A stretch of DNA of 41,012 bases, from NCBI GenBank assembly GCA_015296025.1, contig DVDZ01000043.1, positions 1 to 41,012 of the forward strand. Direction: 5' to 3'. Shown piece by piece: positions 1 through 41,012 of this stretch (positions within the stretch are counted from its first letter, which is position 1; every line of letters begins with the position of its first letter). Position numbers and translations under genes: made by a program. The notes beneath the pieces are model-generated. The model was not told where the DNA came from. It made no database searches and saw nothing but the letters and a program-made list of their open reading frames with translations. This stretch comes from Thermosynechococcus sp. M46_R2017_013. GTDB taxonomy: Bacteria; Cyanobacteriota; Cyanobacteriia; Thermosynechococcales; Thermosynechococcaceae.

Positions 1-693
1 CGGATGATTGAGTAGGGCATTGATCACCTGTACCCCCCGCAGTTGATTTGTCAGGGGTAAATGGCCACGAGGGGCACTCAAATCCCAGATAAATTCATGG
101 GGATAGCGCGGCCAACGCTTACCTTGCCGCCAGCCAATTTTCTCCCAGAGGCGATCCCAGTTTTGCCCGCAGCCCAGCCACAGTTGCCGCTGCACTGAAT
201 AGCCAAAGCGACCCAGAGAAAACGCAAGCCACAGTTGATCAATAGTTTGCAAATCCACAATTGGGAATTGCTCCACCTCCGTGAAATAGAGCCAGCGGCG
301 TTTTTGCGCCATTGGACCTGCCAGTTCACACAGCTTTTGGCTGGTCAGGCGATCGGCGGCTTCAAAATTTTCAGCCACTAGGAGTTCAGCAAGTTCCCGG
401 TAGTCCACCCCCCGCTCAGAGCGTAGAGGAATGACGCCTTGGGGATAGTCCTGTTGCAAAAACCCATGAATTGTTTCCTCAGGGCTGCGATAGAGAAGAC
501 GATAGGCTTGGCCTCGCACCCATAGGGCGGGCGGGGGAGAGAAACTGGCACTGTCTCTCAGGAACTCCTGCAGAAGTTGATAGCCTTCACTGCCCATCGT
601 ACTCAGGGTGGTCATGGCAGCCAGTTGGGATTTTTCGTTGCCGTTGTACAACTGCTGCCGTAAATCGGCTAAGGCGGGTTCTGTGGTGACCAT
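1..693 (-). CDS. gun4: GUN4 tetrapyrrole-binding protein (3' end cut by window)
   Basis: GUN4 binds protoporphyrin IX and Mg-protoporphyrin and stimulates Mg-chelatase (ChlH/ChlD/ChlI), the first committed step of chlorophyll synthesis. The ORF track missed this gene because it has no stop inside the window. Reading from ATG at 693 gives 231 uninterrupted codons to base 1. Residues 1-85 are the helical-repeat N-terminal region. The GUN4 core starts near residue 95, with [20 protein letters not shown] and later [10 protein letters not shown] and [21 protein letters not shown], all typical of the family. Usual length is about 230-240, so only a few C-terminal residues are missing. Its start overlaps the 3' end of the upstream rfaE2-like gene by 25 bp, and GGGGAGGAG just upstream is a plausible ribosome site. 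Identification is firm. Confidence 0.95.
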
Positions 694-1220
694 GTGCCTA
701 ATGACTCCTCCCCGTACAACTCCAAAATGCGCTGGACAATCGCCGTCGTTGAACTGGGAACCTCTACTTGAATGAGTTCAATGCGACCCCCATAGCGTTG
801 GACGGCTGCCGCCTCCGGTAGGGTCTCCAGTTGATAGTCACCCCCCTTGACGTAGATCTCCGGTTGGAGTACCTCAATCAGGGCGGTGGCGGTGCGATCG
901 CTAAATAGCACAACTGCATCTACTGATCGTAAACCAGCCAGCACCTCTGCCCGCTGCTGTTCGGGAATAATTGGCCGTTTTGGCTTTAGGGCAGCCACGG
1001 AGCGATCGCTATTTAACCCCACCACTAGGCGCTTGCCAAGGGCACGGGCGGCCGCTAGGTAGCGCACATGACCGGCATGGATGAGATCAAAACAGCCGTT
1101 GGTAAACACCAAGGGGCGCCAGTCTTGGGGAGCGGCGCCAATTGCAGCAACAAGAGTGTCAACGGTGTAAAGACAGGGAATCAGGGGAACGCTCCTAGGG
1201 AGACTAACTGAGTGTGCCAC
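669..1220 (-). CDS. rfaE2: RfaE2-like sugar-phosphate nucleotidyltransferase
   Basis: Nucleotidyltransferase of the cytidylyltransferase fold, related to the adenylyltransferase half of HldE (D-glycero-beta-D-manno-heptose 1-phosphate adenylyltransferase). The signature [17 protein letters not shown] lies at about residues 39-55, and VKGGDY follows in the C-terminal half. No ribokinase-type (RfaE1) domain is fused, so it is the stand-alone form, somewhat longer (183 aa) than the usual ~160. The start taken is GTG at 1220, which overlaps the livH-type gene by 17 bp; a later start is possible because the first ~20 residues look non-conserved. The C-terminal tail (GTWSPQNPP) runs into gun4 and could be an artefact of a small indel. 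The sugar substrate cannot be read from sequence, and many cyanobacteria lack heptose in LPS. Confidence 0.82.
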
Positions 1221-2073
1221 GAAATAGTCCTTGGGGACGCACCAAGAGCACGGCCATCATGATCCCCAAGGCAACGGCTAGCTTGTATTCAGAGGGAATA
1301 AGCAGTGTACTCATCTCTTGAGCAACACCGATAATCAGGGCGCCAGCGATCGCTCCGTAGGGATTGCCAATGCCGCCAAGAATCACACTGGCAAAGAGGG
1401 GCAAGATCAAAAACCAACCCATATTTGGTCGTACTGCTGTAATCAGGCCGTACAGACCCCCGGACACACCTGTGAGCACTCCTGCTAGAAGCCAGGTGCA
1501 CAGCACCACCCACTCGACATCAATTCCCGAAACCCGCGCCAAGTCGAGATCATCGGCCACCGCCCGCATCGCCTTGCCCACTTTCGTGCGTTGGAGGATG
1601 AAATGCACAGTGGCAATTGCCATCACCGCCAGAATCATCACAATCACCTTCGAGTAGATAATTCTCACACCCCAAACATCAAGGGCAGGCATCACTGGCA
1701 AACGGTAGGTTTGGTTCTCGCTCCCCCAAATAAGAATCACGCCATTGCGCAGCAGAAATGAAAGACCAATAGAAATAATAATCAGCGTCGTTGAAGTTGC
1801 GCGGCGATCGCGCATCGGCTGCCACACAAGCTTCTCACTCACAAGCATCAACCCGGCCGTTCCCAGTCCCCCGATGGCCATTGAGAGCCAAATATCCAGT
1901 CCTGTCATATTGGCAGCCAATGTGAGGTAGGCTCCTGCGGTCATCAAATCCCCATGGGCAAAGTTAGGCAGACGCAAAATCCCAAACGTGAGCGTCAGAC
2001 CAACGGCGGCAAGAGCAATAATACTTCCCACTGCCAAGCCATTAACGAAAAGTTGAATCAGTTGAATATCCAT
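1204..2073 (-). CDS. livH: Branched-chain/neutral amino acid ABC transporter permease (LivH family)
   Basis: Inner-membrane permease of a HAAT-type ABC importer for branched-chain or neutral amino acids (Nat systems in cyanobacteria). The 289-aa protein is strongly hydrophobic with about eight membrane segments. It shows family hallmarks: NGLAVGSIIALAAVGLTLTFG at the N-terminus, LPNFAHGDLMTAGAYL, the cytoplasmic coupling loop KVGKAMRAVADDLDLARVSG around residue 170, and the C-terminal VILGGIGNPYGAIAGALIIG. ATG at 2073 is chosen; the ORF-track start at 2079 is a TTG two codons upstream. The partner LivM, ATPases and binding protein are not in the window, so the substrate is inferred from family only. 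It is the first gene of a minus-strand group with rfaE2 and gun4. Confidence 0.9.
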   Translation of the reverse strand: MDIQLIQLFVNGLAVGSIIALAAVGLTLTFGILRLPNFAHGDLMTAGAYLTLAANMTGLDIWLSMAIGGLGTAGLMLVSEKLVWQPMRDRRATSTTLIIISIGLSFLLRNGVILIWGSENQTYRLPVMPALDVWGVRIIYSKVIVMILAVMAIATVHFILQRTKVGKAMRAVADDLDLARVSGIDVEWVVLCTWLLAGVLTGVSGGLYGLITAVRPNMGWFLILPLFASVILGGIGNPYGAIAGALIIGVAQEMSTLLIPSEYKLAVALGIMMAVLLVRPQGLFRGTLS

Positions 2074-2415
2074 GAACAATTTCGACTAGAATTTTAGAGA
2101 GCACAAAATGGACAACGCCTGTTCATAGAATAACGATCAGAGGAACATTTTCACGATACTTTTTCTCTCGTTAGGAAAATGACTCTTCCCCAAGAGGGTT
2201 TAAGTCCGAGCGCAAAATTTTATCACACCTTAAACTAACAAAATGTAGCGACAATAACAAATAATAGTACGGATTCCCGAAGTTTCAGGTAGGGATTTAC
2301 CCCCTTGGTCTTTTGCGGCCAAATTGCGTACCGTTGAGGCAGCCATGCTGCTTGAGTCAATCGCGCGATTAGTACAAGGCAGCGGTGACCAACCGTGTTG
2401 TTCGAGGAGACTTGT
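2074..2415. other. Divergent intergenic region between livH-type and GT4 genes
   Basis: A stretch of 342 bases with no credible gene. The two overlapping minus-strand ORFs listed here start at non-conserved codons and resemble nothing known to me. It must carry the promoters of both divergent genes, but I cannot assign -35/-10 elements with confidence. A short hairpin (CTCTT, CCCC loop, AAGAG) lies at 2183-2196. The ribosome site GAGGAG at 2404-2409 precedes the glycosyltransferase ATG. Confidence 0.5.
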
Positions 2416-3492
2416 ATGCGCATTGCTCAAATCGCTCCCCTGTGGGAACGGGTACCGCCGCCGGCCTATGGGGGTGTAGAGTTGGTGGTGAGTCTGCTTA
2501 CGGAAGAATTAGTCAAGCGAGGGCACGAGGTTACGCTCTTTGCCAGCGGTGATTCGGTGACCCAAGCCAAACTGGTTTCTACCTATCCCCAAGCCATTCG
2601 CCTCGATCCTAATGTGCAGGAATATGCCGTCTATGAAGCCCTTCAATTAGGAGAGGTCTTTAGTCGCGCCAATGAATTTGATGTCATCCATTCCCATGTA
2701 GGCTACGCCGCTTTACCCTATGCTAGCTTGGTGAAAACACCCGTTGTTCACACGCTCCATGGTCGCTTTACGACAGATAATGAACGCATTTTCACCCAAT
2801 ATCGCCATCAAAACTACGTCAGTATTTCCCATTCGCAGCGACAACTTGGAGATCTCAACTACATTGCCACAGTCTATAACGCCATTGCTGTTGAAACCCA
2901 TCGCTTTTACCCCCAGCCGAGCGATCCTCCCTATCTGGCTTTCCTAGGACGGCTCTCTCCTGAAAAAGGCCCACATCTTGCCATTGAGATTGCCAAACGG
3001 GTGGGCATTCCTCTGAAAATGGCAGGCAAAGTGGATCGGGTGGACCGCGACTACTTCAAGGAATTAATTGAACCCCACATTGACGGCCAATTTATCCAGT
3101 TCATTGGCGAAGCGAATCATCCAACGAAGAATGCGCTTCTGGGTGGGGCGATCGCCATGCTGTTTCCCATTACGTGGCAAGAACCCTTTGGCCTTGTGAT
3201 GATTGAATCTATGGCAGCAGGAACACCTGTGGTGGCGATCGCTAAGGGAGCAGCACCCGAAGTCATTGAACAGGGTAAAACCGGTTTCCTCTGTCACTCT
3301 GTCGAAGAATGTGTTGCTGCTGTGACCCAAGTGCCGCAATTGGATCGCATGGCCTGTCGAGACTACGTTTGGCAGCGGTTCAGTGTCGAGCGGATGGTGA
3401 GTGAGTATGAAGCCGTCTATGAGATAGTTCTTGCCGATGCCTTTGTACAAAATGGACATCGTCGGGGAACACTTGAACTAATTGCTAGCTAG
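2416..3492 (+). CDS. GT4-family glycosyltransferase
   Basis: Cytosolic retaining GT-B glycosyltransferase of family GT4. The 358-aa protein begins MRIAQIAPLWERVPPPAYGG, the N-terminal acceptor-side Rossmann domain with its glycine loop. The C-terminal donor domain starts with FLGRLSPEKGPHLAIEIAKR near residue 173 and includes EPFGLVMIESMAAGTPVVA followed by GAAPEVI, the conserved E-x7-E nucleotide-sugar region. The ORF track starts seven codons early at TTG. ATG at 2416 is preferred because GAGGAG sits 6 bp upstream and it begins the family-type N-terminus. A second GT4 gene follows 61 bp downstream on the same strand, so the two are probably co-transcribed. The sugar and acceptor are unknown; an exopolysaccharide, glycolipid or compatible-solute role is possible. 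Confidence 0.88.
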   Translation: MRIAQIAPLWERVPPPAYGGVELVVSLLTEELVKRGHEVTLFASGDSVTQAKLVSTYPQAIRLDPNVQEYAVYEALQLGEVFSRANEFDVIHSHVGYAALPYASLVKTPVVHTLHGRFTTDNERIFTQYRHQNYVSISHSQRQLGDLNYIATVYNAIAVETHRFYPQPSDPPYLAFLGRLSPEKGPHLAIEIAKRVGIPLKMAGKVDRVDRDYFKELIEPHIDGQFIQFIGEANHPTKNALLGGAIAMLFPITWQEPFGLVMIESMAAGTPVVAIAKGAAPEVIEQGKTGFLCHSVEECVAAVTQVPQLDRMACRDYVWQRFSVERMVSEYEAVYEIVLADAFVQNGHRRGTLELIAS

Positions 3493-3553
3493 ACCAATGC
3501 AGCAGTATTTGCTGCGAGTGCTTCTTAGGAGTCGTTATTCAAAAGGTGTATTT

Positions 3554-4912
3554 ATGCAAGGATTATCAACACGTACAGCCAAAAATACTCTGCCGCGCGC
3601 CTTTGCCACGCCGCAGCCACAAGTGCCAGCGCGGCAACCCATTGCCCTAATTTCCGTTCATGGCGATCCTGCCGCCGAGGTGGGGCATGAATCTGCGGGG
3701 GGTCAAAATGTCTATGTGCGGCAACTGGGGGAAGCTTTGGCAGCGGCAGGATGGCAGGTGGATATGTTTACTCGCAAAATTGACCCCAATGACCCCGATA
3801 TTATTGAGCACAGCCCCTACTGTCGCACCATTCGCCTTAAGGCAGGGCCGGTGACCTATATTCCGCGGGAAAAGCTCTTTGAGACTTTGCCGAAGTTTGT
3901 TGAAGCCTTTAAGGCCTACCATGCCAAATATGGCTATCCCCTGATCCATACCAATTACTGGCTTTCGGGCTGGGTGGGGTGGCAGTTGCGGCAGGATTTA
4001 AATTTCCAATGGCTGCACACGTATCACTCCTTGGGGGCAGTGAAATATCAGGTGGCTTCCGAGCAGGCTCAACGGGATGAAACCCGCCTGATGGTGGAAA
4101 AAGTGATTCTGGAAAATGCCGATTGTGTCATCGTCACCAGTCCCCAAGAGGAAGCCTACCTGCGACGCTGGGTCTCGCAGGCGGGGCAAACACGTCTGAT
4201 TCCCTGTGGGACGAATTTGAATCTTTTCTATCCCGTGGCCAATGCCCGCGAGCAACTGAAGCTGTCTGCAGAGGAGCCAATTGTTCTCTATGTGGGGCGC
4301 TTTGATCGCCGCAAAGGGATTGAAACACTAGTAACAGCAATGGCTCAAGTTCCCCAAGGACGTCTCCTGCTTGTGGGGGGCAGTAATCCCCAGCGCAGTG
4401 ATGGTGCCGAACGGCGACGCATTGAAGGATTGGTGCAGGCTTACAACTTGGGCGATCGCGTGACGTTTGTCGGCCAAATTGACCACGAGCGTCTAGCTGT
4501 TTACTACAGTGCCGCCAATGTCTGTGTTGTGCCCAGTTACTATGAACCCTTTGGCTTAGTGGCCATTGAAGCAATGGCCTGTGGGACGCCGGTGATTGCC
4601 TCTGCGGTTGGCGGTTTGCAATTCACGGTTCTTCCTGAGGAAACAGGATTACTAGTGCCACCTCAGGATGCACCTGCCTTGGCCGCTGCCATTCAACGCA
4701 TCTTGGCCGATCCAGTGTGGGCACGTACCCTTGGGGAAAATGGCCGTGAGCGAGTGCAAGCCCTCTTTAACTGGGAGGCGATCGCCCTGCAGATGGGACA
4801 GCTCTATCGTCAACTCTTTGCTGCCTCCCTCATGGGGAATTCACCCCGCTTAGATACCGTCAAAAATACAGCCTCACTGACAACCGTAACCAAGGCGGTC
4901 TTAGCCTCCTAA
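3554..4912 (+). CDS. GT4 glycosyltransferase, sucrose-phosphate-synthase-like
   Basis: Second GT4 glycosyltransferase of the pair (452 aa). It has the sucrose-synthase/SPS-type N-terminus SVHGDPAAEVGHESAGGQNV, then GYPLIHTNYWLSGWVGWQL, and a donor domain with VLYVGRFDRRKGIETLV and YYEPFGLVAIEAMACGTPVI followed by ASAVGG. Such genes are often annotated as sucrose-phosphate synthase. It lacks a fused phosphatase domain and is much shorter than plant SPS, so sucrose synthesis from UDP- or ADP-glucose and fructose-6-phosphate is only one candidate activity. The ATG at 3554 follows AAAAGGTG by about 5 bases; the 24 residues upstream in the ORF track are non-conserved. The C-terminal ~35 residues (after YRQLFAAS) are low-complexity. 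The 195 bp downstream hold no gene. Confidence 0.85.
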   Translation: MQGLSTRTAKNTLPRAFATPQPQVPARQPIALISVHGDPAAEVGHESAGGQNVYVRQLGEALAAAGWQVDMFTRKIDPNDPDIIEHSPYCRTIRLKAGPVTYIPREKLFETLPKFVEAFKAYHAKYGYPLIHTNYWLSGWVGWQLRQDLNFQWLHTYHSLGAVKYQVASEQAQRDETRLMVEKVILENADCVIVTSPQEEAYLRRWVSQAGQTRLIPCGTNLNLFYPVANAREQLKLSAEEPIVLYVGRFDRRKGIETLVTAMAQVPQGRLLLVGGSNPQRSDGAERRRIEGLVQAYNLGDRVTFVGQIDHERLAVYYSAANVCVVPSYYEPFGLVAIEAMACGTPVIASAVGGLQFTVLPEETGLLVPPQDAPALAAAIQRILADPVWARTLGENGRERVQALFNWEAIALQMGQLYRQLFAASLMGNSPRLDTVKNTASLTTVTKAVLAS

Positions 4913-5107
4913 GACTCTTAATCGACCGGTAGGGCGGCTGAAGGCAGGATAAAGCACCATTTTTCACCGTTATTTTATAGGGTGTGGGGATTGTGTGGAT
5001 GGATGACGTCGGTCTTGCCGCTCTGCCAATAGGAGGATTGTCCTTGCAGTAAAAGTTTGTTAGATTTTAAGGGCTAATATATCGTTCTGTATCATTTCTA
5101 ACATCTA

Positions 5108-5605
5108 ATGCTGCGGTGGCGATCGCTTTCTCCCCTCTGGCCTGATGTGGTTCTGGCGGCTCTCGTTTTAGGCCCCCTTTTTGCCCCCTTCTTGGCTGCC
5201 AGCAATTTTCTTTTCTTGCCGCAAATTGCCCAGATTATCTACACCATGGGCAATCATGTGTGTCCACAGCCAGATATGGGTCTGATGCTAGCTCCGCCCT
5301 GGAAAATGGCGGTGTGCATGCGCTGCTACGGCACCCTTTGCGGGGTTCTGCTGACCCGTTGGTGGATTCAGCGTTCCCCAACCGGCTGTGAATGGTATTG
5401 GCTGCCACAGTATGGTCTAAGGGGCTTTTTAGTGGCAACGCTGTTGATGCTTTTTTATCCCTTAGAGTGGGCATTGCAACACTACGGCGTTTGGAGCTAC
5501 TCCAATTGGGTGGTTTTTCCCTTTGGCGCGATCGCTGGATTGGGCTTGGGATTATTAATCATGCCCCTGCTATATCCCAAGCAGCGCCTTGCCACCTCCC
5601 GTTAG
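5108..5605 (+). CDS. DUF2085 family membrane protein
   Basis: Small integral membrane protein of 165 aa with roughly four hydrophobic segments (about residues 12-35, 58-80, 95-120 and 135-155). It carries the DUF2085 signature: a His/Cys pair (NHVCPQPDMG) followed by VCMRCYGTLCG, which could bind metal or form disulfides near the membrane face. Function is unknown for the family. It is a single gene on the plus strand between the glycosyltransferase pair and glnA. Its stop is only 22 bases upstream of the NtcA box of glnA, so it is probably transcribed separately from glnA. Confidence 0.8.
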   Translation: MLRWRSLSPLWPDVVLAALVLGPLFAPFLAASNFLFLPQIAQIIYTMGNHVCPQPDMGLMLAPPWKMAVCMRCYGTLCGVLLTRWWIQRSPTGCEWYWLPQYGLRGFLVATLLMLFYPLEWALQHYGVWSYSNWVVFPFGAIAGLGLGLLIMPLLYPKQRLATSR

Positions 5606-5626
5606 GGCGCAAACAACCAAATTTTG

Positions 5627-5640
5627 GTAGCCTCCGATAC
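5627..5640 (+). promoter_or_regulatory. NtcA-binding site of the glnA promoter
   Basis: GTAGCCTCCGATAC matches the NtcA consensus GTA-N8-TAC exactly. TACCAT at 5664-5669 fits the TAN3T -10 element, 23 bases downstream, which is the canonical spacing of NtcA-activated class II promoters. The expected transcript start is near 5676, about 40 bases before the ATG. NtcA with 2-oxoglutarate activates glnA under nitrogen limitation in cyanobacteria. Confidence 0.88.
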
Positions 5641-5663
5641 AAAAACTAATTAAAGCAACTTTC

Positions 5664-5669
5664 TACCAT
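5664..5669 (+). promoter_or_regulatory. -10 element of the NtcA-dependent glnA promoter
   Basis: TACCAT matches TAN3T and lies 23 bases after the TAC half of the NtcA box. No good -35 hexamer is seen, as expected for a class II NtcA promoter where the regulator replaces it. Confidence 0.7.
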
Positions 5670-5715
5670 AGAGTGTCGCTGCGGTGCGCCCAATACAGTA
5701 AGGAGTAATCTATAC

Positions 5716-7130
5716 ATGGCAACGCCCCAAGAAATCTTGGATTTGATCCACAGCAAGTACGAGCTAATCGACTTGAAATTTACTGACATGCCCGGTACGT
5801 GGCAACACCTGACAGTGCACAAGAGTCAAATTGACGAGCATTCATTTACCGAGGGTGTGCCTTTTGATGGCTCTAGTATTCGTGGTTGGAAAGCCATCAA
5901 CGAGTCTGATATGGTAATGGTGCCGGATCCAAATACGGCGTGGGAAGATCCCTTCATGAAAGAACCCACCCTGAGCATGATTTGCACCATCAAAGATCCG
6001 CGCACCGGAGAACTCTATGATCGCTGCCCGCGCTCCATTGCTATCCGTGCCGTTGAGTATCTAAAGGCAACAGGCATTGGCGATACAGCTTACTTTGGTC
6101 CTGAAGCCGAATTCTTTATCTTTGATGACGTTCGCTACGATCAAAATCAAAAATCGGGCTACTACTACATTGACAGCATTGAGGGAAGTTGGAATACTGG
6201 CCGCGAAGAAGAAGGGGGTAACCTCGGCTACAAAATCCGTGGTAAGGAGGGCTATTTCCCCGTCGCTCCCACCGACACCCTCCAAGACTTGCGCACAGAA
6301 ATGCTTTTAACCATGGCCAAGTGCGGTGTACCGATTGAAAAACATCACCACGAAGTGGCCACGGCCGGTCAGTGTGAATTGGGCTTTCGCTTTGGCACAC
6401 TCATTCAAGCGGCTGACTGGCTGATGACCTATAAATACTGCGTCAAGAATGTTGCCCGCAAGCACGGCAAAGTAGCCACCTTTATGCCCAAGCCCGTCTT
6501 CAACGATAACGGTTCGGGAATGCACACGCACCAATCCATTTGGAAAGATGGTCAACCACTCTTTTGGGGAGATGGCTACGCCAATTTGAGTCAAATTGCT
6601 CTCTGGTACATTGGTGGTATCCTCAAGCATGCTCCAGCGCTGCTAGCTTTTACTAACCCAACAACCAACTCCTATAAACGACTGGTTCCTGGCTTTGAAG
6701 CTCCCGTGAACCTTGCCTATTCCCAAGCAACCGCTCTGCCTCTGTGCGGATTCCCCTCACGGGCGAAAATCCAAAAGCCAAACGCCTAGAGTTCCGTTGC
6801 CCCGATGCGACCAGTAATCCCTACCTTGCTTTTGCGGCAATGCTGTGTGCTGGTATCGATGGCATCAAGAATCAAATTGATCCGGGTAGCCCCCTAGATG
6901 TTGATATCTACGATCTCAGCCCTGAGGAACTGGCGAAGATTCCTTCGACCCCCGGTTCACTGATGGCGGCTTTGGAAAACCTGCAAAAGGATCATAGCTT
7001 CCTGACAGCGACAGGGGTGTTTAGTGAAGACTTTATCCTCAACTGGATTCAGTACAAGCTGGATACGGAAGTGATTCCCATGTCGCTGCGTCCTCATCCC
7101 TATGAATTCACCCTTTACTTTGATGCCTAG
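5716..7130 (+). CDS. glnA: Type I glutamine synthetase GlnA (1-base frameshift in this sequence)
   Basis: Glutamine synthetase type I condenses glutamate and ammonia with ATP and is the entry point of nitrogen assimilation. Two ORFs in different frames together encode one complete enzyme: 5716-6726 gives residues 1-337 and the rest runs to 7130. Motifs present are [18 protein letters not shown] and [13 protein letters not shown] in the first part, and [21 protein letters not shown] and [18 protein letters not shown] in the second. The break is at 6726/6727, where CAAGCAACCGC should read CAAGGCAACCGC. Adding one G restores [11 protein letters not shown] and a 471-aa protein of normal length. 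Everything else, including promoter and terminator, is intact. A sequencing or assembly error is more likely than a real null mutation in a gene this important. Confidence 0.95.
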
Positions 7131-7173
7131 GGACATGAACCGCTAGATCGTTACATTTAGAAAGATAACCACC

Positions 7174-7209
7174 AGAGGCACTCATCAAGGGTTGCCTCTT
7201 TTATTTTTT
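7174..7209 (+). terminator. Rho-independent terminator of glnA
   Basis: AGAGGCA at 7174-7180 and TGCCTCT at 7193-7199 form a 7-bp stem with a 12-base loop, directly followed by a T-rich run (TTTTATTTTTT). It lies about 45 bases after the glnA stop and isolates glnA from ychF. Confidence 0.85.
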
Positions 7210-7362
7210 CTGCGGATTCCATTCCGCGGGATATGGGTGTACTTGCAGTTGCCTGGGGCTAGAATTTCTGATAATTTGGAATGTTACTAAAAATTAACAT
7301 TTCTATACTTAGATGCTATTTTTTAGGAATGTTTTCCCTTGAGAATGAGGTTGTAGGGTCTG

Positions 7363-8454
7363 ATGCTACGTGCGGGAATTGTCGGCCTACCGAATGTGGG
7401 CAAATCAACGCTGTTTAATGCGCTTGTGGCCAATGCCAAGGCGGAGGCAGCCAATTTTCCGTTCTGCACGATTGAACCCAATGTGGGGGTGGTGGCAGTC
7501 CCCGATGAACGGCTGGAGGTACTGGCAAAAATTTCCCAATCAGCGCAGATCGTGCCGACACGGGTAGAGTTTGTGGACATTGCTGGTTTGGTCAAGGGAG
7601 CGAGCAAAGGGGAAGGATTGGGCAATCAGTTTCTTGCCAATATTCGCGAAGTGGATGCTATTGTTCACGTGGTGCGCTGCTTTGAGGATGAAGATATTGT
7701 CCACGTGGCAGGACGGGTGAATCCTGTGGAGGATATCGCAGTCATTAACTTGGAACTTGCACTGGCAGATTTGGCGCAAATTGAAAAACGTATAGAGCGC
7801 ACACGCAAGGCGGCGCGATCGCAAAAAGACGCACAGATTGAACTGACTGCCTTGGAAAAGCTGCTTGAGGTGCTCAATCAAGGACAGCCTGCCCGTCTCT
7901 GTCAACTCACGGAGGAGGAAGAAGCCGCGATTCGTTTTCTCGGATTGCTCACCCGTAAGCCGGTAATCTATGCTGCCAATGTTGCTGAGCAGGATCTGGC
8001 CACTGGGAATAAATGGACAGCGGCAGTGCAGGAAATTGCTCAGCAGGAGGGGGCAGAGGTGGTGATTGTCTCTGCTCAAGTGGAGGCTGAACTTGTAGAT
8101 TTACCCGAGAGCGATCGCGCGGAGTATCTCGCCAGTCTTGGTGTCACTGAAGGGGGCTTGCGATCGCTAATTCGCTCGACCTATAGGCTCCTTGGTCTGC
8201 AAACCTTCTTTACCACAGGTCCTAAGGAAACCCGTGCATGGACGATTCCCGCTGGTGCCAAAGCGCCCCAAGCCGCAGGTGTCATTCACAGTGATTTTGA
8301 GCGAGGCTTTATTCGCGCTGAAACGGTGAGCTATGACGATCTAGTGGCCTGTCAATCCATGACGGTTGCCAAGGAAAGAGGCTTGGTGCGCAGTGAAGGC
8401 AAAGACTACGTTGTCCAGGAGGGGGATGTGATGCTCTTCCGCTTTAATGTTTAG
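7363..8454 (+). CDS. ychF: YchF/OLA1-type Obg-family ATPase
   Basis: Ribosome-associated P-loop NTPase of the Obg-like YchF/OLA1 subfamily, which prefers ATP over GTP and acts in translation and stress responses. The 363-aa protein has the usual length. It has G1 GLPNVGKSTLFNAL at residues 7-20, G3-region FVDIAGLVKGASKGEGLGN near 68-86, FLANIREVDAIVHVVRCFED after it, a coiled-coil insert (about 130-170) and the C-terminal TGS domain ending DYVVQEGDVMLFRFNV. Start ATG at 7363 gives the family N-terminus MLRAGIVG. It appears monocistronic, with a terminator upstream and a convergent dgkA downstream. Confidence 0.95.
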   Translation: MLRAGIVGLPNVGKSTLFNALVANAKAEAANFPFCTIEPNVGVVAVPDERLEVLAKISQSAQIVPTRVEFVDIAGLVKGASKGEGLGNQFLANIREVDAIVHVVRCFEDEDIVHVAGRVNPVEDIAVINLELALADLAQIEKRIERTRKAARSQKDAQIELTALEKLLEVLNQGQPARLCQLTEEEEAAIRFLGLLTRKPVIYAANVAEQDLATGNKWTAAVQEIAQQEGAEVVIVSAQVEAELVDLPESDRAEYLASLGVTEGGLRSLIRSTYRLLGLQTFFTTGPKETRAWTIPAGAKAPQAAGVIHSDFERGFIRAETVSYDDLVACQSMTVAKERGLVRSEGKDYVVQEGDVMLFRFNV

Positions 8455-8479
8455 CAATTCCTCTTAATTTAATCGCAAC

Positions 8480-8962
8480 CTATAGTAACGTTCCCACAAT
8501 CGGGTAAACCAAGGGGGGCACAATCAAGGTCATCGCCACCCCTACTGCTGCAATTGCACTGAGGAGAACCGCACCAGCGGCACAATCTTTGGCAATACGG
8601 GCAAGATCATGGTATTCCTTGCCAACGGTGAGATCCACCACCGCTTCAAGAGCCGTATTCAGCAGCTCTAACCCCATTACCACAGCAATCGTGAGGAAAA
8701 TTACTGCCACTTCAACGGGGGGCAGTTTTAGCAAACCACTGAGGGCAATCGCGCTCAAGCCAACTGCGGTGTGAATACGGAAGTTGCGCTGCGTTTGAAA
8801 GGCATAAACCACGCCACTCCAGGCATAACGAAAACTCTTCAATAAAGAAGAGGCTATGCGGTGGGAGTGCTGTCGCCTTAGTGCTGTTTTTGCCACCTTT
8901 TCGACACAGGCAGTCATTGTTTGCTGCATCATAACACTCCAGTTATTTGCTAATTTACCCAT
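8480..8962 (-). CDS. dgkA: Diacylglycerol/undecaprenol kinase family protein
   Basis: Small membrane lipid kinase of the prokaryotic DgkA family, which phosphorylates diacylglycerol or undecaprenol at the inner membrane. The signature ELLNTALEAVVDL, with catalytic Glu and Asn residues, lies near residue 107, after the amphipathic RNFRIHTAVG region. About three membrane segments follow one another from residue 70 to the end. At 160 aa it carries a ~40-residue N-terminal extension compared with E. coli DgkA, as is common in cyanobacteria. ATG at 8962 is preceded immediately by an in-frame GTG. It is the last gene of the minus-strand set rodA-DUF3285-ybeY-dgkA; ybeY-dgkA adjacency is common in bacteria. 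Confidence 0.88.
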   Translation of the reverse strand: MGKLANNWSVMMQQTMTACVEKVAKTALRRQHSHRIASSLLKSFRYAWSGVVYAFQTQRNFRIHTAVGLSAIALSGLLKLPPVEVAVIFLTIAVVMGLELLNTALEAVVDLTVGKEYHDLARIAKDCAAGAVLLSAIAAVGVAMTLIVPPLVYPIVGTLL

Positions 8963-9099
8963 CACACCGAAAATAATTACCCAGTCGCTGAGCTATTTAT
9001 CCAGTTTTTATCCCTCCTTTGGGATAGGGGGAAAGACGCCATAGAACTCAACCCGTAAATGCTTCCTATTGAAGCACATCTTGCAGCAAAGATTCTCAG

Positions 9100-9579
9100 T
9101 TAGTCGAGGAGAGGGGGTGTCAGTCCGATGGTTTCTAGGCAGCGAGCTTGCTGCACCAGCATTCGGTTCAGGTGCGCTTCATCAGGATGATCCCAGCCCA
9201 ATAGGTGTAGCAGGCCATGGCAAGCCAGCCAACTCACTTCCGTCAAGAGGGGATAATTTCCCGCCGTGGCTTGCCGTTGTGCGGTTTCAGCAGAAATGAC
9301 AATGTCACCCAGATATTCAGGTTCCTCAGAGGGTAGGGGCAGGGTCTGATCTCGCGTCGCAAAGGCAAGGACATCCGTCGGGGTGTCGCGATCGCGATAT
9401 TGACGATTGAGAACTTGAAGTTCGGCGTCGGTTGTCAAGCGCAGCGTCAGCTCATACTCCTTGCCTGCGTTTGGTTCAACCATCCCGATCCAAGTTCCAA
9501 ACCACAGGTTCCAAGGAAGCGCTGCCACCTCAGAGGGCAGGGAGGGGGCGTGTAGTTCCAAATAGACGGTAACCGTCAT
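9100..9579 (-). CDS. ybeY: Endoribonuclease YbeY (rRNA maturation factor)
   Basis: YbeY is a zinc-dependent single-strand endoribonuclease needed for 16S rRNA 3' maturation and ribosome quality control. The zinc motif H-x3-H-x5-H is present as [11 protein letters not shown] near residue 120, preceded by the conserved region [15 protein letters not shown] and by YLGDIVIS. The 159-aa length from ATG at 9579 fits the family. The ORF-track start at 9660 adds 27 residues that overlap the neighbouring DUF3285 gene in another frame and is rejected. It lies 19 bases after the DUF3285 stop and 137 bases before dgkA, in one probable operon. Confidence 0.94.
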
Positions 9580-9598
9580 TGTTTTTTCTTTGTTCTTA

Positions 9599-9766
9599 CT
9601 AACGGGTGAGGTAGGACAAGCCCACCAACAACGCCAACAGACCGATACTGGTGAGGGCAAAATGGGTCAAGGATTTACCCCCCTTGCGCACCATGTTTCG
9701 CATGGCCAATTTGACATAACTGGGCTGCTCGGTAGGGGAGGATGTGGATTCTGGGGACTCGCTCAT
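9599..9766 (-). CDS. DUF3285 small membrane protein
   Basis: A 55-aa gene too short for the ORF track. Reading minus from ATG at 9766 gives a Ser/Pro/Glu-rich start, then [19 protein letters not shown], then a single hydrophobic helix ([19 protein letters not shown]) and stop at 9599. This is the pattern of the cyanobacterial DUF3285 family, with a conserved [15 protein letters not shown] block before one C-terminal membrane segment. The function of the family is unknown. It sits 59 bases after rodA and 19 bases before ybeY on the same strand, matching the cluster found in related cyanobacteria. Confidence 0.85.
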
Positions 9767-9825
9767 GGAACTGTCGTGATTTGGCTATGTTAGTTTTAAC
9801 AAATTTTAACAAAAAGTAATTCGGC

Positions 9826-11100
9826 CTAGTAGCGCGATCGCGGGTGGTGATTGGCCACCGATTGCACCAGCCCTAAACCAATATAGGTTGCCAACAGCGC
9901 AGAACGGCCATAGCTGACGAAGGGGAGGGGAATACCTGTCACAGGAAGCAAATTAACTGTCATGCCGATGTTGACCACCACTTGGAACATCAACATGGCG
10001 AAAAGGCCGATCGCCAACAGCGAGCCGAAATCATCGCGGGCACTATTGGCAATTTGCAACAGCCGCAGGCCAATCAACCAAAACAGCCCTAAAACCAGCA
10101 AGCCACCCAAAAAGCCTAGTTCCTCACCGATGGCCGAAAAAATAAAGTCCGTGTGCTGCTCAGGAATAAACCCCAATTGTGTCTGCGTACCTTGAAACAG
10201 CCCCCGCCCCCAGAGGCCACCCGCCCCAATGGCAATGCGGGACTGGATGAGGTGATAGCCCGCCCCTAAGGGATCTTTATCGGGGTCTAGGAACATCAGG
10301 AGGCGATCTTTTTGGTAGTCCTTGAGAACGCTCCACAGCAATTGCCCCAGACCTGCCCCCGCAAGATTGAGAACAATGCCGCCGATCGCCCCAATCCAGT
10401 CAAGGGGAAGACTTTGCCACGCCACAACCCCCATGGCCAATGTCCAGAGAAACCAAAGCCATAGGTTGAGTCCATAGGGCAGGGGTAGGGCAAAGAGAAT
10501 GGCCGCCACCAACGGGGAAAGCATGAGCACAATCCAGCCCAAAGGGGCATTTGCCCAGTAGAGCATCCCCAAAGTAATTGCACCAAAGACTAGCGAAGTC
10601 CCCAGATCAGGCTCAGCTAAGATCAACCCTAGGGGCAAAACCGTTGCCGCAAACACTCGTAGAATCCCGTTGAGGCCATGGGCCGGAACCCGCTGCAGGA
10701 GAGCAGCTTGGGTGAGAATAATGGAGATTTTAGTCAGTTCTGAAGGCTGCAAGTTAAAGCCAGCAATAGGCAGCCAGCTGCGGGCGCCATTGGCTTCAAC
10801 GCCAAATAGGTTCACAGCCAGTAGGAGGGCACAACTCATGCCATAAACCCACCAGTGCACTGAGAGAAAGACAGAGGTTGGAACGCGGGCTAGCAGAAAA
10901 AGTAAAATTGTCCCGATACCAGCGATCGCCAGATGTTGGAAGCCATCCTTTTCGCCAATGTGCAGTTCAGCACTGTGAATGGCCACTGCCCCCAACAGCG
11001 TAATCACCCACACCGCAATTAAAAGTACCCAATCGATCCCCCGCCATGGATAAAGCCAAGCAGAGCAGCGGTGTTGCCGTAGCCGAGTCGTCCAAAACAT
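9826..11100 (-). CDS. rodA: Rod-shape-determining SEDS protein RodA
   Basis: SEDS-family peptidoglycan glycosyltransferase that polymerises lipid II during cell elongation with a partner class B PBP. The 424-aa protein has about ten membrane segments and the family motifs GARSWLPIAGFNLQPSELTK (near residue 125), AEPDLGTSLVFG, and GFIPEQHTDFIFSAIGEELG before the C-terminal LLPVTGIPLPFVSYGRSALL. ATG at 11100 is chosen because AAAGGATATTTGAGG lies directly upstream. The 33 extra residues in the ORF track are not conserved. A RodA rather than FtsW assignment rests on the lack of a long cytoplasmic N-terminus and on family resemblance. Confidence 0.93.
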   Translation of the reverse strand: MFWTTRLRQHRCSAWLYPWRGIDWVLLIAVWVITLLGAVAIHSAELHIGEKDGFQHLAIAGIGTILLFLLARVPTSVFLSVHWWVYGMSCALLLAVNLFGVEANGARSWLPIAGFNLQPSELTKISIILTQAALLQRVPAHGLNGILRVFAATVLPLGLILAEPDLGTSLVFGAITLGMLYWANAPLGWIVLMLSPLVAAILFALPLPYGLNLWLWFLWTLAMGVVAWQSLPLDWIGAIGGIVLNLAGAGLGQLLWSVLKDYQKDRLLMFLDPDKDPLGAGYHLIQSRIAIGAGGLWGRGLFQGTQTQLGFIPEQHTDFIFSAIGEELGFLGGLLVLGLFWLIGLRLLQIANSARDDFGSLLAIGLFAMLMFQVVVNIGMTVNLLPVTGIPLPFVSYGRSALLATYIGLGLVQSVANHHPRSRY

Positions 11101-11356
11101 CCTCAAATATCCTTTGTTTGCACTAGGCTTCAGGAGTAGTGGTTGGATCAAGACTCCCATTTTATCCTGAGTCGATCCATGGTTCGGTGGTGACAGCATT
11201 GGTCAAGGGGGCAATTTTAGGGCGGCTGCTGGTCTCCCTGCTGCTGAGCACAAGCACTGCGGCAACGTGCCCACAGTCAACTCCCCACCACTGCCACAGA
11301 GCCGCAGATAGGGCATACTGAGGGTAAAGCACCCCAGGATAAGTTTAACTGCCAAC
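11101..11356. other. Intergenic region between rodA and an unknown gene
   Basis: This is 256 bases between divergent genes. A 60-aa plus-strand ORF (11139-11321) has no recognisable features and is not called. Promoters for both sides must lie here, but none can be assigned securely. Confidence 0.4.
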
Positions 11357-11890
11357 ATGACCCCTCCTGCGCCGACTTTGGCTCAACTGCCCCTCCCTTT
11401 CTATACTGATGGTTCAGGTCCTGTGGCGCCTGATCGCAAGGGGGCGATCGCTCTTGATGCCATCTTTGATGCCACTGGCAACGCGCAGTATATCGGCTAT
11501 TTTCGGAATGTGCGATTGAGTTTGCTACAACACTTCGTCCATTTTCCCCACCAATGTGACGGCTACAAGGCGATTGCCCTTGAACGTCCCGGTCGCCCTT
11601 GGCTAGAAATGGTGAAGCAACGGTGGATAGCGGAATTGGGAGTCGTGCCTTTAGGTAACGATTGCGATCGCCCCCAGTGGGAAAATGCCATTGATCTCAA
11701 AAAGCAAATGACTGCGGCCGAACGCCCTGCATGGGCAAATGCCGATCCGCCGACCCCGTCAGAACTGCTGAAACAGGCGGCGCAGCGGGTTAAAGCTGCC
11801 ATTCTCGAACAGTTACGGCAGCGATCGCTACAGGAGCCACTGCTCTTTGGCACCAAACTAAAAGAAAGTGGACGGCTAGACCTCAAATGA
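11357..11890 (+). CDS. Uncharacterised protein coupled to an IMPase-family gene
   Basis: I do not recognise a family. The 177-aa product is soluble, with no signal peptide or membrane helix. Its N-terminal part contains PFYTDGSGPVAPDRKGAIAL and a stretch around residue 45-60 (YIGYFRNVRLSLLQHFVHF) that looks folded. Its C-terminal third is charged and helical (SELLKQAAQRVKAAILEQLRQRS). It holds HIP1 sites like its neighbours, so nothing suggests recent acquisition. Its stop overlaps the ATG of the next gene in ATGA, implying translational coupling with the inositol-monophosphatase-like enzyme and perhaps a shared role. Coding status is well supported by length, frame and the overlap. Confidence 0.75.
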   Translation: MTPPAPTLAQLPLPFYTDGSGPVAPDRKGAIALDAIFDATGNAQYIGYFRNVRLSLLQHFVHFPHQCDGYKAIALERPGRPWLEMVKQRWIAELGVVPLGNDCDRPQWENAIDLKKQMTAAERPAWANADPPTPSELLKQAAQRVKAAILEQLRQRSLQEPLLFGTKLKESGRLDLK

Positions 11891-12768
11891 CGACTTCTCC
11901 GCCTCTGACTGCTAGCCAAATCTGGCAAATCAATCAACTCCTGCGCCAAGCAGGACAGCGGGCACGGCAACTGGCACAGCAACCCTTTGAGGTCATTGAA
12001 AAGGGACGCCAAGATTTTGTTACTAGTATTGATCGCTTCTTGGATCGGCTGCTGAGTCAGAAATTTCGCGCTTGGTTTCCTGAAGATGGCATCATCAGCG
12101 AAGAAAATGCCGCCTCCCAAGCGGTGTTTCAAGAACTGAAAAATCGCTATTGGCTGATTGATCCCCTTGATGGCACCGATGATCTGATTCACCATCGCCA
12201 AGGTTATGCCCTAATGGTGGGATTACTGGAGTACTACAGCCCGGTAGCGGGTTGGATCTATGCCCCCAATCTGGATCATCTCTACTACGGTGGTAAAGAC
12301 TGGGGACTCTTCCAGATGAGCAGTGGTGGGCCGCCTGTCCCGCTGTTACCCGTTTGTCCGCGCTCCCCCAGTGAAAACCATTGCCCGATCATGATTGGCT
12401 ATCGCGACTACCGCACCTACGGTGAGGCGATTCATCGGCTGTTGCCCCAAGTTCAATTTCGCTTTCTAGGCAGTTTTGGCCTTAAGGTGATCGAAGTGAT
12501 TTTGGGACGAGCGGGACTCTACCTCTACTTGAACCAGCGGGTCAAGCTTTGGGACACCACAGCTCCCTTGGCTTTAGCTACGGCGGCAGGTTTGGTATGC
12601 ACGGACTTGCAAGGGAATCCACTGCGCTTTGATGCCAGCGGTTTACAGGGAGAGACCCTTGCCCACCAGCAACCAATTCTCATCGGCTGGCCAGAGTATG
12701 TCGCTGCCTTGCAATCGCCCTTGGTGGAGGCGATTACGGCGGTTCAACTGTCCTTTGGCTCTGCTTAG
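11887..12768 (+). CDS. Inositol monophosphatase family phosphatase
   Basis: Mg-dependent sugar or nucleotide phosphatase of the IMPase/FBPase/CysQ superfamily, 293 aa. Metal-site motifs are all visible: DFVTSIDRFLD near residue 40, EDGIISEE near 70 (motif 1 Glu), WLIDPLDGTDDLI near 95 (D-P-L-D-G-T/S) and LWDTTAPLALATAAG near 215 (W-D-x2-A). The substrate could be inositol phosphate, PAP (CysQ type) or another sugar phosphate, and sequence does not settle which. The ATG overlaps the stop of the preceding unknown gene (ATGA). The gene is followed by 89 bases of non-coding DNA before a convergent gene. Confidence 0.88.
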   Translation: MTTSPPLTASQIWQINQLLRQAGQRARQLAQQPFEVIEKGRQDFVTSIDRFLDRLLSQKFRAWFPEDGIISEENAASQAVFQELKNRYWLIDPLDGTDDLIHHRQGYALMVGLLEYYSPVAGWIYAPNLDHLYYGGKDWGLFQMSSGGPPVPLLPVCPRSPSENHCPIMIGYRDYRTYGEAIHRLLPQVQFRFLGSFGLKVIEVILGRAGLYLYLNQRVKLWDTTAPLALATAAGLVCTDLQGNPLRFDASGLQGETLAHQQPILIGWPEYVAALQSPLVEAITAVQLSFGSA

Positions 12769-12857
12769 AATCCCCCTTCAATAGGCTATCGTGGGTCTGG
12801 AGTCTGCCGGCAGGTATCCCGATGGGGCGTTGGCGCAGGTGGTCAGATTGAGGATCC

Positions 12858-14183
12858 CTAGGGGTGCCGCCAGCGCTGCCACTGTTGTAAAAGCCAACGA
12901 CCCAAACCAATCAGATGTTCTTCAATCCACAAAAACAGGCGATCACACCACAGCAACAGTCGTTCAAACCAGTGGAGTTCATAGCCTATAAGAGCAGCAT
13001 CCACATCGAGAATCAACTGCTCTGGATTCAGATGGACACTGGGGGTTGCAGTTTCTGATTGTAACGCATGGGCTAATGGCGATGATGCGCTCCCTAGCTG
13101 GAGCAGCGCCTCCCCTGGAGAAAAAACAGGTAAAGGATTCGTAGCTGCTAATAGGGGCGAATTCACGGCTGTCCCCAGCGGCGGCTGGACTCCCCCTAGC
13201 CAGTAGGAGAGTTGACTCAGCCAATCTTGGAAGGGCAGCTTGAAGGGGTTGAGATGGCGTTCAATCCAAGCCAGAACTTGCGCCTGCTGGGCAGGGCTGA
13301 GGGTGTAAAGGATTTCATTATCGCTGCCAACGAGCACCATTTGCTGGGTTCCTAGGAGCGTAGCAATTCCCTGTACTCGCCTTGGAGACAGCGGATTCTT
13401 GCGTCTAAAGGGGAGGCGCGATCGCAACCATTGGATAGCCGCTTTTAGGGGAGACATGGGGGGCAAGGCTAAATCCCCTCCCTCTGTTCCTGTGAGCTGA
13501 AGTTGCGCGAGAAAGGTTTCCACCAAGCAGAACCGCGGGGTAGAGCTTGCTTTGAGTGATCTCTCCCGCCAGCCCCAGAGCCAGTGATGCCGCCGCCGAT
13601 ACCACTGCCGAACATGCTGATAGTACACTGCCAAGGCATAGGCAATGCGTTGTTCGATGTGTTGCTGTTCTGCAGCGGTGAGAACTTTCAAGGGACGGGC
13701 AGCCTCATCCACTATCAAGAGGAATTTGGCGGCGCGATCGCAGGCAAGGTAAAAGGGTTGCCGCTGTGCCAAAGGCGCCTCTTGGGATGGTCGAGTTTTG
13801 GGCTGGGGTTGCCGCCAGCCTTGTAAAGGTGCGATCCAGCGCCGCCACCAGGGCAGTGGGCGGGCAATGGGGGCGATCGCCACCGCCAAAGATTCATCTT
13901 CCCCACCTGTGAGGAAAAGAGCAGACATCACACTTAACAGGGCTGCATCGGCAGCAGGAGCCGCCGTGGGTTTCGGTAGGAGGCGTTGATGCACCTGAGA
14001 GACGCTGCCCATCAGTTGGGGAAGTCCCCGCTGCCAAAACTGTGCCAGAATGGCGCCAATGACCTGAAGCGTGCCACTCAGGGTGCTTGCAACCTGCCAT
14101 TTTTGGCGTTGCCACTGTTGCTGCCAATATTGCCATTGCTGTCGCCAGAAGTTAAAAAAGCGACTCTGATAGAAAACTGCCAT
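12858..14183 (-). CDS. Uncharacterised Trp/Gln-rich protein
   Basis: No family is recognised. The 441-aa product begins with a Trp/Gln-rich amphipathic stretch (FFNFWRQQWQYWQQQWQ) and ends with a similar one (WLLQQWQRWRHP). Between them are basic Trp-rich segments (ARPLPWWRRWIAPLQGWRQP) and a region with an ordered look (FYLACDRAAKFLLIVDEAARPLKV, then EQRIAYALAVYYQH). There is no clear membrane helix or signal peptide, though the ends could lie on a membrane surface. Base use and HIP1 sites match the rest of the window. Coding is supported by a long uninterrupted frame from ATG at 14183. It converges with the IMPase-like gene and lies 63 bases after gloB. Confidence 0.72.
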   Translation of the reverse strand: MAVFYQSRFFNFWRQQWQYWQQQWQRQKWQVASTLSGTLQVIGAILAQFWQRGLPQLMGSVSQVHQRLLPKPTAAPAADAALLSVMSALFLTGGEDESLAVAIAPIARPLPWWRRWIAPLQGWRQPQPKTRPSQEAPLAQRQPFYLACDRAAKFLLIVDEAARPLKVLTAAEQQHIEQRIAYALAVYYQHVRQWYRRRHHWLWGWRERSLKASSTPRFCLVETFLAQLQLTGTEGGDLALPPMSPLKAAIQWLRSRLPFRRKNPLSPRRVQGIATLLGTQQMVLVGSDNEILYTLSPAQQAQVLAWIERHLNPFKLPFQDWLSQLSYWLGGVQPPLGTAVNSPLLAATNPLPVFSPGEALLQLGSASSPLAHALQSETATPSVHLNPEQLILDVDAALIGYELHWFERLLLWCDRLFLWIEEHLIGLGRWLLQQWQRWRHP

Positions 14184-14246
14184 TGCGGCTTTCTAGGTGG
14201 AGGAATATAACACTAGATTAGCGTTGTAGTGTCGTCACTGATATTT

Positions 14247-15005
14247 TTAGTATTGATCTCGTTTCCCCCGCAAGCGTGTAAAAGTTTGGAGGGGTGTAGT
14301 AGCCCCCACTGCTGCTTGAATGGCACTCACTTCACAGCGCAAAAAGGGATTGGTTGCCTTCTCAAGGCCAATTGTACTTGGAATTGTGCTTTTCCCTTGG
14401 GCGCGATCGCGACAAACTTGGGCATAGCGCTCTTGCAAAGCGGGATTGTTGGCTTCCACGGTGAGGGCAAAACCGAGGTTCTTTTGGGTATATTCGTGGG
14501 CACACCAAACCTGCGTACTCTCCGGCAATTGCCGCAGTTGGTTCAATGACGCCAACATCTGTGCCGGCGTCCCCTCAAAAAGACGCCCACAGCCACCGCC
14601 AAAGAGCGTATCGCCGCAGAATAGGTCACCCGTTTCTGGCGCATAGTAGGCAAGGTGGCCGCGTGTATGGCCGGGAACAAACAGCACCTCAAAATGACTG
14701 TCACCAAAGGGAACGCGATCGCCGGCCTTGAGAAAGACGGTCTGTTCTGGAATGCGCCCTTGATCCTCATAGCTGCCATAGACCTCGATATTGGGGAAGC
14801 GCGATCGCAGGGCACGATTGGCACCCACATGATCCCAGTGGTGATGGGTATTAAAAATGGCCGTCAGCCTTGCTCCCAATTCCGCTAACTTGGCCAGAAC
14901 AGGCTCCGGCTCTGCGGGATCCACCACTGCCGCCGTCCCCGTTTGTGGATCGTGGAGCAAAAAAATGTAGTTATCCGTAAGGGCATTAAGACGATAAATC
15001 ATCAT
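14247..15005 (-). CDS. gloB: Hydroxyacylglutathione hydrolase (glyoxalase II)
   Basis: Metallo-beta-lactamase-fold thioesterase that hydrolyses S-lactoylglutathione to lactate and glutathione in methylglyoxal detoxification. The binuclear metal motif HHHWDH is in [14 protein letters not shown] at about residues 51-64. Further ligands are in [12 protein letters not shown] and [19 protein letters not shown], and [14 protein letters not shown] gives the C-terminal His. The C-terminal substrate region (NPFLRCE) is present. At 252 aa it is of normal length. ATG at 15005 is followed at once by a second ATG, either of which could serve. It is on the minus strand after the PLP lyase gene, 135 bases away. 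Confidence 0.94.
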
Positions 15006-15140
15006 AATGGCAGTACCCTTGTGAAGCTTATGATGGCTATTGTTTGTGTACCCAACGTCGCCAGTTCTTCTTTGCCTCTACCTCAACCAGAATGCGCAAA
15101 AATAGACCAATCAACTCACCCCCATCCAATTGTTAAGTTT

Positions 15141-16316
15141 TTAAGCTTCCTCAGGATGATTCTTGAGCCACTGTTTTAGAAAAGTAACCAAGCGATCGCA
15201 CTCCTGCGGTAGGGTAAAGTAATGGACACAGGCACGCACCGAGGCGGGATAGAGCAATTCTCGCACTAGGATATTCTCGGCTTCAAGATCTTGGACGAAT
15301 TGGTGGTGCTGACCATTGGCCAACTGAAAGGCGACAAGTCCGGACGGTGGGGGTATTGGACTCAGACAAGTCAAACCGCCGATGCCCTGTAACTGTTCCC
15401 AGAGGTAACGACTCAGCTCACAAATACGCCGGTATCGCGCTTGGGGAGTCCCCCATTGATCGTGCACCCGCAGAGCAGTGGTGAGTCCTGGAACCAATGA
15501 AAAAGCAGTTGTTGCTACTTCAAAGCGACTGGCATCCTCCTTCCAGCCGGCGGGTTGCGCCTCGCGGGTTTGGTGAATGCCGCGCCAGCCAATAAAGGTG
15601 GGTTCCAAGGTGGGCAGGCGATCGCGCCGAATATATAGCCCCCCCAATCCAGCGGGGCCACAGCACCACTTATGTCCTGTAAAGGCGTAGTAATCTACCC
15701 CCAAGGCAGGCAAATTCAGGGGCACCATGCCGACACTTTGGGCACCATCCGCCAAAACTTGGATACCGCGACGGTGGCAAACTTCAACGATGTTCTCTAA
15801 GGGCAAGAGCTTCCCTGTATTCCACAGCAAATGACTCAACACAACCAAGCGTGTGCGGGGATGGAGTTGAGCCTCGATGGCGGCCACTTCATTGTCACAC
15901 CAGGGCCAAAAGGCCACCCGATCCACGACAATTCCCAACCGCCGTGCCAATTGCTCCGTAATTGCCACTACCCCTGGATGTTCACAGTTGGAAATGAGTA
16001 GGCGATCGCCCGCTTGCCAGGGAATGCCCCAAAGAACAATGTTGCAGCCCGTGGTCACCGAATCCGTAAGGGCAATGGTGTCTGGCGTGGTGCCCAGCAG
16101 CTGCGCTAATTCTTGCCGTAGGGTTTGCAGGTGTTGGCTCAGCCACGAAAACACACGATTGGCAAAAGGGCCTTCCTCCTGAATGTGGCGATCGCTCTGG
16201 AGAATGGTCTGCCAAGTGTCTTGGTGCAGTGGCCCTTGCCCACCGTAGTTTAGATATGTCTTGTTGGTCAAAGCAGGGTACTGGTCGTGGTAGGCGGCAA
16301 GTTTCTTGAGATCCAT
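15141..16316 (-). CDS. Class V aminotransferase-fold PLP enzyme, cysteine/cystine lyase-like
   Basis: PLP enzyme of the NifS/SufS fold (391 aa). The cofactor Asp is in VLADGAQSVGMVPL and the Schiff-base Lys is in FTGHKWCCGPAGLGGLYI, near residue 225. The mobile loop Cys of SufS/NifS desulfurases (RxGxHC type) is not seen; the corresponding C-terminal stretch reads VRACVHYFTLPQECDRL. This matches the cyanobacterial cysteine/cystine C-S lyase (C-DES) branch, which splits cystine to pyruvate, ammonia and a persulfide usable for Fe-S cluster assembly. A cysteine desulfurase role cannot be excluded. Its ATG lies immediately after the ruvX stop with no spacer, so the two are co-translated. Confidence 0.82.
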   Translation of the reverse strand: MDLKKLAAYHDQYPALTNKTYLNYGGQGPLHQDTWQTILQSDRHIQEEGPFANRVFSWLSQHLQTLRQELAQLLGTTPDTIALTDSVTTGCNIVLWGIPWQAGDRLLISNCEHPGVVAITEQLARRLGIVVDRVAFWPWCDNEVAAIEAQLHPRTRLVVLSHLLWNTGKLLPLENIVEVCHRRGIQVLADGAQSVGMVPLNLPALGVDYYAFTGHKWCCGPAGLGGLYIRRDRLPTLEPTFIGWRGIHQTREAQPAGWKEDASRFEVATTAFSLVPGLTTALRVHDQWGTPQARYRRICELSRYLWEQLQGIGGLTCLSPIPPPSGLVAFQLANGQHHQFVQDLEAENILVRELLYPASVRACVHYFTLPQECDRLVTFLKQWLKNHPEEA

Positions 16317-16796
16317 CTACGTTCCTTTGGGATGAGGGGACTCCCACCTGCAGGCTGAGGAGGGCGGAGGGGTCTTGGCGGTTTGGGAATGGGCATCGAG
16401 CCACTGTTGCAAAATCAGCGCAGCAGCAATTTGATCCACGAGGTCTTTGTGGTGACGGGGCGATCGCCGCCGTTGTTTGAGAATTTCCTCCGCCTGAAAG
16501 GAGGTGAGACGCTCATCTACGTATTCCACAGGTAAGTTCAAAGCCGCAGCAATTTTTTCTGCTAAATGTTGTACTTGACGCGCTTGAGAACCCAGTTGAC
16601 CATCGAGGGTGTAGGGTAAACCGACAATTAATTTCTCTACCCCTCGCTCCTGGCAAATCTGCCGAAGCTGTGCCACATCACTCGCAAAATTCTGACGATG
16701 AATGGTCGTAATGCCCGCGGCCAACTGCCCCAAGCGATCGCACCCTGCAACGCCAATGCGCTTGCGCCCCAGATCTAAGCCCAGAACGGAAATCAT
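16317..16796 (-). CDS. ruvX: Putative Holliday junction resolvase RuvX/YqgF
   Basis: RNase H-fold nuclease of the YqgF/RuvX family, involved in pre-16S rRNA processing and possibly in Holliday junction resolution. The first acidic strand VLGLDLGRKRIGVAGCD starts at residue 4, GLPYTLDGQLG follows near 70, VEYVDERLTSFQAEEIL near 96, and the final acidic helix is DLVDQIAAALILQQWL. ATG at 16796 gives 159 aa. The 36 further upstream residues in the ORF track are not conserved and cross the ileS promoter region. It is adjacent without spacing to the PLP lyase gene and divergent from ileS, 95 bases away. Confidence 0.93.
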   Translation of the reverse strand: MISVLGLDLGRKRIGVAGCDRLGQLAAGITTIHRQNFASDVAQLRQICQERGVEKLIVGLPYTLDGQLGSQARQVQHLAEKIAAALNLPVEYVDERLTSFQAEEILKQRRRSPRHHKDLVDQIAAALILQQWLDAHSQTAKTPPPSSACRWESPHPKGT

Positions 16797-16891
16797 CCTT
16801 GAGTCGGCAAGAACAGTTCCCCTACAATGAAATCCATTGCCAAGGTGCGTTTTTCCTTGACTAAAAACATCATACCCCGCTGTATCCACCC

Positions 16892-19753
16892 ATGACTGAC
16901 GCAAGCTCCGACTACAAAGACACTATCAACCTGCCCCAAACCACATTTGAAATGCGGGCGAATGCAGCGACACGGGAACCCGAATTGCAAGCCTTTTGGG
17001 CACAGCAGCAAATTTATGAAACGCTTCAGCAAACGAATCCAGGTGAGGTGTTTATTCTCCACGATGGCCCCCCCTACGCCAATGGCGCCCTTCACATTGG
17101 CCATGCCCTCAACAAAATCCTCAAAGACATCATCAACAAGTACCAACTCCTGCGGGGACGTAAGGTTCACTACCGCCCAGGGTGGGACTGCCACGGCTTG
17201 CCCATTGAACTCAAGGTACTGCAAACCCTCAAACCTGAACAGCGTGCCCAACTTACACCTCTTGCCCTCCGCCGGCAGGCCAAGGAATTTGCCCTCAAAA
17301 CCGTGGCCGAGCAAAAGCAAAGTTTCCAACGCTACGGCGTCTGGGGCGACTGGGCGCATCCCTACTTGACCCTCACCCCCGACTATGAGGCCGCCCAAAT
17401 AGGAGTCTTTGGCGAAATGGTGCTGCGGGGCTATATCTACCGCGGCCTGAAACCTGTCCACTGGAGTCCTAGCTCCAAAACCGCCCTCGCTGAAGCCGAA
17501 TTGGAATATCCCGAAGGTCACACCTCCCGCAGTCTCTATGCAGCCTTTGAAGTCATCGAGTTGCCCGCAGGCTTAGCTCAGTCTTGGTATAAAGCACTCG
17601 GTAAATTAGGAGTAGCCATCTGGACAACAACCCCTTGGACAATTCCAGCCAACTTAGCGGTGAGTGTGAATCCCGATCTCACCTATGCCTTGGTTGAGGT
17701 TCAGCCTGCCTCCCACTACAAGTATTTAATTGTTGCCGCAGATCTTGTAGAGCGACTCAGCAAAACCCTCAGTTGCACGCTCAAGGTGGTTGCCACAGCC
17801 AAAGGGGCTGACTTGGAAAATAGCCGTTATCGCCATCCCCTCTTTGAGCGCGAGAGCAAGATTGTGATTGGCGGTGATTATGTGACCACAGAATCAGGGA
17901 CGGGACTAGTGCATACGGCTCCCGGTCACGGTTTAGAAGACTATGCCGTCGGTCAACGCTATGGCCTGCCAATCCTGTCGCCCGTGGATGAGAATGGTTG
18001 CTTTACGACAGAAGCCGGACCATTTGCGGGTCTCAATGTCCTCAAAGAAGGAAACGAAGCAGTGATTGCAGCCCTGCAAGCATCTGGTGCTCTCCTCAAG
18101 GAAGAACCCTACGTCCACAAATATCCCTACGACTGGCGCACGAAAAAGCCGACTATCTTCCGCGCCACGGAGCAGTGGTTTGCTTCCGTTGAAGGCTTTC
18201 GTGATGCAGCCCTCAGGGCGATCGCCGAGGTGAAATGGATTCCTGCCCAAGGGGAAAACCGCATTACCGCCATGGTGGCTGAGCGTTCCGATTGGTGTAT
18301 TTCGCGGCAGCGCAGTTGGGGGGTGCCCATTCCCGTCTTCTACGACAAAGCCACAGGGGAACCCCTGCTGACCGCAGAAACCATTGCCCATGTTCAAGCC
18401 ATTATTCGCGATCGCGGCTCCGATGCCTGGTGGGAACTCTCCGTTGCTGAATTGCTCCCCGAATCGCTGCGGGATCAGGCCGATCGTTATGAAAAAGGCA
18501 CCGACACCATGGATGTCTGGTTTGACTCCGGCTCCTCTTGGGCGGCAGTGCTCGGCGATCAGCAGGCAGATCTCTACCTCGAAGGCTCTGACCAACATCG
18601 GGGCTGGTTTCAATCCTCATTGTTGACGCGGGTGGCCGTTAAAGGCCAAGCCCCCTACAAGGCCGTCTTAACCCACGGCTTTGTCCTTGATGAGCAAGGA
18701 CGGAAAATGAGCAAATCCCTCGGCAACGTCACTGATCCTCGCGAAGTGATTGAAGGGGGCAAAAACCCAAAGCAAGACCCTCCCTACGGTGCCGATGTGC
18801 TACGCCTGTGGGTTTCCTCGGTGGACTATGCCAATGATGTGCCCATTGGCAAAAACATCCTCAAACAGTTGGCGGATGTCTATCGCAAAATTCGCAATAC
18901 GGCGCGCTTTCTCCTCGGGAACCTCCACGACTTCAATCCCGATCAGGATGCGATTCCCTATGCCCAACTGCCGGCTTTGGATCGCTATATGCTCCATCGG
19001 CTGCACGAGGTCTTTAGGGAAGTGACGGCTGCGTTTGATAGCTTTCAGTTCTATCGCTTTTTCCAAACGATTCAAAATCTTTGTGTCGTTGATCTTTCGA
19101 ACTTTTATCTGGATATTGCCAAAGACCGGCTATACATCAGTGCTGCTACTAGCGATCGCCGGCGCAGTTGTCAAACCGTCCTGGCCATTGCTGTTCAAAA
19201 CCTAGCCCGTGCCATTGCCCCAGTGCTCCCTCACTTAGCCGAGGATATTTGGCAGCATTTACCCTTCAAAACCCCCTATCTTTCCGTCTTTCAAAGCGGT
19301 TGGGTACAGCTTCCTGCCCAGTGGTATGACCCCACCCTAGCGAATGAGTGGCAACGTTTGCGGCAGCTTCGCCTAGAGGTCAACAAAGTGCTCGAGCAGG
19401 CTCGTGCTGAAAAGCTGATTGGTGCCTCTTTAGAGGCCAAAGTGTGGCTCTATGTCACCGATTCTGAGTGGCGCGATCGCCTTCAAGAACTGAATCCCAA
19501 TGATACCCTCAGTGGCAATGGCGTGGATGAACTGCGCTATCTCTTTTTAGTGTCCCAAGTGGAGGTAATGCCAGAACGGAAAGCAGTGGACGTGCCCTAT
19601 GTCCTTGAGGGTGAGGCTCTGTGGATTGGCGTCGGTCATGCTAAGGGTAAGAAATGCGTTCGCTGTTGGAATTATTCTGAAACTGTTGGCCAATCGGCCT
19701 TGCATCCCCAGTTGTGCGATCGCTGCCAAGCTGCCCTGCAAGGAGAATTTTAG
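16892..19753 (+). CDS. ileS: Isoleucyl-tRNA synthetase
   Basis: Class I aminoacyl-tRNA synthetase charging tRNA-Ile, with an editing domain that removes mischarged valine. The 953-aa protein is of full bacterial length. The HIGH motif is in GPPYANGALHIGHALNKIL near residue 58, the editing domain contains TTTPWTIPANLA and HTAPGHGLEDY, the KMSKS loop is DEQGRKMSKSLGN near 605, and the C-terminal zinc site is CVRCWNY plus LCDRCQAAL. ATG at 16892 fits the family N-terminus. Several minus-strand ORFs opposite it in the track are shadows. A decayed tnpB fragment begins about 130 bases downstream. Confidence 0.97.
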   Translation: MTDASSDYKDTINLPQTTFEMRANAATREPELQAFWAQQQIYETLQQTNPGEVFILHDGPPYANGALHIGHALNKILKDIINKYQLLRGRKVHYRPGWDCHGLPIELKVLQTLKPEQRAQLTPLALRRQAKEFALKTVAEQKQSFQRYGVWGDWAHPYLTLTPDYEAAQIGVFGEMVLRGYIYRGLKPVHWSPSSKTALAEAELEYPEGHTSRSLYAAFEVIELPAGLAQSWYKALGKLGVAIWTTTPWTIPANLAVSVNPDLTYALVEVQPASHYKYLIVAADLVERLSKTLSCTLKVVATAKGADLENSRYRHPLFERESKIVIGGDYVTTESGTGLVHTAPGHGLEDYAVGQRYGLPILSPVDENGCFTTEAGPFAGLNVLKEGNEAVIAALQASGALLKEEPYVHKYPYDWRTKKPTIFRATEQWFASVEGFRDAALRAIAEVKWIPAQGENRITAMVAERSDWCISRQRSWGVPIPVFYDKATGEPLLTAETIAHVQAIIRDRGSDAWWELSVAELLPESLRDQADRYEKGTDTMDVWFDSGSSWAAVLGDQQADLYLEGSDQHRGWFQSSLLTRVAVKGQAPYKAVLTHGFVLDEQGRKMSKSLGNVTDPREVIEGGKNPKQDPPYGADVLRLWVSSVDYANDVPIGKNILKQLADVYRKIRNTARFLLGNLHDFNPDQDAIPYAQLPALDRYMLHRLHEVFREVTAAFDSFQFYRFFQTIQNLCVVDLSNFYLDIAKDRLYISAATSDRRRSCQTVLAIAVQNLARAIAPVLPHLAEDIWQHLPFKTPYLSVFQSGWVQLPAQWYDPTLANEWQRLRQLRLEVNKVLEQARAEKLIGASLEAKVWLYVTDSEWRDRLQELNPNDTLSGNGVDELRYLFLVSQVEVMPERKAVDVPYVLEGEALWIGVGHAKGKKCVRCWNYSETVGQSALHPQLCDRCQAALQGEF

Positions 19754-19886
19754 CTCATCGGCGGGAAGCCCGGCGCGGGGAATCTTGCTGCTCAATGTAC
19801 CGCTTTGACCGCTCCGCCACTGGCGATGAAGTAGGACTCATCCCAAAGCAGCGACTTCCCATAGTGTTCAGCCGCAGCCTGCGACT

Positions 19887-20215
19887 AAAGACAGACTTCA
19901 GAACGTTTTGCCGACGCTGGGATAGCTGGGCGGTTGGTCGTGAAGGTCAACCCCGCTGGTACGTCACAGCACTGGGGAATCTGCCTGAACCAAGTGCCGC
20001 AAGCGTGATCCGACCGTCAAGACGTGAACTCTGCATTGCTTGTTAAAAAGGTAGGCCTAGGGCATCGGTTCACTATAAAATGCAAAGGTCGCAAGACTGG
20101 AGAAGCTTGCCGTCGGGAGTATGTCCCAGCAGGTACCACGATTTACGGTCAAGAACATCCCTCGGGGTTTTTGATCCATCGATACGTGTACTCGCCATTG
20201 ACGGCCTCAAAATAG
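19887..20215 (+). pseudogene. Decayed C-terminal fragment of a TnpB (IS200/IS605 OrfB) protein
   Basis: One reading frame contains a recognisable TnpB tail. It has AGRLVVKVNPAGTSQHWGIC (the family has VxPxxTSQxCxxCG, so the first zinc Cys is Trp here), then LNQVPQA, an in-frame TGA, then SDRQDVNSALL followed by VGLGH, then GEACRREYVPAGTTIYG. Intact relatives have SDR, a second CxxC loop, then RDxNAA; here that loop is missing, leaving SDR fused to QDVNSA. The N-terminal ~300 residues and the RuvC-like catalytic region are absent, with a stop at 19886. It is a transposon fossil between ileS and chlD. The frame stays open past the family-like end to a TAG at 20213-20215. Confidence 0.62.
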
Positions 20216-20289
20216 TATCTTTGAGGACGCCAATCCCGCAGGGGTAGTCGAATCAATAGGCGACGCGCCAGCGCCGCCAGCGGTGTCAT
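20149..20289 (-). CDS. Possible small basic protein (46 aa)
   Basis: A short minus-strand frame from ATG at 20289 to TGA at 20149 encodes a basic peptide with LARRLLIRLPLRDWRPQRYY and then FEAVNGEYTYRWIKNPEG. The composition looks protein-like, and the frame stays open upstream through a hydrophobic stretch (LWPTTAAVTLLSMTPLAALA), so a longer start at TTG or GTG would give a membrane-anchored peptide. It overlaps the 3' part of the tnpB fossil on the other strand. I recognise no family, and it may be a chance ORF or another gene remnant. Confidence 0.3.
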   Translation of the reverse strand: MTPLAALARRLLIRLPLRDWRPQRYYFEAVNGEYTYRWIKNPEGCS

Positions 20290-20451
20290 ACTCAATAGAG
20301 TCACGGCAGCCGTTGTTGGCCACAGATATTTCCGGAGAAGGCTTCCCTACAAATTTGTGGCTCCAGTCTAGCCGAAGAAGCGGGAAACCGTTTCCTTCCC
20401 TCGCTAAGATAAGGATGAGATGACTGTTGATCCAAATTCAACCAGAATTCA

Positions 20452-22421
20452 ATGACACTTGCGATCGCCCCTTTTCCCATCCCTGCCATCGTTGGCCAAG
20501 AGCTATTAAACTGGCGCTGCTGTTGGCTGCCGTTGATCCCGGTTTGGGAGGAGTCATCATTGCTGGGCGACGCGGTACGGCTAAATCCGTCCTTGCACGG
20601 GGTATTCATGCCCTATTGCCCCCCATTGAAGTCATTGATCAAGGAGAGATTCCAGTTCCAATCATTGCCAATCCCGATCCGGAACGTCCCGAAGAGTGGG
20701 ATAGCCGCTTACAAACTTGGTGGCAAAGCCATCCTCAGGTTGAGCTGAAAACCAAAGTAATTCCAGCCCCTTTTGTGCAAATTCCCCTTGGCGTCACCGA
20801 AGATCGCCTGTTGGGGGCAGTGGATGTGAGTCAATCGGTGCAGCGGGGCGAAGCGGTGTTTCAGCCCGGCCTATTGGCGGCAGCACACCGGGGAGTGCTC
20901 TATGTGGATGAAATTAATCTGTTGGAGGAGCAACTGGCCAATCTGCTCATGGCCGTCCTCAGTACCGGGCGCAACCAAATTGAGCGGGAGGGAATTAGTC
21001 TGGAGCACCCCTGTCGTCCCCTCTTGATTGCCACGTTTAACCCCGATGAGGGTGAAGTCCCGCCCCACCTGCTGGATCGGTTTGCGATCGCCCTATCGGC
21101 AGATACCGTTTTGGGCTTAGATGAGCGGGTCACGGCGGTGGATCATGCCACCCGATTTGCCGATTCCCCCCAAGCCTTTTTGCAGCAGTACAATGCCGAG
21201 CTTGAGGATCTGCGCACCCAAATCATTCTGGCGCGGGAGTGGCTCAAGGAGGTAAAAATTCAACGGCAACAAATTGCCTATTTGGTTACCGAAGCCCTGC
21301 GCGCAGGGGTGCAAGGCCATCGGGCGGAACTCTTTGCCGTGCGGGTAGCCAAAGCCCATGCGGCTCTCAATGGTCGTAGTGAAGTGAACGCTGAAGACCT
21401 GCGCCGTGCCGTTGAACTGGTGATTGTGCCACGCGCCACTCAGCTTGAACTGCCGCCGGATCAGCCACCGCCCCCTCCAGAGACTCAGCAGTCTGACCCC
21501 GAAGAAGCACCGGCTGAGCCAGAGACCCCACCGCAAGAGCAGCAGGAGACGCCCCCCATTCCTGAGGAATTTGTCTTTGAAGCCGATGGCACGGTCTTGG
21601 ATGAGTCGGTGCTCTACTTTGCCCAACTGACCCAACGTCAAGGAAAATCAGGGAGCCGCAGCCTGATTTATTCCCAAGATCGCGGTCGCTATATCCGCCC
21701 TATGTTGCCCCGCGGACGGGGAGGTCGAATTGCTGTGGATGCAACATTGCGCAGTGCCGCTCCCTACCAAAAATCCCGTCGGTTGCGCCAACCGCAGCGC
21801 TGCGTCATTGTTGAAAACAGTGATCTGCGGATTAAACGCTTGGTGCGCAAAGCGGGTGCCTTAATTATTTTTGTTGTCGATGCCTCCGGCTCAATGGCTC
21901 TGAACCGCATGAACTCCGCCAAAGGAGCAGTTCTTCGCCTCCTGACCCAAGCCTATCAAAACCGCGATATGGTGGCGCTCATTCCCTTTCGTGGCGAGCA
22001 AGCGGAAGTGCTCTTGCCCCCAACCCGCTCCATTGAAGCAGCCCGACGGCGCCTTGAAACCTTGCCCTGTGGGGGTGGCTCTCCCCTGGCCCATGGCCTG
22101 ACCCAAGCGGTGCGTGTGGGTCTAAATGCCCGGCAAAGTGGTGAAATTGGTCAAGTGATGATTGTGGCCATTACCGACGGTCGCGGCAATATCCCCCTGA
22201 GCCGCTCCCTTGGGGAGACCATTCCGCCGCAGGCCAAGCCCGATGTTAAGGCGGAAGTACTGGAAATTGCTGCTAAAATTCGAGCTTTAGGTTTGAAGCT
22301 CTTGGTAATTGACACTGAAAATAAGTTTGTCTCTACTGGCATGGGCAAGGAATTGGCACAGCAAGCGGGAGGCAAGTATTATCATCTGCCTAAGGCCACC
22401 GATCAGGCGATCGCCAGGTGA
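20452..22421 (+). CDS. chlD: Magnesium chelatase subunit ChlD (1-base frameshift near the 5' end)
   Basis: ChlD pairs with ChlI as the AAA+ motor that drives Mg2+ insertion into protoporphyrin IX by ChlH. Residues after the break show the AAA+ domain ([21 protein letters not shown], then [17 protein letters not shown]), a Pro/Glu-rich linker (about residues 340-385) and the C-terminal VWA domain with MIDAS motif [13 protein letters not shown]. The true N-terminus [17 protein letters not shown] starts at ATG 20452 but in another frame. Adding one G at 20502/20503 (CAAGAGCTATTAAA to CAAGAGGCTATTAAA) joins it to [13 protein letters not shown] and gives about 656 aa. The ORF-track start at 20427 is therefore artefactual. 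A sequencing error is the likely cause because the rest is intact. Confidence 0.94.
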
Positions 22422-22452
22422 CCCAGAATGCCCTGAAATTTTAGATAGCCAT

Positions 22453-22486
22453 AAAAAACTCTCCCCCCGTCAGATGAGGAGGAGAG
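22453..22486 (-). terminator. Rho-independent terminator of groEL
   Basis: On the minus strand, CTCTCC (22486-22481) and GGAGAG (22464-22459) form a stem, extended by imperfect C/G pairing, followed by TTTTTT (22458-22453). It starts 22 bases past the groEL stop. Confidence 0.75.
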
Positions 22487-22507
22487 GTAACGACTAGGCA
22501 GGTGAGC

Positions 22508-24127
<1,620 letters not shown>

Positions 24128-24297
24128 CTATCCTTTAGTAACTGGTTGGAGGTGATCATTGAGGGACTGCAAACTTGGCAGATTTCAAGCCACTGTTCAC
24201 AATACTGTGGAAAACAAGCTCAAGGCAATGGCAGAAAATGTAGGGGATTCCGCACTTGCTCGCGTACACTGGGAATAGGTAGAGACACTTCTCAGCC

Positions 24298-24897
24298 ATG
24301 ACCGGCCGTCGGCTTAATCAACAGCACTTACAAGTCTTTTTGTATGTCACATTAATCTTGGGCATTGCTTTTGTGGCGGCTAAAGAGTCTTTCCACCTCG
24401 ATAACGGTCTAGGGGGACAAGACTGGCAAATCGGTGCCCCACAGGTAGATGTGATTGCTGCTCAGCCGAAACGTTCCCTTGCGGAAGTGCGTGCCTTTGC
24501 CCTGCAATTAGTAAATCGCGATCGCCGGCTCAATGGATTGCCGCCCCTTGTTGCTGATGAGTTACTGACAAAGACAGCACAACGCCATGCCGAAGACATG
24601 CTCAAGCGCCAATACTTTAGCCATATCAACCCAGAGGGGCAATCGCCAATGGATCGGTTTATTGCCCTAGGGGGGCGCGGTGGCGTGGGTGAAAATATCA
24701 TGGAGCAGCGGGGTGTCCTCGGATTGATGCTCAACTATAAGCTTATTGAGCACTGCCAAAAAGGCTGGATGTACAGTGACGGCCATCGTCAGAATATCCT
24801 TTATCCTGAATTTACCCGTTTTGGCTTTGGCATTGCTTTGAATTCAGCACGGGGCGAGGTCTATGCTGTACAGATGTTTGCACTGCCACCCCCGTAA
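24298..24897 (+). CDS. Secreted or membrane-anchored CAP/SCP-domain protein
   Basis: A 199-aa protein of the CAP (SCP/PR1, YkwD-like) superfamily. One N-terminal hydrophobic helix (residues 10-27, VFLYVTLILGIAFVAA) acts as a signal anchor. The CAP domain spans about 62-196: FALQLVNRDRRLNGLPPLVA, then RHAEDMLKRQYFSHINPEGQ, then GENIM, GWMYSDGHRQNILYP and FGFGIA. The His/Glu/His/Glu-type cavity residues appear to be conserved. The biochemical role of bacterial CAP proteins is poorly known and could involve the cell wall or lipid binding. It is divergent from groEL with 176 bases between. Confidence 0.87.
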   Translation: MTGRRLNQQHLQVFLYVTLILGIAFVAAKESFHLDNGLGGQDWQIGAPQVDVIAAQPKRSLAEVRAFALQLVNRDRRLNGLPPLVADELLTKTAQRHAEDMLKRQYFSHINPEGQSPMDRFIALGGRGGVGENIMEQRGVLGLMLNYKLIEHCQKGWMYSDGHRQNILYPEFTRFGFGIALNSARGEVYAVQMFALPPP

Positions 24898-24961
24898 AGG
24901 CAGAGCTTTGCTGTGGGAATAATTTTTTAATGTAATCAATGTCAAGCTAACAGCATTAGCC

Positions 24962-25207
24962 ATGTTTACTGAACAGATGTACGTTGTTCTCGAGTCCACT
25001 GCCAAGGATGAGACCTTTCTCACGCCCATGGAGCTACAGGCCAAGCTGGTGGAATATTTAACAGGAACTGACGTTTGCCTAACGCCCGATCTATTGACCT
25101 TGCCTGATGTGGAAAGTCGTGCCCGGTATCTGATGACAACCGGCTGTGAACTGCAATTGGCCAATGGGGGCTACCTGCAGTGGTACGCTGTGCGCCTAGA
25201 AAAGTAA
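24962..25207 (+). CDS. CRR7-family protein (NDH-1 complex assembly)
   Basis: An 81-aa soluble protein resembling the chlororespiratory reduction 7 (CRR7) family, known in plants for assembly of the chloroplast NDH complex and conserved in cyanobacteria. The pattern matches: YVVLES near the N-terminus, ETFLTPMELQAKLVEYL, a DLxxLPDVESRARYLMTTGCEL block, and the diagnostic C-terminus YLQWYAVRLEK. ATG at 24962 gives the complete domain. It lies 64 bases after the CAP gene on the same strand and may share its transcript. Confidence 0.8.
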   Translation: MFTEQMYVVLESTAKDETFLTPMELQAKLVEYLTGTDVCLTPDLLTLPDVESRARYLMTTGCELQLANGGYLQWYAVRLEK

Positions 25208-25348
25208 TTGTTACATAGGATTACGAAACCTCTGCTCGGAAAATTCCGTTCTAATATAGATAAGGCTCTTGGATAAGCAAAAGAGTTCGGACAATTTCTT
25301 ATTCTTTTTGGTGTCCATATCGTCAAGAATATTCAGGGTAATGCAACT

Positions 25349-25858
25349 GTGGCCAATCGCCGTCATCAACCAAAGAAAAAACAGCAAATGACCTACAGTT
25401 GGCCGTTGGCAGGCACCTACCAAGCTCTTAGCTCTGCATCGGTGGATTTGATCTGGCGCAAAGTAGTGAATTTGGCCGATGTGTCGTGGCATCCCTTGAT
25501 TTTGCGCACGAATGTCCCCTACGGGCTTGTACCCAAGCCGGGGTTTATTTTCCAAGCAATGACCCGTTGGATTCCTTGGCCGATTCAGATTTTTGTTGAG
25601 CGTGTCTCACCGGGGAAGCTGTTGAGTATTCGCATTTTGGTCTTGCCGGGGGTAGAGGAACGGGTGACCTATCATTTGCAATCCACGGTCTGCGGAAGTC
25701 AGATTTCCTGCTCGGTCATGCTGCGAGGGTGGCTTGCACCCTTGATTTGGTCATTGATTCGTAATTATGCGGCAGTGTTGGCTGCTCGTCTAGCAATCGC
25801 GGCGGAGAAGGATCCCCCCTCCCCTAAGCCCCCTATTGACCCCTGTTTAGGTTTTTAG
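25349..25858 (+). CDS. SRPBCC (START-like) family protein
   Basis: Soluble 169-aa protein that looks like the SRPBCC/polyketide-cyclase hydrophobic-pocket fold. [23 protein letters not shown] resembles the typical start of the domain (APPExVWxxLxDxxxWPxWHP), followed by alternating beta strands and a long C-terminal helix ([22 protein letters not shown]). Ligand and role are unknown. The GTG at 25349 is the earliest plausible start, while ATG at 25388 (MTYSWPLAG) is an equally good choice. The gene lies 19 bases before argB, close enough for an operon. Confidence 0.6.
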
Positions 25859-25877
25859 GCTGACGAGGGATAATTCT

Positions 25878-26765
25878 ATGCTCAGCGATAGCGATCGCGT
25901 TCGTGTTCTTAGTGAAGCCCTGCCTTATCTTCAAGCCTTTGCGGGGCGCACCTTTGTTGTCAAGTATGGCGGAGCCGCCATGAAGGAGGAGCAGCTCAAG
26001 GATTCCGTCATTCGCGATATTGTCTTTCTCTCCTACGTGGGCATTCGCCCTGTGGTTGTCCATGGCGGTGGTCCAGAGATCAATACTTGGTTGAGCAAGC
26101 TCAACATTGAACCCCAATTCAAAAATGGGCTGCGGGTAACCGATGCCGCGACTATGGATGTGGTAGAGATGGTGTTGGTGGGTCGGGTGAACAAAGAAAT
26201 TGTGACCCTCATCAACCAAGCGGGGGGCAAAGCGGTGGGTCTGTGTGGCAAAGATGGCAACCTGATTCGTGCCCGTGCCCAAGGGGAAGACAGTATCGGC
26301 TTTGTAGGCGAAGTGCAGGGAGTAGATACCCGTGTGATTACAGCGCTGGTGGAGAAAGGATATATCCCCGTGATTTCCAGTGTGGCAGCGGATGATACGG
26401 GACAAGCCTACAACATCAATGCTGATACGGTTGCCGGCGAGATTGCCGCCGCCTTGGGGGCTGAAAAGCTGATTTTACTGACGGACACAGCAGGAATTTT
26501 ACGGGATTATCGCGACCCCAGTACGCTCATTTATCGCCTTGATATTGCCGAAGCGCGGCAATTGATTCAGGATGGGGTGGTGTCGGGGGGGATGATTCCC
26601 AAAGTGACCTGTTGCGTGCGATCGCTAGCTCAAGGGGTGAAAGCTGCTCACATTATTGACGGCCGAGTACCCCATGCCCTCTTACTGGAAATTTTTACCG
26701 ATTCAGGCATTGGCTCAATGTTGGTGGGTTCCAACGCCGCCTACAATCGTGCCTTCACCGATTGA
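25878..26765 (+). CDS. argB: Acetylglutamate kinase
   Basis: Catalyses phosphorylation of N-acetylglutamate, the controlling step of arginine synthesis, and is relieved from arginine inhibition by PII (GlnB) in cyanobacteria. The 295-aa protein has the amino-acid-kinase fold: [11 protein letters not shown] near residue 28, [17 protein letters not shown] near 58, [12 protein letters not shown] near 120, [21 protein letters not shown] near 185, and the C-terminal [13 protein letters not shown] and [28 protein letters not shown] at 25878 has a GAGGG sequence about 9 bases upstream. Confidence 0.96.
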
Positions 26766-26833
26766 AACTTTTTGCATGAATCAGTGCGTCCTAGGGTATT
26801 ACACCGATGTTATAGCGTTAGCATTTATTAGCG

Positions 26834-27160
26834 ATGAAATTATTCTCTTTAATGTTAGTTGCTAGCGGTCTAGCTACAAGCTTCCCCTGGTCTGCAGACG
26901 CAGTTCCCCAGCCTTACCCCCAACTGGCCGTCAGTAGTTTTATGGATATGTGCATTGAACGGGGTCGGCGATCAGCACCCATTGTCCCCCGTTCAGTCAT
27001 GAATAACATTTGCCAGTGCTCCATTAACTATATCCAACAGCGGGTGAGCTACGCCGACTTTCAAACCCTTAGCCAACCCCAGTCTCCTCGCCAGCAGCAG
27101 GCACAGCGAGTGGTAGATGAGAGTGTGAACTACTGCATTCGGCAACAACTAGGCGTCTAG
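26834..27160 (+). CDS. Small secreted protein of unknown function
   Basis: A 108-aa protein with a clear signal peptide: MKLFSLMLVASGLATSFPWS with cleavage expected near SADA (about residue 23). The mature part has four cysteines in the pattern SFMDMCIE, NNICQCSINYI and VNYCIRQQL, which could form two disulfides in the periplasm. Helical heptad-like regions link them. I recognise no named family, although similar short Cys-containing exported proteins occur in cyanobacteria. It lies between argB and a Ctp protease on the same strand with 68- and 117-base gaps. Confidence 0.72.
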   Translation: MKLFSLMLVASGLATSFPWSADAVPQPYPQLAVSSFMDMCIERGRRSAPIVPRSVMNNICQCSINYIQQRVSYADFQTLSQPQSPRQQQAQRVVDESVNYCIRQQLGV

Positions 27161-27277
27161 GCACTTTTTCTTTGCGCTGCGCGTCGGAAAACATAGCTGG
27201 CGATCGCCCCTAGCCAAGGCAAGTCTTTGTGCTAGATTGGGCGTAGGCTAAAGGATCAAACATTCGGGACGAATCAT

Positions 27278-28579
27278 ATGGGAATCACACACCGCACGAT
27301 CGTTGTCAGTACAACAGTGGTTATGACAGCATTGGTTGCTGTCACCGGTGCGGGTCTTCACTGGTCGCGTAGCCTAGCAGGTTTTCGCCAAAGTCCTAAG
27401 GAACTGGTGGATGAAGTGTGGCAAATCATTGACCGTGAATACGTTGATGCCACCTTCAACGGCAATGATTGGCGTGCTGTGCGGCGGGAGTTTCTCTCCC
27501 GTAACTACACCAAACCAGAGGAAGCGTATAAAGCGGCACGGGAAATGCTGGAGAAGCTCAATGATCCCTACACCCGCTTTATGGATCCGGAGCAATTTCG
27601 CTCCATGCAAATTGAAACCTCTGGTGAGCTCACAGGGGTAGGTATTACTATTACCCAAGATGAAAAAACAAAGCAGATCACGGTGGTTTCTCCCATTGAA
27701 GGGAGTCCGGCGGCTCAAGCAGGCTTAATGGCCAAGGATATCATCTTAAAAATCGACGGTAAATCCACCAAGGGCATGGATCTCAACCAAGCAGTCAGCA
27801 TGATCCGCGGCCCTGTCAATACAAAAGTGCGCTTGACGATCCAGCGGGGAAGCCAAGTCTTGAATTATGAGATTACCCGTGCCCGTATTGAAATCCATCC
27901 TGTCCGCTACAGCTTACGGCAAACTCCCCAAGGGCCTGTGGGCTATATTCGTCTTGTTACATTTAGCTCCAATGCCGCAGCCGAGATGCGGGCAGCTATT
28001 CGCGCTCTAGAGAAGCAGGGCGTTGAGGGCTATGTTCTGGACTTGCGCTCCAATCCGGGGGGGCTACTGTTTGCCAGCGCGGAAATTGCCCGCATGTTTT
28101 TACCGCAGGGCGATATTGTCTCCACAGTCAACCGCCAAGGGGAAGCAGAACGCTTACGCGCGGGTCGCGGTTTCTTGACCAATAAGCCCCTAGTGGTTCT
28201 CATTGATGGTGGTTCTGCCAGTGCCAGTGAAATTTTAGCGGGTGCCCTTCAGGACAATGGCCGTGCCGTATTGGTAGGAACGCGCACCTTTGGTAAAGGC
28301 TTGGTGCAGTCCGTCCAGCCAGTGGGTGAAGGCGCAGGGATTGCGGTGACAATTGCCAAGTACTTTACCCCCAGTGGTCGGGACATTAACAAGAAAGGTA
28401 TCGAACCCGATATTGAAGTTAAGCTTACTGAGCAGCAGCGGGAGCAACTCACTCGCGATGACATTGCCACTGATCGCGATCCCCAATTTACACGGGCACT
28501 AGCGGTTCTCAATGAACGCATCCTAGCGCAGCGGCGCAATACCCAATCGGCGCGACCTGCCCAAGCGACTCATCCTTAG
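27278..28579 (+). CDS. Carboxyl-terminal processing protease (S41 family)
   Basis: Periplasmic or lumenal Ser/Lys protease of the Tsp/Ctp family, 433 aa. It has an N-terminal signal anchor (residues 8-27), the Ctp N-terminal helical region, a PDZ domain (about 105-190, ELTGVGITITQ to IRGPVNTKVRL) and the S41 catalytic domain with YVLDLRSNPGGLL, the nucleophile Ser in DGGSASASEILAGAL near residue 313 and the catalytic Lys in FGKGLVQ. Cyanobacteria have three paralogues (CtpA, CtpB, CtpC), and CtpA matures the D1 protein of photosystem II. This one resembles the CtpB/CtpC branch rather than CtpA, but I cannot assign which. Confidence 0.92.
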   Translation: MGITHRTIVVSTTVVMTALVAVTGAGLHWSRSLAGFRQSPKELVDEVWQIIDREYVDATFNGNDWRAVRREFLSRNYTKPEEAYKAAREMLEKLNDPYTRFMDPEQFRSMQIETSGELTGVGITITQDEKTKQITVVSPIEGSPAAQAGLMAKDIILKIDGKSTKGMDLNQAVSMIRGPVNTKVRLTIQRGSQVLNYEITRARIEIHPVRYSLRQTPQGPVGYIRLVTFSSNAAAEMRAAIRALEKQGVEGYVLDLRSNPGGLLFASAEIARMFLPQGDIVSTVNRQGEAERLRAGRGFLTNKPLVVLIDGGSASASEILAGALQDNGRAVLVGTRTFGKGLVQSVQPVGEGAGIAVTIAKYFTPSGRDINKKGIEPDIEVKLTEQQREQLTRDDIATDRDPQFTRALAVLNERILAQRRNTQSARPAQATHP

Positions 28580-28592
28580 GTTTAATATCTCT

Positions 28593-29483
28593 ATGGTCGA
28601 CCAGCGCCGACAAGCGCAGCGGGTATTGTTCTTGGCACTGGGGGTCAATGTCACACTGACGCTTACTAAAGCCATTGTCGGCGTTCTTAGTCACTCCCTT
28701 AGTTTACAGGTCGATGCCCTCCATAGTCTCACCGATGCAGGAAGTAGCATCTTGGGCTTAGTGGCCATGCAGTGGGCTAGCCCCCATCCTGATCGCGATC
28801 ATCCCTATGGTCACCAAAAGTTTGAAGCCTTGGGTGCACTGGGAATTGCTGCCTTCTTGGGCATGGTTTGCTTTGAAATTTTACGAAGTGCGGTTGAACG
28901 CCTGCTGCATCAAAGCAGTACTGTGACACTCACAGGGATAGAGCTGTGGATTGTGATTCTTGTCCTGGGCATGAATATTGGCCTTACCCTCTATGAGCAC
29001 CACATGGGGCGCAAGCTGAATAATTCCGTCCTCATTGCCGATGCCAAACACACGCTGAGCGATGTCTGGACAACTATTATTGTCCTGTTGGGGTTGATTG
29101 GCGTTTGGACGTTCAACTGGGATTGGTTGGATGTGGTGCTAGCTTTTCCGGTGGCTGTCCTTGTGTTTTGGAGTGCTTGGGAAGTTCTCAAGAGTAACAT
29201 TCCTTGGCTGGTGGATGAGATGGCGATCGCCCCTGAGGCCATTCATGAGCTAGTGATGACCGTACCCGGTGTGGTGAATTGCCATGACATTAGCTCGCGG
29301 GGGGTGGTGGGACGGCAGGTGTTTATTGAGATGCACTTAATCGTAGAGGTCGAAGATATTTCCACTGCCCATGCCATTACCGAGCAGATTGAGAGACTCC
29401 TGCAAGAGCACTATGGACCAGCCCGCATTGTCATCCATGTCGAACCCCCCGACTACGAATCCAGTCGGATCAGCTTTTTTTAG
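28593..29483 (+). CDS. Cation diffusion facilitator family transporter
   Basis: Metal2+/H+ antiporter of the CDF family, 296 aa, with six predicted membrane helices and a cytosolic C-terminal domain (about 210-296, ending RIVIHVEPPDYES). The transport site pairs are HxxxD in helix 2 (DALHSLTDAGSS) and HxxxD in helix 5 (ADAKHTLSD). In known CDFs a His-Asp/His-Asp set is associated with zinc, whereas Asp-Asp/His-Asp (YiiP) handles Zn/Cd/Fe. Zinc efflux or homeostasis is therefore the best guess. It starts 13 bases after the protease stop, suggesting one transcript. Confidence 0.9.
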   Translation: MVDQRRQAQRVLFLALGVNVTLTLTKAIVGVLSHSLSLQVDALHSLTDAGSSILGLVAMQWASPHPDRDHPYGHQKFEALGALGIAAFLGMVCFEILRSAVERLLHQSSTVTLTGIELWIVILVLGMNIGLTLYEHHMGRKLNNSVLIADAKHTLSDVWTTIIVLLGLIGVWTFNWDWLDVVLAFPVAVLVFWSAWEVLKSNIPWLVDEMAIAPEAIHELVMTVPGVVNCHDISSRGVVGRQVFIEMHLIVEVEDISTAHAITEQIERLLQEHYGPARIVIHVEPPDYESSRISFF

Positions 29484-29545
29484 AGAATTTGGGGTATTGT
29501 TGTTATTGTTCTAGAACCCACGCTCAGTCACAAAGGAGAGCCCCT

Positions 29546-30685
29546 GTGATCTACGACTGCATTATTGTTGGCTCAGGCCCGGCGGGCGGTGCAGCTGCTT
29601 ATCACTTGGCCAAGCAAGACCGTCGAGTGTTGGTTCTGGAAAAGGAAGCCCTGCCCCGCTATAAGCCCTGTGGAGGCGGTGTGTCGCCCCAAGTGCAGTC
29701 TTGGTTTGACTTTGACTTTAGTCCCGCCATCTCCCTAAAGCTGACGCAGATGATTTGTACATGGCAAGGCGGGGACGCGCAAGTGCTGGAACTGCCTCCA
29801 GACCAGGCAGTTTGGATGGTGCGGCGAGATGTGTTTGATTATTTTTTGGTTCAACAGGCACAGCGACAGGGCGCCCAGGTGCAGTCCCAGACCGAGGTGA
29901 CTGGCATTACATGGGCGGGCGATCGCTGGCAAGTGCACACAGACGGCGGCGATTTCAGCGCTTTGTACCTCATTGGCTGTGATGGCGCAAAGGGTTCAAT
30001 GGCCAAGTGGTTGGGCTTAGCTCGCCGACGACCGCGCTGGGGCGGTGCTCTAGAAGTAGAGGTGCCGGTGGGCAATCACTCCCAGCGGGCGGCTCACTTT
30101 GATTTTGGGAGTGTGCAGAACGGCTACGCTTGGAATTTTCCCAAAGCCGACGGCTATTCCATCGGCGTAGGAGCCTTTATGGGTGGTAAGCCCCAAGACT
30201 TCAGGGGTATTTGCGCTGAATATGCGCGCCATTTTGGCGTGGATTTGCAATCTGTAAAGCACTACGGCCACCCACTCCTCTGCTGGCAGGGGTATCACCC
30301 TCTCCACAGCCAAAATGCCCTCCTAGCGGGCGAAGCAGCGGCTATTGTTGATCCTTTTACCGGTGAAGGCATTCGCCCTTCTCTGCTGACAGGGATGCTG
30401 GCGGCTCAGGCCATTGATCGCGCCCTAGGGGGAGATACCACTGCCTTGGCCAACTATTCACGCCAAGTTCATCAGGAATGGGGGATTGATATGGCTTGGG
30501 CGAGGCGGTTGGGGAGCCTCTTTTACCGCTTGCCAGAGCTTGCCTATCAGGTGGCCGTCAAGCGTCCCAGTACTCGCCAGCGCATGTGGCAAATCCTCTG
30601 TGGTTATTCCCGCTACCGCGATGCTGCCACCAATGGCTTGAAATTGTTGACCACTGCTTTGGCGGCCTCTCCCTTTCGCCGCTAG
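29546..30685 (+). CDS. Geranylgeranyl-reductase-family FAD-dependent oxidoreductase
   Basis: Flavoprotein of the geranylgeranyl reductase/ChlP-like family, 379 aa from GTG at 29546. The FAD dinucleotide motif is IIVGSGPAGGAAAYHLAK at the N-terminus. The family fingerprint RYKPCGGGVSPQV is near residue 46, and the second FAD motif is ALLAGEAAAIVDPFTGEGIRPSLLTG near 262. Members reduce isoprenoid double bonds of chlorophyll or lipid side chains, but substrate is unassigned here. The start is supported by AAAGGAG 8 bases upstream; the extra 19 track residues are not conserved. It lies just upstream of idi2, fitting an isoprenoid theme. Confidence 0.87.
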   Translation: MIYDCIIVGSGPAGGAAAYHLAKQDRRVLVLEKEALPRYKPCGGGVSPQVQSWFDFDFSPAISLKLTQMICTWQGGDAQVLELPPDQAVWMVRRDVFDYFLVQQAQRQGAQVQSQTEVTGITWAGDRWQVHTDGGDFSALYLIGCDGAKGSMAKWLGLARRRPRWGGALEVEVPVGNHSQRAAHFDFGSVQNGYAWNFPKADGYSIGVGAFMGGKPQDFRGICAEYARHFGVDLQSVKHYGHPLLCWQGYHPLHSQNALLAGEAAAIVDPFTGEGIRPSLLTGMLAAQAIDRALGGDTTALANYSRQVHQEWGIDMAWARRLGSLFYRLPELAYQVAVKRPSTRQRMWQILCGYSRYRDAATNGLKLLTTALAASPFRR

Positions 30686-30769
30686 AAGTAGGCGCTGGCC
30701 TTTTGCGGCATGGGGTCAAGGGCGCTTACCCCTATAATGTTGGTGCATTTCCACTGAGGAATCTTAGCG

Positions 30770-31798
30770 GTGAGCAGTCCCATTGAGCAGCGCAAGGCCG
30801 AACACCTCGAGCTTTGTATTCAGGGTGATGTGGATAACAAGGAAATCACGACAGGTTTTGAGAAGTATCGTTTTCGGCATTGTGCCCTACCCGAACTGGA
30901 CTTTGCCGAGATTGATCTAGGTGTAGAGTTTCTTGGCTGGCCCCTCGCCGCCCCCCTGCTGATTTCCTCCATGACCGGCGGGACGCCCCAAGCAGGAGAA
31001 ATCAATCGCCGTTTAGCACGGGTGGCACAACAAAAAGGAATTGCCATGGGCGTGGGTTCCCAACGAGTGCTGCTGGAGCATCCAGAGGTGATGCCAACGT
31101 TTGCCATTCGTCAGGAGGCACCCACGATCCCCCTGTTGGCTAATTTGGGTGCGGTGCAGTTGAACTATGGCTGTGGCATTAGTGAGTGCCAAAAAATTAT
31201 TGATCTTCTAGAGGCCAATGCCCTGATTTTGCACCTCAATCCCCTGCAGGAGGCCGTACAAACGGGGGGCGATCGCAACTTCAAGGGACTCCTAAGTAAA
31301 ATTGCCGTCCTTTGTCGTGCCCTACCCGTACCAGTCATTGTTAAGGAAGTGGGCAATGGCATCAGTGCCGATGTGGCCAAGCAACTCGTGGATGTGGGGG
31401 TCGCGGCCATTGATGTGGCGGGGGCAGGGGGAACTTCTTGGGCAAAAGTGGAAGCGGCGCGGGCTCAAGATGCGCGTCAACAGTACCTTGGACAGGCCTT
31501 TGCCGAATGGGGGATTTCTACGGCTGAGTGCCTTGAGCAAATTCATACTGCCCTGCCCAACACGCCCTTGATTGCCTCTGGGGGACTGAAAAATGGCATT
31601 GATGTCGCCAAGGCCCTTGCCCTTGGGGCAGCGATTGCAGGTTTAGCGCGACCCTTGTTGCAAGCAGCCCATCAATCTGAAGAAGCACTCACCCAATGTA
31701 TTGACTTGATCCTTGAGGAGTTGAAAACCGTGCTGTTTTGTACAGGCAGTGCCACCCCGCAACACCTCTTTCAGCACCGCTCTCTTGAAAGGCTCTAG
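30770..31798 (+). CDS. fni: Isopentenyl-diphosphate delta-isomerase, type 2
   Basis: FMN- and NADPH-dependent isomerase interconverting IPP and DMAPP in the MEP-fed isoprenoid pathway, typical of cyanobacteria. The 342-aa protein has the TIM-barrel family motifs: [14 protein letters not shown] near residue 8, [10 protein letters not shown] near 64, [13 protein letters not shown] near 96, [18 protein letters not shown] near 153, [11 protein letters not shown] near 185 and [20 protein letters not shown] near 262. GTG at 30770 is preceded by GAGGA about 10 bases upstream. Its stop codon shares the palindrome CTAG with the stop of the convergent DUF2232 gene. Confidence 0.95.
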
Positions 31799-32505
31799 CG
31801 GGGGTCTTCAAGGATTGTGCGCAGCCAAGGGGGCGGATCCGGAATCGGATTCCCCAACCGCTCTAGGAGTGTCCATGCCAAGATATGAACCACTAAGGCA
31901 TAAACCATGGACTGGAAAAAAACGAGTAGCAGTGCCACAACTTGGATAAGGGTCACCGTTGGTTCCAACAGCAAATTCAGATTGACCAGTACCCAATCAA
32001 TGAAATTCGTAACCTGCTGATTGAAGTAAATCCAGAGGTTTTCCCCCAGCAAAATGGACACAAGACTAATTTGAAAGAAAAATCCTGCGGTACCAACTAC
32101 TGCACCACCGAGGATAGAACGTCCCCAGCCCTCTTTTTTTGCCCAACAGCCGCCAAAAATGACCCCCATCATGCCGTGGGGTAAGAGAAATTGCAGACTG
32201 CGGGGGGGACCCATCAAAACAGAAAGGAGCAGTGCACTGACAATGGCGGCCATCCAAGCCGCGCGGCGGTTCCAGCGTAAATAAACTAGGGCAATGGGAA
32301 TCGGAAAAAACAGACGCAAGACTGGCCCAATGGGCAAATAAAAGTTAATCACCCATAGCAGAGCAGCGGTACTGGCAAGGAAGGCTGTTTCGGTAATGAC
32401 CAAGGTGCGTTGAATTTGCGATCGCCCTAAGGCTGAGGACTGCTCAGGGGGCACAATGGCTTCTACATCGGGAAAATCATCTTCTAGGGAATCCGTTGGC
32501 TTCAT
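31795..32505 (-). CDS. DUF2232 family membrane protein
   Basis: Polytopic membrane protein of 236 aa with a charged ~35-residue N-terminus and about six hydrophobic segments. The cyanobacterial DUF2232 pattern is seen in LIVITE-type entry ([19 protein letters not shown]), [18 protein letters not shown], and [21 protein letters not shown]. It resembles the S-component-like membrane fold of ECF transporters, but the role is not established. ATG at 32505 is chosen over the track's TTG at 32514. It is convergent with idi2, both stops falling in the same CTAG, and divergent from egtC. Confidence 0.78.
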
Positions 32506-32646
32506 TGATTGCAAATAACCTTTTTTCTCTATACTTTAGCAAGCTTTACTGCCAGCTCTTAAATTGGATATAGCCCCCGAGAAAAATCGTTGGATGAAAG
32601 TTAGAATCAACGGTAGGCTATTCTTACCAATTTTGCATGTTAATCT

Positions 32647-33429
32647 ATGTGTCGTCTCTATGCCTACATGGGGCGCAAAACGTCCCTTGCCCATGCCTTG
32701 GTGGAGGCTCCCCATTCCCTGTTGGTGCAAAGTTACCAACCCCGTGAAATGACGGCGGGACTCTTGAATGCCGATGGTTTTGGGGTTGGCTGGTATGATA
32801 GCAGCCAAGATGAGCCCCCCTTTCTCTATCGGCAAACGCTACCCATGTGGCATGATATCAATTTCACTGAGTATTTAAGCCGCTATATTGAATCGAGCTG
32901 TTTTCTGGCCAATGTCCGCAGCGCCACCCTTGGGCAACCGGTGCAAATCACAAATACACAGCCCTTTCGCTGGGGACGCTGGCTGGGGGTTCACAATGGC
33001 TTTATCGAGAACTTTCGCCAAACCCTCTACCGCCCCCTGCGCGATCGCCTCTCGGATATTTGTTACAACATTGTTGAAGGCTCGACGGATTCTGAGCACC
33101 TCTTTGCTCTCTTTTGCAATGAACTAGTCTTGAATCCGCAACTGTCACCGGTGATGGTTTTGCGCCAGACGCTGCAAATTCTCTTCTCCCTGGCGCAGAG
33201 TGCTCGGACCAGTGTTAGTGCCGCGATGATTCTCACTGACGGTAAGTATATTTTGGCCACCCGCTGCTCCTGTGGCACACCACCCCCGACCCTGTACTGG
33301 AGTCAAGAGGCCGAAAAAATTCAGCTCACCTCAGAACCTATAGATTCTCAAACGGAGTGGTATCCTTTAGGCGAGAATAAACTGCTGTTAATGAGCTTGC
33401 ACAGTGAACCAGAAATTGACGCCCTCTGA
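32647..33429 (+). CDS. egtC: Class II glutamine amidotransferase, EgtC-like
   Basis: Ntn-hydrolase of the class II glutamine amidotransferase fold (260 aa). The nucleophile Cys2 is exposed after Met removal in MCRLYAYMG, and GLLNADGFGVGWYD, FLANVRSATLG and VHNGFIENF are the family's conserved blocks. Next to an EgtB gene it most likely acts as EgtC, which removes the gamma-glutamyl group from the EgtB sulfoxide product in ergothioneine synthesis. ATG at 32647 is required for the Cys2 arrangement. The reading frame overlaps the egtB start by 26 bases, implying translational coupling. Confidence 0.88.
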   Translation: MCRLYAYMGRKTSLAHALVEAPHSLLVQSYQPREMTAGLLNADGFGVGWYDSSQDEPPFLYRQTLPMWHDINFTEYLSRYIESSCFLANVRSATLGQPVQITNTQPFRWGRWLGVHNGFIENFRQTLYRPLRDRLSDICYNIVEGSTDSEHLFALFCNELVLNPQLSPVMVLRQTLQILFSLAQSARTSVSAAMILTDGKYILATRCSCGTPPPTLYWSQEAEKIQLTSEPIDSQTEWYPLGENKLLLMSLHSEPEIDAL

Positions 33430-34528
33430 GACCGCCGTGCCTTTTGACCCTTTTGATCGGGAAGCCTTTTGGCAAGCTTTTGAGCACCAGCGGGAATTTA
33501 CGCTTCAGTTAGTTGCGCAGCTAAGTGAGGCCGTCCTCTGTGCTCAGCCCCATCCCCTCTATAGTCCCGTGGGGTGGCATCTGGGGCACATTGGCTACAC
33601 AGAAGCCTTTTGGCTATTGCCTGACTGTTCGGCTATTAGCGATCGCGATCGCTATTGGTATGCCGCTGATGGTCGCCCCAAGGTGGAACGACAATATTTA
33701 CCACCGTACAATGAATTACTTGATTACCTCGCAGAAATTCGCCGACGCACGGGCGATCGCCTCTGCACTCTCACCGCTGAACAGTGGCAACGGGAACTTC
33801 GTCTCTGGTGGTGGATTTTACAGCATGAAGCTCAACACACTGAAACGATGCAAATGGTGCTGGCAATGCAGGGGATTTTGACCACATTACCCCCTAACCC
33901 ATCGTGCCCCCAGAAACATCAACAGATTCCTGCTGGGAGTTATGTCATTGGCAGTGAAGACCCCTTAGCCCTGGATAACGAGCAGCCCGTCCAAAGTATT
34001 GAACTGCTTCCTTTTACGATTGATGCAGCACCGGTAACGTGGCGGGAATTTCTTGCTTTTGTGGAAGCGGGTGGTTATCAGCGACGGGAATGGTGGTCAA
34101 GCAGGGGATGGGAATGGCGCAAAGCAGAGGAAATTACTTCACCGTTCTACCCCATCCCTGAGAACTTAGACCTACCTATGTGGGGACTTAGTTTCTACGA
34201 AGCAGAAGCCTATGGTCATTTCCGAGGCAAACGCCTTCCCAGTGAACGAGAATGGGAAATTGCTGCTCAGCAGGGACTTCTGAATAAGGGTTATGTTTGG
34301 GAGTGGACGCAAAGTCCCTTTGCCCCCTATCCGGGGTTCCAGAGCTATCCCTACCGTGGCTATTCTGCACCCTACTTTGATGGTGAGCACTTTGTCCTCA
34401 AAGGCGGTAGTCACTGGACACGTCCTCTGCTCAAGCGTCCCTCATTTCGCAATTGGTATAGCCGCACCACCCGTGAGGTATTTGCTGGGGCACGCTACGT
34501 TAACCAAGAAGATCTAATTGCTCAGTAA
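33404..34528 (+). CDS. egtB: EgtB-like sulfoxide synthase (ergothioneine biosynthesis)
   Basis: Non-heme iron enzyme that joins a Cys-containing thiol to trimethylhistidine. The 374-aa protein has an N-terminal DinB_2-type helical domain and a C-terminal FGE-sulfatase domain. Iron ligands fit GWHLGHIGYTEAFW near residue 59 and the H-x3-H-x-E motif QHEAQHTETM near 140. The FGE part shows GYVWEWTQSPFAPYPGF, YFDGEHFVLKGGSHWTRP and SFRNWYSRTTREVFAGARYV. The start is GTG at 33404 (overlapping egtC) or GTG at 33437. The methyltransferase EgtD is not in the window, so ergothioneine output depends on a gene elsewhere. A decayed ligase gene follows 25 bases later. Confidence 0.86.
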   Translation: MNQKLTPSETAVPFDPFDREAFWQAFEHQREFTLQLVAQLSEAVLCAQPHPLYSPVGWHLGHIGYTEAFWLLPDCSAISDRDRYWYAADGRPKVERQYLPPYNELLDYLAEIRRRTGDRLCTLTAEQWQRELRLWWWILQHEAQHTETMQMVLAMQGILTTLPPNPSCPQKHQQIPAGSYVIGSEDPLALDNEQPVQSIELLPFTIDAAPVTWREFLAFVEAGGYQRREWWSSRGWEWRKAEEITSPFYPIPENLDLPMWGLSFYEAEAYGHFRGKRLPSEREWEIAAQQGLLNKGYVWEWTQSPFAPYPGFQSYPYRGYSAPYFDGEHFVLKGGSHWTRPLLKRPSFRNWYSRTTREVFAGARYVNQEDLIAQ

Positions 34529-34552
34529 AGAAAGTTTGAAAAGACAAGTCTA

Positions 34553-35457
34553 ATGATTCAAGGAGTTCCGCCAACTACAGACGCGCCTTCTAGAGCGTTG
34601 GGACGGAAGAGAAACGTTTATTCCTGAGTTGCTCCTGATGGCAGTGAGCGCGATATTGTGGTGGTGCTTTCCCTGAGTTTTCCCCAACCAGAACTGGCCA
34701 AGATTACAGGCGATACCCACTCTGAGGAGCGGCAACGTTATACGCTGATCCAGTTGCGGAATCACTGCACTCGCATGATCTATGTGACATCGCAGCCGCT
34801 GCACCCCAGTATTATTGATTACGACTTGGATTTAGCGATCGCCCAGCGTCCAAGGCTGTATTCCCCCCAAAGGCAGTGTTGAAATCATCTCGACCCATGA
34901 GCAGTTAGTGAATGCCCCCAGCGGTCAAATTTTCATTGGCTGTGAATTCCCTGCCCATGCCGACTATCGCCAACAACTCCAAAAACTCAGGCAAACGGTA
35001 GGGACGTATTTAGCCTAGCAGGGAGTGATCGGCTATTTTAATGTGGATGTTGTTGCAACCCAGACAGCTCAGGGGTGGGAACTTTAGGCCATTGAAATAA
35101 ACCTGCGCAAGGGCGGCACTACCCACCCCTTCATGGCCTTACAATTCCTCACCGATGGCCACTATGAGCTAGCGTCTGGCCTGTTTTACAGCAAGCATCG
35201 CCGTCCCAAGTATTACATTGCCTCTGATAACCTCTGCCAGCCCCATTATTGGGGTCTATTGCCCAATGATTTTTGGATATGATTGCCCGCTATCATCTCC
35301 ACTTTGACTCCAGTACAGCAACGGGCACTGTCTTTCACCTCATGGGAGCGCTCTCAGCGTTTGGTAAGCTGGGACTCCTCAGGCTTGGAATACCCCCGAA
35401 GAAGCTCAAGCCATTGACAACCAAACCATCGGCGTTCTCGATGCTGCGGCACTATAG
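34553..35457 (+). pseudogene. Decayed PGM1-type peptide ligase (ATP-grasp carboxylate-amine ligase)
   Basis: Successive fragments in changing frames reassemble into a known family pattern: EFRQLQTRLLERW, IVVVLSLSFPQPELAKITG, then HCTRMIYVTSQPLHPSIIDY, then a jump to IPPKGSVEIISTHEQL, GVIGYFNVDVVATQT, the ATP-grasp metal loop EINLRKGGTTHPFMALQFLT, DMIARYHLHFDSSTATGTVF, and TPEEAQAIDNQTIGVLDAAAL. Lesions include frame changes near the start, near 34635, near 34860, near 35268 and near 35385, and in-frame TAG stops at 35016-35018 and 35085-35087. The central third, with most of the ATP-binding domain, is deleted between IIDY and IPPKG. This is clear long-term decay. It lies directly after egtB on the same strand. 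Confidence 0.75.
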
Positions 35458-35514
35458 ATACCTGATGTGCCCACCCCTGGCATAGACAGGGGTCTGAGAA
35501 TCTCGTTACAATTG

Positions 35515-35662
35515 GCAACGTTCACTGTGAAGAGCAGCCTGTAGGGAAAATCCAGTGCAAGTCTGGTGCTGTGCCGCAGCTGTGATGGGAAGTCTCCCTC
35601 AGCCAGAATGCCTACTTGCTGTGGTTCACTCTATTTGCCTGCGTCGCACGGGCATGGAGTTT
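35515..35662 (+). ncRNA. Cobalamin (AdoCbl) riboswitch
   Basis: The conserved B12-box core is present: GTAGGGAAAATCCAGTGCAA, GTCTGG, then GTGCCGCAGCTGTGATGGGA, then CAGCCAGAATGCCTAC. GTAGG pairs with CCTAC to close the core, and the TCCAG/CTGGT hairpin matches P3. Downstream, GCC TGCG TC GCA C GGGC forms a hairpin just before the cbiX start, suited to translational control through the loop-loop contact. Outer limits are approximate; the core is 35541-35616. It should repress cbiX when adenosylcobalamin is abundant. Confidence 0.88.
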
Positions 35663-35667
35663 CTAAG

Positions 35668-36687
35668 GTGCTGGTTACGCTTAACGATTCAATTCTCAAT
35701 TCCTTCGGTTTTAGTCTGGACTTACCCCCCCTCCCTCAGTCTCGACCTCTTTTACTGGTTGGTCATGGAACCCGCGATCCTGAAGGTCGCCAAGCATTTT
35801 TGGACTTTGCCCAAGCCTACTATCAACTAGATCCCTGTCGGCCTGTTTTTCCCTGTTTTCTGGAGTTAACTGAACCCTCCATTGTTGAAGTTCTCAGTCA
35901 GTGCGTTGCCACAGGCCATACGGATTTATCGGTGCTGCCGATTTTGCTCTTTGCCGCTCGCCACAATAAGTTTGATGTCACGAATGAATTGGATCGGGCA
36001 CGGCGTGCTTTTCCTGAGTTGCGCTATCACTATGGCCGTCACTATGGCATTGCCCCAGAAATTCTAACGCTGTGGCGATCGCGCCTTGAACTCTTGGACA
36101 CTCCGGAATTTAACCCCCAAGCCATTGGCCGCGAAGAAACAGTTCTCCTAGTCGTGGGACGCGGTTCCAGTGATCCCGATGCCAATGGCGATGTCTTTAA
36201 GCTCGCCCGCATGCTCTGGGAAGGCAGTGGCTACAAAACGGTTGAGGTGTGCTTTATCGGCATTACCCATCCCCGCCTACCTGAAGGGTTTGTACGTGCC
36301 AATCTTCACCAGCCTCGTCGTGTCATCGTCCTGCCCCACTTCATGTTTACAGGGGCGCTGGTCAAAAGAATTTACACCCTGACTACAAAAGCGCAAGCAG
36401 CCTATCCCCATGTTGAATACGTGAACTTACCGGAAATTGGCTTGCATCCACAACTGTTTTACCTAACACGACAGCGGGAAATTGAAACCCATGTCGGGCA
36501 GGTAGTGATGAACTGTGAGACCTGTAAATTTCGCTTGGTGGCAGGCCAGACTCATCACCACCACCATCATCACTATGAGCACCACTCCCATAGTCATAAT
36601 CACGAGGATCACCCTCATCACCATGGATCAACGGTAAATTTGGATCATTTGCCCAGTTATCACCAACGCATTTGGCAGGTGCCCTAG
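35668..36687 (+). CDS. cbiX: Sirohydrochlorin cobaltochelatase CbiX with His-rich tail
   Basis: Class II chelatase inserting cobalt into sirohydrochlorin for B12 synthesis. The 339-aa long form contains two CbiX/SirB-like halves: [20 protein letters not shown] near residue 30 with [14 protein letters not shown], and [19 protein letters not shown] near 165 with [18 protein letters not shown] metal-storing tail, [20 protein letters not shown], lies near residue 290, followed by a short acidic/aromatic end. A Cys pair (NCETCKF) precedes the tail and could bind metal or an Fe-S cluster. GTG at 35668 is preferred because the ORF-track start lies inside the riboswitch. Regulation by the upstream cobalamin riboswitch supports the cobalt assignment. 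Confidence 0.92.
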
Positions 36688-36761
36688 GCGTTGGCTCCCC
36701 GCTGAAAATGTTAAAGTTAAAATAATTGCTACTATTTTTCAAGCTTAAATGGGGCTTGTCT

Positions 36762-38480
36762 ATGCGTATTAAATATCCTCCCCAAACCGTTGATCGGGTG
36801 TTGATTTTTGATACCACACTGCGGGACGGTGAACAGTCTCCGGGTGCCTCCCTGAATGTGGATGAAAAACTCACAATTGCCCGTCAACTGGCGCGACTAG
36901 GGGTGGATATTATTGAGGCGGGCTTCCCCTTTGCTAGTCCCGGTGACTTTGAGGCTGTCCAGCGGATTGCCGAAACCGTCGGCACCGAAACCGGCCCTGT
37001 GATCTGTGGCTTAGCTCGTGCCACCCGCCAAGATATTGAAGCGGCAGCCAAAGCCCTCAAGCCCGCCTACTATCCCCGCATTCACACCTTTATTGCCACC
37101 TCCGATATTCACCTAGAGTACAAGCTCAAGAAAACCCGCGCTGAAGTACTGGAAATTGCCCCAGAAATGGTGGCCTATGCCAAGTCCTTTGTGGATGATG
37201 TGGAGTTTTCCCCTGAGGATGCTGGTCGTTCAGATCCTGAGTTTCTCTATCAAGTCCTTGAGCGGGTCATTGATGCAGGTGCGACAACGATTAACATTCC
37301 CGACACCGTGGGCTACACCACCCCCACTGAATTTGGTGCCCTGATCAAAGGGATTAAGGAAAATGTGCCCAATATTGATCGCGTGGTCATCTCCGTTCAT
37401 GGTCACAACGATTTGGGTTTAGCTGTGGCCAACTTCCTAGAAGCAGTGAAAAATGGGGCGCGCCAACTGGAGTGTACGATTAACGGCATTGGTGAACGGG
37501 CAGGGAATGCTGCTCTTGAGGAATTGGTGATGGCTCTCTATGTGCGGCGGCAGTACTTTAATCCCTTCTTGGGGCGTCCACCCGAATCAGAAGCACCTCT
37601 CACAAATATCAACACCCGTGAAATTTACAAAACTTCTCGCTTAGTCTCAAACCTAACGGGGATGCTCATTCAACCCAATAAGGCGATCGTTGGTGCCAAT
37701 GCCTTTGCCCATCAATCGGGGATTCACCAAGATGGGGTTCTCAAGCATAAGCAAACCTATGAAATCATGGACGCCCAACTCATTGGTCTTGCTGATAACC
37801 AAATTGTCTTGGGCAAACTCTCTGGTCGTAATGCCTTTGCCACCCGCCTGCGGGAATTGGGCTTTGAACTCAGTGAAACCGAACTCAATAAAGCCTTTTT
37901 GCGCTTTAAGGATCTCGCCGACAAGAAAAAAGAAATCACCGACTGGGATCTCGAGGCGATCGCCAAGGATGAAACCCAAGGGATTGATCTGCGGGGCTAT
38001 CAACTGGAATTTGTCCAAGTTTCCTGTGGAGATCATGCTCGCCCGACGGCAACAGTAACCGTGCGTACCCCCAGCGGCGAAGAATTAACCGACGCAGCCA
38101 TTGGCACAGGGCCTGTGGATGCCGTTTACCGCGCCATTAATCGGGTTGTACAGATTCCCAACCGCCTCATTGAATACTCGGTGCAATCGGTTACCGCTGG
38201 CATTGATGCTATTGGTGAAGTGACGATTCGCCTACAGCACGAAGATCGCATCTATTCAGGTCATGCCGCCAACACCGACATTATTGTGGCCTCTGCCCAA
38301 GCCTACATGAATGCCCTCAACCGCCTCTATCGAGGTCTTGAACAGCGGGCGCTACATCCCCAAGCTAGGTATGCCAGAGTCCACTGCTCAGCCCTTGGAA
38401 ACCAATGGGGTTTATTTATGCCCCGTCTGCCGCCACGGACAAATTGCACCGATGGTACTCATGGATACCTATGCCTGTAA
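36762..38480 (+). CDS. leuA: 2-isopropylmalate synthase (3' end probably frameshifted)
   Basis: First committed enzyme of leucine synthesis, condensing acetyl-CoA with 2-oxoisovalerate. The catalytic TIM barrel shows [15 protein letters not shown] near residue 14, [11 protein letters not shown] near 171, [15 protein letters not shown] near 204 and [20 protein letters not shown] near 230. The regulatory leucine-binding domain is at about 395-530. ATG at 36762 gives the family N-terminus. The natural end is probably after ALHPQA (about 535 aa): TAG at 38366-38368 would be in frame if one base were added at CAAGCTAGG. As given, the frame runs on for about 37 odd residues over the next gene. Confidence 0.93.
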
Positions 38481-38844
38481 CTTTTGTCGCCATATTTTCA
38501 GCCTAGATGTTGTCCATCAAACGGCGCAGCTCGAAGATAGTGCCATGCCATTTCGCTGGCAGTGGACTGGTACCCACTGGCGATCGCTCAACCGTCCTCC
38601 TGTTACTCTGACCTACACTGCGATGATTCTGGCCATTTTGCTGATGACACTACCGCCTGCTTTAATTTGGCTGGCCTATCGCACATTTCCCCCCCTCGAT
38701 CCACGCACCCATTGGTTTCCCCTTTTTTGGGTTGGCCTGACCTTCTTGGCTCACCTGTTGATAATACTGCGGATTTTTGCTGGCCTCCTACCAGCATCCC
38801 TTATTGGCTCTTACTTTTACCGGCGATCGCGGAGTTTACCGTAG
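38371..38844 (+). CDS. Zinc-ribbon membrane protein of unknown function
   Basis: A 157-aa protein with an N-terminal zinc-ribbon ([10 protein letters not shown] and [10 protein letters not shown], two CxxC knuckles about 20 residues apart, near residues 17 and 37) and two C-terminal membrane helices ([23 protein letters not shown] and [21 protein letters not shown]). It probably sits in the cytoplasmic membrane with the ribbon inside. I know no functional name for this arrangement. ATG at 38371 starts just past the leuA end proposed above, so the two are likely in one operon. The track's earlier start at 38311 lies inside leuA and is rejected. Confidence 0.75.
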
Positions 38845-38853
38845 GGATTTGCC

Positions 38854-41012
38854 TTAACTCACTGCTGCTGAGCGAGGGACAAAAGAAGATAACACCGGCA
38901 GATCTTCCATCTGGCTCTGCTTAGCTGCCCGCACTCCGTTAACTACGATACCAACTGCCTTATTCTTTAGCCCTAAATCATACTCCTTGAGTGCTTTGGC
39001 AAACATCTCCCGTTTTGTTTTGTCCAAACGTACCACAAACAGCGCCTGATCCACGCTGGCCACAAGGCGATTCGTTTCTGCACACTGCACCATTGGTGGC
39101 GTGTCAATAATAACCAAGTCAAATGCAACTCGGGCAGAAGTCAAAAACCCATGCCATTGGGGAGAACTCAACAAACTCATTGGTTCTGGGTGCGGTTGCC
39201 CCGCTGTCAGTACCCAAAGTTTTTCAGAGTAAGCTTCAAGACAAGTGAACCAATTAGGTAAAGGAAGCGCCTCTGTCAGTAGCTCAGTGAGACCACCGCT
39301 GTTTACAATCCCGAAAACTTGATGTAGGCCGGGTTGACGCAGATTTGCGTCCACAAGCAAAACTCGCTTACCAGATGCCGCTGCAGCTAGTCCTAAATAA
39401 GCTGCAATTGTTGTCCGCCCCTCTCCTGACTGGGCAGATGTCACGGCCAGCGTGCGCTGAAGACCTAGCTGCTCTAAATGAACCAAAAGAAAATAAAAAC
39501 TCTCCTTAAAAGCGGGTGTTGCCCCTGGCAGATGGTGCTGCAGCCCCCAGAGCGTAAGGGGAGTTTCAAGGCGTGTAAACGAATACTGATCAAACTCCTT
39601 AGCTAGGGGCACTTGTCCAACAATTGAAAGTCGAGTGCTTTGCTGAACTCGTTCAACCTCCAAGAAACGGGAATCCAGCGCATCTAAAATCAAGGCTAAA
39701 ATAACCCCAGAGGTAGTTCCCAAAATTAAAGCAATTGCCAATGCCATTGACAGCCGCATCGTTACTTCATATTCTTCCGCGTTAATATCCGATAGTAACC
39801 GCCATGTAAAATCCTGCTGTGCAATTTGTAGCTGTAGTGATTGCCGCGTCTGAAGCAAAAGTTGCAGTGATTGCTGTGCCGCTGCTATACGTTGCTCAAT
39901 TTTTCGATAGGGGTTTGCTAGGCGTGTCAGTCGGGCTAATTCCTCACGAGTTACTGCGATTTGCCGAGCAAGCTCTGCATCCATGCGTCTCAGGGATTCA
40001 AGCTCAACTTTTGCTTCAATATACTTACTAATCAAATTTTCTGAAACAGAACTTTGATAGCCGATCAATCCCTCTGGATTTGAGACTCGATTTCTTTGGG
40101 CAATCTGCTGAGCCTCCCGCTTAATCTGCTCTAATACTAGGCGTCTTTCTTCATCAAGGCTACGAACAGTAGGAGCATTTGGTTGTAATCTGCTTAACTC
40201 TTCAGCAAGCTTTTTTTCGACACTTGTTAGATTGTTCAATAGGCTAGTATAGTTGACCGATGTACTTAGGTTAGAAGCAACAAGTGCTTCATCAGGGGTC
40301 ATTTGCAACTGTGAATTAATAGAATCAAAAGTCTGCTGTACAGATTCTATTTTGGCAATATTTTCATTTCTTGCGGTCATCAAATTAGCTAGCTGCATTC
40401 GGTACAGATCAGCATCACTAGAGCCACTCGCGCCAATGCCACCTATAGAATCAGGCCTCAATACTTGATTTGCAGCTCGAAACTGGTTCAACTGATCTTC
40501 AAGATCATCAATTTGGCTAAGTGTTCTTTGAATTTCTTGGTTAACGTATCGTAAATTTTGAAAAATTTGCTGCTGCTTTTCTTTTTCATTAAAGTCTATA
40601 ATTTTTTCGGTAAGTAAATTGAAGACAGAATTTAGTTTACCCTTGTTATTAAATGAAAATGTAATTTGAATCACTTTAGAATTGGTGTTACCGAGACGAA
40701 GACCACCAAATTGCTGTGGCTCAATCTTGATACTTCTCCGAAAAGATTCGTAGGTGTAACTTTTAGAGTCTAGCTCAGGATAAGCTTCCAAAAGCTTGTC
40801 ATAGAGGGGTCTAAGCACTAAGTCACTGTTGAGAATCTGTATGAGAGTACTTGTATCGCCTGTTGTTTCTCCTGAAAGAAGGGGCAAACTGGGTATTGAC
40901 TGAATCATACTACTAATTGATCCTGAGCTAGTCCCAGCTCTAGCGCCCAAAGGTTTAATTGCTTCTACCTGCAAAGAAATAATTCGCTGGTAGCTCCTGA
41001 GAAATTGATAGT
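38854..41012 (-). CDS. Wzc/GumC-like polysaccharide co-polymerase with BY-kinase-like domain (5' end outside window)
   Basis: Inner-membrane protein of exopolysaccharide export. The frame stays open to the window edge: the codons before the track's TTG start at 40974 read YQFLRSYQRIIS, so the N-terminus is missing. Visible order is the Wzz-type region, coiled coils (about residues 130-380 of the track ORF), a membrane helix (ALAIALILGTTSGVILALIL) and a C-terminal nucleotide-binding domain. That domain has Walker A TSAQSGEGRTTIA, Walker A' VLLVDANLRQPG and Walker B LVIIDTPPMV. Walker A has Arg where Lys is usual, and the C-terminus lacks the tyrosine cluster of active BY-kinases. The gene has no HIP1 site and its 5' part is AT-rich, unlike its neighbours. 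Confidence 0.87.
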   Translation of the reverse strand, partial: YQFLRSYQRIISLQVEAIKPLGARAGTSSGSISSMIQSIPSLPLLSGETTGDTSTLIQILNSDLVLRPLYDKLLEAYPELDSKSYTYESFRRSIKIEPQQFGGLRLGNTNSKVIQITFSFNNKGKLNSVFNLLTEKIIDFNEKEKQQQIFQNLRYVNQEIQRTLSQIDDLEDQLNQFRAANQVLRPDSIGGIGASGSSDADLYRMQLANLMTARNENIAKIESVQQTFDSINSQLQMTPDEALVASNLSTSVNYTSLLNNLTSVEKKLAEELSRLQPNAPTVRSLDEERRLVLEQIKREAQQIAQRNRVSNPEGLIGYQSSVSENLISKYIEAKVELESLRRMDAELARQIAVTREELARLTRLANPYRKIEQRIAAAQQSLQLLLQTRQSLQLQIAQQDFTWRLLSDINAEEYEVTMRLSMALAIALILGTTSGVILALILDALDSRFLEVERVQQSTRLSIVGQVPLAKEFDQYSFTRLETPLTLWGLQHHLPGATPAFKESFYFLLVHLEQLGLQRTLAVTSAQSGEGRTTIAAYLGLAAAASGKRVLLVDANLRQPGLHQVFGIVNSGGLTELLTEALPLPNWFTCLEAYSEKLWVLTAGQPHPEPMSLLSSPQWHGFLTSARVAFDLVIIDTPPMVQCAETNRLVASVDQALFVVRLDKTKREMFAKALKEYDLGLKNKAVGIVVNGVRAAKQSQMEDLPVLSSFVPRSAAVS

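Follow-up and report, generated by a model that had tools for sequence, protein, structure and literature searches.

In cyanobacteria, glnA is dispensable where a second glutamine synthetase such as glnN is available: in Synechocystis the presence of glnN allows the loss of glnA, and the double mutant was reported not to be viable (review PMC6316151). Gene-fragmenting indels, including deletions in short runs, are a documented type of long-read assembly error (PMC12007338). Here we describe a type I glutamine synthetase gene (glnA) that is broken into two frames in the assembled sequence of a draft Thermosynechococcus genome (2.40 Mb, 215 contigs, 92.8% complete, 2.4% contaminated), which was compared with ten other genomes of the genus. 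The window is the whole stretch of DNA that was analysed and comprises 41,012 nucleotides, i.e. one entire contig (C141) of the draft. The split is almost certainly not a real feature of the organism's biology and very probably reflects a one-base indel error in the draft, with the organism's own gene intact.

Structure of the split glnA

The gene is located on the plus strand at positions 5716–7130. In it, a GG pair at 6726/6727 is short of one G (the two placements are equivalent), which splits the frame after residue 337, so that the assembled sequence has no uninterrupted frame of about 470 codons. The first frame extends from the ATG at 5716 to 6789 and consists of 337 native and 20 aberrant codons, and the second contains the C-terminal 133 codons at 6729–7127, with a stop codon that ends at 7130. 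At the lesion site (6724–6734) the draft reads CAAGCAACCGC, with the codons TCC CAA GCA ACC GCT, whereas all ten congeners have a CAAGGCAACCGC-type sequence and read TCC CA[A/G] GG[C/T] AAC CGC. The absent base belongs to the GG of CAAGGCAAC, as identified by alignment to the ten congeners and to cyanobacterial glnA sequences covering the site; the extra base is likewise present in the other cyanobacterial glnA genes that aligned over this site (blastn of the 70-base site against fetched loci). Jointly the two frames match the GlnA profile TIGR00653 over its length, at consecutive profile positions and with scores of 483 bits for the N-terminal and 167 bits for the C-terminal part, but neither frame does so alone. 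The C-terminal half also matches a solved structure, PDB 3ng0, from end to end.

The preliminary description had attributed the split to a single absent G at the Q-G-N-R-S codons, and both the list of frames and the alignment bear this out, as the extra G is found at that point in ten of ten congeners. The 471 residues that it gave for the intact protein equal the length of the glnA product in congeners. It had also regarded the gene as otherwise free of lesions and its promoter, ribosome-binding site and terminator as intact, and this holds as well: alignment to congeners revealed one coding indel of a length other than a multiple of three in glnA and no second one, and all three signals are present by sequence (Table 1). 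A GAGGCA/TGCCTC hairpin is common to five of the seven congeners with an examined terminator region; G010 has a different hairpin, and no hairpin of this pattern was found in the terminator region of G006.

Table 1 Coordinates of the glnA features in the window and of one-base indels in four further genes of the draft
Feature	Position	Strand	Basis
NtcA-activated-type promoter, GTA-N8-TAC-N23-TACCAT	5627–5669	+	Motif match, window and 10/10 congeners
Ribosome-binding site, AAGGAG	5700–5705	+	Sequence
glnA, first 337 codons	5716–6726	+	NCBIfam TIGR00653, profile positions 11–331
Absent-G site, CAAGCAACCGC, most likely a sequence error	6724–6734	+	Alignment to congeners and other cyanobacteria
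Out-of-frame tail, 20 codons and TAG stop (6787–6789)	6727–6789	+	Reading frames
glnA, C-terminal 133 codons and stop, shifted frame	6729–7130	+	TIGR00653, profile positions 333–462; PDB 3ng0, E 1e-74
Terminator-like hairpin AGAGGCA/TGCCTCT, then T-rich	7174–7199 (arms 7174–7180, 7193–7199)	+	Sequence
tyrS one-base indel	L166 (contig C101) 4146		Congeners compared whole
ppc one-base indel	L168 (C121) 8629		Congeners compared whole
lptB one-base indel	L158 (C21) 5730		Congeners compared whole
mutL one-base indel	L211 (C204 4000–7000) 1534		Congeners compared whole

The lesion in glnA is the only isolated indel of this kind in the coding sequence of the window. Two indels at 2374 and 9580 that are shared by relatives turned out to be intergenic on checking and were dismissed as gene lesions. 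Further downstream, an ATP-grasp-type ligase gene (34560–35454, plus strand) is a multiply broken pseudogene with about 600 bp deleted, whereas the congener genes are intact and encode about 509 aa. It has a weak match to NF042917 (BesA) and is presumably related to PGM1-type peptide ligases. A cobalamin riboswitch (35522–35633, plus strand; Rfam RF00174, 34.6 bits) is situated upstream of a gene at about 35668–36687, which we take to encode a CbiX-type chelatase.

Frameshifts in the draft assembly

Twenty evenly numbered contigs of the draft were taken, of which 14 were located in the complete congeners G005 and G001 by short tags, and an event was called where the draft match of a conserved congener protein (G005 and G001 regions) switches frame. 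Across the 131 kb of coding sequence that this covered, with the window counted in, 20 frame-change sites were identified. After hand curation, which set aside the decayed gene and indels of more than two bases, about 16 small, isolated frameshifts remained in genes that congeners have intact, or about 12 per 100 kb. Some of these events (contigs C41 and C81, and the C-terminus of a TrkA-like gene) could reflect real divergence. Provided that the sample is representative, the draft would have about 250 such indels in its coding sequence. Comparable genomes had fewer isolated indels of this sort: the same method yielded three sites in 133 kb for G005 genes on G001, none in 137 kb for G001 genes on G005, and two in 78 kb for the drafts G007 and G009. 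The difference between the draft and the complete congeners has a binomial p of about 6e-6, which is indicative only, since the list was hand-curated on one side.

About half of the draft events lie in homopolymers of at least five bases, and runs of nine identical bases number about five in 215 kb of the draft versus none in 516 kb of congeners. The lesions in glnA, tyrS and lptB are located at two-base runs. Indels of either sort have been described in error-prone assemblies (PMC12007338). In tyrS and lptB a C was lost directly at the HIP1 palindrome GCGATCGC, which has a frequency of one per 762 nt; these two cases are too few to claim that deletions favour HIP1 sites, but could hint at motif-linked read errors.

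The genes split in the draft, as named by NCBIfam, include ppc (phosphoenolpyruvate carboxylase) and those for LptB, MenD, CobB, an LL-diaminopimelate aminotransferase-type enzyme, a histidine kinase and a TrkA-like protein. The sole copy of the tyrosyl-tRNA synthetase gene tyrS is split as well. Both tyrS and ppc occur as one intact copy in each of the other genus genomes searched and are split in this genome alone. The mutL gene, which was looked at separately, is split by the loss of one G of four and is whole in the other genus genomes searched. To our knowledge, no cell survives without tyrosyl-tRNA synthetase, and the draft must therefore contain some false indels. The error rate is moderate, as the long genes rpoB, rpoC2 and mutS1 are whole in the draft. 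In the single-contig congener G002, mutS1 is in two frames (G002:C1:1625139–1627582).

Because the same draft splits other indispensable genes, the glnA split can almost certainly be put down to an error of sequencing or assembly. The preliminary description had considered an assembly error likelier than a real mutation, a judgement that the draft-wide isolated frameshifts, including those in the sole tyrS and the sole ppc, support.

Glutamine synthetase copies and selection on glnA

As had been suggested as a check on the lesion, a further glnA or a glnN was sought with PF00120, which matched just the two glnA pieces in the draft assembly. A single glutamine synthetase gene is likewise present in seven of the ten congeners, and 8 of the 11 genus genomes including this one show no second. 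The second gene of the other three is a type III glutamate–ammonia ligase (TIGR03105, a family assignment made on the G010 copy); it is whole in G009 and G010 and frame-broken in the complete genome G001 (L217 245–1203).

Relative to the nearest relative, G007 (94% DNA identity), dN/dS is 0.051 before the lesion (52.5 synonymous and 11.5 non-synonymous changes) and 0.042 after it (21.5 and 3.5, respectively). The corresponding values relative to G005 are 0.030 and 0.028. Neither relaxed selection nor additional lesions were found in glnA compared to G007, and gradual pseudogene decay is ruled out by the selection values together with the lesion count. Had the lesion existed for more than a small part of the G007 divergence, amino-acid changes would have accumulated, and thus the lesion, if real, is recent.

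Origin of the lesion

A sequence error is supported by the excess of lesions over congeners, by the indispensable genes that are hit and by the share of homopolymers among the events. Further support comes from the unrelaxed selection, the intact promoter, ribosome-binding site and terminator, and the lack of an alternative synthetase in the assembly. The glnA lesion fits the pattern of the other draft indels. The living organism would then have an intact 471-codon glnA, and the absent G would be one of the estimated 250 or so indel errors in a fragmented draft, probably caused by homopolymer-type read errors or a low-coverage consensus. Against an error speaks that a GG pair, and not a long homopolymer, is affected, and that the long genes rpoB, rpoC2 and mutS1 are intact; the split mutL, if real, would also raise the true indel rate. 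On statistical grounds, this particular G is most likely absent by error and not as a minority real difference.

It is very improbable that this is a free-living cyanobacterium whose sole glutamine synthetase gene is truly broken, either as a recent mutator with a defective mutL or as a lineage that depends on glutamine. Under such an explanation the mutation would be real and very recent and would have arisen in a mutator, or a minority cell variant was caught by the consensus, and the cells would have used external glutamine or belonged to a dying clone; a mutL-defective mutator is the leading biological alternative, but we give it a very small chance. The one-base deletion that splits mutL in the draft and the many indels in homopolymers are what loss of mutL would lead one to expect. 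However, the lesion would need to be recent, with a dN/dS of 0.042 after it, mutS1 is intact, and the lesions in glnA, tyrS and lptB are at two-base runs, whereas loss of mismatch repair favours long runs. Moreover, the sole tyrS and the sole ppc are split too, and as a cell with a broken tyrS would not be viable, a mutator lineage cannot explain the broken tyrS, despite the small opening that the split mutL provides.

Even less credible is a real loss of glnA that is compensated by a synthetase encoded in sequence that the assembly lacks, either glnN or the TIGR03105-type enzyme of three congeners. The draft is 92.8% complete, two congeners have an intact second gene and a third a broken one, and glnA mutants of other cyanobacteria live if glnN is present (PMC6316151). 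Yet the assembly has no second PF00120 gene, most genomes of the genus show none, and many other lesions of the draft would stay unexplained. Just as far-fetched is a real split frame, read by programmed −1 ribosomal frameshifting or made as separate, assembling halves: both halves are conserved and the fold of the 81 nt downstream is slightly stronger than that of shuffles (z −1.84), but 9 of 200 shuffles fold equally well, the frame is uninterrupted at the site in every relative, inspection of 6715–6735 (TCC CAA GCA) revealed no in-phase X-XXY-YYZ slippery heptamer and inspection upstream of the GTG at 6744 no ribosome site, and programmed frameshifting was therefore rejected.

Were the lesion real, this would be a cyanobacterium without its sole known route of glutamine synthesis, which would be remarkable. 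With a sequence error as the preferred explanation, and isolated coding frameshifts at a density of roughly one in 8 kb, split or absent genes in this draft should not be taken as biology without reads.

Comparison with known systems

Both halves of the draft gene match cyanobacterial GlnA (TIGR00653) consecutively, at profile positions 11–331 and 333–462, and DNA identity to glnA of the ten congeners is 82–94% over the whole gene. The closest solved structure, PDB 3ng0, is, we assume, the glutamine synthetase of Synechocystis PCC 6803. The draft gene differs from cyanobacterial GlnA in the one base that is absent at the Q-G-N-R-S codons, so that the protein is in no single frame. It shares with the true pseudogene in the window, the ATP-grasp-like gene, a frame that is broken relative to congeners; however, the latter combines several frameshifts with at least one in-frame stop and the deletion of about 600 bp, whereas glnA has one lesion and undiminished constraint. 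Unlike the homopolymer errors of error-prone assemblies, the glnA lesion is in a two-base run, but it resembles the indel-fragmented genes of such assemblies, in which isolated one-base indels, enriched in homopolymers, affect conserved and indispensable genes (PMC12007338).

Follow-up and report, generated by a model that had tools for sequence, protein, structure and literature searches.

The window analysed here, a 41,012-nucleotide stretch that is an entire contig of Thermosynechococcus sp. M46_R2017_013, carries at one end a gene for a Wzc-like protein which is probably a fused BY pseudokinase co-polymerase working without tyrosine phosphorylation. The kind is already known, as fused pseudokinase co-polymerases were reported previously (available text of PMC12004946), while the new elements are the arginine and glutamine stages in place of the Walker A lysine and the fact that an entire genus, which retains the other parts of the machinery, apparently has no intact BY-kinase. 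The preliminary description of this DNA had proposed a non-phosphorylating co-polymerase, and this proposal is now well supported, short of proof: the Walker A lysine, the EX2RX2R arginines and the tyrosine tail are gone, the loss is fixed in a clade, and four orthologues have moved on to glutamine, from which the missing activity would follow.

Architecture and kinase motifs of the Wzc-like protein

The gene comprises 718 codons with no internal stop and its 5' end is open at the contig edge (Table 1); about 75 amino acids of the N-terminus, including the first transmembrane helix, lie outside the window and are visible in the orthologues only. Two transmembrane helices flanking a periplasmic region, as expected of PCP-2a proteins, were recognized by eye, the second in the window and the first in the orthologues, and the co-polymerase and pseudokinase domains form a single chain. 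With the NCBIfam profile of the eps_fam tyrosine autokinases (TIGR01007) the protein scored 104.9 bits, below the curated cut-off of 108.05 that three orthologues exceed, and the orthologue at locus L034 gave a weak match, below cut-off, to the Wzz family of Pfam. In the structure search the protein matched the solved Wzc, CapB, and VpsO structures. The predicted model of the kinase-like domain (mean pLDDT 77) found its best matches in the Wzc and CapB kinase structures (E 4e-17 against Wzc kinase structures; rmsd 1.7 Å to 7nhr), and according to this model the domain retains the Wzc fold.

Table 1. Coordinates of the Wzc-like gene, its motifs and the convergent neighbour in the window
Feature	Position	Strand	Remarks
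Wzc-like PCP-2a co-polymerase with degenerate BY-kinase domain	38854..41010	-	718 aa present; family and structure searches
Second membrane-spanning segment, MRLSMALAIALILGTTSGVILALILDAL	39676..39759	-	links the periplasmic part to the kinase-like domain; by eye
Helix of the EX2RX2R octamer-interface motif, FKESFYFLLVHL, residues 501-512	39475..39510	-	Glu kept, both Arg lost (Tyr, Leu)
Walker A region SAQSGEGRT, residues 525-533	39412..39438	-	Arg532 replaces Wzc Lys540; Mg-ligand Thr533 kept
Walker A' VLLVDANLRQ, residues 550-559	39334..39363	-	Asp554 kept (Wzc Asp562); Asn556 at Wzc Asp564
Walker B LVIIDT, residues 632-637	39100..39117	-	Asp636 kept (Wzc Asp642)
C-terminal tail, residues 694-718	38857..38931	-	without tyrosine
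leuA-like gene, convergent neighbour	36762..38480	+	backbone gene, yardstick of divergence; also the neighbour in G008, G001 and G005

Residue equivalences were taken from an alignment with Wzc of E. coli K-12, to which the kinase domain is 28% identical. Residues 525-534 read SAQSGEGRTT, with Arg532 aligned on Lys540 and Thr533 on Thr541, and the GK[ST] signature with the catalytic lysine of BY-kinases is thus absent. The double aspartate (DxD) of Walker A' is replaced by DAN, the EX2RX2R motif reads ESFYFLL, and no tyrosine follows IVVNGV, the last conserved strand; the Walker B aspartate, Asp636, is present and invariant across both paralogue groups described below. Arginine for lysine in SGEGRTT and the missing C-terminal tyrosine cluster, both pointed out in the preliminary description, are therefore real features of the protein. 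A sequencing, assembly or frame error, or mere chance, was ruled out as the origin of Arg532, because arginine recurs in 17 Thermosynechococcus proteins.

Loss of the Walker A lysine among cyanobacteria

Homologues were collected from 58 relatives and from 244 genomes drawn from the phylum, with a few genomes common to both sets, and an alignment covering the P-loop was made of 147 distinct sequences including that of the window; sequences were taken for the stronger matches only, and the phylum sample is broad and non-exhaustive. A scan of genome contigs gave no match with the single protein as query and eight loci, two of them from Thermosynechococcus, with an alignment as query. At position 532 the 147 sequences have lysine (116), arginine (19), glutamine (9), or threonine (3). 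The lysine is missing in all 21 Wzc-like proteins of the 11 Thermosynechococcus genomes, where arginine stands in 17 and glutamine in four, and arginine also occurs in one genome of a different genus of the same family (G012). Beyond these proteins 116 of 125 homologues keep lysine and a single one (L186) has arginine. Thus, arginine at this position is almost confined to the clade of Thermosynechococcus and G012, and the concern that it might be widespread in active homologues was not borne out.

Neither the EX2RX2R arginines nor a tail with at least three tyrosines is kept in any of the 21 Thermosynechococcus proteins, and the second Walker A' aspartate is lost in paralogue group A, while the Mg-ligand Thr/Ser533, Asp554, and Asp636 are present in every member of both groups. 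Among the 116 lysine-type cyanobacterial homologues, asparagine in Walker A' (30) and a tail with none or one tyrosine (28) occur too, and the second arginine of EX2RX2R is almost absent (1/116). By themselves the loss of tail tyrosines and the Walker A' asparagine prove little, and the missing lysine is the decisive difference, because several of the other losses occur among lysine-type proteins as well. In the four glutamine orthologues the P-loop glycines are lost as well (GQERQTT, GKEGQTT, and GQEGQTT variants), and these genes are still open frames located in the same operon.

Other cyanobacterial Wzc-like proteins that have lost the lysine independently were also recorded, with threonine in L128, L129, and L158, glutamine in L057, L059, L061, and L085, and GEGRTT in L186; all of them have the Walker A' asparagine and none or one tail tyrosine. 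Judging from these residues, pseudokinase co-polymerases seem to arise repeatedly within the phylum. All 30 tree rows without lysine have at most two tail tyrosines, and the coupling of lysine loss to tail loss was not significant after correction for kinship in a sign test that, with just 4-5 independent events, is unable to reach 0.05. A literature search on natural Walker A arginine yielded no relevant report.

Trees were built after removal of the motif and tail columns, from 146 rows and, in a careful version, from 50 rows. The arginine and glutamine proteins of Thermosynechococcus and G012 form one clade with an SH-aLRT of 100 in the larger tree and 100/100 in the smaller one. The stem of this clade is long (1.16), and some contribution of long-branch attraction cannot be fully excluded. 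The clade contains two paralogue groups: group A comprises the window gene and nine further sequences, two of them in genome G008, with the four glutamine forms nested inside, and group B is represented by one copy per genome in 11 of 11 genomes and at most of the loci examined lies beside a gene for a Wza-type exporter. The simplest history, as far as the tree goes, would be one change of lysine to arginine before the split and then one of arginine to glutamine within group A; over the full sample five losses of lysine are required. The loss in question is old and basal to a clade of at least two genera. The tree gives no sign of a foreign origin outside cyanobacteria, as the gene is nested with one from a related genus within its family.

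The second Wzc-like protein of the source genome (G000:C8 29188-31071; L045:17522-19804, minus strand) is a group B paralogue with ADGRTT in Walker A and a shortened C-terminus, and a Wza-type gene is adjacent to it in relatives. A third Wzc-like copy of G008 (L043:8829-11156; AGAGRTT) lies at another site and adjoins AT-rich genes of 32-38% GC, and this site is probably a further polysaccharide locus of that type.

For the kinase-like domain, dN/dS ranges over 0.07-0.16 in the arginine forms of group A, much as in the remainder of the protein, and most pairs within group B give 0.10-0.13. Values are higher in the glutamine subclade, with 0.2-0.43 for the domain and an overall range of 0.12-0.58, and the closest pair there differs by few changes. 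According to these values the kinase-like domain is maintained by purifying selection, most clearly in the arginine forms.

The surface-polysaccharide operon and its neighbourhood

GC content averages 0.439 in the Wzc-like gene and 0.526 over the remainder of the window; within the gene it declines from about 0.50 close to the 3' end to 0.35-0.42 over the 600 bases at the start of the part present. The 2157 bases of the gene contain no HIP1 site where about 3.2 would be expected (P(0) about 0.04), and the remaining 38.9 kb of the window contain 57. This is weak alone, and the scarcity becomes convincing because the operon of relatives contains one HIP1 site in about 10 kb (L034). The AT-rich 5' end and the lack of HIP1 sites noticed earlier are thereby confirmed, and the composition does differ from that of the backbone.

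The genes that would follow past position 41012 can be seen in relatives. In the closest one (G008, L034) the order is glycosyltransferase, asparagine-synthase-like amidotransferase, EpsG-family gene, glycosyltransferase, TviB-type UDP-sugar dehydrogenase, TviC-like epimerase, and the Wzc-like gene last, convergent with leuA as in the window. The EpsG-family, glycosyltransferase, TviB, and TviC-like genes of L034 and L035 identify a polysaccharide operon, the genes of which have 35-49% GC and are nearly free of HIP1, against 51-56% GC for most flanking genes. In the source genome the amidotransferase of the operon sits at the end of contig C31, so that the operon was broken by the assembly.

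The convergent neighbour, which we take from its sequence, read by eye, to be a leuA-like 2-isopropylmalate synthase, serves as a measure of divergence: LeuA proteins are 96-99% identical across Thermosynechococcus with a synonymous divergence of 0.5-0.9 (L211, out of frame, being excluded), whereas identity to the window protein is 51-83% within group A, and synonymous sites are saturated in the more distant pairs. The operon also occupies differing chromosomal neighbourhoods among the genomes compared, and this pattern is that of an exchanged surface-polysaccharide locus. The suggestion that the gene was acquired with a polysaccharide cluster is supported as to the cluster, which in relatives is AT-rich, poor in HIP1, and diverged beyond leuA, but the event looks like an exchange within or near the genus and not like the arrival of a foreign gene.

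Several observations were made in passing. Two strains have fragmented genes in the operon (cited loci, L042:12207-14766 and L037:6689-7988), and it may be decaying there: the UDP-sugar dehydrogenase and one glycosyltransferase are broken up into several ORFs in G002, and G003 has its dehydrogenase in two parts. At 38311-38480 the leuA ORF of the window, with 584 aa, extends beyond its counterparts in relatives (about 547-557 aa) and overlaps the next ORF; the cause may be a frameshift at the 3' end, a different stop or, in part, a start lying further upstream. The stretch 35522-36687 holds a cobalamin riboswitch (Rfam RF00174, 34.6 bits) closely followed by a gene which by eye is presumably CbiX/SirB-like, with a long His-rich stretch near the C-terminus, and the true start of this gene is later than the ORF start at 35566, which falls inside the riboswitch.

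A proposed co-polymerase cycle without tyrosine phosphorylation

In the accepted model, the assembly and disassembly of the Wzc ring are driven by phosphorylation. The octamer of E. coli Wzc is dismantled by phosphorylation of its tyrosine tail, while the K540M mutant, in which phosphorylation is abolished, assembles as a homogeneous octamer and retains the binding of ADP-Mg (PMC8285477, PMC11986026), and the K55M mutant of CapAB likewise contained bound ADP-Mg (PMC3795738). The natural arginine form is therefore expected to be kinase-dead and possibly nucleotide-binding; because the tyrosine tail is missing and the ring contacts are changed, its assembly cycle would have to be driven otherwise. 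The membrane and periplasmic part would assemble around the polymerase of the operon itself (the EpsG-family gene in relatives) and dock on the single Wza-type exporter of the cell, while the cytoplasmic domain with its Wzc fold may still bind Mg-nucleotide and would transfer no phosphate to tyrosine; nor is there a tyrosine tail as acceptor. Assembly and disassembly could then depend, for example, on nucleotide binding and release or on partner proteins, the domain having a putative scaffold role. Kinase activity is presumably lacking, judging from the residues. The alternative raised earlier, that the P-loop may tolerate arginine, survives with regard to nucleotide binding, given the two lysine-to-methionine mutants (PMC8285477, PMC3795738) and the retained Mg-ligand threonine and two aspartates; such binding would be about an even bet for the arginine forms and is unlikely for the glutamine forms with lost P-loop glycines.

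A sub-case of the pseudokinase reading, limited to the arginine forms and given somewhat less than an even chance, is a nucleotide-locked switch, in which ATP or ADP is bound without turnover and the ring stays unphosphorylated and assembled. The K540M octamer (PMC8285477), the ADP-Mg of CapAB K55M (PMC3795738), and the conserved Mg ligands agree with such a lock; however, the tyrosine tail and EX2RX2R contacts that stabilise the Wzc ring are both lost here, and, to judge from the broken P-loops of the glutamine forms, some members of the clade can do without binding.

As for other kinases, a TIGR01007 scan of the 11 Thermosynechococcus genomes, which is blind to unrelated tyrosine kinases, found the Wzc-like proteins, clearly weaker ATPase matches, and no other BY-kinase. 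The strongest remaining match, read in three genomes, is MinD-like with an intact GKGGVGKT, and a weak one in the source genome is Mrp/ApbC-like with GKGGVGKS. A heteromer with an active BY-kinase paralogue was accordingly rejected, no such paralogue having turned up in these 11 genomes. A low-molecular-weight (Wzb-type) tyrosine phosphatase is encoded once per genome in 11 of 11 genomes, and a Wza-type exporter once per genome in the nine scanned. A wider and tentative proposal, rather doubtful at present, is that the whole genus has lost every BY-kinase and that its Wzc-type co-polymerases, with one Wza and the kept phosphatase, run a nucleotide-driven cycle free of phosphorylation, lysine, arginine, and glutamine marking the stages of the transition.

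The kept phosphatase is odd if tyrosine phosphorylation is gone, although Wzb-type phosphatases can have other substrates, and arginine keeps a positive charge that might support slow catalysis. Both points speak against a pseudokinase, and it is conceivable, though improbable, that the arginine P-loop hydrolyses ATP and phosphorylates another protein rather than its own tail, such as the UDP-sugar dehydrogenase encoded in the operon. Arginine is held under purifying selection in 17 of 21 proteins together with Thr533, Asp554, and Asp636, and E. coli is known to phosphorylate its UDP-glucose dehydrogenase on tyrosine (available text of PMC2516531); but loss of Lys540 abolishes phosphorylation in Wzc (PMC8285477), the octamer-interface arginines and the tail are lost, and the four glutamine orthologues with lost P-loop glycines remain open and in the operon. 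Decay of the gene, with the Walker A change as a first sign of pseudogenisation, is very unlikely: the raised dN/dS of the glutamine subclade (few changes in its closest pair) and the operon that looks broken in G002 are outweighed by long open frames in 21 of 21 proteins, the low dN/dS of the arginine forms, and the age of the loss.

The pseudokinase reading can be compared with several known systems. Wzc of E. coli, a PCP-2a BY-kinase, shares the architecture, fold, and polysaccharide setting and differs in Lys540 (Arg/Gln in the window clade), Asp564 (Asn), the EX2RX2R arginines, and the tyrosine tail. The cyanobacterial example Sll0923 of Synechocystis has the motifs that the window protein lacks, and both ATPase and autokinase activity were demonstrated for it (PMC6562117). 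EcpK of Myxococcus and HfsB of Caulobacter likewise have a BY-kinase fold without kinase motifs or tyrosine tail and are proposed to serve a co-polymerase without phosphorylation, but they stand alone beside a separate kinase-less PCP-2, whereas the domains of the window protein are fused in one chain, and EcpK has no Walker motifs at all, while the window protein keeps the Mg-ligand threonine and two aspartates (available text of PMC12004946). The same one-chain layout is found in SMc01795 of S. meliloti, Mlr8439, and VV1_2305, which belong to other phyla and are likened by layout, not by P-loop residues; a genus-wide loss of all BY-kinases is not described for these fused proteins in the available text (PMC12004946, from Cuthbertson et al.). 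CapB1 of S. aureus and PtkB of B. subtilis are natural BY-kinase homologues also reported inactive (PMC3795738); they stand beside the active paralogues CapB2 and PtkA, whereas none was found for the window protein, whose catalytic lysine is gone.

In summary, the phosphorylation switch is apparently missing in every Wzc-like protein found in the thermophilic genus Thermosynechococcus, while the domain is still conserved. Thus, these hot-spring organisms probably run the export of surface-sugar polymers without the usual phosphorylation switch, providing a natural system for asking which functions other than phosphorylation the kinase-like domain has, with the arginine forms, the glutamine forms, and the lysine-type relatives as a graded series for testing.
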